A DNA stretch of 64,000 bases from Darksidea phi (Eukaryota; Ascomycota; Dothideomycetes; Pleosporales; Lentitheciaceae): the NCBI GenBank assembly GCA_030770425.1, contig JASJFT010000033.1, forward strand, positions 62,001 to 126,000, read 5' to 3'. The notes beneath the pieces are model-generated. The model had not been told where the DNA came from, ran no database searches, and saw nothing but the letters and a program-made list of their open reading frames with translations. This document shows positions 1 through 64,000 of the stretch, piece by piece. The translations under genes and the position numbers were made by a program. The first letter of the stretch is position 1. Every line of letters starts with the position of its first letter.

Positions 1-3000
1 ATATTACTATTATATAGTAATAAGTATATTAAATAAGTATAGATAGCTTCTTATACTATTATTCTACCTTATAGAGCTCGCTTTATATAAAACCTAGCTT
101 TTAATATAGTATACTATAATATTCCGAAAAAATCCTAATTTAGTTAGCGGTCTTACTTAAGAAGCCTTTCTAAATATAGATACTAGATACTAGTATATCT
201 ACCTTTTCGATTATATATCTCTACTACTACGATAGATATAATAAAATAGATTATAATATATCTATTAGAAATACTTATTTAATAACTTAGAGCTATAAAA
301 TTTTACTTTTTTTTCCTAATCTTATTCCTATATTCTCTATTTAATATTATTAGCTATAACTCTAAAGAAATAGCTATAGCCTATATAATAGAATTTATTA
401 ATTACTATAATATTATTTATATTATATATTATTATAACTTCTACTTAAAACTAGTTAAAAGTCCCTTAAATTAACTAGAAGTTATACTAGCTATTAGTAC
501 TTTTATAAAGAATATAGAAGAACTTTATATATTTAAAGATTTATATAATTATATTATAGTTATAGTATTAAACTCTATAACTAGTATTATACTTTTAGAA
601 GATATTAATATTATTAAAGAAATTAAGAATACTTTAGAGAATAAAGAGAAGTTTATATAACTACTTTATATTAATAAGATATATTATAGCTATTATATAT
701 AAAAGATCTCTAAGCTATTTCTAACTAGTCTTTAAGCTTATAATATAGAAGTTTAGATATTTTCTAAAACTTTTCTAAAATAATTCTTAAGTATTTATAC
801 TAGATAAATACTTAATTCTAAGATTAAATTTAAAGACTAATACTAGATTAGTAACTTAAATAGTCTAGTACTCTTCTTATAGACTATTAGTAATACTATT
901 ATCTCTAAAGACTTATTTAAGATTACTTTTAAAGTAAAACTATATTTAGTACTTAAAGATCTAATATCTAAGATATATTAATAAATATCTAATAAGATTA
1001 TTTTAATATATTTTAGATCTCTTTTATAAGGTAAAAATAACGTCTTTACTTTTAATAAGGCTTTTAGTAATCTTTAGACTATTATTAGAGTAATAAACTT
1101 TAAAGATCTTTATAAGATACTTTATAAGAATATAAGTAATATTTTAATTCTATATAATTTTCTAATTTATCTATAGAACTATAACTATATTTTATAGTTA
1201 AAAGTATAATTTACTAAGTTATTAAGAGAGTAGTAGGACTAGTATTATAATCTTTTAAGTATATACGAAGCTAATAGTACTAATAAAGAGTAATATTAAT
1301 ATAATCTCTTTACTTCTAAGAAATTTCTATAACTAATAGATTATACTTTATAAGACTAACTTATATTCTTTATAACTAGTTATTTTTATTTAAAGTTAGA
1401 AGCTACTATATAAATTATAGACCTATACTCTATTTAACTAATTAAAATAACTAATATCTATATTTAAAAGACTATTACTATAGATAAGAAAGCTAGTATT
1501 AAAATCCTCGTATTCTTAATTAATATTTAATAAGATTAATAAGAGCTTATAGCTTTATTTACTTACTTCTTAACTATTAGTCGAGATATAATATAGCTAG
1601 TATTAAATACTACTAGTAATATTTAACTAATATTTAGTCCGACTATAATAAATATTCTAGTATTTTATACTATACTACTATATAGTATATAGTTAGTTAA
1701 TACTAACTATCTTTATAATAAGATTACTAAGCTTAGATATAACTATAGTCTAATCTTCTATAATATTATATTATTAGAGTATAAACTAGAATTATTTAAA
1801 GGTATAATTATCGGTCCTATAAATAATAAAACTAGTACTTCTCTCTTATTTTATCTAAGTATACTAGATACTATTCTATAAGATTTATTATATAACTTTA
1901 GCTCTTTTAATAATAGTTAATTATAATTCTTATATACCCTCTTTAGTATTTATAAAATAACTCTAGTTCTAAGCCTATATAGTATAATAATAATATCTAA
2001 GATAGCTTTTAACTATATTATTACTAATATTAAGTTTAATAAGATTATTAGTAATATTAAAATTTATTAATCTAATACTAGATATAAGTCTATCTCTATA
2101 GAGAGAGTAGACTTTATTCTCTTTTTTATAATCTTATAAGTAAATAATAAGTATCTCTTTATATATAATATATATAATATAGACTTACCTAGTAGTAAAC
2201 TTATATTAAATAGTTATTAAGCTACTTTAAAGGAGCTTTAAAAAGATTTTAATTATAAAAAAGTTACTTTTTATTATCTTAGAACTCTTAATAAGTCTAT
2301 AAATAAAATTAAGTATAAAGCTATTAAAATTAAGTTTTATTATAAAGCTTTCTTTAATTATATATAATATATCTATAATATTATCTAATAGAGAAAGTAT
2401 ATATATATAAAATCTAAATAGTAAAAGAATATATACGAGAATATTTAAGCTATTATAAAGTAATATAGTCCTATAGATTTTAATTTTATTCTAATTATTA
2501 TCTCTAGCGAGAACTTACTAGTCTCTATTTATAAAAAAACGACTATTTTAGAGTATATAACTAAGAATAATAAACTAAATAAGTTTTATAAAAGTACTCT
2601 AGACTTTATTAAGCTAAATTAATTAATATTAAATATAACTAATATTATTACTTACTACTTTTTTAATATAAATATATATAAAATTAGTACTAGTACTAGT
2701 AAAACCTCTAGAGATATCTTCGTAAAACTAGGTAGTATATACTTAAGTTATACTTATATAAATATTAATTTAAAATTCTTTAATAAGGTATAAGAGAATT
2801 TTAAAGTATATAAGAATTATATAATTTATAAAATACTTAATATTATAAAAGATCTATAGGAATAAGACTTTATCGAGGATATATATAATATAATTATAGC
2901 CGTTAACGTACTCTATATAATAACTAATCTTAAAACTATACTATATAATATCTATACCCTATTAAAGCTAGGTAGTTATCTCGTAATAATAAAGTTTATT

Positions 3001-3204
3001 AATAATAGTATTATATATCTTAGAGTTATTATTAGAGACCTACCTAGATAATAGATAGAAAGGGATAGCGGCCGTAGATAGTTACTAAATATCTTACTTA
3101 GCGAGTAGAACGACTTATTAATTCGTACTAGTTTTACTAGTATTAATACGTCTATCCCGGTTCTTAATCCGCTCGTTATACTAGCTACTATTATTACCTC
3201 TTAG
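1..3204 (+). pseudogene. RIP-degraded 5' part of a highly reducing polyketide synthase (KS/AT linker, AT, DH, C-MeT)
   Basis: This AT-saturated block reads, in the frame of the PKS exon that follows, as a ruined PKS. Seen: the AT motif GHSSGE survives as SYNSKE near 352-369, with the nucleophile Ser now Asn. The AYHSHHM motif becomes IYYSYYI at 679-699. The Pro-Trp-Asn-His linker is still traceable near 1170-1190. The SAM-binding motif of the methyltransferase is KISTSTSK at 2680-2703, where the family has ExGxGTGG. LLKLGSYLV at 2959-2985 stands for LLKPGGYLV, and the Gly-Trp-Trp of that domain is Arg-stop-stop at 3046-3054. Every change fits C-to-T on one strand or the other: Gln and Trp codons became stops, His became Tyr, Gly became Ser, Arg or Lys. 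The AT N-terminal GQGAQ motif was not found, so part may be deleted. KS would lie left of the window. The identification is by motif recognition and is strong for AT and MeT, weaker for DH. Confidence 0.85.
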
Positions 3205-6097
3205 GCTGTAGACAATAACATAATAATACTAAGGGACCCGATCTCCGTTCCTATAGGCGGGCTTCCCTCAAGAAGCTCCGAGCTGGTCCTCCTCGGTGGC
3301 AAGCAAACCAGAACCCGTGCCGTGGTCGACAAGCTGTCGATCGATCTCGAGAAACTATATAAGCGCGTCCTGCATGTGGAGAGTTGGCAAGACCTGGCAA
3401 TAACGCAAGTTGCTCAGAGCTGCAGCTTCCTCAATCTGGGGGATTTGGACGAGCCATTCTGGGCAGGTATCTCAGTTGAGCGATTCGAGAAGCTCAAGCA
3501 GATTCTCATGGCGTCCTCGAACATCATCTGGGTGACTTGGGGTGCTAACCGCGACAACACTGATGGCGCCCAGATGCTGGGCTTCTTCCGCTCGTTACGA
3601 TATGAACTGCCGGAAGCACAACTCCAGATTGTCGACGTCGAGACCGCCGACAAGGCCGATGCCGACTTCTTGAAAGAGAGGATGTTGCGTCTCGAAGTGA
3701 CTGCTGAGTGGAAGAGGAAGGGTACCTTTGATGGCAAGCTATGGACTACTGAACCTGAGATCAGAATCAGAGATAAGAATGTTCTTATCCCACGTGTCTT
3801 GCCTCAGGTAGCACAAAATGATCGATACAACTCGGCCAAGCGAGCGATCTTGAAAGAGGTTGAGTTACGCCAAACGAGAACGACACTCAACTGGTGGGAC
3901 ATCGAGCAAGAATACACCCTTCGCGAAGAAGAGACAGCCGAGCTTCCCGCGGTGCCCGGCAATCGCCGCGTGCGGGTCGACTCATCGCTGCTCCCCTCTG
4001 TTGCCACCTCTGTCGGAAGCCTCTTCTTCAGCCTTGGAACCGACATGGAGACTGGCGAGCGTGTACTCTCAGCGTCGACGACCAATGCCTCTCATGTCTC
4101 CGTCTCTCCCGCATGGAGTGTCCCGGTTGATGTTGGTCGCAGTATTGACGCTCAATACCTGTCCTTCCTGTCGGGCTACTTGTTGAGTCGGACCGCCCTG
4201 GCAGCAGTTCCCCGTGGGTCCAGCGTGGTAGTCCACGAGGCAGACCCAGGCTTAGCGTCGATGATGTCCCGTCAATTGGTGGAACATGGATGCGAAGTCT
4301 CGTTCACAACCTCTGATCCTCAAGTGAAGAAGCGCAACTGGATTTCGCTTCATCCTTTTGTTCAAACCCGCCAGATCCAATCTTCGCTCCCAAAGAACGC
4401 ATCTGTGTACTTTGATCTATCATCGGTTACCGCAGCCACATCCGGCGCCGACAGGTTGGGTGTCCGCATTGCTGCCAACTTACCAAGACGCTGTCAGAAA
4501 TATAAGGCATCGGTGCTCATCGGCCGAGAATCTAGTCTCTTGCCTGGCTCGCACGACATTGCCGTCCACGCCCTACTCCAAGATGCTAATGTGTTTGCCA
4601 CAGCGCAGACAAACGGCGTGCCCGACGGTATGCCTCTCCGCATGGTTCCACTCCGCCAGGTCGTCAGCAATATGGTGCCCATTGACTTGATGAGCATCGT
4701 GGAGTGGCATGGAGAGAACACCGCGCCCGTCCGGGTAGAGCCTATACACTGCAGACGTGACCTTTTCCGAAGCGACAAGACATATTGGCTTGTCGGTCTG
4801 GCCGGCGATCTTGGAAAGAGTATCTGTGACTTCATGGTTACACAAGGTGCCCGGCATGTTGTCCTTACCAGCCAAAATCCCAAAGTGGATGCTCGATGGA
4901 TTCAGGAATATAAGGCTAAAGACGTCGAGGTCACGTACCTTCGTGGTGATATCACCAATAAAACCGATCTAGAGCGCGTGCATGAGGAGATTAAGCAGAC
5001 CATGCCACCAATTGCTGGCGTCACGAATGGTGCTCTCGTCTTGCGCGACAAAGGCTTGATCAACATGGACCTTGAAACTTTCCATCTCAACACGAGGCCC
5101 AAGGTCGAAGGCACTACTTACCTGGACGAGATGTTCCCAGACAACTCGCTGGATTGGTTCATCGCCTTCTCTTCAATTTCGGCGACGGTAGGAAACATGG
5201 GACAGATGGCATACACAGCGGCCAATATGTTCATGAAGGCACTAATTCAACAATGTCGAGCTCGTGGTGTCGCAGGCTCCACCATCGACATTTCGCAGGT
5301 GTTCGGTGTTGGTTATATCGAGCGAGAAATGAAACTGCAGACATCACTCAGCCGCGAGCAGGCCACCCGACTGATGAATCGCTCGGGCACCCTGATCATG
5401 TCAGAGCCGGATCTCCATCAACTTTTCGCCGAAGCCATTGTCGCCGGTCGCCCAAATTCAGGCGCCAACCCAGAGATCATCACTGGAGTCAAGACCCTCA
5501 GCAGCTTAGAGTCGAAAGAAGCGCTATGGGCTGGTCATCCCCGATTCGGCCACTTCATCCAGGATGTGGGTGCTGCGAAGCTTCCAAGTGCTGCCAAGAC
5601 GGACGCAGTGCCGGTAAAGATGCAATTGGAGAAGTGCAGAGACGTGGAGGAAATGGCGACAGTATTGAGAAGTGAGTGTAAACCCCGCAACCTGCAATAA
5701 AAGAAACCATACTGACATAGGGCCGCACTTAGCCGCATTTATTGCCAAACTCAAGAGTAGCTTGATGATGAGCGATGAGAGCGTCAGTGAGACGACGCCG
5801 CTGGTCGATCTCGGCGTAGATTCACTCGTAGCCGTTGAAGTCCGAACATGGTTCGCTCAAGAAGTCGGCGCAGATGTTGCGGTGCTAAAGATCTTGGGTG
5901 GCCCGTCCGTCCAGGAGCTTGTGGATGATGTGATCTCGAAAGTTGGCCAGTCGTTGCAGGCCGAGGGCAACTCGACGCCGAGCTCTGGGTCTGATGCAGA
6001 GGGATCGAGCACGGGATCGTCAGAGGGTGAGGCGGCGTCGCAGACGTCGGTAGGGAGCGAGGATGAGGGCCAGAAGGAGCAGGTGTTAGCAGCTTAG
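3205..6097 (+). CDS. 3' part of PKS: inactive-ER region, ketoreductase and ACP (two exons, intron 5672-5720)
   Basis: Frame is open from 3205, just after a TAG that was a Gln codon, with no ATG near the front, so this is the surviving 3' end of a larger PKS and not a gene with its own start. It holds a structural region resembling the non-functional ER of PKS-NRPS-type enzymes, then a KR with NADPH motif GLAGDLG and catalytic Ser, Tyr and Asn (SSIS, then AYTAAN). Exon 2 gives an ACP with the phosphopantetheine Ser in GVDSLVAVE. The intron has GTGAGT, an ACTGAC branch-like sequence and CATAG, and splits an Arg codon. After the ACP comes an acidic Ser/Glu linker and a stop, as in PKS-NRPS proteins cut before the condensation domain. 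KR and ACP look competent, but without KS, AT, DH and MeT no polyketide could be made. Whether it is transcribed is unknown. Confidence 0.85.
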
Positions 6098-7197
6098 ATA
6101 GTTGGGTGGTGCTATACTGAATCAGGGATCTCTGCTGCCAAGCACGCGCCGGATCCGCCCAATCAACTTCAAGCTAGCAAGCTTCGTTCCTCAAGGTCCT
6201 TGATGAAAGCAAATTCATTCTTCTATTTGCGTCTTCCGCCTGTATCGTGTACACTTGGTGTAGGTAGGACCACATCACATGATCTGATTACTAATCAGAT
6301 CTATCTCGATCCGGGATCTCTTTTTAGCTCTTATATATCCTCTATATAGAATAACATATTAAACTTTTATACCTCTGTCTACTTATGTTTGGGTTACCTT
6401 AGGTTAAATGTCACGTGCTGCGCCGTTTTGGAAAGTTGATTGCTCTAATTCCTACATAAGCTAAGTATCTAGCTATATATACAGAGAGAGTCCCCAGCAC
6501 AGGCCACCTAGGGACCAGACTTGATCAAGCATTTCTCCATTTCCTCAGTATCACCGCGTTAACCGTTGCTTTTAGGGCCTCATCAAACGGAGTCCTGAAG
6601 CGCTCTGTTGTACAGACAGCCATGACATTAAATTATATAATATACCGTACGCCCTAGCCGCAGCGCGCTAGCTCTTATAAATGCCAGAATTGAGATCGCT
6701 GATAGCTAATTATATAGCTAGCTCACGGGCATCCATATTGAAAAGCGTTGTTGATAGATATCGCGTCTTTTCTGAGGGCGGCCTGTTTTTGGTGGGATCG
6801 TAAGCGAGCGTTGCGGGCCTGAACGCTTTGACGCTTGTCTCAGCCCGCGAAACGCCGGCGGAAATCCATCGCTCCCCCTCACGGCAACAATGCACCAACT
6901 TCAAAAGGCTACCGCCAACACCATAAAACACGGGTCGCCATCCCACCCGCCTGCATAGTCAAGTATCACATCGAAGCTACAGATGACATCTTTATATACC
7001 CTCCGCCGGGCCTGTCGCCCAGTGCACTCAAGGTGGTCGCAGGCAGCATGTGCTTGAGTCAACGTGCGCAAATGGAGTGGGTAGGCCAGCAATACAAAGT
7101 AATGCTCCGTCCCTCTCTCGCCTTCCATCGCTCTTTTTTCTTCCTGTCTCTCCCCGTCTCTTCATCAAATTCGAACATAACCCTAAATCTTCCAACA
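6098..7197. other. Intergenic, PKS 3' flank and MFS promoter
   Basis: No gene seen. A moderately AT-rich patch at about 6290-6480 contains TATA-like runs. Open frames here (for example 6835-7197) lack coding character and simply run into the MFS gene. The MFS start is taken at 7198 because an ATG there opens the recognisable acidic N-terminus. Confidence 0.6.
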
Positions 7198-9255
7198 ATG
7201 GACTTTACCGAGCAAAAGAGCAACATCGAGCTCAGCCGCGTCCCTAGCCCCGCACACTCATCTGCTACCGCCGTGCACGAGCCGGATACCATAGATGGCG
7301 TAGCAGTGAGCGCCACCGACGACGGCGACAAGCAGTATGAGTTCCTCACAGGCTTCCGCATGTGGAGTCTCATCATTGCCATCATGCTGAGTATGCTGTT
7401 GTTTGGCCTGGATATCAACATTGTCGCCACCGTTAGTGTGCTCTCATTCTTCCACGATACCGTGCTGCTACTAACAAAGGTACCATCAGGCCGTTCCCAC
7501 CATCTCCAATGCATTCCACAGTATCGAGGATATTGGCTGGTATGGCTCCGCCTTCCTCTTGGCCCTGTAAGTTCTGCCCAACTTCACGAAACACCTCTTC
7601 TCCGGCTTACGCATCCACGCAGCTGCGCTCTCCAGCCTCTTGCTGGCAGGCTATATACCTACTTTTCGCTCAAGGTATGGCGTACCTACCGCTACCCACC
7701 TCCTGGCGCCTCTCACAGATTTAGTACACCTTCGTTGCCTTCTTCCTCGTCTTCGAGCTGGGAAACTTGGTCGGCGCCCTCGCGCGATCAAGCAACCAGA
7801 TCATCGGTGGCAGGATCGTCTCGGGCATCGGAGCTTCTGGTCTGACCAATGGTGCGCTGGTCATCATCACAGCAACGTGTCCACCTAAGATGCGTCCCAT
7901 GGCATCTGCCGCCGGTATCTCTATGATAGCCATTGGCGGTATCGTTGGCCCACTTGTCTCTGGTGTCCTGGTTCAATATGTGGGGTGGCGGTGGTGTAAG
8001 ATCAAGCCGTCTTACACTCTATCCGGCGAAAAGCTGATCATCTCCACCAGGTTTCTGGGTGTTCTTGCCTCCAGGTGGTGTTACCATCATCATTATGTTG
8101 CTGCTGTACATCCCAGAGCAGACGACGAAGCTCCCGTTGCGAGAAATCCTTCCGCAGCTTCATAAAAAGCTCGATTTTGTAGGCTTTTGTCTGTTCGCAC
8201 CAGCTTGCATCATGTTCCTCATCGCCCTCAACTTTGGCGGGACAGCCTACGCTTGGAACTCGGCAACCGTTATTAGCCTTCTTTGTGGCTCCGCAGTTGC
8301 CACCGCCTTGTTCATCGGCTGGTCTATCTTCATGCAAGACAATGCTCTCATGCCGCCAAGTATGATGAAGCAAAGGGCCCTGTTGATCGGTTGCTGTATT
8401 TCGGCACTTCAAGGTGGCGCAACGATAATGATGGGTTATTATTTGCCCGAGTGGTTCCAGGCTATCAAAGGCGCCGATCCACAGACCTCGGGGATAGACA
8501 TGCTTCCAACAATGATCAGTCAGATCCTGGGCTCTGGCCTATCCGGTGGACTGAGTAAGCCGAAGACGCGGGACCTTGACTTGCCCCGTTCATAGCCGTG
8601 CTAACGACTTCCAGTCCGAAAACTGCACTACGTCCCTCCGTGGGCCATCGGTGGCAGCCTGCTGACCGTTATCGGGTCCGTGCTTATGACGACGTTCGAC
8701 TTGCATACAGCCAAGGGAAAGTGGATAGGATATCAGATTTTGGCGGGCTTTGGCCGGGGTGCCGCACTTAATATGGTAATTCCAACCAAGCAAACGAGCA
8801 TTAGATTTCTTCAGAGTTAACCTCCTCATAGCCTATCATCTCAGTTCAGGAAGAGATGTCCGGACACGAGATCGCTGTCGCTATAGGTGCTATAGCGCTC
8901 TTCCAGTATCTCGGTGGTTCTATCGCCATCACCACCGCTCAGACGGTGTTTCAAAACGAGCTTAGGCATACTCTTTCCAGGCATGCAACGGGTGTGGATG
9001 TGAAACCCATTCTTGACGCAGGGGCAACTGGATTTCGAGCTATCACACCTACCGACCAACTCACAAATATCCTGGTAGCGTACAATGAAGCCCTTGTCAA
9101 AGTCTTCGTCAGTAACGACGTCCCACTTTACAGGACCCCAACACATTGACTGACTGTTTCCACAGTTCATTCCCACGGCTACTGCTGGCCTTGCGCTGAT
9201 CCTGAGCTTTGGCTTCCCATGGACGAAGCTTGGCGTAGACGACAAGAAGACTTAA
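7198..9255 (+). CDS. MFS multidrug/toxin efflux transporter (DHA14 type), 8 exons
   Basis: Exons: 7198-7431, 7490-7566, 7623-7674, 7725-7995, 8051-8554, 8615-8775, 8832-9107, 9166-9255. The frame closes to 554 aa. A cytosolic acidic N-terminus (about 60 residues) is followed by 14 hydrophobic segments. Family motifs are visible: LDINIVATAVPTI at the end of the first helix, then IGWYGSAFLLAL, and GRIVSGIGASGLTNGA in the motif C region. The family exports toxic small molecules by proton antiport at the plasma membrane, and such genes are common in fungal PKS clusters as self-protection. It lies about 1.1 kb downstream of the PKS on the same strand. No disabling change was seen, in contrast to its neighbours. 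All introns are 50-60 bp with GT-AG ends. Confidence 0.93.
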
Positions 9256-9604
9256 GATGAGGTGAGCGCGGACGAATTGTAACTGATTAAGATGATGACT
9301 TGACCTGGGCGAGTCACTAGGGGCATTGAGGTAGCCTCTCCTTGGTTACAGAATGCGGATGGTGTTCAGACGTTTGTTAGATTGCATCCTCAGCAGCGGG
9401 TAGGCCCATGGCGTGAGACGATGACTTTGCAAGACAACACGGCTTTTTGTATTATAGACTGACATAAAACATGTATGCGACGAACTAAAACCGGAGCATG
9501 ACGAAGTTCTTTGGGATCATGTGTTTCCTGTTGGTTTCTAGCTGCTGATCATTTACAGAGATTTCTTTTTGTTGTGACGCGTGAAAATTCGATGATCCAT
9601 CTCC
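9256..9604. other. Convergent 3' intergenic between MFS and methyltransferase genes
   Basis: Two genes end towards each other here. Nothing beyond probable 3' UTRs was recognised. Confidence 0.6.
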
Positions 9605-10585
9605 TCACTGCTTCCTACCAACTACTCTTGCCAAAGGTATCGTTGGCACGACACCCTCGTCAATCCGCTGAACATACTTGGCTAGCAAATCCTCGGCCAA
9701 CGCCCTCGTCTCTTCTGGACCCCGCCCCGACCCGTCTTTCAGCAATGCATAATACAAGCCAGCTTTCCAACCAGCTTTGGTCCACTCGCGTGCCTCAGAT
9801 GCCATGTCCTCGCGTGAGCTGGAATTGTAGTCCACCACCCTAACATCCTCGAACCCGAGCGCATTTAGATACTGGCTGATGTCGGCACAAGGTGTGTTGG
9901 TGAGACCGTTGGCCTGAGCATACTTTTGCATAATGGCCCGGACCTGCGTAGTGATATCTGAAGGTGGATTGAAAGTCATGTTCTTCGTTTCAAACTCCTC
10001 CCATTGTATATAGCCACCCGGTTTCAGGAGAGCTGCTGCGTTCGTGACAGCGGCCTCGAATTGATCCTTGCGGAGCGCCAGGACGAGGAGGCGGATGTGG
10101 ACCAGGTCGTAGCGACTGTGAAACTCGACTGGGAACGGTTGGAGAATGTCGTGCTCATGGAAAGCCATGCCCGGCTTCTGGGAACGAGGGAAGTGTTCGG
10201 CGGATATGTCGAAACCGGTATATTCCCGCACTGCGGGAGAAGAACCGGAGAGTGTACCGGCTACATCTTCAAGCCAAATGCTGGCGCGGAAGTCAGACGG
10301 ACCGTCGTCAACAATCTCCCCGGCCTTGATATTGACTCACCCAGTACCGGTTGCGACGTCAGCGATGTTCAGCAGCTTGGTTTGAGAGATCTGGGAATCA
10401 AGCAAGTTGTCACGGCATAATCGCCTCAACATATCATGCTGCTCGTTCAGTCTGAGAAACCATCGTCAATGCCAAACCCGTACGTAAAGGGTAGCTAACA
10501 CATACCGTTGCCTTTCAACGTCATCTCTCTTGAAGAGATAGATTTCCTCTCTCTCAGTCATGGTCTCAGCCATGGTGTCGATCAT
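9605..10585 (-). CDS. Class I SAM-dependent methyltransferase of the PKS cluster, 3 exons
   Basis: Exons on the complement: 10585-10506, 10451-10341, 10280-9605, giving 288 aa. The SAM motif I is split by the second intron (VATGTGIW), as is usual for LaeA-like and cluster methyltransferases. Motif II region follows with GFDIS, then LLKPGGYIQWEEF as the post-I/III segment. The family transfers a methyl group from SAM to O, N or C of small molecules. Placement between an exporter and a P450, next to a PKS, suggests a tailoring O- or N-methyltransferase, but the substrate is not evident. It may instead act in regulation, like LaeA. The start at 10585 is the first ATG, and a second in-frame ATG is four codons later. 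Transcription is divergent from the P450, so 10586-11094 would serve both. No defects seen. Confidence 0.88.
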
Positions 10586-11094
10586 GGTCTAGCCTGCGAT
10601 AATTCACTACTGCAGTAGGTACTTCAAACCCTACTGCTACCTGTTGTTGGTGGGGGAGGCCAACGTAACCCATCATGTTCATCCGGTGGATAGAACGACG
10701 AAACGTTCGGAGCATTTAGAAGTGCACCAAAATCCTCCGAGATGTCGGTGGATACTGTTGGGGGACGAAGTTTAAGGTTGGATCGGTAGAAGGATCCTAT
10801 TGGGCCTGACTTCGCCTTGCCTTCGCCACCAGGATCTAAACTCTCCGTTTCGTCAGGCCGGCGGGTTTGTATGACTCATGAGCTCTCAGTGCGAGCCTAT
10901 GTCGAACGCGTCAGCGTGTGGAGGTGGGTTCCCGGCAGATTTTCCGCTTCATTCTTCCGCCCTCTCGAACGAAGGCCAAGTGGAGAGAGGCAGGAGTCGC
11001 TCATTAACAGCCTTCTTGTGTAAGCACTCTATGCCCACTTTCCACATGCAGCCCATTTGGATTTAGAAATTCGTTCGGAATACACTCCACAGTC
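10586..11094. promoter_or_regulatory. Shared promoter region between methyltransferase and P450
   Basis: 509 bp between two divergent start codons. GC-rich patches and several CGG/CCG triplets occur (for example GGCCGGCGGG near 10856-10866), which Zn2Cys6 regulators often bind, but no repeated operator could be defined by eye. Confidence 0.45.
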
Positions 11095-12937
11095 ATGTTG
11101 TGGGTTGAACTGCCGCAGGTCACTACGGCACACAACATTGCCATTCTGGTGGTAGTCTTCGTTGTCTATTGCTTTGGCCTCGTTGTTTATCGCCTGTTTT
11201 TGTGCTCATTGGCAAAATTTCCCGGGCCCAAAATCGCGGCTTCAACTTTCAGGTACGGGGCGATCGAGACTATTAGTACACAGCATAGACTGACAACGTC
11301 ATCAGTTACCAATTCTGGCACGATGTTGTGTGTCGAGGGCAATACATCTGGGTTGTCCAGTCAATTCACGCCAAGTACGGTCCCATAGTCCATATCAATC
11401 CTTACGAAATCCACATCAGCGATCCTTCGTTTTATGACACGCTGTACGCTTCTGGAGGAGTTCAGAGGAAGAAGAATAAGTGGGCATGGGATACGGTGAG
11501 CATGAGAAAGCCACAGGTTCACTTTGTGCCCTTACTGACGAGCTCTATTCTCCGATATAGGTAGGAGCAGCCGGAGTTGCTGATTCAACGCTATCGACAA
11601 TCGACCATGACCTCCATAGAGTGCGGCATTCGGCCATTGCGCCTTTCTTCTCTTCTCAGAACGTGCGGAAACTTGAGCTCGTTATACAGGCAAAAGTAGA
11701 CCTCTTGTTCCGTAGGCTCGCTGCCTTCAAGGGCGTGCTAGGCGATATAAACTTATCACACCCCTTTTCCGCTTTCACCAATTGTAGATCCTACCCTGAT
11801 GCCTACCTTGCTATAGCTTTGTGTATACATGGCATAGATGTCATAATGGAATACAGTTTTGCCAGATCCTTTCATCGTCTGGAGGCACCCGACTTTGACC
11901 CCAGCTACAAAAAAGCTAGTCATAAGAGTGTACTGATGGCACAAATCGCCAAACACCTACGCTTTTTGACGTGGATCGCTAAGGCACTGCTCTGCTTGCC
12001 GGAGTCGTTGGCTGAAAAGTTGGGACCAAATTTCCGCATGTTCTTGTTTGAGCGCAGGGTAGGTCTTTCCCCGTCCCCAGACTTCTGATAATATCCATAC
12101 CCCCTTCCAAATTAGCCCATGCGCTGATTTACCATAATTGCGTGCAGCAATTGTTTGGAGAAATCGAGGCCCTCAAACGAGAGTCGACCGCCACCGGCCC
12201 AGATTCCGCCCACGTAACTGTATTCCGGGAGCTGTTGGACAGTAAACTACCCAGTTCAGAGAAAGAGGTACAACGCTTGGCAGCTGATGCCCAGGTCCTT
12301 GTCAGTGCCCGGGAGCGAAATGACGGCCAGAGCACTGACGTTTGCAACGTATTCACTGTTGACTTTGCCAGATGTCCTTACTGCCCTCAAACTAGAATTG
12401 GAAGCCGCGATCCCCAGCACAGATCCTGCAGAAAGAATATCTCTCGCCCAGATTCAACATCTGCCGTACCTATCAGGCGTTATTAAGGAGAGTTTGAGGC
12501 TCTCTTACGGTGTAGTCGGCCGCTTAGCACGTGTCTGGCCGAAGGAGGATATGCAGTTTCGCGAATGGACCATACCTGCCGGAACAGCGGTCAGCATGAC
12601 ATCCTACGACGTTCATCACGATGAGTCGATCTTTTCGCACTCTTTCGACTTCAAGCCCGAGCGCTGGGTTGGTAATCCTGGGCTCGAAAGGTATTTGGTG
12701 TCCTTCGGCAAGGGCACCGGGCAGTGCCTAGGAATGAATTTGGCATATGCGGAAATGTATTTGACACTGGCGAGACTGTTTCGGTGGTTTGGCTCCGGTG
12801 CTGTTCGTTCTGGTGGAGACGTGGGTATGCTGGAGCTTTTTGAGACGGACGAAAGTGATATCAAGATGGTGGCGGAGGCCTTGGTGCCCTTTATGAAAAA
12901 GGGATCGACGGGCGTTAGAGCTGTCATTTCACCTTGA
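11095..12937 (+). pseudogene. Cytochrome P450 monooxygenase with a one-base frameshift, 5 exons
   Basis: Exons: 11095-11252, 11306-11495, 11561-11783, 11838-12058, 12148-12937. There is an N-terminal membrane anchor, then the proline-rich hinge FPGPK. The ExxR helix ESLR and the FKPERW motif are present. Within exon 5 the reading frame changes inside CCCGGG at 12308-12313. One extra base there is exactly what is needed to connect the upstream frame to the I-helix motif AG-S-E-x-T, and without it the gene closes at 526 aa, normal for the family. The heme loop reads FGKGTGQCLG, where the conserved Arg two residues before the Cys is Gly. Either the gene is decaying or one base is a sequencing error, and the Arg loss argues for decay. 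Its likely former role was oxidative tailoring of the polyketide. The fourth intron candidate (11784-11837) is 54 bp and stop-free. Confidence 0.82.
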
Positions 12938-13167
12938 TCATACGTGGTACACTAAGTTCTACGTTATCCCTGTAGCTTGGGCCTCGGTGACCGGAAGATT
13001 GGCAGACTGCAAGTTAGCACAGATTAGTGTAATACGACGTCCCGTTTACATATTCCAGCTGTCACTATGAGTCATGAACATCATGATAGATAAGAGATTA
13101 GGTAAAGCCGATTTTCCATACATCTTTCGTCACCGGTTTAGACGCCCTAGTCCATCTGGCAGCAAAT

Positions 13168-14681
13168 CTAAGAGTTGTTTCTAAGGATGTCCTTTACCTC
13201 TTGGATTGACGCTGTCAACTGCCTCTCGCGAGACTCAATGCCGTTCAGAATAGAGTCAAACATGACCGACATCGTTCGCACCGTCCCACCATCCTCGGCT
13301 CGGCCGAGGTCGTCCATCCTTCTCGCTCGAAGCGCATTCTGTCCCGACCGTGCATGGAACTCGTTCCGTGTATAGCTCATTGACGAGCCTACGGGTTCGT
13401 TATTTGGAGACGCGCAGAGCTGCACGACGGCTCGGAGACGCCCGATCATATCTTGGGTGACATGGAGGAGAAGAGAGATGTTCCTGATTGGCGATGTCCC
13501 CAGATTGAATTGGCCGATGTTAAGAATGGGAACATTGGTGAGCGATGAAGCAGACGCGGATGCAGTGGATGGAGTACTCAAGTTTCGGCGCACTGAAGAG
13601 GAGCCAGTGTCGCGGGCTGTCTGCTCGGCTTGGTCATAAAAAGACATCACCTGGACTTCGTAGATTTCGAGGAGGCAGACGTAACAGCTTAGCACGAGTA
13701 ATGATGTGGACTCATCACCGAGAACACACGAGTTGCCCCGAACGGCATCGCCACGAGCATTTGTGCGGCATCCGAATGGATGTCCGTACGCTGTCTCGTG
13801 GGTCGCTTGATGATGAAGCGCTTCAATGACAGCCACGAGGTCATCAGTCGCCATAAACGTGTCCTCTATAGTAGTCCGAGGCGACCTTGCATCGTCGAAA
13901 TCTCGCGCATCTCCGCCCTTGGACGAATTTGAGATCTTCTGCAGCGTCAATTGTAGGCCCAGCAGTCTTTGAAAAGGAGTGTTGTGTGTCGTAGAATTGG
14001 AGTTCAAGATCAGATTCTTGCCACTGTCCGTCACAGGCGTAGTAGGGGCCGTAAGGTTTGGGCCTGCCTGTGGGCGTCTCAATAACGGGCCACAATTTGC
14101 TTCCGTTTGCATTGGGACGTCCAAAGCGGTCATGCTGTGATTGCTTGAATGGGTGAGCTGTGAATCATTTGGCGTAGTGGACATTAAATCATCAAAGGTC
14201 ATGTCCGGATGCCACAGCGATTGAGGATGGCAGTCAAGTGTCTGGGGCGTGGCGATGAGATCTTGGAGAGGATCTGTGAAGTTGGATATGTCCAGGTCTA
14301 GTAGAGATAGTCAGCCGCCAAAGTTTGGGTTCTCTTGCAAACGGATATACTAGCCGTCATTCAAGGGAGCATTCGAATTTACGAAAGGTTGCTCAAGTGG
14401 TGATACCTCTCGGCTACTCTGCGGGCCTTCCCGTGGCACCGACTCCTGTCGACTAACTCCAGCCATCCGTTTCTGAGTCTGGTTTCAGAGCTACCGTCAA
14501 CATGTAGGGAAGCAGTACAAACCTTGGGTCTCCCCGGCCTCAGAGCTTCGCTAAAATGGCACTGGAATCCAGATCTTTCGCACCTGGTGAATGAATTGGA
14601 ACTAACCATTTTGTGGCAACGAGACTTCGTGTCATGGCACTTATCACAAGCATCTCTCTTCTTCATCCTAGAACTTCCCAT
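13168..14681 (-). CDS. Cluster-type Zn2Cys6 transcription factor (AflR-like layout), zinc finger lacks one Cys
   Basis: Exon 1 (14681-14523) encodes the N-terminal finger CDKCHDTKSRC, then CERSGFQC, followed by RPGRPK. The fourth Cys that should stand three residues before TRC-type Cys is Phe (SFTRC instead of CTRC). Intron 14522-14479 has GTTTGT and CCAG ends. Exon 2 starts at 14478 and exon 3 at 14297, running to the stop at 13168. The exon 2 donor is uncertain: the canonical GTATAT near 14350 breaks the frame, while GTAGCC at 14417 keeps it. The C-terminal part has the LLVLSCYVCLLEIYEV helix and IRNISLLLHVTQDMIGRL typical of regulators inside PKS clusters. It probably controlled this cluster. 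Loss of a zinc ligand would weaken or abolish DNA binding. Confidence 0.75.
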
Positions 14682-14771
14682 CAGTTGGTATGGTGTGGTA
14701 CGAATCCAAATTGACAGTCATTAAGTATTTATGGTAAGTAGAGCGGCATAGTCAATCACTGAATGGCTTAT
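14682..14771 (-). promoter_or_regulatory. Proximal promoter of the Zn2Cys6 regulator
   Basis: Short region upstream of the regulator start at 14681. No clear TATA box. It is followed immediately upstream by three 15-bp repeats. Confidence 0.4.
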
Positions 14772-14816
14772 CTTATGGCGGGGTATCTTATGGCGGGGTA
14801 TCTTATGGCGGGGTAT
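14772..14816. repeat. Three perfect tandem copies of a 15-bp unit upstream of the regulator
   Basis: The unit CTTATGGCGGGGTAT occurs three times without a mismatch, 91-135 bp before the regulator's ATG. The GGCGGGG core and the promoter position suggest protein-binding sites, perhaps autoregulation, but this is inference. It could also be a simple slippage microduplication. Confidence 0.85.
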
Positions 14817-15089
14817 TCTTTTATGTGGTACAGCTCGCCTCATTACACGGATGCGGCGAGACATGCAGAAGGTTGGTCATTGTCAGATATGGTTTCCGGT
14901 CATGTAACGCTCGGGCCGCATGGCGCCCAGGGCTCGTAAGCCGAACAGGGACATTCTAATCTACGGGTGACGATTAGCGATGAAAGGGACAAAATCAAAA
15001 TTCTGCCGAGAAAACCAAAACTCGCGTGGCGCACATATAAAACCCCCCTCCCTCCCCCCGCGTATTATTATTTAGTATATAATATATAT

Positions 15090-15785
15090 AGTATTAGGCC
15101 CAGTATTAGGCTCAGCAACTAGCTGACATCGAGCTCAGCGGCTGGCCTATATCGAGCCCAGCAGCTGGCTGATATCGAGCTCAGTGGCTGGCCTATATAG
15201 AGCTCGGCGGCTGGTCTATATCAAGCTCAGTATCAGGCTCAGTATCAGGCTCAGCAACTAGCTGATATGGAGCTCAGTAGCTAGCCTATATCGAGCTCGG
15301 CGGCTGCCCTATATCAAGCTCAGCATCAGGCTCAGTATCAGGCTCAGTATCAGGCTCAGTATCAGGCTCAGTATCAGGCTCAGCAACTAGCTGATATCGA
15401 GCTCAGCGGCTGCCCTATATAGAGCTCAGCGGCTGCCTTATATCAAGCTTAGTATCAGGCTTAGTATCAGGCTTAGTATCAGGCTTAGTATCAGGCTTAG
15501 TATCAGGCTTAGTATCAGGCTTAGTATCAGGCCTAGTATCAGGCTTAGTATCAGGCTTAGTATCAGGCCTAGTATCAGGCTTAGTATCAGGCTTAGTATC
15601 AGGCTTAGTATCAAGCTCAGCATTAGGCTCAGCATCAAGCTCAGCATCAAGCTCAGCATCAAGCTCAATAGCTAGCTCAGTAGCTGGCTGATATCGAGCT
15701 TAATAGCTAGCTGATATCAAGCTTAGTAGCTGGCTAATATCAAGCTTAGTATTAAGCTTAGTATTAGGCTTAGTATTAGGCCTAC
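15090..15785. repeat. Minisatellite of 12-bp and related units (AGGCTTAGTATC, AGCTGATATCGAGCTC types)
   Basis: About 700 bp of tandem degenerate repeats. The left half alternates longer units around GAGCTCAGCGGCTGGCCTA with short ones. The right half (about 15445-15670) is roughly nineteen 12-bp units of the AGGCTTAGTATC / AGGCTCAGTATC type. The commonest variation is CTCAG against CTTAG, i.e. CpA to TpA, the RIP direction. The minus strand stays open as a Leu-Ser-Leu-Ile repeat only because the unit length is a multiple of three, so it is not regarded as a gene. Confidence 0.9.
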
Positions 15786-16974
15786 GTATAATTCGCTCCG
15801 CTTTCCAATTCTCGTTTACGAAAGATTGGGTGATTTTACTAATATATCCAAATATAATGAACATGTTCCGAACACGTTAGTACAATAAACACGTTCAGAA
15901 TATATTCTAGCGTAAATCTTTAGATAATAAGGGTAATTTTATAAATATTCTGAACATGTTTAGAACGTATTCAAGCTCACCTAAAATTTTAGCGTTATAG
16001 CGCGCTTAGTCCTAGCCTCTGCCGAGGTAAAAAGTAGACTCAGGCGAGCTACATCCTGCCACACATGCGTCCAGGCCAAGCGTCTGAGGAAAAATGGTTC
16101 CGGTTTGTGTGAGTTTGCGTCACGGCTAGCAGCTATTCTACCTCTCGAGGCAGCGCATTCACTTAATACTAGGCTGTACCTATTAAAATCTATATAAGCT
16201 GTTTCGTATAGGTCGTCATAGTTACCTCCAGCTTTTATCGAATGAGTAGCAGCCATCGCATCGTCAAACTCGCGGAATAACCCAAAAAGGTGACACAAAA
16301 AGGCATTTCGTCCCGAGTACCTTGAAAAGTAAGAAGGTTGTGGGTTGCAGTTATTGCCTGTGGTTGCCTAAGGAAGTACGTAGTATATAAGTAAGGCGCA
16401 TTTCAGATGTACGAAAATTATATTCACACAGTTGCGAGACCCAATGTAGAAGCGGACAAATGTACTCTCGGCTAGCGTCACGCTCCCTGTGGAGGTGATT
16501 TTCCTTGTCTGAAGCTGCGATCCACCGCTCGGGTTGAAACAGGAGGGCGACGGACGAATGTCCTTGTTGTATTTGGGTAAGTGTTAGCTATTACATGTAG
16601 ATTTCTAGGAATCTAGTAGCTGTAAATCATAATGTCGTGAGGAATCCACAGAGAAGCTCAACGTTGACTGCTTGTCGTCAGGCTTGATCTCGTCGACGCT
16701 TGAGCGAGTGAAGGGAACCAGAGGAGCGGCCTAATCTGAATATACGGCTATATTCGAATTGAGGTTTCTACAATGGTGCCTTAATTTTATACGGAACGTC
16801 GAAAATCGTTATGATGATAAGATTGTGATCGTGGTGGAGCTGCACGGGCTAGATTACTAAGCATTCTTAGATCCTTACAATCTCCGTGAGCGTCATGTGG
16901 GAAGCCACCATCACAACAACGATTTCGTGAACACCGCATCTCTTATCCATGGCGGCGCAGGCTCACATTCGGAT
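15786..16974. other. Intergenic with dispersed-repeat remnant and Tay1-like promoter
   Basis: 15800-15980 is AT-rich and contains near-repeats of GAACATGTT/GAACACGTT/GAACGTATT. From about 15981 to 16298 the minus strand has a 105-codon open frame whose first part encodes a dispersed repeat (see 16238-16316), probably a relic. Nothing is recognised in 16370-16860. Confidence 0.5.
16238..16316 (-). repeat. Dispersed repeat family A, copy 1 (encodes CHLF-GLFREFDDAMAATHS)
   Basis: The same sequence recurs at 20924-20975 (opposite orientation, about 52 bp) and at 24938-24998 (same orientation). Read on the minus strand it encodes CHLFGLFREFDDAMAATHS. The third copy lacks 18 bp, exactly GLFREF, in frame. 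Conservation of the reading frame suggests a fragment of a coding element, for example a transposase or a multicopy gene, but the family was not identified. Confidence 0.8.
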
Positions 16975-19314
16975 ATGGAGCCCCGAATAGCAACTCTCTT
17001 GGGAGGCTCAACGCTCGAGCGGGCCACCCCCGAACCCCTGCCCTCGTTGCCCCCGCTGTCAGTTGCCCCACGGCGACCGCATCCCCTCGAACCGGGTGCT
17101 GCCAGTGACGATGCGCGCACGAATCCTGCCCCGCAAGCCAATACGAAGAGACAAAAGACGAGCGTTCCCATCGCGGGGGTCCTAAATTCCGAAACATCCA
17201 CACCGAGTAGCGTCCAAACCGTACCGGCGGTCGCGACGTCGTCCCTCCCTCCCTTCAGCGGGCGGCTCAGTGATTTGCTTTTGGACCCGTCACAGCAACA
17301 CTCAAACAAGCGGAGAAGGGTGGACGAACAAACGGCGCCGCCAGCATTGACGGGTCCTGAGATCAACCCTCTGACGCTGCCGAAGCCGCCTCAGCTGCCC
17401 AAGAAACCCGCAAAGCGGCCCAGGATACCGCCGTTGCTCCAGGGCTTGCATCAGCCGCCTCCCTTGCCGGAGGGCCGGCTGTTCCCACCGATAACAGGCG
17501 AGGGCGGCGGTTTTGGCAGGAACATTGGGGACAGAGTTGGCTTGCGCAGTCCGGTGAGGCCGGATAGGAGTAACGAGAAGGAGAACGGAGATGCGCTAAT
17601 TACATCCACCAACCAAGACATAGCAGAGGAGGCGAGACAAGATCCAAGAGGAGGGGCAGCCAGGCCTGCTTCAAGGTCCGCGAGCGACAAGGAGAACCAA
17701 GGAAGCACTGCAAAGAGTGCGGGGAACGCAAAGGTTATCAAAGGGAAAGAAACGAAAAAGCGAAAAAAGTGGTCCGAACAAGAAACTAAGGACCTGCTGG
17801 TTGGGGTTAGTAGGTTTGGAATCGGCAGTTGGAAGAAGATCTTGCAGTGTTCAGATTTTGCCTTCAACCAGCGCACAGCTGTCGACCTCAAAGACCGGTT
17901 TCGCACCTGTTGCCCTGGCGAAGGCCTTAAGCTCAAGAGACCAAAGCGTAAGAGCCCTTCGAAGGTTAGCTTCCAAGAGAAACCCCTCGCAACATCGTCA
18001 TCAAGCGCGTCGAATAGTTACAGCTCTTCGGCCCAGGAGGTTCATATATTTGAGCCCCTTACTACCGAACGCAATCCAAGGAAGCCTCGCGGAGAAAGCC
18101 ATAGAAAAGGCCCTGTTGAGTTGGCCGAGATGGGCATTCATGGCCCTTTCGTTAAAAACAAGCGCAGAGAGCGCCGCGAGTTTACCGAAAAGGACGATGA
18201 AAACTTACTGAAAGGCTTCGAGAAGTACGCCTCTTCGTGGCTTTCGATTAGGGATGATGGAGACTTGGGCTTCTCTAGTCGCCACCCCACCGACCTGCGC
18301 GACCGCTTTAGGATCAGGTATCCCGAGATGTTCGCGAAGGCAGGTTATAAACTGAAACCGAAGGATGAGCTGATTTTCAACGAGAAGGAGAAGGAAAAGG
18401 AAGTCGCAGGCGGCCAGGAGTCGTCGAATGCCGGACGAGGCGAAGATGCCCTCGTCGTGCATAAGACCAAAGAGAAGACAACTCCTTCCGACATTCATTC
18501 TGCTACACTGCCTGAGAGAGCTTCAGCAAATTCAAATCTTGGACCTCTTGCATTGCGCGAGCCACTCCACAACTCCTTCCCGGGCCCATTGGAAGATTTT
18601 GCGGACCTCGCTTCGGAGGAAGACGCAGACAATAGCCGGAGCCCGGTCATATTGAACCGGAACATCTTCGAATGGGCTGATGCGAATCCTTCTTCTGTGA
18701 CTTCAGTGACAATGGCAAACCTTCCCGCAGTCACCAGTCTGATGGGAGAGTCTCATCTTAACTTCTTCAATGGAACGGATGGCATGCACATCAATCCAAT
18801 GGCTACACTTAACCTGCCCATGGCTTTGCTTACTAATAATATGCTATCGGTAACGGCCTCACACTCGTCTACGTCCAATACATCATCACGTACTGTCGTC
18901 CAATACCCTTCCAATAATTCCGCTGCGACAGCTTCGACCGGCACTTCCGCTGTTAGCGCTCCAGTCTCAAAGCAATCGATGGACCCGCTACTACGCACGC
19001 CGAATCTCCCAACTATTGTCTTCCCGCATGTGCCAGCTTCGAGCGCAAGAAGCGCGGTTCACAATCTTCCACCGCCTACGAACTTGCTCTCCGGGCTTGA
19101 CGTGGACGTGCGGCCGGATGCACACATGACCGGTATCGTGCTTGACGATACCATCGGGTTCACCTTGACTGCGAATGGGGGCGGCTACGACTCTAATGCA
19201 ACATTAGCGCCTATGATGGGTAGTACAATGGGACGCGGCATACTGAGCACTGAGAGGAATCTTGCCGAAGAATCGCCAACGGAAAGACGAGGTGAAATGG
19301 ATCGTGGTGATTGA
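16975..19314 (+). CDS. TAY1: Tay1/Teb1-like telomere-repeat-binding protein with two Myb/telobox domains
   Basis: Single long exon, 779 codons from the ATG at 16975. The frame stays open upstream to 16861 but has no ATG, only a GTG at 16897, so an upstream exon cannot be excluded. A first Myb repeat at about residues 260-318 has KWSEQETKDLLVGVSRFG and the telobox-like VDLKDRFRTC. A second at about 396-455 ends in the related TDLRDRFRIRYP. The rest is low complexity, rich in Pro and Ser, with basic patches. Two tandem telobox Myb domains are the signature of Yarrowia Tay1 and S. pombe Teb1, which bind double-stranded telomeric repeats or act as transcription factors at telomere-like sites. The symbol is by similarity of architecture and orthology was not tested. 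Confidence 0.8.
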   Translation: MEPRIATLLGGSTLERATPEPLPSLPPLSVAPRRPHPLEPGAASDDARTNPAPQANTKRQKTSVPIAGVLNSETSTPSSVQTVPAVATSSLPPFSGRLSDLLLDPSQQHSNKRRRVDEQTAPPALTGPEINPLTLPKPPQLPKKPAKRPRIPPLLQGLHQPPPLPEGRLFPPITGEGGGFGRNIGDRVGLRSPVRPDRSNEKENGDALITSTNQDIAEEARQDPRGGAARPASRSASDKENQGSTAKSAGNAKVIKGKETKKRKKWSEQETKDLLVGVSRFGIGSWKKILQCSDFAFNQRTAVDLKDRFRTCCPGEGLKLKRPKRKSPSKVSFQEKPLATSSSSASNSYSSSAQEVHIFEPLTTERNPRKPRGESHRKGPVELAEMGIHGPFVKNKRRERREFTEKDDENLLKGFEKYASSWLSIRDDGDLGFSSRHPTDLRDRFRIRYPEMFAKAGYKLKPKDELIFNEKEKEKEVAGGQESSNAGRGEDALVVHKTKEKTTPSDIHSATLPERASANSNLGPLALREPLHNSFPGPLEDFADLASEEDADNSRSPVILNRNIFEWADANPSSVTSVTMANLPAVTSLMGESHLNFFNGTDGMHINPMATLNLPMALLTNNMLSVTASHSSTSNTSSRTVVQYPSNNSAATASTGTSAVSAPVSKQSMDPLLRTPNLPTIVFPHVPASSARSAVHNLPPPTNLLSGLDVDVRPDAHMTGIVLDDTIGFTLTANGGGYDSNATLAPMMGSTMGRGILSTERNLAEESPTERRGEMDRGD

Positions 19315-21638
19315 GCCCATTTGCATAACTTTGATTTTACATATGATACCCAGCAGCTTTAGTGCTCATTTCCCCAGTCGTGTTCTCCGTCTTTTTCTCT
19401 CTTTTCGCGTAAACAACAGGTATCTAACACACATGGGTACCTCTTCTACTCAGAACGAATAGACCACCGGAATCTCGCGCCCTCCATTGACGACCACTAT
19501 CGTTTCGATCCGCGTCTTCCTTCGCACGAGATACATGGAAAGTGGTGTCGGTTGCGTGTTCGTAGGGCGTGCCGACGAAGGTGTGGAGATTAATGTCGGA
19601 CCGACGCTTTCGAGTCGGTTGCAGGCGGCTCCTGATTCGGCGCTGGGTCAGCTGACTTCCTACACTTTCGGACTTTCTTGGAGGTTATCTCTGGGATACC
19701 TGGCGGTGACATTGTCTTCGGTAAAGGGCCCCGGGAGTCAGAGGTCATCATCAAGTGGTCCCCATACCTACGTAGCCCAGAGGTCTGCTTGTTTGATAGC
19801 CAGATGAAATTCGTCCTCCTGCCGGATGAGATGGGACAATAACGTATCGGAGCGTGTGAGAGGCTTGAATCGAGGACCTTGGTACTACTTTGGTTTGGCG
19901 ATAGCTCATTATCAATACAATAACACCCAAGAACTCCGCTATTTATACCGAAGCCGTTGGCTGGGGAAGTGCCTCATGTCATCCGCAAACACTGGGATTC
20001 AGCCTGCGGTACAGGGGGAAAGGTTGTCATAACCCCGCTGAATATGCTGAGGCTCTCGATGCGTATGATTGCACCAGAATCTGTGTCTCGAATTGAAAAT
20101 ATGTGGAAAGACGCTTCTTATTGCTGATGTTTCTTGCCTTGAGGTTGTTAGTTCCGTCTGGAACGCAATGAAACAACACGAGCCTTTCATAGTAAAGTCC
20201 ACTAATATTCTTAATATCGTTGCGCAAGTCATGCTAGGGTGCATATGGACGCTTCTAGCGGAAGAGATAGCGACTGGTAACACAAACTTCATGATAAGCG
20301 AATATGCGTGGACAATTTCCCCGGCAGCGTAGGTCCTGCAGACCTAGTATTAGCTAGTTCATCCGCCCCGGTATTCCTACGAGGGAGTCAACTTAGGAGA
20401 AGAGGAATCGGGTGCGAGATGCTGAAGACGATAGAGCAGGAGGTGTAATGACGTTTCTTTGCATACTTTGACCGAGGCAATTCGTTTGTGCCTCGCTGCA
20501 TCGAACACAATCAAAGGAGTGGAGCACTACGGTACGATTGGACACCACTTTTGATTGAGTATTCGATATAGTGGAGCTCCGTACCTCTTCCGACGAGACT
20601 CTGGATTCTAGCTTCAAATTTGGAGAAAGAAGATCCAAACATTCGATCGCTGCTGTAGCTATGAGCGAGAGAAATACAGTAATACGTGGAACATCCACTT
20701 GTTTCACCTGTCCCATAGATTACGCTATATGGAAAACGGCTTGTGGTAATCGAAACTTGTACATAACTATATAATACAGTAAGCGCGAGAATTGCGTCTT
20801 ACTTTTGAACATTGAGTAATCATGTCAAAAAATAAAGGGGAGAGGAATATCCGGCATATTGGCCGCTGATTCAATCCGTAATCAACCGAGAATGTACAAA
20901 CCTTTGCTATGCACTCGGGGGGCCTTTTTGGGTTATTCCGCGAGTTTGACGACGCGATGGCTGCTACTCATTCGATGAAGATAAAGAAAGCTAGCTATAT
21001 ATTATACTTAACTAAAAGTAGTATTTAAGGTATATAGTAAACTTTGGATATACGTATATAGTATCAATTAGACTCTTAAGTCAGTATCTTATTTTTATTG
21101 TATATACGAGAGCTTTCGTAGGTCTTGGAAAGCGTTGAAGTAAGTTGGTTTGTAAGTCTCGATTTTAGGCATTATGACATTGTATCTTATACAGTTGAAG
21201 CGCGAAGCTAGCCATCGGTTATAACCAGCTCAAAGTCTTCAGCTGACCTTGTCTTCCTATAAGGCCATATAGCTCCGCAACGAAATGACCTATGAGCTTG
21301 GTACATCGCCACTGTGCGATGAAAGCTGTATCTCACCTACGCGCATCCCTCACAAAACTTCGGCTAGGAAAGAAATGCAATCGCCTAATTGATCTAATTG
21401 TGGGAACCAAGAGAATACACTCTATTTGCCCGGGTGGAGAGACGGTGATACAGAAGCAGCTCGTACAGAATGAAGTGATCTACTAATCGCGGCGTATATG
21501 GATAGCAACATGCTAATACATTGTACGTTTAATGAGAGAATGCATCTCATGGGTTCCACTACGGGCGACCCTTACAAATTAGCCTGATTTTTCCATGGAC
21601 ATGCCTGGAAGCACTTTGAGCCCTACAACAAGTTAGTA
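19315..21638. other. Intergenic, 2.3 kb without a recognisable gene
   Basis: Several short open frames on both strands lack family features. An AT-rich stretch lies at about 20995-21090. It contains one copy of dispersed repeat A (20924-20975). No RNA gene was seen. Confidence 0.5.
20924..20975 (+). repeat. Dispersed repeat family A, copy 2
   Basis: Reverse complement of the 16238 copy over about 52 bp. The + strand encodes GLFREFDDAMAATHS, the same peptide as copy 1, and similarity stops abruptly at both ends. Confidence 0.8.
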
Positions 21639-22741
21639 TTAATATAATCGGTGCGGAGTGTCTTGGAACATACATCCTTCCGTCTCCTCGCCAACAAAAT
21701 CTTTGACGGTACACTGGTTAGCTGTGGCCATAGCCTGCTTTTTGATAGAGCCGCAGCCGTCGTAGAAGCACTCGGGCTTGTCCATAGCGCGCTGTAGCGC
21801 ATCACCCTTCCAACCGAACATATAATCGGCGTGGGTGCCGGCTCCATTTCCGGCGAAACTCCATACAAACGGATTAGGAGCACCCGAGGGCCACATGCTG
21901 TTAAACTTGGTTGTGTCCCAGACGGTCTCGTAGGTCACCTGTGGCACGCGGACAGGGTGAGACGATGGGCATGCAGGGGCATTCATAAATCCATCTGACT
22001 TGATAGTGTTGTACATGTGAGACTGGTGGTCCGGGCTATCGAGATTTTTGCCATCCCAGCATCTAGGTCCAATTAGTAGAAGCATAAATATCGGTGTAAA
22101 CGGGTTACTGACGCGGGAAAGTGGTGAGTAGTGAAGATACCACCTGAGCAAGGCTTGGTGGGGAAGTCGGGCATCTCTGCACCTCTGCTTTGCCCTTGCA
22201 GGCATTGGTAACGTAGGCCAACATGTGGACGTGAGCTCTCGGTCGGGCTACCCACCGTCATACGGAAACCCTGTAGAGTATCAGAATCTTGAACAGCCCT
22301 AAAGTTTATGGTTGAAATTACTGGTGGAAAAGATTTGATGGGTTGCTGTTTTATGTTATCCTTAGATAGATCGAATTGGGTATAGTAAACAGTAATTCCA
22401 CCTTGGGCACCGTTCGAATTTCCCAGGAGGGGCTGAACAGGAAGAACCGGCACGCGGTGGTAGGAGCCGTTTGTGGGATGCTTGAAATATAAGGTAGCAG
22501 TCCAGTAATTAGAAAAGTCTTCTGACATTTGACAGGTAGTGCAGGTAGCCCTCTCGCCGACATCTCCCGTCATGGTAGCGTTGAAGGCATTTCCGCCGAC
22601 GATATGGTGAACATGAGAAGATGGATTCGAGCCCGGTTGGACGACAGGATCAATGCGCTGTATGGTCAAAGTTGAGCATGGAAAGCGAAGACCGGCCTGA
22701 ACAGCCCCGATGAGCGCGAGGGCTGAAGAGAGTGACTTCAT
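21639..22741 (-). CDS. Secreted DUF1996 protein, 2 exons
   Basis: Exons on the complement: 22741-22113 and 22062-21639, 350 aa. The start is placed at MKSLSSALALIGAVQAG, a clear signal peptide. The frame is open further upstream, but that part is not hydrophobic in the same way. The DUF1996 hallmark DPVVQPG...SHVHHIVGGNAFN follows, with Cys pairs CTTC later and the CWDGKNLDSPDHQSHM block just after the intron. The intron has GTCAGT, CTAAT branch and CTAG ends. Proteins of this family are extracellular in fungi, some with a WSC domain, which is absent here. Molecular function is unknown. Confidence 0.88.
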
Positions 22742-24010
22742 CTCGGCGATGGACTGGTCTCGACGGTAGGAGTAGAAGAAAGCTAGCGGCTTGCAAGAGT
22801 AGGCGCAATCCCCAGTCCACTTGACTCTATATATCTGCATATGCTTTGATCCTCCTCCATCGGCATTTTCACAGAGGTACTATATTCTCTGACATCTAAT
22901 GCCTAGACGCGACGCAGCGGAGAGAGATGAGCAAAGAGGCCAATATAGCCTAACTCCGCTGTGAATCAACTCATATCCGCAATACAAGGATTATCATCCA
23001 GTGACATGGCGGTTTAATTGCATGGGCAAGCATTCTCGACTACGCCAATGATTATTTGAGGTGTCTCTTATGGTGCAGGTGATCGCCAGGTAATCACGAG
23101 GTTCCAGCAAGTCTGGAAGCGAGTTGTTGTGGGAAAGCAACTGAGGTGGAAGCCACGGACTGATGGAGGCGAGGGTAGGATACCGAAATGCGGGGAATTT
23201 ATCACGGCTTATCCCTGCTGCATGGCTTGTTTGGCAGCTACCGTAGATCTTATTGGCCACCTTCACTGCCACTAATTTTCCAAAGATTTGCATCAATCAC
23301 AAGCTACCAATTATGGCCCTTGTTCAGTTTCCCACGATTGTCCGTAAGCTAGCCGCGCATCTAAGTGGGCGCAGCCGACGCCTATGATTTTTTTAGCGGC
23401 CAGATCATTAAGAGCATATTGAGCTGCGTTGAGAACGATGTGATCATCATTTAGGTTTCGGCATTATGGTCCCTAGGGCGATAGCGCTGCGGAACGATTG
23501 CTGCGAGGTCGATCCTTCAGCTCTTAGAGATGTGGTTTTGCCATTCAATATAGCTACACTAGCTTCCGACGGTGATAGTTTCCTGGGCTAGAGTCTTCTC
23601 TAGACTCGCGACCAACTCCTTTTATTCTCCTAGTTCACCGGTCGCCTCCTTGCGTTGCCAGCCATGCCGCTCCCGCTTCAGTGCCCGACCACTGTTACCA
23701 GCGTCAGAAGCCCCTACTGATCGCGCGGGCGCTGTATGTATTATTCCTTCGGACAAGTTACAGAGCATAATATTAATACGGGGATTGCGATGGAACATGT
23801 TCAACCGTACACTATGGTGGGAAATTCGTGCACCACGAAACATACATCACCTGCATAAAAATTCCAACTGTCACTTCAACTCACGCTAGTACGAGTCCAC
23901 ACAGGTCAAGTAATACCACTCGTGCTGTCACACCCTGCGGCCCTCCCCATTTTCGGCAAGGTCTCATCCCATCTAAATCCATTACCTAGGCGACGGTGAC
24001 AATCCCTCTC
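22742..24010. other. Intergenic upstream of the DUF1996 gene
   Basis: About 1.27 kb. Short open frames at 22994-23296 (-) and 23572-23889 (+) show no family features. Nothing else recognised. Confidence 0.5.
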
Positions 24011-24454
24011 TCAGAGTGATATAAGTCCTCTTATAAAAGCTGCAACATTGATTAAGGCACAGGCAAAGTGCTCTATAATGGTATTGGTGCAGGGACAATT
24101 AGTAAAGAGATCTGCATGCCCAGCCATCATCCTCGCGATCTGGTAATTCACGCCCGATTGTGCGCCTAGACACCAAAGACGGACTGGTCTAACAACGATG
24201 TAGGTGTCGGTCGCTCCTTTTGGTCGCTGTCTTTCACGGAGTAGTACTGATCTCGCCAACGTTGACACCGCGTTTACGTAGTAGGCCTTTGCACGAGCGT
24301 CTTCGCTAGAATGCAAGTGTATCGAAGCTGAAGCCAGAATACAGTGGTAAATGGCGATGGATGATAGGTCATCGCGGTGAAAGACCATTCTGAGCAGCGT
24401 CTCACGAAGGTGGTCGCTAGAGTTATGGAAGGAGCTGAATAGGGTAGCCACCAT
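24011..24454 (-). pseudogene. Possible fragment of a fungal transcription-factor C-terminal domain
   Basis: 147-codon open frame. Its first half (HLRETLLRMVFHRDD, then IYHCILASASIHLHS) resembles the helical Fungal_trans_2 region of Zn2Cys6 regulators, where short-chain hydrophobic helices are followed by a tetratricopeptide-like stretch. No zinc finger is found nearby, and the frame opens directly from repeat B, so it is probably a remnant. The assignment is weak. Confidence 0.3.
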
Positions 24455-24541
24455 ATGCTGGACTGCAAGCTGGTTGGTGAAAATAACTCAGATAGCGTAA
24501 CATTGCGCTTACGATACGATACAAGCGCTGTCTCATTTGGG

Positions 24542-24803
24542 TTGGATTTGCATAGTGGGAGTCTCTTTGTAAGGTCCGCACGAAACACAGTAGGAGTTTG
24601 TATACAGTAGAGGTACCATACCTACACCTTATACACGATAATAGAGCTGTAGAGCTGTACATAGTAATACCGACGAGATAATGTTTCGAATATTGAGGCG
24701 ACGAGCAATGACATATGCTGCCGAACCGCAGAGCGTTGGAAGACCAACATCAGTAGCGATGAGTTAGCACACCCACCCTACCGCCCACAGTATAAAAATT
24801 GCC
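24542..24803 (+). repeat. Dispersed repeat family B, copy 1 (about 262 bp, ends in TATA-box-like sequence)
   Basis: Nearly the same sequence occurs at 38159-38433 (direct) and, partially, at 52168-52304 (inverted). The right end reads TATAAAAATTGCC. The copies differ largely by CA/TA and TG/TA exchanges, the RIP direction. It could be a solo LTR, a MITE or a duplicated promoter. No TG...CA ends with a 5-bp target duplication were identified. Confidence 0.85.
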
Positions 24804-26290
24804 GTCGAAAACTTAAATATATTGACTGCATGTTCTAAGAGAGGTGCACGTCAACACATATCCAACCCAAAACATACTAGCCCGAGCCCTGCTTTTGTCA
24901 ACAATACAGCGCGACCCCTTACTGCGCCCCCATTGCATCGAATGAGTAGTAGCCATCGCGTCGTCAAAAAGGTGACACAAAAAGGCATTTCGTCCCGAAT
25001 GCCGTTGGTTGCAGTCATTGCCTCAGGCTCACGTCACGGCATGACTGCGAGGGCAACGGCCCGAACGTCATGAAAGAGGGCGTGGCGCGTGCTTTGCGAA
25101 ATACCTTTTTAAAGTGTGTACATAATAGGCCCGCTGCTAGGTCTACAGCGCAAGTAAATTGCAATGGCATTGGAACTAGGCCCGTTTCGTTTCCCCGAAT
25201 ATGGTTGAGGGAAGGCGGTGTTCATGAGAAGACCAAGCGGTAAAATTGTTATTTGATTCGTCAACGACGCATATTGCTCGGTTTCTCAAAACCTGTCTTT
25301 GTCGGGGACAATCATCCAGCTCCCGATCAGCTTTCCATGCAATAATGTGGCGACGGAACAGGGTGAGCGAACGATGTGGTCTCGTTCGCCTATAGCCACT
25401 CATATGTGCTCGTTAAACGCTTCCGCCAGAATATCCTAGGCAGTGGCTCCGAGCCGTTCCCAGACGGGATGATACCGAAGATACATGCGAACCCACTCAT
25501 AATGTCACATGGGCTTCGAATGTACCGCCCCTCGTATTCATCAACGAACTCGCTGATTTCTTTGCAAACAACTGCAGCCTAGATCGTTTCACGGCGTTCC
25601 GTCACCCTCCCGCTTTTCTTGTACGCGACGATCCTGCTTCGCCGCTCATTAACGTCCTACCTAAGAGCGACGGCATCTCTCCCAAAGTAGCATCTCGGAA
25701 AGAAAACGAAAGAGACCAAAAGTAAAGATGTCCCAACCCAAACACCAGCGCTAGCCCACATCACGGACAAGCACCCTGGCATTGGTCAATATTAACGCGA
25801 AAGCTTGGAGCGGATATCGTTCTACCTCTTTTGACAAACGAGTCTCTCATTGAGATGGAAAGACGACGTATACTGAAGAGGATTTTGTGTTGTTTGTATT
25901 TGACGTTACTAAGAAAGTAAGGACTGGAAGAGTAGGTATAGTGCCTTTATTGAAGGCATGTTTACGAATGGCAATTTGTTCGGAAGATGCGGGATGTGAA
26001 GTGAGACGGAAGGCTGATCGAGCTTGAGGCTAGGTAGTACCAACTGGCTACGCGTTTTGCGCTAGGCGGTAGCTAGCCATATGGTATCGTTCCTTCTGAT
26101 CCGAACAATGTATCGTCAATCCAACCAGATTGCCGTTTACAATGAGATGAGTGATATACTTATGTGATATGTAAATGTTCCACCCTCTTACTGTGGTCGC
26201 GCACTTTTGGGGCTCAAACTCGTGTTGAATGTACCCCGTACTACACATGCGCTCATGCCAATACAGCCAGCGGATAAAGCTTGCATTGGC
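24804..26290. other. Intergenic with repeat A remnant, no gene recognised
   Basis: Holds dispersed repeat A copy 3 (24938-24998, with a further match around 25005-25022). The 25100-26290 part has only short open frames without family features and probably includes the 3' flank of the Gemin2-like gene. Confidence 0.5.
24938..24998 (-). repeat. Dispersed repeat family A, copy 3 with 18-bp deletion
   Basis: Matches the 16238 copy on both sides of an 18-bp gap that removes the codons for GLFREF and keeps frame. Flanking similarity (GGTTGCAG...ATTGCCT) continues for about 20 bp after a short unrelated stretch. Confidence 0.8.
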
Positions 26291-28460
26291 TCACCATACC
26301 TCCCTAAAGCGCAGTAGATCCTTCTGCCCGTAGCACTCGGCAACCACAGTCAGAATCATATCGATAGTTACGCGAGTATTTAGATCGACAGGATCGGTCT
26401 GCTGTCTGCCGGCTTCGGAATCCTCGGGTTTCTCTGTCTTGGTTATGTTTTCAGCTACATCAAGCTGTTTGCAAGGTTCAGGGGCATCTTCGGCACCCTC
26501 ACTGGTATTCATCTGCGCTTGAAGCAAGCCTTCTGAGGGCTTGGAAGCCTGTATCGCTCCGTCTGCTTCGCATGGAAGGGTTGCTGGAGTCTCGCCGTAC
26601 GTGAAGCTTCCATTCATCTTGACCTTAGCAAGCCCTTGCTCACGCATCCTCTGGCGTTGCATTTCTGCTTCCGCCCGCGATGCATATACTTGCGCAGGTG
26701 GCGCCGCAGGCCTTGCTCCAGGGCTCTCCCTTTCCTGGTCTACTTTAGACGCCGCTCTATGGTGCCCTTCCTGGTATTGTCTGTCTGCGACGCGACAATT
26801 TGAGTCTTTGCAGGTCTTGCCATTGTGACGGTGACGACTCCCTTGCCGCGGTGCATCGCGAACATGAAAGCCTTGCCTAGAACCTTTGAGGGGCGGCACG
26901 GAGGGTTGGATGAGTCGATCGCCGAGTTGGGCTAGGAGCCGTGCTCGCGCTTCTTCGACATTGGCAGCCTCGTCTTCTACTTCCGTTTTGGCATCCTCGC
27001 GTACTATGCCTTCATCTTCAGACATCGACATTTCTGCACTATCGTCGCTGCTGTCATTCTTTTTCCCTGCTCGCGGAAGCATATCAGCTTCGCGCTCATC
27101 GGCTCCATCGGCCTGTGCAGCTAGGCTATTAGCGCCATTCTGCGGGATGAATGACGCATCTGATTGTGTACCGCCGGGCTGCTCATTGACTTCCCCTTCC
27201 TCGTCTTGGTGGCGCTCCTCCGCTTCCGGTGGCAGTTCACCAGAACTTTCGTTTTCCACCATGTGTGGATCACCGCCAGCTCCATCTTCCTCCTCCTCAC
27301 CATCAGTGGCCTCCCCATCCACATCCCAATCCTCAACCTCCTCGTCTTCATCTTCGCTGAGCGGGCTTTGCCATGCACCGCTGCGTAGACGCACGCTAAG
27401 CTGACCAGCTTTGTGACCCAGATCGCGAATTCGCCCAATTCGATAGTGATCTAAAGTTCCCTTCTCCCCCGCCAGAGCCAGCAGTGTCCATATCCAACAG
27501 CTCTTCTGTCTTGAGATGGTCTGGTAGCGGTCTAGTGTTTCCGCGCAGGATTCCAATGCGCAGAAAAGGTTATATTCAGAGATATGGGCCACACGCGCCG
27601 GTGTTGGAAAGCCCTGATCAAGGGTACGTAACCACGCCTTTCTCGATGATGGTGGCTTCATATCGGTATATTTTGATGGATCAGCTTCCACCAATGTTGC
27701 TAGCTCCTTAGGATCCGCGTTGGCAAGCGTCTCTCGGAGCACTTGATAACGCCTTAGCAGAGAGTTGTAGTACTGCTTCTGAGGGTCTAGATCGTCCGCA
27801 TCCTCCGACCTGCAGTCGCGGGGAAGTCGCATCGAACGTAGGTTTACAGCAACCCAAGTGCCATCGTGGTACACTGCCCGGTAGTCTCCGCGGCCGTTGT
27901 TATACATGGAGCGATCGAGCCCATCTTCAGGGATTTCGGAGGTTGCGACGAGTAGTTTTGGGATCGTTGAAGCTTCGGATCTATCCCATAGGTAAGCTGT
28001 GCGTTCAAATGTCAATGTAGGTGTTGGAAGCAAGTCGCGTGAGCGCTCACCTCACACTCCGAAGGTAGGCAAGAGCCTCCTTTGTAGCCTCATCTGTGGC
28101 CTCATCTGAGGACCCTTCTTCATCTAGTTCAGGGAACATTGACTGCATACCGCAGTCACGGACTGGCCGTCTAATGCGGCGGGGATCGGCAGCGAGAGGC
28201 TTCTGCGAAGTGAAGGACGCATTAGGTATGTGCACATCCTTCGGTCGCTTACTTTCGGGCTCGCCATCGTCTTCCAAGTCGGATATTTCCGCTTCTTCGA
28301 GCTTCCGCTTGGTCGAGTCGGCGGTGGGGGTTGCAGGTACAGGTTCTTGCTTCGACGACGTTTGGGCGGTGAGTGCTGCAAGGAAGTCGTCAGGTCGGCG
28401 GAGTTTATTGTATGTACCGCCATCCTTGGTGACGGCCAAGTTTACGCCAGAATGCGACAT
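26291..28460 (-). CDS. Gemin2/SIP1-family protein (SMN-complex, snRNP assembly), 2 exons
   Basis: Exons on the complement: 28460-28051 and 27980-26291, 699 aa. The splice (GTGAGC ... GATAG) joins to give EALAYLRSVRSEASTIPKLLVA, the characteristic N-terminal block of fungal Gemin2 homologs. A helical domain follows with WIWTLLALAGEKGTLDHY and IRDLGHKAGQLSVRLR. Then comes a long acidic low-complexity middle and the conserved end CYGQKDLLRFREVW. Gemin2 holds the Sm ring during spliceosomal snRNP assembly. The insert of about 300 acidic and Gln-rich residues makes it larger than animal Gemin2. The frame is open 51 codons before the ATG at 28460 but has no earlier ATG. Confidence 0.8.
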
Positions 28461-29974
28461 TCTGATCTCGTGGTGTCTGCCTTTGCAGTTGGCGCTGTCA
28501 AGTTGAAGATCGACGTCTACGTCAAGCGTGTCTACGCCAAAAAGCTTTTTAAAGTAGGGGCTTATGGTCCGTGCGAACCCTGGGCCTCGCTTTTCACACT
28601 CCCCATCTTGCAACGAGTCTTATGCCGGTAACAGATTATTTAAATATGTACCCTTTCAACTTTTAATAGTAAGGTATTGGCTTACTATAGTTCAGCCGAG
28701 TAATGGGAATCAGGGTTCGGTTTCGGAGAGAGTCTAAGGCATTATATATTTCCCTTTTCTTTTCATCTTCAAACTCCTTTTTGGTAGCCTACTCTATACA
28801 AGCGGGTAAGAATGGCTTAAACTAGAGGGGAGGGGGGAGAGGCGGTTACGTCCGTGAAGAGGGTAAATAATCGACGCCACCCCCCAAAACGAATTCGTCA
28901 TCCTCACAGTCCACTTTCTCTCGCCTCGACTCCTTGACGCGGTACTTGAAATGCGTCGCCGTCGGCATAGTAGCTACTATCGCTCGGACGATAGGAGAAT
29001 GTATAGTGCCTAGATCTTGCTGGATACTTAATAATGTCGACGCTTCGATCAGCCGCCGAAAAGAGGGTAGTAATATCTAGGTACTTGCGCGCTTTAAGTT
29101 CCACCGCCCTGTAACGTTTATCGCGGCCAGTTATTCAGCTTGGGATGATATTAATAACTCTTCGCGTCCAGCGCTTCACTATTGCCATAACGGCTTTAGT
29201 AAGTATACGGAAGGGGATTGTGTTATTGGGGTACAGCATCTACACTTCGGAACGGCTTTTGAAAATAACGCACAACAGAGTTGTGCAGGATTGGAGCTGG
29301 CTGCGTGTCCGGGTCATCGAGGGTCCAAGTGCACACATGTTCATCGCTTTGGGGAATACAGGGGACCGCTGAAACCCTGCCTTAATAGACCAGAGGGGAA
29401 GCCAGCCACCTGTCCTCATCAGATTCCGTGTTTCTGAGCTATTGGTATTCTCTTGCGTCTGAGCTTCATGTTGCGTGTTGCCTCGATGAACACTTGCGGT
29501 GCGCTCTAAACGTTGGTGTATTAGTCCTGTACGTTCTCTCGTCGAACCGCTATAGTCAAAGCATGGATCCACGATGACAAAAGATGGCCTCACTAGCGGA
29601 AGACGGTGCTCTTCACGCGCTCGGCTGCGGATAGTGCGTGCGCATGAGCTGCTTAGTCATGGCCAGGGCGGAGTTCATGACGTCAGGTGCGGAGCGAGAC
29701 AAAGAAGGGAATCGGTGAGATCGGTCTGTTATGCTGTCCTCTAGTGGAGCAGCTAGACCGGTGGAGCTGGCTTCCCCAGCTTTCTCCATCGGTAGCAAGC
29801 ACCGCTAAGCGCACAGACCACCCGAGCTCTCCGTGCACTATGACAGTGAGGGGGAGCTGTCAACCACCGTCCCCCGTCCCCCGTCCACCGTCCACCGTCA
29901 TTGTCGGATCCGTCAACAGCCTCGTCGTGTCCCTTTACCCTCAATTGCATAGCTCAGCTCTCGCCGTCATCAAC
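28461..29974. other. Intergenic between divergent Gemin2-like and NIPSNAP genes
   Basis: 1.5 kb with no convincing gene. The stretch 29860-29900 contains a CCGTCCCC / CCGTCCACC short repeat in the NIPSNAP promoter. Open frames at 29240-29593 and 29687 onwards lack coding features. Confidence 0.5.
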
Positions 29975-31139
29975 ATGCTCACACGTCGACTTTGTGCGAG
30001 TGTGCGCGCCACTGCCCCCGCACAACACTCGACCGCCGTCCATTCGCGCTCGTTCGCCGCCCTCGCTGCAGCACAGAGCCCAGCTCGAGCCCCAGCCCTC
30101 GCCGACGTCAAGCCCGACGGTGCCTCGGCCTTCAGCGAGCGACAGAAGGAATTCCGCGAGGGTCTTATCGCGGCTCAGAAGAAGAAGGAGCAGCAAGAAA
30201 GTCAGTTTCATTCCTCCGGTGGTCTGTCTGCGTCCGACGCCTCTGCTGGCGAATTCTGTTTTGGCTGAGACTCTAGAATCACTAACATCTTTCATCGCAG
30301 GAGACGCACGAGCACGTGAGCAAGATGACAAGAAGAAGGGTGGTGCTCTAAAGACGCTCATCTACGGTACACCCGAGGGACGGGAGCTCGACCACGACAT
30401 CGAGCGAAGCTTCTCTCAAGTCTTGGCTCGCGGAAAGTACGTCCATTCAATCGTCTTCCACGAGGTCAAGCCCGAAAAGGTCGACGAGTACACGGAGCTG
30501 GTTGGGGAGTGGTACCCGAAGATGGCATCGCTGCCAGAGAACAAAGTCCATCTGGTAGGCAGCTGGAGGACCGAGGTGGGCGACTGCGATACATTTGGTG
30601 AGATCTCGCCAACCTGCCCCCCATTGAGGCTCAGTTCTGATATTTTCATCACAGTCCACATCTGGGAATACCAGCGATACGAAGGCTATCATGCTTCGCT
30701 TCATGCCATCCACCACCACCCGGAATTCCCCGAATTTGACAGCAAACTGAAGACGCTGATCAACGGCAAGCGCTCCTCGCTCATGCAGGAATTCTCCTTC
30801 TGGCCCACGACCCCGCCGCGTCAATTAGGCGGCCTTTTTGAGCTTCGATCCTATACCCTGCATCCTGGGAACTTGCTCGAGTGGGAGACACACTGGAGGC
30901 GCGGTCTAAAGGCGCGTAGGGAGGTTATGGAGGGTGTGGGTGCTTGGTTCGTGCAGATTGGCGAGCTCAACACGGTGCACCACTTGTGGCAGTTTGCCAA
31001 TCTTGAGGAGCGCAAGATCCGCCGTGAACAGAGCTGGAGCGTTGAAGGCTGGGGCGAGACGGTGCACAAGACGGTGCCCCTCATCCAGTCCATGAAGAGC
31101 CGAATCCTCATCCCATGCCCGTGGAGCCCGGTCGCATGA
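29975..31139 (+). CDS. NIPSNAP-family mitochondrial protein, 3 exons
   Basis: Exons: 29975-30200, 30301-30597, 30655-31139, 335 aa. The N-terminus is Arg/Ala/Ser-rich without acids (MLTRRLCASVRATAPAQ), as expected for a mitochondrial presequence. Two dimeric alpha-beta-barrel NIPSNAP repeats follow: one around YVHSIVFHEVKPEKVDEY, the second around GGLFELRSYTLHPGNLLEWE with WQFANLEER near the end. NIPSNAP proteins are mitochondrial, and their animal members are mitophagy signals, while the fungal role is unclear. All intron ends are canonical. The chosen ATG is the first in the frame that yields the presequence. Confidence 0.9.
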
Positions 31140-31613
31140 GCATCCCTGCGCTATCAGGCAAAATCACTCAAACAAGCGACGATTCGGGTGGGAAAGGGCA
31201 CAGTGCCGAGGAGGACAGGTGATATTCAAGCGTCGGTTCGGGCGAGGGACAATGTAGCATATTTCAACTAGGAACGTAGATGGCAGCAAGGGCTTCACAC
31301 CCGGCGTTGCGATCGTGTAGTCAAGGTTCACAATAAAAATTTTGCTAAGAGTTTTACAGGTCTGAACCACAGTCACGTCCTTGTCGCTGTGTAGACTGAT
31401 GCTTGACTGGCGCATGTTCCGTGGGTGTAGCGACCTCTGTGTTGTTGGCCAACCCCACCCACGTCATCAGCTTTCAATCACGAGCCAAACGCGACAATTT
31501 TGCAGGGTTTCGACCTGGCCAAGTTTCGCGCACCACCGCACCACGACCGCAACACATTCTCCCCTCACAATCTCGTACTTTCGCATCGCTTAGACGCGAT
31601 ACATAACGCTAAA
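31140..31613. promoter_or_regulatory. Intergenic / EPT1-like gene promoter
   Basis: 474 bp between tandem genes. There is a CT/CA-rich leader just before the ATG at 31614, and no other element was recognised. Confidence 0.5.
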
Positions 31614-33112
31614 ATGGTGTACATACGGCAGGACAAGCTCCCAAAGCTCAAAGAGTACAAGTATCAGGGCGTCGACCACAGTCTGGTTTCGCAGTATATC
31701 CTGAAGCCTTTCTATACGCATATCGTCATCAAATGCTTTCCCATGTGGATGGCGTGAGTAAACAGCACCGGAATCATGGAGAACTGGAGAGCTAACGAGC
31801 ATGCAGACCGAATCTTGTGAGTGTCCCCGGGTCCGCCCCCCTCCGCCGAACGAACGGCTTTACGAGCCTCCAGACGCGTCGAATACGGGTATACTGATAG
31901 CCGAGTACAGATCACGACATTGGGCTTTTCGTTTGTCGTAGTCAACTTCCTGACGATGCTGTGGTACACGCCGACGCTTGACCAAGACTGTCCGCAGTGG
32001 GTCTACGCCAGCTGGGCGGTAGGGCTGTTCCTATACCAGACGTTTGATGCGGTGGATGGAAGTCAGGCGCGCCGAACGCGTCAGAGCGGACCGCTGGGAG
32101 AGCTGTTCGACCACGGTGTCGATGCAGTCAATACCACGCTAGAGGTTCTTCTCTTCGCCGCCACAATGAATCTAGGACAGGGCTGGAAGACGGTCCTCAC
32201 GCTCTTTGCTTGTGAGTTGATCCAACGACTGGTAGTAAGGCCATTAACGCCATGCAGCGCTCTTGACCTTCTACGTTCAAACTTGGGACGAATACCATAC
32301 GCATACGCTCACACTCGGCGTGATTTCCGGTCCCGTTGAAGGAATTCTCACACTCTGCATCGTCTATGCGCTTACGGCATATCTGGGTGGTGGCAGCTTT
32401 TGGCAACAGTCTATGCTTGCGAGCCTGGGAATCAGTAAATTCGAGTTTATTCCGGATGCGGTTTACGACCTTGCATGGAATGAGTGGTATATGGTTTATG
32501 GCGGCATTGTGCTAGTCTTCAACACCGTTAGCAGGTGAGTCGCTCGGCAACCATGTCTTGTATCTTGCGAAACCGGTGGTTTTCTAACATATGTACAGCG
32601 CCATTAATGTTATGAAAGCCCGCCGTGCCCGCGGTCAACGCACCCGCGTCGCCCTCCTCGGCCTCCTTACCTTCGGAGCCGCATGGACCCTCATCCCGCT
32701 CTATCTCTACCTACAACCCGTGATCCTCCGCCAACATCTTGTTCCGTTCACCTTCTATGCCGGCCTCATCAATGCCTACTCCGTCGGCCGTATGATCATC
32801 TCCCATCTCACAAAGTCCCGCTTCCCCCGTGGCAACGTGCTCATCTACCCGCTCATCTACGGTGTCGCCGATTCGCTTGGCCCCTGGCTACAGCAACATG
32901 TCGGCTTTGGCTGGCCGAGCGCTCTAGGCAACGATGTCTATCAGGTTGCCTTCGTGTTCATGTGTCTCGGCCTGGCAATTGGTGTGCATGGAAGCTTCAT
33001 CATTGATGTTATCTGGACGATTTGCGATTATCTGGACATTTGGTGTTTGACGATCAAGTACCCACATCAGGAGGGGAAAGAGAACCAAGAGAAGGTGAAG
33101 AAGGGGCAATAG
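31614..33112 (+). CDS. EPT1: CDP-choline/ethanolamine:diacylglycerol phosphotransferase, 5 exons incl. a 10-nt microexon
   Basis: Exons: 31614-31753, 31807-31816, 31911-32211, 32258-32534, 32599-33112, 413 aa. The CDP-alcohol phosphatidyltransferase signature is complete: DGSQARR, then G eight residues on, then ELFDHGVD. The protein has several membrane helices, for example ITTLGFSFVVVNFLTM. It completes the Kennedy pathway in the ER, moving phosphocholine or phosphoethanolamine from CDP-alcohol to diacylglycerol. The second exon is only 10 nt and supplies the end of Ala plus Pro-Asn-Leu. Without it the conserved APNLITTLGF block is broken, so it is well supported. Choline versus ethanolamine preference cannot be told from sequence. 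Confidence 0.92.
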
Positions 33113-33425
33113 ATGGTAGACTCGATGTAGAGTTCCAGAGAGAGGGCTACAATGGAAGAGGTGGACTAATTGTGCACAAGGTTGTTGATGGTCTCTGGAA
33201 ATTATATGCATAAACATCAAGGAGGTAATGGAATTGCATGAGCAGGCTTGATTACTGGGAGAGCGCAATGCGCGAGAAGAATATACCCCAACGTTTCTCA
33301 TAACTAGGTGGCAAATTCCATTTTGTTCTCTTTTTTTGAGCATTTAATCACCGAAACCACACTCTCTTGACGTCTGATCGACAGCTGTCGAAGGTATTCT
33401 CTAGGATTCGCCGAATGTTGCTGCC
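33113..33425. other. Convergent 3' intergenic
   Basis: Region between the 3' ends of the EPT1-like gene and the Gly/Arg-rich gene. Nothing recognised. Confidence 0.5.
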
Positions 33426-34289
33426 TCAGCCCCAGCCAGCATTGCCTCTGCCCTCACCTCCCCGACGTCCACGGCCTCCGGGGCCTTCTGAACGTCCACG
33501 ACCTCCTTGACCTCCGTGACCGCCCCGGCCATGTGGGCCTAGAAAGTGGCCGTACGCAGCTCCACGACCGCCAAAGCCAGGAGGCGCTAGACCATCAAGA
33601 CCAGGCGGAGCGTGCGGCGCGCCGCCGAACTGGGCAGACCAATTCGGGCCAGGTGCTGGCGGCTGAAGAAGCACAGCATCCTCCAACGTCCTGCTAGGTT
33701 TTAGAAACCGTAAAATCAAAGGGATTTGGACAGTATACCGTACCAGTCGGGATACCGCGCGACGCCGCCACCCCGGTTACGGATCGGCTCGTTGATGCGC
33801 TCGGCCGGCGGACGAGGCGGGAGCCAGATGGGCGCTGTGGACCGCGCGTGTTGAAGTAGCGCCATGGCGACTAGGAGTCGATTGTCGTCGCCCTGCTGGT
33901 CGTCGCTGTTTGGGTACAGCGGCGGCGCAGAGAGGCCATTGGCGTCGAGTGGAGGGACTAAAAGTTGATGTAAGATGTGCATGGATTTCGAAGGTGGTAC
34001 GTATGCCTTGGGACGTCGTACCAGTTATGCCTTGGATGAGGGAATGGATTGCGCTGGGATTCCGGCGGATGTGGTTCTGCTGGGGGTTAGTATGTAGTAG
34101 GCTGAAAGGGGAAGGGAAAGGGAGAGAATGTACCACGGCGTCGAGGATTCGGCGAGCACGCTCGATTTCGGCTTCGATGCTTGCATTGGGGCGGCCACTG
34201 CTGACGCGGTAGTGGTGGCGGAGGAAGGGCGTCAGTGAGGTCGTCTCCCACGTCTGTGGGGCCTGAGCTTGGTTGTAGGGGTTGTTCAT
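33426..34289 (-). CDS. Uncharacterised protein with C-terminal Gly/Arg-rich (RGG-like) tail, 4 exons
   Basis: Exons on the complement: 34289-34134, 34076-34001, 33957-33744, 33690-33426, 236 aa. The frame closes over three short introns with GT-AG ends. The first 150 residues have a polar helical start (SIEAEIERARRILDAV), a Pro-rich middle and a conserved-looking RYPDWTLEDAVLL. The last 60 are Gly, Arg, His-rich (GRGGHGGQGGRGR), as in RNA-binding or nucleolar proteins methylated on Arg. The family is not recognised and the RNA-related role is only a guess from composition. Confidence 0.75.
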
Positions 34290-35685
34290 CTTGATCGTTA
34301 GATAGACTGTCGAGCTTGAGATTCGCAGCCTGCTTGATTAAAGGAAGCGGATATATGATGCTGGGTGTCGTGTCTTATATATGTTTGGCGGGTGGAAGTT
34401 TCGGGGTGAATTTAAGTACGCGGTTGAAGTAGACATGGAGAAGAAACATGGCTTCAGTATGAGGCACGCGGTGAAGATGGTGGTGAAGATGGAAAGAACA
34501 AGTACATGAAGCAGAGGGGGTGGTAAGATGAAGATGCAGGTGTTGGGTGGACCGGAAGTCTAGGTCATCCCTGACTGCTCTTTGTGACTTTCGATTTCTC
34601 TGGCTGGATTGGAGAGTGCGGAATAAAAGGGTGATTTATGCTTTGATACAACGGCTGAGCAAACGATCTCGAGACCATTAGAGCTGTTTATACAAAAGTG
34701 AATGACTCATCTGGCGATTCGCAACGATGAGCAAACGTGTAGTATCGGGTCCGAGCCAGTGTTGCTCAAATGGCCGCCGTCTGCGCATACAACAAACCCT
34801 TTGCTATCTCTTCAAACTCGGCCCGGAACTACAAAACAAACAACCAGCGCTCTGGAAACTCCGACCCCGTCTCTAGCACCCAAAAGGCCGCCGGCAATCG
34901 CTTTGTTTGTATCCATATCCCCTCCCAACCTGACCACATCTACGAATACATCTTCGAAAGACCGAGCGTCCAGGAGCGTGGCGATGACGACACCGAAACT
35001 CTACAGTACGTAACCTGATGACCACTTCGGTAGTTCCTCTCCTGTCCCTTCGTTGCAAACTTCGGGATCGGCCACCCTTTCCCACGCTTTATGCTAGCTT
35101 CAAGAGCATAACAGTTTAAACCCTCTACTTCTCAAGCCCAACATCAACCGCCTCCTCCAATTTCTTGCCCTCAACCAGTGCGGCAACAATATCATTATAC
35201 GTTGCGCAAGCAACTGTACAACGAGGATCGTTGTGCGTAAAAGCGCTGATAGTCATAGACTCCTTTGACCCGCAGGTCCCTCGACGGCGTAGACAAAGCC
35301 GTAGGTATACATCGCATCAAACTTCCTGCACCGCATTTCCGCCCATTATGCGACCGTTCGTACCGTGATATACCGGTTCAGATCGCCACTCCGATATCCA
35401 CTGGCCCACGCCTTTCGTTCTCCGAGACCAATCTCCATTGAGCCACTTCAACGACCACGCTGCCGCGGAGGCGATGACGTCAGGGGGCTCTGCGGTTTGT
35501 GGATCGGCTTTGCTAGATTGGCGGTCGTGGTAGGCGAGGAGGACGGTGTGGGTTAAGGTCGGTGTCATACGTTGTGTGCCCGGCATTCCAGTCAAACCTG
35601 CCGCCCCCTATGATGTCGTGCAGGCCGCTGGTTTACTGGCTTTTGATCTTACTGTAGGACATGAACTCCGCGGTTTCGTATAAAA
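34290..35685. other. Intergenic, possibly decayed upstream part of the APH-kinase relic
   Basis: Nothing with a clear family match. Short open frames around 34770-35018 (+) and 35317-35595 (-) may be parts of decayed genes. No repeat noticed. Confidence 0.4.
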
Positions 35686-35940
35686 CATGCCGATGATAAG
35701 GGTGATGACATCCTCGTCGACAAGGAGCACAATATCACCGCCATCATGGACTGGCAATGGGCTTGCACTACCCCCGAAGCGATTGCTTTTAATTGGCATA
35801 TAGATCTCCTCCCAGTAAACGATTTCTACGATGGCTTTAACCCATTGGAGGAGGAGGAGAGGTTTCTGGCTGAGTTATTTGAAAAGAAAGACGAGCCAAG
35901 CCTAGCGCAAGCCGTCAGAAATGGACGGTTGCAGATATGA
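35686..35940 (+). pseudogene. C-terminal fragment of an APH-family (aminoglycoside phosphotransferase-like) kinase
   Basis: 84 codons beginning at a His-Ala-Asp that matches the HxD catalytic loop of APH kinases (HADD...DILVDKEHN), followed by ITAIMDWQWA, the DxD/DFG-equivalent metal-binding segment. A fungal-style tail LLPVNDFYDG, then LAQAVRNGRL, ends in TGA. The upstream ATP-binding half was not found in a connected frame. It is therefore most likely a truncated relic of the large fungal APH family, whose substrates are mostly unknown. An intron-split complete gene is possible but not supported. Confidence 0.6.
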
Positions 35941-36788
35941 CCTTTCTGATTGGAAAGGATTTCTTAGCCTTTTCAAAGGGTAAAGGGATATAGTTAGCAT
36001 TAATCAGGGTTTAGAACGGGAGGTATATAAGCAAATCGCATTGGAGCACTATCAAGGCGATGATGGATTGAAAGTTTTACTTTCCAAGCGCAACGAATCG
36101 GCCAGTAATTAGATGGGGGGATCAGCCAAAAGTCTCCATGTAAACTTCAACGACTGTCATTCACCATTCTATTTCTATTATGATGCCCGACAACGCGTTC
36201 GTTGAACCATTCAGTACAAGCGTTGAAACCGGCCTCCCTCTCGACTATTCTTAGCAAACATGGGTTGGGACTAAAGAACGTAGAACTAGCTACAACATAT
36301 AGCTTGAAGATAAGAACTCTAAAGTTTAAAAGAAAAAAATGTTGCTGGAGCTAGCAGTTATAGTAACCTAGGCAACTATAATCGTTACAATAATTATAGA
36401 GCAACTATAGTAACTAGACTTAATAGTAGAAGATGCACAAATTAGCGTGTTTTTGTTGTAGGTCCTTGTGGCCTCCATTACTTTGGCCACGCATTTTCCT
36501 CTACTCATCAACGGTTTATCGGTAAAGGGCAGCTTTCTCGTATCGTACTTGCAAATTTTTGAGGCATCAATGAGATTTCGTATCGCATGGATGCTCCTCA
36601 TGATCTATCTAGTGGTCGGCTTCTTAGACAGCTTTGTCGCAAGCTTCTAGATCCGCGGCTCACCAGAACACTTTCTCCAGGCCGGTAATATGAAGAAATA
36701 CAGGCAATAGTCATCGCACACTTACTAGATTTATAACGTTGCGAAGCTCAAACGAAGCAGCTCACATACAACCTTTTGACTCTATGAT
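35941..36788. other. AT-leaning intergenic stretch without gene
   Basis: 36290-36430 is AT-rich with repeated CAACTATAATCGTTACAATAATTA-like runs (short units of AACTATAGTAAC type). No coding features recognised. Confidence 0.5.
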
Positions 36789-37130
36789 GTGTTCTCAACG
36801 TGGTGGGAGATATCTTCCGCGAGCACGAGCCAAGTGGCCGCACGACGAACACTCGCTGACCCTGAAGCAGTGATGGTATTGCTGTATGCCATGTTGAGGT
36901 CAATGTTTATGCCCACGTCTCAGAAGTTAGGCATGGCGTTGATCTCCAGTCTGGTCCTAGTGTCCATCGCATTCGATATTCTACGCACATTCTTTACCGC
37001 AGCGTTAAGACCAGATTTCTAGGATGAGAGCGTTGTCTGGGCCCTGCTTGAGCCCACTATTGCAGCCCTCATATACGCACTACCGTGCTATGGCAGTCAC
37101 ATGGCATGGAGTTCGAAGAACCCGTTCATA
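36789..37130 (+). pseudogene. Fragment of a fungal rhodopsin-domain (PTH11-like) membrane protein, interrupted by a stop
   Basis: The frame encodes a hydrophobic helix QKLGMALISSLVLVSIAFDILRT, with the position and polar ends of the fifth helix of the fungal Rhodopsin domain family. A TAG at 37020-37022 interrupts, and the frame then continues as DESVVWALLEPTIAALI, matching the next helix of that family. The KLG...ALG..V pattern and WxLxEPxIA are family hallmarks. No start region or complete gene was seen, so it is a degenerate copy. Confidence 0.5.
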
Positions 37131-38158
37131 TCATTCGTTTCCCCGATTTTTTGAATTCGTCCAACAAAGCATCTGCTGGTTCATCGGAAAAATTATCAGA
37201 CGCAGTCGTGGATCATTGATTTTGTTGGCATTTTCAAAGACCGAATTGTTTTAGAACGACCTGTGCTATCTCGTGTCTAGCTAGTGGACATAATTCGTAT
37301 GCGACCATGGGGAGTGAGGGTGGAATACAAAAATGCCCTTTTTTTACTCTACCAATGCTAAAAACCCCTCAGTCTATATAGATATACACCTTTAGCACCT
37401 GATTACACAGTTTTGTCATATACTAATTGAACGCGTGTCCTGTATTCTTAGCCTTGAAGATACAAGTTGCCAAAGTCTTAATGTTTTAACATCTTTTGGT
37501 AAGGAGTCAAAATTATGGCAAACGTCGACATGAGCACTGAAGTCGTGGGCTATACTCACTCCAAACAGATTTTGCAGTGCGATATCCGCCATCATAACTT
37601 TCTACTAAACGTTAATCTCGATCTCAAGCTCACCGAATTCTACGGTCATCGCTGTTTTGCGAATGGTTAATACATTTAGACGGCCTCTCTCTTGAATTAC
37701 CACGGCATATCTATGGTGTACACCATGATGGGCCATGAGGTGTTCTTAGATTAGAACAGTTCAAAAAGAAGCCGAAATCGAGCGTCAGTGGTGCACTAGG
37801 CAGTTCCCCAATGAATCATACGTATACGCTACTATTGTCGAACCATGTTGAAAAAAATGCTACCCATCAGCACAGCAAGTTCATGTTGATAACATGGCCG
37901 TCCAGGACACCATCGCTGGCACAGAGTCGCTGGGTTCTGTGGCCAAATAAACCGTTGGTATTGTAACCAAGGACGCTCTCTCCCCGCAACGTCGCGGCTA
38001 AGTGGCCTCTGAGATGGGAGGCAGATATGGACGATATCAACCCTTCACAGGCTTCGATTGAGACACTTTTGCTCCTTGTTGTTCGTCTAGCACTGGGTCG
38101 GCGCACCATGCAAAAGCTCAGGATGCAAGAATTGAAGGAATTGACATGATAATTTGAT
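37131..38158. other. Intergenic, no gene recognised
   Basis: Open frames on the minus strand (37867-38205) read out of repeat B and share the peptide MFRADL.KRLPLCKS with the corresponding frame at copy 1, so they reflect the repeat, not a gene. Confidence 0.45.
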
Positions 38159-38433
38159 TTGGATTTGCATAGTGGGAGTCTCTTTATAAGGTCCGCACGA
38201 AACACAGTAGGAGTTTGTACACAGTAGAGGTGCTATACCCACACCTTATACACGATAATAGAGCTGTAGAGCTGTACACAGTACTGTCGATCGTGAGCGA
38301 CGAGGCGATGTTTCGAACATTGAGGCGACGAGAAATGACATGTGCTGCCGAACCACAGAGCCTAGTTGGGAGACCAACAGCGGTAGCGATGAGTTAGCAC
38401 ACCCACACTACCGCCCACAGTATAAAAATTGCC
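38159..38433 (+). repeat. Dispersed repeat family B, copy 2 (about 275 bp)
   Basis: Direct-orientation match to 24542-24803. It is flanked by the 15-bp direct repeat AATTGACATGATAAT at 38139-38153 and 38512-38526. The TATAAAAATTGCC end is followed by a pyrimidine-rich stretch resembling a transcription start and leader. Confidence 0.85.
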
Positions 38434-39061
38434 TGCGGTGATACCAGCATCCCACTCACTACATCCATCTCTTATCCTCAGCCAGCTTCCTCACATCAAC
38501 ACCCACCAACCAATTGACATGATAATAAGCATCAAAACAAATAGCTTAGAAACCTAAGTCGGTGACACAGTAAGTCAGTCCTGCACCCCGTACAGCACTA
38601 TTCATCCGCTAGACCATGATTGGTAGTCCGACTTCTGTTTGGTATTTTAGTTACTAATTCTACAAGTTTTCCAAATGATACAGTATATAGGAATGTTTGA
38701 GAATCACTATTAGGTAGGAGCATTCCTTTAGCCCTAAGATACCCTCTATGTACTTCCTCTAGTGGCTTATTGGAGTGCTACATTGCGTATTCTTACTAGT
38801 ATGTCTAGATGCCGACCCTCAAACGCGTCTAAACGTTATCAAGTGGCACACATTCAGCCTCTAGCGATCGTGTTCGATGTTGATTGGCTGAGCCTCACAG
38901 GAGTAGTGGGGAATCACGTGAAGGACAACTCGACTTCTCTCGAGCATGCAGAGCCTCGCTGAGATATTCCGCATCCCCCAAACATATCTTTTGATTACTC
39001 CAGTCAGAATATTCACTCTTTCTATCGAACCCGAAGCGCCAACCCTACTCTCGGCATCAGA
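38434..39061. promoter_or_regulatory. Intergenic upstream of the dynamin-like gene
   Basis: Contains the second copy of the 15-bp direct repeat (38512-38526) and a T/A-rich stretch. No other element recognised. Confidence 0.45.
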
Positions 39062-41660
39062 ATGGCTGAAGAGCACTCTGCCAATGGCGCAAGCACCTCT
39101 CTCCAGTCTAATGACACACGAAATCTTTTGGATATCGTCGACAATCTTCGCTCGCAAGGAATAAGCCGATACATTGATCTACCAGAGATCATCGTATGCG
39201 GGGAACAATCGTCCGGCAAAAGTTCAGTCCTGGAAGCGATCTCTGGGGTGATGTTCCCCAGTAAAGACAATCTGTGCACCAGGTTTGCAACAGAATTGAT
39301 TCTTCGGCGTGGCCCAGTGGCACCTATCAAAATTCGCATTGTCCCCGGATCCAAAGAGGTACGATCGGAGGCTGAGAAAGAGAAGTTGCTCAATTTCAAT
39401 GTTTCCGTTTCCGCAGAAGATCTTCAGCTTGGAGAGGTCATTGAGTCGGCGAAAGACGCAATGGGGATCAACGATAGCACGAAAGTCTTCAGCTCGGATA
39501 TCCTTCGGCTGGAGCTTTCAGGCCCTGAGCAACCACATCTCACCCTCGTCGACCTTCCTGGACTGTTCCAAGCCGGCAGCCGTTCACAATCTGATGCAGA
39601 CAGTGATACAGTCAAGTCTCTCGTACTCTCATACATGAGAAGTCCACGAAGCATCATTCTTGCTGTAGTGTCTGCTAAGAACGATTTCAACAACCAGTCA
39701 ATCACGAGGTACTCCCGTGAGATCGATCCGAAAGGTATCCGTACTCTTGGGTTAATTACCAAGCCGGATACACTGGACGAAGGCTCTGATAGCGAGCGGT
39801 TCTATATTGAACTAGCGCAGAACAAGGATGTCAAATTTCGGCTTGGATGGCACGTTCTTCGCAATCGAGACTATTCTACGAGAGACTCCTCTTTGCAGGA
39901 GCGCAACCGTGTTGAAGAGCAGTTCTTCTCTTCCGGGGTCTGGAGGTCCCTTCACCCCACCCAGGTTGGGGTTCACAGTCTGAAACCAAGACTCAGCAAG
40001 ATACTCAAGGATCAAATCCTAGTGCAATTGCCTGATGTCCTCACTCAAATTCAGGATGGAATTCGTGACTGTACGAATAGGCTGGATGTTTTAGGTGAAT
40101 CAAGAGCAACGATGCAAGAGCAACGGCGATATCTCTTGCATGTTAGTCATTCCTTCACCAGTCTCGTTAAAGCTGCGACTGACGGCTTATACTCCGATCC
40201 ATTTTTTGGAGACGCTTCCACCGCTGAGGGCTACCAGAAGCGTCTAAGAGCTATCCTTCAGAACACACTAACAGAGTTTGCGGAGACAATGCGCAAGGAA
40301 GGTCACACGTATGAGATCATCGACGAAGGTTTTCCAATATATCCTCGTCAGATTTCCCGTCAAAACTACATCTCGAAAGTCAAAACACTTCTTAAACGAA
40401 GTAGGGGGCGGGAGCTACCTGGAACGTTCGATCCACTTATCATTGGACAGCTTTTCCGTGAACAAAGTGCACCATGGACAAACTTGGTCAACAAAAACGT
40501 GGCTAAGGTTGTTCGTGCCGTCTACCACGTTGTGCATGCAGCCTTAGCACACTTCTCCGACCGTTCCACTCTCGAAGGGCTCTTGAAACGGCTTATCTAC
40601 CCTAGATTAGAGACTCTAACGACAGAACTGCGAGACAAAGTCAATGAACTGCTCAAACCCCATAATGCTGGACATCCTATCACATACAATCACTATCTTA
40701 CTGAGAACGTCCAGAAAGCGCAAGACAAACGTCGTACACATGAGATTAAGAAGTCTCTAGAAAACTTTCTTGGTGGAGACTATACAGCCCTTGGAGAGGT
40801 AAACGTTAAACTCAATGTCAACACGTTAATCAATCTCCTTGTCACCAAGACTGAAGCAGACATGAACAACTACGCCAGCTCCACTGCCACGGACTTCATG
40901 GAAGCCTATTACAAAGTAAGAAGAGCCACCCCTTCCCACATATTTATTTTCTAAACGGAATAGGTTGCACTAAAGAGGGTTATCGATGATTTTAGCGTGC
41001 TTGCTGTCGAGACATGCCTAATTGAGAAGCTCCCAACCCTGTTCTGTCCGGAAGATGTGCTAGATCTTGACGATGTGATGGTTGCCGCCTTAGCTTCAGA
41101 AGATGAAGAGTCCTCGGTGGAGAGAGCTCGATACAATGAGAAGCTCAAAGTCTTGGAAGATGGTCTGAGGGAGTTGAAAAGTGTCCAAGAATATCCATCA
41201 GTTCTTAAAGGTAAGAGCATTGTTGGACGGTCCATGAAGAAAACTGTATATTGATATCAACCAGATACTACTAGTCCCCAGAGTCTAGCATCTGAAGTTA
41301 TCGGGCTAAAGGGAGATGACCTTGACGGGGTGTTTCCGACAGGTGCGCTCGACTGTAATCGAAACTCCTTGCAGTGCTAATGTGGAAATTGCAGAACCTG
41401 TCTCGCGAGATATAACACCAGAAGCAAACCTCGAGCCTCCGATGGAGGAATGCATCAGATCCCCTTCGCCAGAGTCGCCTGATTGGGCTCACCTCAAGTT
41501 AGCTACTTCACTCAAACCTGCCGTCAAGATGGTTTCTCCAGTTGATATCACCTGGTCAACTCCCGAGCCAGCGCCGCCACCTGGGGATGACTTCATTTCC
41601 ACACCCCGGTTCAAAAAATCGAAGAAGAAAAGTAAGCATGTGGTGGAAGAAGCAGACTGA
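39062..41660 (+). CDS. Dynamin-like large GTPase (Mx/Vps1-type), 4 exons
   Basis: Exons: 39062-40915, 40964-41210, 41265-41296, 41343-41660, 816 aa. The GTPase domain is complete: G1 GEQSSGKSSV, switch Thr in LCTRFATEL, G3 DLPGL, G4 TKPD. The middle/stalk domain follows, with the GED-like helical part in exons 1-2 (VIDDFSVLAVETCLIEKL). The last exon is a Pro/Ser tail ending in Lys-rich FKKSKKKSK. Such proteins self-assemble on membranes, and filamentous fungi carry many lineage-specific copies of unknown role. No PH domain. The third intron (41297-41342, donor GTTATC) is my least certain junction. If it is retained, translation stops at 41380 giving 738 aa without the Lys-rich tail. Confidence 0.88.
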
Positions 41661-43512
41661 GAACGAAGCACTTCTTCTATGTGGACCCATGCGGAAAGGT
41701 GATGAGGTAGGCCGGAAGGATGAGAAACTGAAAATCATTTGTAATGCCCTCGTATTATTGTAGGTAAATGGTGTCAGACGAGCCGACTGTTATGGTCCGG
41801 GCTCATATTGAGTGCCGCGTCGCCTATAGGGACGGATCAGTGCTTATACGGATTAGAAGGCCTTAGATTTGGAGATGCAGGCGCTTACTAGTTTGTTGCC
41901 CGGGCTTGTGAGGAAGACATTTTTTGTATCATGCGTGAATACCATCAAGCTCTTAGGGCAGGTGAATGCACTTGTGTGAAGTCAAGGCCGCTCCTTCGGC
42001 TGTGGCAACCAGCTCAGGATCTCTTCTTCCACACGTTTTTTACATTCCGAGTATCCAGTAACCTAATCATATCATAGAGACAAGCTACCCTTTGCATGGG
42101 TTCAGTCCTGCAACTCAGTTCCCCAAGACATCCCCGGTTGACCGTCTTCACCACCCCTTTCTTCATTTATCATTCGCTCGACCTATCACGAGCTTAAACC
42201 ATTTTCCCGCTATAGCTTCTACGTTTACCTCTTGTTACGGGTGACATGAGGTGAACTGAGCTCCCTATAAAGGGCATATAAAGGCGGTGGCATACTCTCC
42301 TTATCAACAGGTGAAGAGGGGTGGAACAAGGGATGGTTAACCGCGATACCTATGGAGAGAACAGAGCGAAAGAGTAGGGAACTGGAAGTAGAGACGGACT
42401 AGAATATCTGTGGACTCAATATCTCCATAAGTTAAGTTTAATCAACTGAGGGCGCTCCCACATAGTACCTGAATTCGCGGAGCATCTTCTATGGGCCTCT
42501 CGTACCGTTGTAGACTACGCTTGAGCTGTATATCGGAGATCTTGACACTTGTAATGAATGAGCTTGGGTATAATCACATTGGAGGTCTCGCTTCTAAGAC
42601 CAACCCACCTCCGCACATTCCCCATCCCCTAGCCAAGATGCGACGCGGACAACTTCGTCTTTCAATTTACGCCATGTCGTACACTTCAATACCTACTATC
42701 CCATATCCCTCTTATAATCACGAACCATTCTCGATTACCCCACTTATATTACGTGCCCAAGGGAATCTAAATATAAAAGCACAAAAGCACAAGAGACATC
42801 CAACAGTCCCTCAACAAATGTCCTTGCATAAAGAGGTATACGTACCATCTAGCCACAGGCAAGCCTAGCCAGGATGGTTGGTCATATTTCTCACATAAGG
42901 CTAACCACGTGCATGTAAGCCCTACTCCGCAATTGAAGCTTACACATCTCCAGTTCCAAAAACAGCCCCTCCTGCATCTACATTCACGTCCACATTCGCA
43001 TCTGCATCCTTCCTACCGCAAAAATAGCAGTCAAATAATGCGGGTTCCTGCACCGTGACGCACGTTCTAAACCTTGTTTTCAATTTTTTCAGCACTTGAA
43101 ACCGATGCGCTGTGGGATAAACCTACCCAATTGATTGAGTTACAATACAAAGAGTTGAGCGGAGAAATGAGTATGAAAGGGTATGAAGCGGAAGAGAAAG
43201 CAATAGAGCAAGCGCCTTCTGTGATCGCAAGCTATGCTTTTCAAGCAAAGGAGAATTCCCAGATCCTGTACTTAGCGCCCCGTAATGCGGAGTCCCCCTT
43301 GCTTTGAAGATAGAAGTTTCAAGCGTAAGGGAAACCGCAGCGACAATCAAACGAAACGAAACTCCTCGCCGATGCAGAGAAAAATGATGCAGTCGATCCA
43401 TGCTACCAATCTCCCGTCTTTCAGCAGCGCCTCTCCCTATGCCAAACAGTCTAGCCTTGCGTACAATCCCATTCGCAGTGAGCAATCTAGGGCTGGTGTA
43501 GAGTCGGAGCGT
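41661..43512. other. Intergenic, 1.85 kb without recognisable gene
   Basis: A TATA-like stretch CCTATAAAGGGCATATAAAGG lies near 42262-42283 with no gene evident downstream. The open frame 42491-42868 lacks family features. The last 300 bp is the peroxiredoxin 3' flank. Confidence 0.45.
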
Positions 43513-44365
43513 TTACTTGGTACCATTCACAGTCGTATCGGACATTTTAGTGTCGGCATGCACCTTCTCTAAATAGGCCCTGTTGCCCTCGGGTGTCGCT
43601 TTGATAGTCGCCTCGCCGGGATTCCAGTTCGCAGGGCACACCTCGCCGTATTTGTCCGTGAACTGGAAGGCGTCGATGAGGCGGAGGGTTTCGTCTACGC
43701 TGCGGCCGACGGGGAGGTCGTTGATGGTGATCTGCCCCAGTGTTAGCTGTCGTAAAACAAAACCCGCGTCGCACAACCCCGTTGCCGCATCCAATCGCTT
43801 AAAGACTGTTGGTCTTGTACATACCTGTCTCACAACGCCATTCGGATCAATAATAAAAAGCCCCCTCAAGGCAATGCCCTCGTCCTCAATCAAGACGCCA
43901 TAATCCTTACTCAGCTGATGGTTTTTATCGCTCAACAGCGGAATCTTAATAGGTCCCAGCCCTCCCTCTTTTCTGCTCGCGTTCGTCCACGCCAATAGAC
44001 TATACTCGCTATCTGTCGAGGCGAAGACGACCGAAGCGCCACGGGCGGCGAAATCGGCAGCGCGGTCGCTAAAGGCGATGATCTCGGTGGGACAAACAAA
44101 GGTCCAGGCCATGGGCACGAAGCCGAGGACGAGCCATTGCTTGGTCGACGTGTATTGTGTGAGGCTGAGGTCTGTGGTGCGTTAGTCGATGTTGCTGGTA
44201 GCGGGTGGTACGCGTGCGATGAGAGGTAGGGCTGAGCTGGTGGAGCTGAGTGGTGATGGCTGATTGGAACGGCGTACCTTCGAAAGTGCCTTCGACAACG
44301 GCGGTGCCGGAGAAGTGCGGTGCGGGCTTCTGGACCCGCGCCTTGGGGGTGTATGTGTACGCCAT
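43513..44365 (-). CDS. Typical 2-Cys peroxiredoxin (AhpC/TSA), 3 exons
   Basis: Exons on the complement: 44365-44278, 44171-43825, 43731-43513, 217 aa. The peroxidatic Cys lies in TFVCPTEI and the resolving Cys in EVCPANW. The GGLG motif is present and the intron joins VVRQ to [18 protein letters not shown]. It reduces peroxides with electrons from thioredoxin, mainly in the cytosol. The residue pair before the active site is MAW where most members have LDF, a mild departure. The second intron (43732-43824) is 93 nt with no stop codon in frame, so a retained-intron isoform would stay in frame and insert 31 residues. Confidence 0.93.
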
Positions 44366-45079
44366 GTCGAATCAACGCCAAATCTCAGGCGAAAAAAGGG
44401 TGTGGATGCGGATGTTGGAGCAGCGTGTCGGCGAGCAGAACTGGGGCTGAAGAAGCCTGGAAGGTCTAGAGCAGAGAAGCAGGAAGGAGAAGTGGTGTTT
44501 CAGCTGAAGAAGTTGCAAGCACAATGTTTAACGAACGTCTAGTCTAGAGACAGGGAAGTCGCATGCAATTAAGACAGGCCTGTCCGCCCGTACATCAGCA
44601 GATAAATTTGCAACACATAACCCACACATGTTGCCGCAACGGGCTTAGCCTTGCCGACACCACATGCGCCCGCGGTGAGCTCAGGGCGTCGCTCAGCCCG
44701 TCACCCAGGCCATCGCCTTATCCTCAGCTCCCGCCGCCGTCATCAAAGCTTCCGATGCTACCGATATAGTCATGCCGTGCCACGATGCCGCTATCGGCAA
44801 CGCAGGGAAGCTTCTGTGTCCGTGGATCGAGGCCACCCGGCTTACGCGACGCTTTCCAATTTGTGCTTTATGTAATTACCTTCAAAAGGGTGTGGGTGCG
44901 CCGGTACTTGGAGGCTCTTCGACAGCCAATCACAGTGCGTCTAAAATAACGTTAGAGCGACGCCGGATCACGTGGTGCGGTGAACTCCGCTGCCCTTCAT
45001 GTCCCGATGCAAAACATGTCTCTGTTACTTGTTCTACGATTACACAATCATCGTGTCTACTACGAAAGCTCGATGGACA
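44366..45079. other. Intergenic between peroxiredoxin and acetyl-CoA transporter
   Basis: 714 bp. Upstream side of the peroxiredoxin gene and 3' side of the transporter gene. No element recognised. Confidence 0.45.
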
Positions 45080-47126
45080 CTACCCTGCAAGCCTCCACGC
45101 GCGCATAGGAAGCGCCTGTATCCTCATCACCGCCGGCTTGATAAAGCCCCAGAACGTCACAATGCCGATGAGAATGCAGATGACATTGGTAACATAGTAA
45201 CCGTCCTGCGTGACATTGCAGAAACCGCCACCATCGCGACATCGGTGTTTGTCGGCTTCGAGCACGCACGAGAAAGGTTGCGTAACAAGGTCGCCCTTGA
45301 GCTCTAGTTTCGGAGGAGACGAGGGAGGCTCGCAGGTGGCGATGGTGAAGAGGTCGACAAATCCAAGGACAAAGTACCGTGGGAAAGTGCCGCCAAGATT
45401 GGACACGCTGGTGTTGGTTAGAAATCAGAAGGGGAGTGTTGAAGGGGGCAAAACCTACGTAGCAAGAAGAGTCATGTAGGTTCCTCCAATCGCGGGATCG
45501 GAAATTTTCGCGTGAAAAGCCGAGACGGCGACAAACATGACCGTATTCATGAATGTAGAGAGAACGTGCTCGCAGATGACCATGAGTAAATACCAGGTAG
45601 TCGTTCCGCCAGCAGGGAAGATAGACACCACAAACTGGGCGAACCCAGCAGCGAAAAGTCTGCCTACGAATGCCCAGCACCAGATGTGCATGGGCGGGTA
45701 CGTCTGGCACCACTTTCCGATATAGTAGCCTAGCAAAACTTCAATGGGGAAATCGATCAGAATCGTGAGAGCAAGGTCTTCTTGGCTGAAGCCCTTGTCG
45801 AGCAGCTTCAGGCTAGTGACAGCGTCGTTCGCTTGGAATCCGATCTTTGCGATCAAATGGACTACGATGAACACCTGTATGTTCTTGAGCTTGAGAATGC
45901 CCCACATAGTACGGTATACTTCCAAGATGCCCTCTCTTTCCTTAGTCCGCTCCTCACGTTTCAGCAAAGCGAGACCAAGAGTGACGGCCAAGTATGCCCA
46001 GCCCCAGAACGTAAGGTAGCTATCCAGATTCATAAGGCCTGTCTCTTGGGGAGCACTGGCAGGACGGAACCATTTGTTGGCGAAGTCTTTGGAGTTGAAG
46101 GCGAGGAAGACGGTGTGCGAGAGGAAGTGGCCAGCGGTCAAACCAACGGTTTGCGCTGTCGAAGCGTATGCGAGGTTCTCGTTCGAGAGGAGTGTCAAGG
46201 CCCAGCCTAGGTCAATTAGCATCAGCGTAAGCTCACGAATGAAGCTAATGCTCACCATCCACAGCAATATCCTGCGTGGCGCACAGGAAGACGAGCGCAA
46301 ACCACCAAAAAGTAAAGGTCCAGATACCACCGCTATCCTTCTCCCCTGCATACTCCATCATCTTATTCACCACCGAACCAAGCCACAACATCGACACACC
46401 AGAGGCACATTGAATAGGCAAAATCCAACTCTTTCTTCGTCCGAGTTTGGGGGTCCAAACAGCATCCACAATAGGACTCCACAACAACTTCAGCGAATAC
46501 GGGTAGGCGGCGAGCGAGAAGACGCCTATCGACGAATACGACACAACGCTCTTCAACAAGAACGGCACCGATCCCATTGCCAACCCCATCGGTATGCCCT
46601 GAAGGAAGTAGAGCAGCACCAATAGCAAGAAATTTCTCTGGTCCTTCTTCGACAGCTCCATGAAGCCCTTGGACGAGGCCTCATCGTCGTGGTCCGGCAC
46701 GGGGTCATCCAAGCTAAAGCTCTGCTGCCCCATCAACGACGCCATCTGGCTTGCAGGGGAACTAGGGTCGGTGGAGCTGTGTTTGCGCCGATGCTCTAGT
46801 ATGTTGTGCATGGTTGCGCTCGAGTTCGCATGCCCGTTGGAGCTCTGCGACGACCCGACGGGCGTCTGGTCGAGCGCAGACTTGGTGTTTAACTTCTTGC
46901 CGGCTCGTTTGCTCATTTGAGGGTCGGTGTCGGCGGACGATGCGTGGGAGGAGTCGTTGTGTAGGAAGTGCGCGTTCTCGAGGTGTTCGAGCTCTAGGCC
47001 GTCGTCACTTGTGCAGCGGCGGTACTGGCACTGTCCGTCTGGGGTAGGATGCGTTGGGGAAAGCTTCGTTTGGAGAGCTTTAAGGAGAGACGGTGCAAAG
47101 GATGATTCGCCGGTTGGGACAGGCAT
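45080..47126 (-). CDS. Acetyl-CoA transporter (Acatn/SLC33A1 family), 3 exons
   Basis: Exons on the complement: 47126-46256, 46206-45459, 45407-45080, 648 aa. The N-terminal 165 residues are a Ser-rich cytosolic region. The transport domain then starts with LLLVLLYFLQGIPMGLAMGSVPF, and about a dozen membrane helices follow. Family hallmarks include FSLAAYPYSLKLLWSPIVDA, CATQDIAVDG and ISDPAIGGTYMTLL. A luminal Cys-rich loop near the end (CSCVLE-like, HRCRDGGGFC) is typical too. AT-1 moves acetyl-CoA into the ER lumen for protein acetylation. The earlier in-frame TTG is not used; the start is the first ATG. The gene is divergent from the Mcm21-like gene. Confidence 0.93.
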
Positions 47127-47499
47127 CCATTTATTGACCAACGAAAGTACCGGCGAAAGAGGAACGTGTCTACTTTACGGAAATACTTTAGTGCGGACAA
47201 TGATGATGCTGTTGGTTGGAACGTGTCCTGTTCAGTTAGTGGAGTCTAGCGTAATCCGCCGTTTCAATGAGAGTCGAAAATCGGACAAAGATGCATGCGG
47301 GACGGCAAGGCGATCTGAGCTACTTTGAGAGAGGGGGTTCAATAGGAACGCCCTGTCACTACCTGGTAGGCCCATTGAGGTGTGAGTGCGATCCCTCTTT
47401 CACGTGAATTCGCGTCGTGCCTAGGCCGCTTTAAAACAGGGATGACAACGTCAACATCGCACGCTAACCTGCCCTCATACCCTCTTCACGACCCACACC
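47127..47499. promoter_or_regulatory. Shared promoter region between acetyl-CoA transporter and Mcm21-like genes
   Basis: 373 bp between divergent starts. No defined box recognised. Confidence 0.5.
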
Positions 47500-48417
47500 A
47501 TGGCGACCATCGAAGCCCTTGACAACGAAATCGCCGACATCCACGCCCGCATCGCCACCCTGCAAGCTCATCGAGCAAACCTCTCATCGATCCTCCTCTC
47601 CCAGCCCCACCTCGCCGCGCGCCTCGAACAGCGGCCCGTCCTGCACGAGTACAAACGGCGCAATGCCGCGAAAGCCGTAGAAGCGCAGCTGAAGCGCAAT
47701 CTCGAGAATATGTATCGAGCTTGCGCCGGCGTGACGGCCTACAAAGTCAAAGATCCGGACCCTTACGCGGTTGATAATGGGAATGTACTAGGCGTACGCA
47801 TCGAAGTCTCTATTGGTGGTCGATTCATAGAAACATATCATGTGCTCTTCAATCGGCCGAGCACGCAACAGAGAAATATGTTGAAGATACACAAACACAC
47901 AATTCCACCTTGTATCCCACTACAACCGCTTGCGAACAAATGGCTACCTATGACAAGAACGGATGCGGACACTACAACAGAGCAGAACCTCATCAAATTC
48001 TGTCGATCATTACGAAAAGAACTCATGGGCTGGCATTTGAGACAAGACGCATTTGAGAAATTGCGCGCAGAGGCTGGGGTGGCGAACCGGTCTGCGCAGC
48101 AAGAGGATGAACAGGCTCAGACGAGTGTTAGTAAAGTGCTGAACGCGTTCGTGAGCGATGATGAGGAGTTGGGGGATGAGGATGAGCTCAGGAGAGCACG
48201 CGATGGACCAGTCAGGATCACAGATATCGAGGCCGACGCAGCGGTTAGGGAGATCACGATCACTTGGTCGAATAGACACACGGGAATAGTAAAAGTGACA
48301 AAAGCCGGCGAAATCGACAAAGCTGTGTTTAAAAACATGGATGGTTCACGCAATCCTGCCATGTTGGGAAAGGCAGTCGGTCGCATCGAGGGCTTGGTGC
48401 AACGGCTCACGACTTGA
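47500..48417 (+). CDS. MCM21: Mcm21/CENP-O kinetochore protein, single exon
   Basis: 305 aa without introns. The N-terminus is a coiled coil (IADIHARIATLQAHRANL) as in COMA-complex subunits. The CENP-O core follows: VLGVRIEVSIGGRFIETYHVLF, then HKHTIPPCIPLQPLANKWL, the most conserved family block. An acidic insertion near residues 215-235 precedes the final beta strands. CENP-O (Mcm21 in yeast, Mal2 in fission yeast) is part of the inner kinetochore at centromeres. The symbol is by family. Identification rests on the HTIPxxIPL block and overall size. Confidence 0.85.
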   Translation: MATIEALDNEIADIHARIATLQAHRANLSSILLSQPHLAARLEQRPVLHEYKRRNAAKAVEAQLKRNLENMYRACAGVTAYKVKDPDPYAVDNGNVLGVRIEVSIGGRFIETYHVLFNRPSTQQRNMLKIHKHTIPPCIPLQPLANKWLPMTRTDADTTTEQNLIKFCRSLRKELMGWHLRQDAFEKLRAEAGVANRSAQQEDEQAQTSVSKVLNAFVSDDEELGDEDELRRARDGPVRITDIEADAAVREITITWSNRHTGIVKVTKAGEIDKAVFKNMDGSRNPAMLGKAVGRIEGLVQRLTT

Positions 48418-48665
48418 ATCCACAGACGGCGAAAGACAGCAGGAAAACGAGAAGTTGAGGTCGTTCTACTTGTCTCTCGATACCCACCTCTACTTACTGA
48501 GCGTATGGCAATAGGATATGGCATGTCTGAAATCGGGATTGGGTTATTCTCACTGTGCTCTACCTTTCTCCCTATCTTGACATAATCATGCTTTTGTCCA
48601 GCTCCGACGCCTTCTCACCAACATCCGATCTTTTCCGACCGTACGCATAGCGACGTTTCCGTCCG
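48418..48665. other. Convergent 3' intergenic (248 bp)
   Basis: Between the 3' ends of the Mcm21-like and aspartyl-tRNA synthetase genes. Nothing recognised. Confidence 0.5.
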
Positions 48666-50478
48666 TTATGGAGTAACCCTCTGCGGGTCCCTAGGAAACA
48701 AACTGCACATCCGGATGTTTGGCAAGCCCAACCAAAATTGCACAATACGTTCCAACCCGAATCCACCCCCACCATGCGGCGGACACCCATATCGAAAGCT
48801 GTCCACATAGTCCTTCGTACCCGCGCCGTTGGGATCAATTGGGGGATCGTGCTTGCGCATCTGCTCGGCTAAGAGATCGGCGTTGTGGATACGCTGGGCG
48901 CCGGAGAGGATCTCTTGACCACGCATGAACATGTCGTAGGAGTTAGAAAGCGCCGGATCGGCAGGCGAGGGCATGGTGTAGGCGGGACGGATGGCGAGGG
49001 GGAATTGGTCGAGAACATAAAAGTCGGAGTTGTATTTTTCGAGAACGAGACGACCGAGGTGCTTCTCTTGGGGTGTCCTAATCTCCTAGTCAGTACTTGG
49101 TAATTGGAAAGAGACTGGAAAGAAGGCTTACGTCAAGTCATCGTAGTCGCCGAGCTCCTCGCCTGCTTCTCGCAGCATTTTGATACCCTCTTGAAACGGT
49201 ATCCGAGGCACTTTGCCAGACTCTGGAAGCTTGAAGTCCTCGACGTGATATGCGCTCCGCACGAGCTCAGTCTCCTTCTTGTATCGCGCATTCAGCTCCT
49301 TGAATATGAAGAGCATTAGGTCTTCCAGTACGCCCATAACTTCATGATAGTGCTCCTGGAACTCCATTTCCATATCAAGACCAGTAAACTCGGTCAAGTG
49401 GCGCGCAGTATTCGAGTTCTCGGCGCGGAAGACGGGGCCAATTTCCATGACCTTTTGGAAGCGCGAGGCGATGAGCATCTGCTTATAAAATTGCGGGGAT
49501 TGCGCAAATTTCAATTAGTTATTAATGCGGATTTTACATGAACGAGACGCTTACCTAGAAAGGCTTTACGGTCGAAGTACTTCAGTTCAAAGACGTTAGC
49601 CCCGCCTTCAGATGCTGCGCTGCCTCGCAGTTAGTATCATCCAATGAATAGTTTCGGTTAACATACCCCAAGATCTTCGGTGTTTGAACAAACACGAAGC
49701 CCTTTTGTGAGAGGAATTCTTGGAAGAGCGAACAGACGCCGCTTTTGATGACGAAGATGGCGTGGTTGATCTTCGCGCGGAGATCAAGGGTGCGGTTGTT
49801 CAGCCGTGTATTCAATCCTACCAGCGGTTTCGCATCGCCCTCTGCCGGCTTCTCATCCTCATCTCCCAGACCAACCTCTGGCAGGGGGCGTTCGGCGTCT
49901 TCCACCTGGAGCGGCAGCGGTACTTCTGCCTTAACCTCGACAAACAGCTTCTGAATGTGAATCTCAAAGTCTTTGATCGACGCGCTCTTGATAGGCTCCT
50001 TGACCCTCTTCACAACTCCAGTAACAACGAGTGTGCTCTCCGTGCTCACGTTCCCGCAGAACTTGACCATCTGCTTGCTCAGCTTCTCGCTCGCCGCGAC
50101 GACGGCCTGTACCGTGTTCAGACCCTGGCGCAAGTTTACAAAAGCTAGTTTTGCGGATTGTACACGCGCATTTTCGACCCAGCACCGAAAGGTAATCTCC
50201 TTGTCCTCGTTGTCAGCAGCGGTGGAGAGGTCGACGCGCTGGGTGCCCGTAGGTTTGAAGGCGGTGGAACCGATGAGTGGAAGCTCGCCGTAAGAGTCCT
50301 TGGAGACGTCTTCTGCATCGGCAGCTTCTTTCTTCTGGCGCTCGGCGAGTTCACGAGCTTGGGCTGCGGCCTTCTTCTCGGCCTTCTCCTTCTCCTTCTG
50401 CGCCTTCTTCAAGGCATTCTTCGACGGCTGTTGAGGAGGGTCGCCCGATCCAGAAACCGCTGCGGGTTTTTCGGCCAT
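48666..50478 (-). CDS. DPS1: Cytoplasmic aspartyl-tRNA synthetase, 4 exons
   Basis: Exons on the complement: 50478-49667, 49619-49555, 49504-49132, 49077-48666, 553 aa. The N-terminal Lys/Ala-rich extension ([19 protein letters not shown]) is typical of eukaryotic class IIb enzymes. The OB-fold anticodon domain follows ([13 protein letters not shown]), then the catalytic core with [22 protein letters not shown], motif 2 in [24 protein letters not shown], and motif 3 GFGLERIV. It charges tRNA-Asp in the cytosol. The N-terminal start at 50478 is the first ATG before MAEKPAAV, and an open upstream frame has no support. The second intron is odd: it begins GTAAGC but to stay in frame must end in TTTG, not AG. 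Confidence 0.95.
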
Positions 50479-52167
50479 GGTGAGAGTGGGAGGTTGACGA
50501 ATTCCGGAGTGCAATTGGCGGTATAAGTGGTGTTTGTGAGGTGAGTCGAAATCGATATCAATGGTGGGGCACTTACCATACCCCGCCACTAGGCACCAAG
50601 CCACTTGAGCCTCAACGGCTGTGAACTAGGACAACATGTCTTGAAATCTTTCGCTAGTGTTACTTTCGATATAATCTATTTCTCATCTAGAACCTGCACC
50701 ACATGCGATTCCATTCACATTTGGTTATTCGCATCGCGAATAACGAGTTTCTATCTCTTTCTCTAATAAGTCCTGGAAAGGGTCGTGGCTGTCGTGGCTG
50801 CACATGATGTAATACGTTTTGGCCCAAGTGCAAACAAATCAGATTTTGTGTCCGGTGTAGTAACGAGGTCTCTTATGAGGTAGAATCAAACGCTTTCCAT
50901 GGCTGCTCCATCTAGCTCCCCAAACAGCGAACCGGAAAAGTTACAAAGTTGGACATCGAGCCGTTTGCCAAAGAGAAAGTTATTTGATGAAGGTCGCAGT
51001 GGATTATACCTTTTGAATGGATAAACGAACCGCCTTTGCTGCTTGTTTCAACCGCTTGCAACGCAATCAGAGTAGGATAGTAGCAGGTGGTTAATTCGAT
51101 ATATAATGACGTACGTCACCATTTTCCGCGAAACGAGACCGAAGGCCATAGAGCTCCCTTCCTAGATGCTGCACGGGCAATCGTGTTCTCCAAGTGCTGA
51201 TAGGATCGCACGCTCAATGTCTAGTGCCCCCCTGTAGAGCTGTCGTTCTGTCGATGGTAAATTTGAGGACGGTTCCATCTTGCAGGAACCCAAGTCTTGC
51301 AGTATTACCGCCAGAGGACACTTTCGATACGCCCGGAGGCTACCAGAATTCAAGGCATCATACTGATACCATCAGATTGGACCGGTCGACGTGGAATTGT
51401 CCGTCCAGAGGTATTGGCATGCCGCCTGCGAAATTGTGGTGCGACCAAGAGTTTGGGGCACTCAATAAGCAGGCAAGCCTTTGCCCAGCCCGCAATCGCA
51501 TCGAACATTGGCCCCCAATATCCTTGCGTCCTCCAGTATATTGCTGCGAGTCCAGATCAGAACCTCGACTTAGCACTCGGCGTCTCCACGATCCTACGCG
51601 CCATCTCCGAAATCAGTTGTCATATCACTATGACCAACTTTTGTCGAGTTAGCTCCTGCACGAAGAAGTTCAGAGCGACCTAGTCTCCTAAGATCCGCCG
51701 TGCCGCATCCCCAGATGGGCAGTGGAGAGAAGGACGCAGTGTTCCTTCAGTGCAAAGTAGTAAAGGAATTATTCCCCTACGAGCCCTATAGGGACATAGA
51801 GACTGTATCGGTTCGCTTCGTCCACGAAATTAACATTGCAGTCTCCTTAGCACCCGCTGTGATATTCCCTGTGCTTCCGAAGGATCTACCGCACCCATTT
51901 CCTCTCGATAGAAGTATAAGACATTCCATTTCCTTCCGCTAGCGTATCCGGTATCGTTCTCCAGCTCCCCAACTCGGCTGTTGTCATCAGCTTGCGGCGA
52001 GACAAACCGACGCCCCCTTCAGGTCGACAGAGTTAAGAAAGCGAAATTACCAGCATAGCGCTAATGCTTATTTGTTACAACCCTCAGCGATCAGCGATTC
52101 AATGCTTGCCTCTTTTTGTCGCCTGTCAATGTTCCAAGCATCACCTCTCCGTCGTGAACATCTCTCA
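50479..52167. other. Gene desert, part 1
   Basis: 1.7 kb. Minus-strand open frames near 51162-51353 and 51358-51576 show some coding-like composition, but no family was recognised and they are separated by stops. Possibly a decayed gene. Confidence 0.4.
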
Positions 52168-52304
52168 TGATTGATAGTACTGTGTACAGCTCTACAGCAT
52201 TATTATCGTGTATAAGGTGTGGGTATAGCACCTCACTGTGTACGAACTCCTACTGTGTTTTGTGCGGAGCTTACAAAAGAGACTCCGATTATGAAAATCC
52301 AAAC
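52168..52304 (-). repeat. Dispersed repeat family B, copy 3 (partial, inverted)
   Basis: Reverse complement matches about 137 bp of the left part of the 38159 copy, from the TTGGATTT start to the GTACACAGTACT block. The TATA-containing right half is missing. Confidence 0.8.
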
Positions 52305-53454
52305 CAATTTGTTACAACATCCGCGTGTTTCAAGGGCAATTCCTCGGTGGTAGCGACTGGTGGCAGTATTGGTTCGCACCCAATACTGGCGACGATGGCA
52401 GCGATTATGGCAATGACGAGACGAATCGGAGGTCCTGAATGCCCTTGGTAACCGTGCAACCGATTCCAGAGGCCGCAGTTGTGGTATTGGCGTAATCGAT
52501 GGTGGAGGGGGCGGTGGCATTTCAGATTCTAGCGGAGGAACTGATCTTCGTTTCCCAACTGTACTGCAATTACGCTAGCTTGCATGTCCTGTTCGTTAGA
52601 AAATTTCTTACTATATGCTTTTGGCCAAGATAGTAGGCAGGTTGAAGTGACTGGGATTGCATCTCTTCGTCTTCGTTTAATGTCGTGGATTCCTGAGAAT
52701 CCTGTTCTTTCCAATCTTCCGGGCTCCGCGCATTACGCCGAAGTGTACACCCTTCGGAGTATCTAGGATAGAATCTAGCGTGGCCCAATCCAGCTACAGT
52801 ATTAATAATCAGTAAAAATAGGTAGCTCAAATTTACAAAACAGAGAATATGGTTTGAGAAGTCTCTATGCTTGGATAGTTGAACTAAGGCTGCAAGATCA
52901 AGTCGAGATAGATATCCTAGAAGAGGGAGCGAATAGCGTTCTAAACCAGCTTATTTTGATTTTGAGTAGCGCTACCTAGTAGAGCACCACTTGACCTGTC
53001 GTGTCTCACCTTAGTACCATATCTTAGACTCGGCCATGGCTCATATCGAGCATGCGCTACGAAGCTTTAGCCGAGGACTAATGAATCGCATTGTTTTTAG
53101 ACAACGAAGACGACATACCTCGCAGATTGACTTCCGAGCTTCCCAGTGAGGTTAAATCAACGCAGTGCCTTCGAAGTCAAGCAGCAACCTATCGCATATG
53201 CTTCCTTTGCCACTATCCATGTCCGCACAGCAAACCTCAGAACTATGCCGTTGCCTTGGATGCAGTTCTCAATTAGCAAGAACGCTACCTCGGACGAATC
53301 TTCACTGGTAAGCCTAGCTTTTGAATGATGCTCGCGGTATCCAGGTCCTACACACCCCGAGGGAACTCCCATGCCGGTCGATGTGACATCCAGGTTAGCT
53401 GTAGATAAACTCTTCAACGTTGTCCAAAGAACAAGCGCAGATATTGCCCCATTA
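52305..53454. other. Gene desert, part 2
   Basis: Short open frames only, none recognised. 52500-52530 has a G-rich GGTGGAGGGGGCGGTGG run. The end is the 3' flank of the Rrp40 gene. Confidence 0.4.
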
Positions 53455-54288
53455 TCAAAGACTCTTCAGCACCCGCTCGGCCAACTTTTTCTGCGCCTTC
53501 TCTCCAAGGGCCTGCTCATCGATCTCTTGCAAAGCTCTACCGATTGCCAAGGTATTCTTGACACTGCCACCATCCACATGTAATATGCCATTTCTGCCGA
53601 CTGTGACCTCAAATCCCACCTTCTCCCCCAAAATATCCGGGAATGTTATGCCACCCTTGGAGCCAGCGAGTAATCTCCTTGCCATCCCTAGGCTGATTTT
53701 GAAAACCATTCCGCCCTTCACCAGGCCTAGTCCATCGCCCTTACCGGTGGAGGGTTCGATGCAGGTAAGCTCTGGTGAGGAGTCTTTTCCAGCACTGATG
53801 ACGCGAGCATAGACGAGTGTGTTCGGCAGAAATTGCGGGCGGGTTTTTCGTGTTGCGCCTTCGAAGGCGAGGTGAGGGAGTGTTGCGAAGGGCGTGTTTG
53901 GGGTAAGGAGGCAGTTGAAGTTTTCGGCGGCGGAGGTCTGCACGGTCGCTATGACCAGATCACCGGTAGTGGGAAGGTACTGGTGGAATGTCTTAAACAA
54001 AATCCTGGAGGTTGACCACTAACGGCGGAGAAAAGTAATGGGAGACAATATATAGAACAAGGACAAAACTGCACCTAAACTTACCCTCCCAGTATTGAAC
54101 TCGATCCAAGCAGCGTTCTTCTTGATGTCAGTCGCCAAAGCGCCCGCGATAGTGCATGTAATTGTACTTGGCGGAACGTGTCGGAGGCCAGGACCGAGTG
54201 TGAGGGTCTTCTTCTTTCCTGTGGGCTTGGGAAGAGCGTCTTGTGGTATCTCATCGCCTGGAATGACGATAGTCGTCGAAGTCGCCAT
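53455..54288 (-). CDS. RRP40: RNA exosome subunit Rrp40 (EXOSC3), 2 exons
   Basis: Exons on the complement: 54288-54085 and 53979-53455, 242 aa, close to the yeast length of 240. The N-terminal domain contains VIPGDEIPQDALP, LTLGPGLRHVPPSTIT and NAAWIEFNTGRY. The S1 domain follows with GDLVIATV and LAFEGATRKTRPQ, then the KH-like domain with VGFEVTVGRNG and VDGGSVKNTLAIGRALQ. Rrp40 forms part of the cap of the 3'-5' RNA exosome in nucleus and cytoplasm. The intron is phase 0 (GTAAGT...CCACCAG). The gene is divergent from the Ssz1 gene, sharing 244 bp. Confidence 0.95.
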
Positions 54289-54532
54289 GATAAACGAGTG
54301 CGGTGATTTATGGAGAAAAGTCGCAAGTTGTGCTCAGGTGGTAAATCAGCGCTTGACGCCAAGACTTCGAAGGACTTTCTAGCGGGGCCCGATCAATTTT
54401 CTGAACAATTTCTAGTCGCGACATCTGAACGCCTACTTTACCGCGCTTTCACACCCCGGAGTCATTCAGACCACTTTTGATAGTCTTCGACCGACGGAAA
54501 AGTAGCTGATCTCGGGAAACATCACCCCCACA
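54289..54532. promoter_or_regulatory. Divergent promoter shared by Rrp40 and Ssz1 genes
   Basis: 244 bp between the two ATGs, so both promoters must lie here. No named box was identified. Confidence 0.55.
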
Positions 54533-56412
54533 ATGAGTGCAGAACAGGACCCCTCCCAGCGGGTCGCAATCGGAATCTCGTTCGGGAACTCGTACAGTTC
54601 CATCGCCTTTACGACCGGTGTAAGGACACACTTAGCAGCCATGTAGCAGGTATCTGTCTAACAAGCCGCACAGGACGGAAAAGCAGAGGTTATTGCGAAT
54701 GAGGATGGAGGTATGCTACCGCATCGGCTGTGCGCTATGCGATCGATTCTAACGATTACGAACTAGACCGTCAGATTCCCTCCATGCTATCATACGCAGA
54801 AGGAGAAGAGTTGCACGGAGGCCAGGCAAAGGCCCAGCTCGTCCGCAACGCTAAGAACACAGTCGCATACTTCCGCGACTTCTTGGGACAAGAGTAGGTC
54901 TACGGGGCGTAACTTGGTCGTGCGGGTTTGCTGACCGTCTGCAGGTTCAAGTCAATAGACCCTTCGCCTTGCCATCAATCTGCACATCCCGTCCAACAGG
55001 AATCGAGCGTTGCTTTCAAGATCCGCGATACCGAGGAAGAGAAGGAGAATGTCGTTACTGTGTCCAACTTCACAACCCGGCATATAAGAAGGTTACGGAC
55101 CTCGGCCTCCAACTACCTTGGAAAGGAAGTGAATGCTGCTGTTGTCACCGTACCGACCAACTTCTCGGATGCGCAAAAGGAGGCGCTGAACAAGGCCGCG
55201 AAGGAGGCCGGCATCGAAGTTCTGCAGTTCATTAACGAGCCGGTTGCGGCTGTACTCGCCTACGATGCTCGCCCTGACGCGAAACTGGCGGATAAGATCA
55301 TTGTAGTGGCTGATCTAGGTGGGACACGCTCGGACGTTGCTGTCATCGCGTCGCGCGGCGGCATCTACACCATCCTCGCTACTATCCATGACTACGAAGT
55401 TACGGGCACTAAACTGGACCAGGTCCTCGTGGACTACTTTGCGAAGGAGTTCATCAAGAAGCACAAATCCGCGGGTGACCCGCGGGAGGACGCACGCGGG
55501 CTTGCTAAGCTCAAGCTAGAGTGCGAGGCGGTCAAGAAGGCTCTGTCAATAGGCACGAGTGCTAACTTCTCCGTAGAGAGCTTGGTTGGCGGTGTTGACT
55601 ACACAGCTACTATCAACCGCACGCGGTACGACTTGCTCGGCAACAAGCTCTTCGCCGCATTTTCAAGGCTTGTGCTTCACGCTGTTGAGAAGGCACAGCT
55701 CGACCCGCTGGATATCTCTGAAGTCATCCTTGCGGGAGGAAATGCGCATACACCTAAGGTTGCTTCCACGATTGGCGCCGCCTTCCCGGAGACCACCACC
55801 GTCCTCGCACCTTCGACCTCCCCAACGGCCATTAATCCTTCCGAACTCCCCGTACGCGGTGCCGCCATCCAAGCAAGCCTGATTCAGGAGTTCGAGCTTG
55901 AGGACATTGAGCAAAGTACGCATCCTATGGTCACCGTCACGCCTCATCTCGCACAAGCCGTCGGTGTGCTGTGCATCTCCGGCGAAGAATCGTCCGGCAT
56001 TTTCCACGCCATCGTTGACGCTGAGACACCTCTGCCCGTCCGGAGAACAGCCATCATCTCCACTCCTAGGGAAGGTGGTGATGTGCTTATCAAGCTCGCA
56101 GAAGGTCTCCGACACATCAAAGTCACGAAGCCAGCTCCTAAGCCGAAGAAGGAGAAGTCAGATGACGACGAGGAAGACAGTGATGAGGATGAGAGCGAAG
56201 AAGAGGAGGAGCTAAGGGAAAAGACATGGAAGGTTGGTAAGGTACTTAGCGAGGCTGCTATCCGCGGCATCAAGAAGGGCGGAAAAGTAGAGGTGCAGAT
56301 CAACATCGGTGCAGATCTAGGCGTTAATGCCATCTACAGGGAGGTCGGTGGCAAGGGCGGTGTGAGGGGCATAATTCAGGCCCCGAAGGCGTCTCAAAAC
56401 GGCAGCGCATAA
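54533..56412 (+). CDS. SSZ1: Atypical Hsp70 Ssz1 (ribosome-associated complex), 4 exons
   Basis: Exons: 54533-54619, 54674-54710, 54767-54893, 54945-56412, 572 aa. The Hsp70 ATPase fold starts with VAIGISFGNSYSSIAF. The middle shows AAVVTVPTNFSDAQKEAL and LQFINEPVAAVLAYDA, then VADLGGTRSDVAVIA and the second phosphate loop EVILAGGNAHTPKV. The C-terminal part is short and acidic (a Glu/Asp/Ser stretch near residue 480), without the normal substrate-binding lid, as in Ssz1/Pdr13. Ssz1 pairs with zuotin on the ribosome as the RAC co-chaperone for nascent chains. Two short exons (37 and 127 nt) lie near the start, and all ends are canonical. Confidence 0.93.
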
Positions 56413-57329
56413 ACGAGTGCTATAAAAGGGATAGGCGACGATTGAACGGAGACGATTGACGAGCCATTTATTGCGAAGGCTTATAGAAAGGGCTAGATGC
56501 ACATTTTGCCCCCCGCACGATCAAGTCCGGTGGTTGGACAAGGGATGTGCGGGCGTAGATGGATGGATATTCTTCCCCGTCGATGGAGTAATATATCAAG
56601 TCTGATTTGCTCATTCATGCTTTTATACGAAAATCCCAAGCCAGTGCTGGGACAAATGCGTGGTTACTCATGGAGTGCTGATCTTTGAGCTCGGCATAGG
56701 CTTCGAGGGGTGTTTAGTGCTACAAGCTAAACTACTCGCGTTCCTTCGTACGAGCGAACAGATGCAGTATGTCATATACAAATTCGTCCCGAAGATAGCT
56801 ATATCGCATTGTTCAATCGAGGAGTTTGAATAAGGCCCTAGATGAGAAGATACCTCTAGCACCCCTACACAAGGAGGGATACTAGCCCATACCGTTCTTC
56901 TCTTATGCTAGGAAAAAAGTGTCAAAACACTATGGCCATTACGCGTCCAATCTTATCTAGACATCCGGCAATCCAGGCATATTACCCCCTACCAAAGGCG
57001 AGGATGCAATTACTCACAAGAGGTAGTATAATACCTGGTACACAGCATATCCAAGCGGATAGCGAAGGCAGACGTCAGTTTTCGGGCCCGAGATGGTCCT
57101 GCTAGTGCGGTGGACTGGATGAAAGGAGTGTCGGGAAGGTAGGCAGGGAAGAAATGGGAAAGTACGGAAAAGACGTATTGATACCGTAACGCGGCCAGCC
57201 CAGCTACTTAGTCATGTCGTCAAACGGAGAATTTGGACGTAGTCTCAAGGACAATCCCTACTAATACATACTATGCTCGGGAGACTCTGTTTAGGCTCTA
57301 GTATAGTATCCCGCTCCTAATCGAGCTCA
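56413..57329. other. Intergenic, 0.9 kb between convergent genes
   Basis: Open frames are short. Nothing recognised beyond the two 3' flanks. Confidence 0.5.
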
Positions 57330-58762
57330 TCACCTCAACTCCGGCCACCTCCTCTCCCGCTCACCTCCACGATCATCCAGCACCATGAGTTTCGCCCTCA
57401 TTCTTCGTCCCTTCGCCGTCTCCATAACCCAATGCACATACTCCATATCCTTCGGCACTCCTGCCAACCCTTCGTAATGCCATCTCCTCTTCTCCCAATT
57501 TTCCTTGTCCAGTTCGCCTACCAACAGATCCCTCAATGCTTCCAGTTCCGCGCCCTCGTTTGAACTATCCCAGCCAGTACTTTTAGCTATAATGAGCCAT
57601 CTTAGCCTCCCCAGGAAGCGCGTATCGATGAGGTCGAAAAGGTCGCCGATGGAGAAAGCGCGGTCGGGATCGATGTCGTTTTGGCCGGAAGTGAGGAGCG
57701 TGAGGGATTGCAGAGGTTTCGAGTCTAGGTATTGGGCGGGCGTGAAGGTTGTGGGCATATGGCCGAAGTTTTGGTCGATGTAGTCGGTTGCAACAGTAAG
57801 GTGAGTGAGACGCGGGAGCCAGTTGAGGATATTGTTGAAGCGGCCTTGCTTAACGGCTGGGAGGTCGCGTAGTTCAACGGTCGTCAGCGTTTCAGCGAGA
57901 TTTTCGAGTAGCGATTTAATGCCTGAGTAGTCGAGTCCAGGACAATGCAGCATACTCATGCTATATAGTGTAGGTGGGAATGTCGCAGGCTGATGCAGCA
58001 TTTCCCAGAGAAACTTCCCGTGGACGGAGCCAGATAGCGTCAGATGTCGTAGCCTTGCAGGCCACATCACCCTCATCGACAAGATATCTCTATCATAGTG
58101 CGTCGAGCAGCGCGGCATATACAACCTTTCCAGCTCTGGTAACTGCCGCAAGGTCTGGTTCAAGCTCTGGTAGCTTATCGCCTCGCTAATCAAGCTGAGA
58201 TCCAATACCCGCAACCGTGTGCATTTCGACAGACTTGCCCAGCAATTTATCGCGAAAGAAGCTTGTGGCGCTACGAAGAGCTCGAGGTTGGATTTCGTCC
58301 GGCCGAGCAGTCGCGCTGTGGTGGACTTTGAGCCTTGGTGGACGATGGTAGAGAGATCTAGTTGTTTCACCAGGCCTGCGAGTTCGGACTTCTTGATTCG
58401 AGGGATCACGGAGGGACAGAGTGTGCGAACGAAGAGGGTGTAGGCGTGACCGGTGAGGTAGGGCGCTTCATAGAGGGTAGGTATTCCAACGTCATACCAT
58501 TGTCTATTGCTATCAGTAGAGCTCATACAAGTATAGAGTGGTCTTTTCTGCCGGGGCTCGTGCTAAGAAAGAGTCAGTAAAGCAGGAGACTTTTTACTTA
58601 CCGACTCACGGCACAGAATTTCGCAATCGTGCTCTGACTCTCTCTGTCTCTCGGTATATAGCTCAGAATTTCTAGTAGCAGTTCGTCCGGAAGATAGTTT
58701 GAGTATAGAGGCATAGCTCTATCTAACACAGGTATAATAAGCCGGTCATGCGCGTTTTTCAT
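57330..58762 (-). CDS. F-box protein with leucine-rich-repeat-like C-terminus, 2 exons
   Basis: Exons on the complement: 58762-58602 and 58503-57330, 444 aa. Exon 1 holds an F-box: YSNYLPDELLLEILSYIPRDRESQ, continuing across the intron into CAVSRQWYDVGIPTLYEAPYL. Exon 2 carries LRR-like strands (LRVLDLSLISEAISYQSLN, LRHLTLSG, LTTVELRDLPAVKQ). F-box proteins bring substrates to SCF ubiquitin ligases through Skp1. The start at 58762 precedes the F-box, and a later ATG (MPLYSNYL) is also possible. The intron is 98 bp with GTAAGT and AATAG ends. The substrate is unknown. Confidence 0.85.
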
Positions 58763-59800
58763 AGTGATGATGATCGGTTATTGCAAAGCATGGGCGGCGA
58801 AAGATATCGGAAGTGACGCAAGGGAACCGATCTAATCTTATCTCTTGGCATTATTTCTTATCTCCGTTTGAGGCCGAGCGACCTCATCTCATCCACTAGG
58901 CCTTCGCTATTATTTTACATAAATCGTGTGATTTAACTACTTTTAAATATTAACAACCGTTCTAGCATAAAATTATATACGTATCGTTGACTTGTCGATT
59001 AATTCGCCTGAAGCCTTGTTTTGCAGCGGATCAATCGTAAGTTCTAAGAAAAGATCGAGTAAAGTCCGATTTAGAGTAGTATTTATTGTTTTTAACACAC
59101 AGGAGGTATAAGCTAAAACCTAAAAATTACACAAATAGGTATAGCCCTCTACTCGAAATATAAAAAAGCGTTGATTTTTATTATTTTGTATAATTCGCGC
59201 GTTCGATAGCGTAAACGGGCGCGGTAGCCCCTCAGGTCGTCTGGAAGGCCGAACGGCGGAACCGCCAAGCCCCGATCAGGGCCAGCAGCTATGGGACGTT
59301 TCTACGAAATGGCTAGGTGCCGAACAGCCTATATACAAGGACACCGAGTACTCCCTCTACTTCCTTACGTACACGTCAACTCGCTAAATACATGATGACT
59401 TCCCACGCCGTCTTCGCAGATTACCACTTCGTTCCGCTTCCGACTTAGAGTATATAATTACTTCGCTTAGCTTCGCTTCGCTCCGTAAACAAGTGTCGTA
59501 AGCACCGCGCCCGGCCAGCCCGACCGCCAGCCGCCGTAGCGTTCGTAGTTTTTGTAGCCTTCAGTAGCTTGAATAGCCTGCCTCCGGGCCTGCCGCGCCT
59601 GTCCCGCCTGTCCCTAACCCGAGGCCGCTGGTAGGGAAACCGCCCAGTTATGGTGTTCGGCATTTCTACCACTTTGGACTATCCTGGACCGCCGTACCGT
59701 ATGCTCATATCAGCTGTGCTCTCCACCATGTCTCGATACTCTCCCACAAGCACTTTGCTCGATGCCCAGTAACATTGCCTATTGTCGGTGTGTGCTAGTG
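58763..59800. other. Intergenic with AT-rich segment and a 23-bp shared repeat
   Basis: About 58910-59190 is AT-rich. 59463-59489 holds a 23-bp sequence repeated at 62353-62379 (begins TTAGCTTCGCTTCGCTCC). No gene seen. Confidence 0.5.
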
Positions 59801-60724
59801 CTAAGCAGTGTTACGCTCCTCCAGCAGTTGCGCAGGGGTCTTCCCATTCACGTCCTTCAAGTCAGAGCGTGCCCCACTGTGCTCCAGCAACTTCATGGCA
59901 TCGACTTGGCCCTGGGAGGCGGCGAAATGCATCGGCGTCCAATTCCGCCAACCGGAAAGAACCTCGTTCACGTCCGCGCCATGCTGCATCAGGAGGCGCA
60001 TAGTATCGAGGTGACCGCGATGTGCAGCGGTATGTAACGCACCAGTATTCGCGACAGGGGTACCGTGTTCCAACAGCATCTCAGTCATGCGCGGGCCTTC
60101 AGCCGCTGCGGCCTGAGACATCAGAGACGTGTGGTAGGTCCCAAGTTTTTTCGACTGCTGAACGGGATGCAATGGATCCGCCCCAAGCTCGAGCAGCACA
60201 GCGACTACATCGGTTTTCCTTCGCTTCGCGGCCTCGTAAAGTGGCAGCGTACCGTGGGGAAGGCGGAAGTTGACGATATTCGGGTCTGCAGATGCTAGTG
60301 CCTTGAATACAGCGGCGTGCCCACCGCCGATGATCTTGTTGATTATTGTTCTTGTTGTGGCTTCGCCGGGGGCATCAATGCTCTGGTGTTTTGCAAAGGC
60401 AAGTAATGTGGACACAACAGCAGCGTGACCATTCTGAGCCGCTACTATCAAACAACGTTCAAGGTTTGACGTTCGCGTTGCCATCACCTTGCGCTCACCG
60501 TTCGGACCCGGCCTCTCATCATAGATGCAGTGCGGTTCTTCGAGCATTGTCTTGATCCATTGTGGCTGCGATAGCAAGCTTTGTAAAGCCGTGTCGTTGC
60601 CAGACGAGCTTGCTTCGATGAGAAGACGGGCGGTGTCCTCACCTATGAGTACATCACCTACATCTCTGGGCGAGTCGTAGGAGCTTGGGAAATCCTTTAG
60701 ATCTGCCATGGTCAATTGCGCCAT
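59801..60724 (-). CDS. Ankyrin-repeat protein, single exon
   Basis: 307 aa. Ankyrin repeats are seen from about residue 95: LIVAAQNGHAAVVSTLLAFA, LPLYEAAKRRKTDVVAVLLELGADP, ALHTAAHRGHLDTMRLLMQHGADV and TPMHFAASQGQVDAMKLLEHSGA, five or six in all. The N-terminal 90 residues show no domain. Ankyrin repeats mediate protein contacts and do not give a function. The ATG at 60724 follows a short run of CAA/CAC triplets (complement of 60731-60773). No introns. Confidence 0.85.
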   Translation of the reverse strand: MAQLTMADLKDFPSSYDSPRDVGDVLIGEDTARLLIEASSSGNDTALQSLLSQPQWIKTMLEEPHCIYDERPGPNGERKVMATRTSNLERCLIVAAQNGHAAVVSTLLAFAKHQSIDAPGEATTRTIINKIIGGGHAAVFKALASADPNIVNFRLPHGTLPLYEAAKRRKTDVVAVLLELGADPLHPVQQSKKLGTYHTSLMSQAAAAEGPRMTEMLLEHGTPVANTGALHTAAHRGHLDTMRLLMQHGADVNEVLSGWRNWTPMHFAASQGQVDAMKLLEHSGARSDLKDVNGKTPAQLLEERNTA

Positions 60725-60730
60725 AGCTAT

Positions 60731-60773
60731 GTTGTTGTTGTTGTTGTTGTTGTTGTTGTGGTGGTGGTGGTGG
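60731..60773. repeat. (GTT)9-(GTG)n microsatellite in the ankyrin gene leader
   Basis: Nine GTT units run into about five GTG units, seven bp before the ATG of the minus-strand gene, so the mRNA leader would hold CAC and CAA repeats. Length variation is likely. Confidence 0.9.
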
Positions 60774-61462
60774 AGATGATAATGATGATCGCGATGCTAG
60801 TGTGACGAACGTGAGGTTATCAACCCTTATAGGGTAGCCGCACTTCTTTATACGTATATAAAAGTGGGGTTGCCCTTTTTGTCTAGCGTAGAAAAGTGTT
60901 CCATGTTCGGACATCGGGCCATCACCAGCTGACATCAGCTGCTTCATCCTTCACGGACCTCCGAACCATTTACGGCCTCCGAACCCTGCTGCTGACTTGG
61001 CTCTCTATAAGTATGGTTGATTTAGCTAGAGTACGACCTGTGGATTGTTGCACAGGACTTCGCGCGAAATCACCGGTTCGTATTACGGAATTCCTACGAC
61101 CCATTGCTGAATTGATCGTGACACAAGACTTCCGCGAAATCAACTGTTCTTATTACGGAATCCTACGACCCGTGAATCGTTCTCATCCTAAGTCCTAAGT
61201 ACTCTCTGCGTATATAAAGGGACGTCAAAGTCCTCAGCATTTTCCTTTCCCAAGAAGCCCCTCCCACGCCATTCTACTTACTATTACGATCTACCTCTAC
61301 CATACCATAGCCGCTACTTAGCTCTTACTATTGCACTACTTTTAACTATTCTCTTTCGACTTTTCTCTTTCGACCATTCTACCTATCCATCGCCGCTTTT
61401 GAGAGCTCGCAAGCCTAAAGCAGAATTTCCTCAGATTCATTCGGCGCACGCGAACTGAGATA
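60774..61462. promoter_or_regulatory. Promoter region of the secreted-protein gene, with a two-copy repeat
   Basis: 61051-61102 and 61121-61171 are two similar copies about 70 bp apart (ACTTCgCGCGAAATCA... TATTACGGAA... CCTACGACCC). A pyrimidine-rich leader with TTCTCTTTCGAC repeated near 61345-61375 precedes the ATG at 61463. Confidence 0.6.
61051..61171. repeat. Two-copy imperfect 50-bp repeat upstream of the secreted-protein gene
   Basis: Both copies contain TATTACGGAA and CCTACGACCC. They differ by small indels and substitutions, and the spacing is about 70 bp. A possible third partial copy starts at 61031 (TACGACC). Confidence 0.75.
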
Positions 61463-62167
61463 ATGGCGCCTCGCTCTCGTTTTGGCTGGCCGAGCCTGGC
61501 AGCATTCTTCCTCCTTTTTCTCTCGCTGTTAAACATTGCAACCGCCTCACCTCTGCCGGATGACCACGCCAAGAAAACCTTGGTCGCACGCGACACAACA
61601 TCCATCACCCAGGAGAGGTATGAAGCGTATCTCAAGGAGTACTTTCCAGATACCGGTCACTACCTGTTCTACAGCGGTGGGTCAGAAAAACAAGTCGAAG
61701 CATTCAAGGCAAAGAACTCTGGCTATTACTACTACGGTGACTTGTTCAATGCGAACAACGGAGATCACCCATGGTACAAAGCTTTCAATGAAGAAACCGA
61801 TGAGGACGATGGCGAGGCGTCTTCCAAAGCCATGGCAGCGACCGCCAGCGGGGAGGTCCTGGTATTCGGAGCTATAGAATACAAGACAGAAGGACAGAAT
61901 TCCTTTTTCACGCGGCAGGAAATCGATATACTCCATGAAGGAGTCCAGACCGGCAGAATCAACTCCATCAATCACATGGCCAAGGGTGCTACCGATCCAT
62001 CGCAAGTCATGGCCAAGGAAGACGCCAACGGAGTGTTCACTTGGCAAAACGGCTACAAGGAAGGCGATAAAAATGCTGGCGCTCCGGAAAATGCAAGCGA
62101 TGTCTTGGACGATGCAGAAGACGCCTTGGACGATGTAGAAGATACCTTGGACGATTGGACGCGCTAA
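61463..62167 (+). CDS. Small secreted protein with acidic repeat tail
   Basis: 234 aa, single exon. It has a signal peptide (basic start, then SLAAFFLLFLSLLNIATAS) and a Tyr-rich first part with KNSGYYYYGDLF. The end contains three copies of a short acidic unit (DVLDDAED, ALDDVED, TLDDW). Family not recognised. The pattern (FYSGGSEKQVEAF, then GEVLVFG) loosely recalls the large fungal group of secreted ADP-ribosyltransferase-like proteins, but no catalytic residues are claimed. A second frame downstream continues as a Ser/Thr-rich tail (62155-62361), suggesting that the C-terminus was once longer. Only two Cys-free halves are seen. Confidence 0.7.
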   Translation: MAPRSRFGWPSLAAFFLLFLSLLNIATASPLPDDHAKKTLVARDTTSITQERYEAYLKEYFPDTGHYLFYSGGSEKQVEAFKAKNSGYYYYGDLFNANNGDHPWYKAFNEETDEDDGEASSKAMAATASGEVLVFGAIEYKTEGQNSFFTRQEIDILHEGVQTGRINSINHMAKGATDPSQVMAKEDANGVFTWQNGYKEGDKNAGAPENASDVLDDAEDALDDVEDTLDDWTR

Positions 62168-62361
62168 AGCTCAACCCCGAGTTAAAGTCTGGCTCTGGCA
62201 CTTGCGGCACTATCGGAAAGCGTGCTGAGGCTTCCAATGGCGCTTGCTCGATGAGAACGCCTTCTTCTACGAAGTCCAAATCCTCCACCACTGCTTCTAC
62301 CAAGAGATCTGCTAGTGCCTCTGCCACCACTACTACTAAGAAAGCCGCCCCAACTACTTAG
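62155..62361 (+). pseudogene. Ser/Thr-rich tail in a shifted frame after the secreted-protein gene
   Basis: The open frame overlaps the last codons of the secreted-protein gene in another frame. It encodes LKLNPELKSGSGTCGTIGKRA, then a Ser/Thr/Lys-rich end with two Cys. The composition resembles a secreted protein's linker or tail. A one-base indel around 62140-62165 could connect both frames. It may also be chance. Confidence 0.4.
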
Positions 62362-63837
62362 CTTCGCTTCGCTCCGTAAATTAAAATCCAAAGATGATAA
62401 AAAATGGCATTTCATTCAATATAAGAGAGTTGGGGGGGATGTGTTTGGTGTGAGCGTCGGGGTTCGATGCGTGATTACCCCAGTAGACCTGAGGTCATCA
62501 AGCGCTGGTCGGCACATATGTATACCTACTAGAAGTTCTTTTTTTTAGCTTTTTTTATTTAGTTACTCTTCTTCTTTATTACTATATTCCCTTATCCCAG
62601 TATGCTTTTCTATACTAATGTGAATCGACATGTAAGAAAATCTATAAGCTAAGCACTCTAACTTTAGTAATAATAAGTTGCGCGCTATAGCTTTTGTAAT
62701 ACTAATATCTTCATTACCCATCATTCGTTAGGTCAGCCTTGGCCTCGATCAAGCCGTCTATGACATCGGCGGCAGGCGTGGTGACAGCTGAGGCTACTGA
62801 GGAAGTAGGAGCGGTCGCGCGTTCCAAAGGCAAACGCTTTATATCCGCATCAGTGCGTGATCACTATATAGCCGTCGACTAATTATGCCTTCGAGCACTT
62901 CTTCGTCGATGCTGCTATCTCTGTTGGACCCGGTAGTAAGTGATAAGATTTACTTCTCCCTTCTAAAAGAATTGAAGGTGAATTACAAACTCAGCATAAA
63001 GTATAAAAGGCAAAATAAGCTTCCACGCCCGCTCCAAGGAACTTCATGAATGTATACAGGCCATAAGGTTCCAAAGTAACGAGCACGCCCTTGACACCCA
63101 CTCCCACCCACCGATCCACAAGCCACGCTCACAGTCCAACCACGCACCCCACACCTAGATAGTAAAACTGTCAAACCAATCCAACTACAGATCTGGATGG
63201 CACTCTTCCAACATACACAAGCTCGATGACGCAGCCATATCTAAGCCAAAGCTTACCTATTCCCCACAACATATCTACTAGACCAGGCTATCCAACGCGC
63301 AGGGGGGCACAGCAGCACCAAAACTAATCTCTGTGTCGTCCCTATGATATTCAATCTCTTCCTATATGCAAATGTTGTACATGCGGGGGCTGGAGATTGT
63401 GAAGAGCAAGAATAATGAGAAGACATACTAACATTAGTTTTGCATTCTGATGTTTTTTACTGCATGGGTACGGGTGTTGTTGAATTAGTCTTGTCTCCAT
63501 ACCCGAAGACCTGGAAGCATTACATACCATTGTACGACTATGTACTCCGCGCGCTCAGTTGCACCGAGCCATGATATAGGAAGCGAGACGGGCCCTTGCA
63601 TATAGGACGGGCGAGTTACGTCGATCAACAATATGCACCAGATGTGTTAGTCTTTTTAAGCCTTGGAGACTATTCGATTGTCTACGAAAATTGTTACAGC
63701 AATTGAGAATGCCGCCATAGTATGGATGCCCGATACGCCTTCAAGCAGAGGTATATTATCGAGGCCATGATAACGTGGGAAGGGATGTATGCTTCACTGC
63801 CTAGTGCTCGCGCCGATGAGGTCAGACCTATCCCTTC
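62362..63837. other. Intergenic, no gene recognised
   Basis: Starts with the 23-bp repeat shared with 59463, then is T-rich to about 62600. The remainder (62600-63837) has only short open frames. Part must be the 3' flank of the minus-strand gene at the right edge. Confidence 0.5.
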
Positions 63838-64000
63838 CTAGTAGCCACCATATCCACCATCTGTGGCCGATCCGTACCTGGTCCTAGCGCTACTCATCGA
63901 CGGTCCTCCGCCACCTCGTATATTTGACTGAAGCGTCGAGTGGAGCCGCGCTGGTGCTCGGTGCATCTGAGGCGAAGTGTTGGGCGCTGTCTCAAAGAAG
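63838..64000 (-). CDS. 3' end of a gene leaving the window (Gly/Tyr/Ser-rich C-terminus)
   Basis: An open frame on the complement runs from the right edge to a stop at 63838-63840. It encodes a Ser/Arg/Gly-rich end: LQSNIRGGGGPSMSSARTRYG and DGGYGGY before the stop. No domain is visible in the about 54 codons available and the product is unknown. Confidence 0.55.
   Translation of the reverse strand, partial: FFETAPNTSPQMHRAPARLHSTLQSNIRGGGGPSMSSARTRYGSATDGGYGGY

What the first reader, a model, noticed from the sequence alone, without database searches (positions are those of the whole stretch)
1..3204. The AT-rich block is the RIP-destroyed front half of the adjacent PKS gene
At first glance it looks like a transposon relic or random AT DNA. 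Reading it in the frame of the intact exon at 3205 reveals, in the right order and spacing, AT (SYNSKE for GHSSGE, then IYYSYYI), the AT/DH linker, DH and C-methyltransferase (KISTSTSK for ExGxGTGG; LLKLGSYLV for LLKPGGYLV; Gly-Trp-Trp now Arg-stop-stop). All changes fit C-to-T on either strand. A biosynthetic gene has been cut functionally in two by mutation, not by insertion.
Basis: partly seen in the sequence, partly recalled or inferred. Interest (0 to 1): 0.9.

Follow-up and report, generated by a model that had tools for sequence, protein, structure and literature searches.

The report
Transposon-cut polyketide gene with RIP-eroded flank
A fungal polyketide synthase gene stops abruptly at a transposon, and the fungus's anti-repeat mutation system apparently ran past the transposon and riddled the next 2.9 kb of the gene with C-to-T changes, leaving its tail intact.

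Summary
Window 345-3204 is polyketide synthase (PKS) coding sequence in frame with the intact exon: AT from its catalytic GHSSGE motif, then DH and C-methyltransferase. It aligns without a gap over 953 codons to its closest homolog (1545-1550 bits; other frames and shuffles at most 27). At invariant codons, 303 of 306 are unchanged or explained by C-to-T on either strand alone. No CpA/TpG is left where about 425 are expected.

Bases 1 to about 344 are not PKS. They are the end of a repeat with at least 14 other copies; PKS similarity starts within about 3 bases of it. The ketoacyl-synthase and AT N-terminal half is not in the 62 kb upstream, and no orphan was recognised elsewhere. So "not by insertion" is not supported. 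The 2.86-kb stretch has no second copy found, so RIP probably spread from the repeat (RIP leakage). Unusual: CpA-saturated throughout, then normal within about 100 bp. Another copy of the repeat has about 0.8-1 kb of the same beside a P450-like gene.

The parts
1..344 (+). 3' end of a multi-copy, RIP-saturated element (184-bp tandem units, terminus ...CCTATATTCTCTATTTAA). This copy begins at about C257:59915, outside the window; another copy is about 16.7 kb by self-comparison. Class not determined. Right end placed to within about 3 bases
   Evidence: 14 other places match from base 1 to 326-370 at 87-93%; 184-bp unit; 10 of 10 other ends printed carry the terminal motif with at most one base different, followed by different flanks; length
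345..3204 (+). PKS coding sequence destroyed by RIP-type mutation: AT from GHSSGE onward, DH, C-methyltransferase; 953 codons without indel against P0001, 58 stops; no second copy found
352..369 (+). AT catalytic motif GHSSGE of homologs, now SYNSKE
1342..1371 (+). HxxxGxxxxP motif of P0001 (HALQGQLVFP), taken as DH, now YTLxDxLIFF (x = stop)
   Evidence: DH assignment of the motif is recalled
2680..2703 (+). cMT motif EIGAGTGG of P0001, now KISTSTSK
3000..3297 (+). right edge of the mutated zone: share of mutated G/C at fixed sites falls from 0.59 to 0.41, first surviving CpA/TpG at 3207, usual density from about 3297
3205..5671 (+). intact PKS exon: Rossmann-like (sdrA-type) region about 3328-3798 (just under its Pfam cut-off) and KR 4780-5295
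   Evidence: splice donor read by eye
5672..5720 (+). inferred intron (GTGAGT...ACATAG)
   Evidence: read by eye; it joins the KR exon and the ACP exon in frame
5721..6097 (+). intact ACP exon with a DSL site, ending in a stop
   Evidence: PP-binding E=3.6e-10 on 5723-6094; reading

Best explanation
A highly reducing PKS gene was truncated at its AT catalytic motif by a large transposon-like element, whose 3' end now sits at about 344. Because that element is multi-copy, it was targeted by RIP. The mutation process ran past the element's end into the adjoining unique PKS DNA for about 2.86 kb, removing every CpA on both strands, and stopped within about 100 bp. The gene beyond about 3297 was not visibly touched. 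Shown: the junction in this assembly, the in-frame PKS remnant, the mutation spectrum, no second copy found, no N-terminal half upstream, an intact tail. Inferred: the order (insertion or rearrangement, then RIP), spread as the cause, and loss or relocation of the KS half. The KR-ACP tail cannot work as a PKS alone; it probably looks intact because the event is recent.
For: Homology and frame. Spectrum at fixed bases of invariant codons: C>T 58 of 98, G>A 113 of 183, A kept 114 of 114, T kept 83 of 84; CpA 16 of 16 and TpG 17 of 17 mutated, CC only 3 of 20, GG 21 of 52. Junction. No second copy: six further hits of 54-114 bp only. N-terminal half not in C257:1-62344: best 26.8 bits, while the same ungapped scan scores the known block at 1058.5. 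Recency: the tail keeps 177 of 180 invariant residues; 12 homologs scored leave-one-out miss 0-10.6%; neighbouring element copies A and C differ by 231 transitions, 1 transversion and 26 gap columns. Second edge of the same element (C220): first CpA/TpG 819 bp beyond the end, dense from about 1.05 kb, in DNA found once, ahead of two P450-matching exon pieces.
Against: Leakage described in print is graded with distance (PMC2973834, passages); here CpA loss is complete for 2.86 kb with a sharp edge, which would also fit a former duplication ending near 3205. In all contexts together the loss is uneven (0.56, 0.74, 0.92, then 0.50-0.68 per 200 bp, 8-29 sites each), so a mild decline is not excluded. 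The KS half was not found, so no target-site duplication can be shown. Only 1 of 10 other element ends reached normal DNA within the 1.7-7.0 kb fetched, so the leakage length rests on two edges. The DNA search skips words that are very common in this genome, so a lost or unassembled copy is not excluded.
Confidence: 0.75

Rival explanations
1. The PKS stretch was once part of a duplicated segment, RIP acted on it directly, and the second copy was later lost or is missing from the assembly. The right edge near 3205 would be the end of the duplication.
For: Complete CpA loss and a sharp edge. The assembly is in 477 contigs, and RIP-rich DNA is the likeliest to be missing.
Against: No second copy found in 51 Mb: the six other hits are 54-114 bp. 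A second flank of the same element, also found only once, is saturated too, which would need a second coincidence.
Confidence: 0.15
2. Slow decay: ordinary deamination of methylated cytosine in heterochromatin next to a transposon, without meiotic RIP.
For: The block is very AT-rich and non-CpA cytosines are partly lost too.
Against: CpA/TpG is 33 of 33 mutated while CC is 3 of 20. Few other changes accumulated: 3 of 306 codons need one, and element copies A and C show 1 transversion in about 2.3 kb.
Confidence: 0.06
3. One reading: a whole gene cut in two by mutation alone, with the complete front half in place.
For: The in-frame AT-DH-cMT remnant is real.
Against: A multi-copy element ends at about 344 and the KS half is not found upstream.
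Confidence: 0.02
4. The junction near 344 is an assembly chimera.
For: Repeat-rich region; read coverage cannot be checked here.
Against: CpA/TpG is absent on both sides of the junction (one in C257:59893-62344, none in window 1-3206), as expected of neighbours mutated together. No orphan KS half was recognised elsewhere (a capped search).
Confidence: 0.02

Closest known systems
RIP leakage into single-copy genes, e.g. AvrLm6 of Leptosphaeria maculans (PMC2973834, passages seen)
   Same: RIP-type mutation and stop codons in single-copy sequence close to a RIP-mutated repeat
   Different: There it is proportional to proximity, and the paper cites at least 930 bp in N. crassa. Here CpA is lost completely for 2.86 kb with a sharp end, and the repeat also truncates the gene
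Transposon 'fissuring' of genes with RIP leakage in Pyrenophora teres (PMC5915480, passages seen)
   Same: A transposon interrupts a gene, and leakage is proposed to speed decay of the fragments
   Different: Here one PKS is followed codon by codon, with a measured extent and edge
Genome-wide RIP leakage in Cladosporium fulvum (PMC9453070, passages seen)
   Same: [quoted passage not shown] a similar criterion to the one used here
   Different: In the passages seen it is reported as totals per chromosome, not as a gene dissection
Highly reducing PKS; closest full-length relative with a named organism: Arthroderma uncinatum 2502-aa protein (P0011)
   Same: Collinear from residue 649 onward; tail 59% identical
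   Different: Residues 1-648 missing here, 649 to about 1601 destroyed. Among solved structures the tail is closest to psoA and the lovastatin nonaketide synthase

Membership tests
Repeat-induced point mutation (RIP) | C-to-T on both strands with strong CpA preference | tested here: met
   CpA 16 of 16, TpG 17 of 17, CC 3 of 20; C>T 58 of 98, G>A 113 of 183; A and T kept 197 of 198
[quoted passage not shown]
   345-3204 has no second copy found in the assembly; 1 to about 344 has. The PKS part is therefore filed as RIP leakage, not direct RIP
Repeat-induced point mutation (RIP) | RID/DIM-2-type methyltransferases and a sexual cycle | tested here: inconclusive
   DNA_methylase matches on C306, C429, C466 and C3, not assigned to RID or DIM-2; sexual cycle not testable
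RIP leakage | single-copy DNA directly beside a RIP-mutated repeat | tested here: met
RIP leakage | mutation declines with distance from the repeat (described in L. maculans; not clearly a defining feature) | tested here: inconclusive
   CpA/TpG loss is complete to 3206. All-context loss per 200-bp bin is 0.56, 0.74, 0.92, then 0.50-0.68, then 0.41 in 3000-3199: no clear gradient, a mild one not excluded
Highly reducing PKS gene | KS-AT-DH-cMT-(ER)-KR-ACP order | tested here: not met
   AT (from GHSSGE), DH and cMT as remnants, KR and ACP intact; KS not found. It is a remnant of such a gene
Known transposon class | class-specific proteins or termini | not tested
   No protein search of the element was made. 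Known only: shared 3' end, a shorter copy, no matching termini by eye, no Rfam match at gathering threshold in 50 kb

The most novel reading that the evidence does not exclude
In this fungus RIP does not merely leak but spreads as a domain from repeat ends into unique DNA: it removes every CpA for 1-3 kb at full strength and stops at a sharp boundary, so a transposon can erase a neighbouring single-copy gene portion in one piece.
Probability: 0.35. Interest if true: 0.55.

Novelty: new member of a known kind. Interest (0 to 1): 0.42.

Why it matters
It is an unusually clear case of a biosynthetic gene lost through a transposon plus RIP acting on unique DNA. Intact homologs exist, so the process can be read codon by codon: complete CpA loss, no indel against the closest homolog, almost no other change, and a measurable edge. 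The length and plateau shape of the spread bear on whether it is guided by homology or by heterochromatin. In practice, AT-rich blocks beside truncated biosynthetic genes should not be written off as random DNA.

Tried and rejected
Plain Pfam on X-masked pieces was nearly uninformative, so a RIP-aware codon score against homologs was written. Its parameters (67% C-to-T, codon usage of the tail, BLOSUM62 mixture) were set once from the GC loss and not tuned; the same settings served the controls. Three homologs were scored. The invariant-column test used 13 proteins that I chose from 120 listed (178 found); several are partial, and a column needed at least 9 letters, all identical. The wrong-register controls used codons 130-1049, the real test 115-1067. 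The tail rows were mis-registered after an indel and are discarded; one search replaces them with 12 homologs (P0018 left out). One motif tried for DH (DHRI) is not in P0001. The element's class was not resolved: Rfam gave 0 matches at the gathering threshold on 50 kb, and no protein search of the element was made, because even true PKS domains were nearly invisible at this saturation. Intact KS half elsewhere: of 36 matches to P0011 (19 of 171 candidates scored), the contigs with N-terminal matches also carry later PKS parts, with at most 64% identity; none is an obvious orphan. Element flanks: 10 other ends were profiled and only 1 reached normal DNA; whether the other nine flanks are unique or repeated was not tested. 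For the C220 gene, 2 of 4 exon pieces match P450 (E=1.9e-5 each), one has only a chance-level match and one none; that its 5' part lies inside the mutated zone is a reading by eye.

Full report
WHERE. The window is contig C257:62001-126000 of a 51.35-Mb, 477-contig assembly. It is taken to be a filamentous fungus, an inference from intron-bearing genes and fungal PKS homologs; the species was not identified.

COMPOSITION. Bases 1-3000 are 17-19% GC in 1-kb windows, against 48-55% from 3001 to 7000. No CpA or TpG occurs before 3207. At the density of the intact tail, 2860 bp should hold about 425. C257:1-62344 upstream is largely nested repeats with strong CpA/TpG depletion.

THE BLOCK IS PKS FROM ABOUT 345. 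The tail (3205-5697) has 178 relatives at E<=1e-30, 120 listed: the best is 77% identical (P0001, source 'jgi', organism not named), and the best full-length one with a named organism is 59% (P0011, Arthroderma uncinatum). I scored the block's codons against three of these with a matrix allowing C>T and G>A. Frame +1 gives 1549.6 (P0001), 1511.9 (P0005) and 1137.0 (P0011) bits; the P0001 path runs 953 codons without a gap; the other five frames give at most 21.8. 200 codon shuffles reach at most 26.6 against 1544.9 ungapped. An independent search with P0011 finds C257:62343-67676 matching residues 649-2428 through 18 TAG, 40 TAA and no TGA. Ordinary Pfam profiles barely see any of it.

MUTATION TYPES. 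At 306 columns invariant in the chosen homologs, 130 codons still give the residue, 173 are reachable by C>T/G>A alone, and 3 need something else; with five wrong registers only 17-22% comply. At bases fixed by the code: C>T 58 of 98, G>A 113 of 183, A kept 114 of 114, T kept 83 of 84. By context: CpA 16 of 16, TpG 17 of 17, CC 3 of 20, GG 21 of 52. Stops align with Q, R or W of P0001 in 50 of 58 cases. This is the RIP signature on both strands.

BASES 1 TO ABOUT 344 ARE A REPEAT END. They match 14 other places at 87-93% (a lower bound) and contain 184-bp tandem units. Of 10 other ends printed, 10 carry the terminal motif TATTCTCTATTTAA with at most one base different, followed by different DNA. 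PKS similarity begins there: the alignments start at codon 343-345 (P0005, P0011) or 346 (P0001). Two bases of codon 343-345 are shared with the other repeat ends, so the joint is placed only to within about 3 bases. Upstream lie another copy (about 16.7-kb unit at C257:4268-21020) and two LTR retrotransposons sharing LTRs, inserted in a copy with an apparent CTTAT target duplication read by eye; these are less mutated and so probably later.

THE FRONT HALF IS NOT FOUND. An ungapped RIP-aware scan of C257:1-65204 with P0011 and P0014 residues 1-690 and P0005 residues 1-230 finds nothing above 26.8 bits except the block's own start (84.4, 84.7 and 28.9), while the control scores 1058.5. Genome-wide, 36 matches to P0011 include no obvious orphan KS half (19 of 171 candidates scored).

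WHY SPREAD. No second copy of 345-3204 was found; the six other hits are 54-114 bp at 74-84%. The tool warns that words very common in this genome are skipped. At C220 the same repeat end is followed by 998 bp found only once, with the first CpA/TpG at 819 bp and dense occurrence from about 1.05 kb, ahead of exon pieces two of which match P450. Nine other ends keep 0-2 CpA/TpG per 250 bp to the limit of the fetched DNA, and their uniqueness was not tested. Published leakage seen here is graded or shorter: proportional to proximity in L. maculans, at least 930 bp cited for N. crassa (PMC2973834, passages). Searches are full-text term searches of an open-licence library. I saw their listings, and passages of eight papers. 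None of what I saw describes a saturated 2.9-kb case in a PKS; this is not proof that none is in print.

AGE. The tail keeps 177 of 180 invariant residues; 12 homologs scored leave-one-out miss 0 to 10.6%. Element copies A and C differ by 231 transitions, 1 transversion and 26 gap columns; the copy at C257:18670-21000 and copy C by 268 transitions, 5 transversions and 28 gap columns. Little but RIP-type change has happened since, so the intact tail needs no function.

VERDICT. A well-resolved case of PKS loss by transposon truncation plus, most likely, RIP leakage.

Noticed in passing
C257:45614-59892 (upstream of the window; L009, L010): Two head-to-tail LTR retrotransposons sharing a 437-bp LTR, 94.5% alike, only partly RIP-mutated, nested in the older saturated repeat with an apparent CTTAT target duplication.
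   Followed up: partly
G000 C302:4844-12107 and C309:4640-11885: Another pair of PKS-like stretches with many TAG/TAA stops, possibly a duplicated PKS hit by RIP directly; a useful contrast case.
   Followed up: no
window 6832-14717: Possible cluster neighbours: of 13 open stretches scanned, 3 matched Pfam: transporter families MFS_1 and TRI12 at 7725-8592 (two pieces) and a cytochrome P450 at 12218-12934; 10 matched nothing at the thresholds used.
   Followed up: partly
L040:3763-6400 (C220): P450-like gene whose upstream or 5' part lies in a CpA-free zone beside the same repeat's 3' end.
   Followed up: partly
C257:21020/21021 and about 59914/59915: One repeat copy starts exactly where the preceding one ends, and a shorter copy follows directly on another's end; the element may prefer to insert at its own 3' end.
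   Followed up: no
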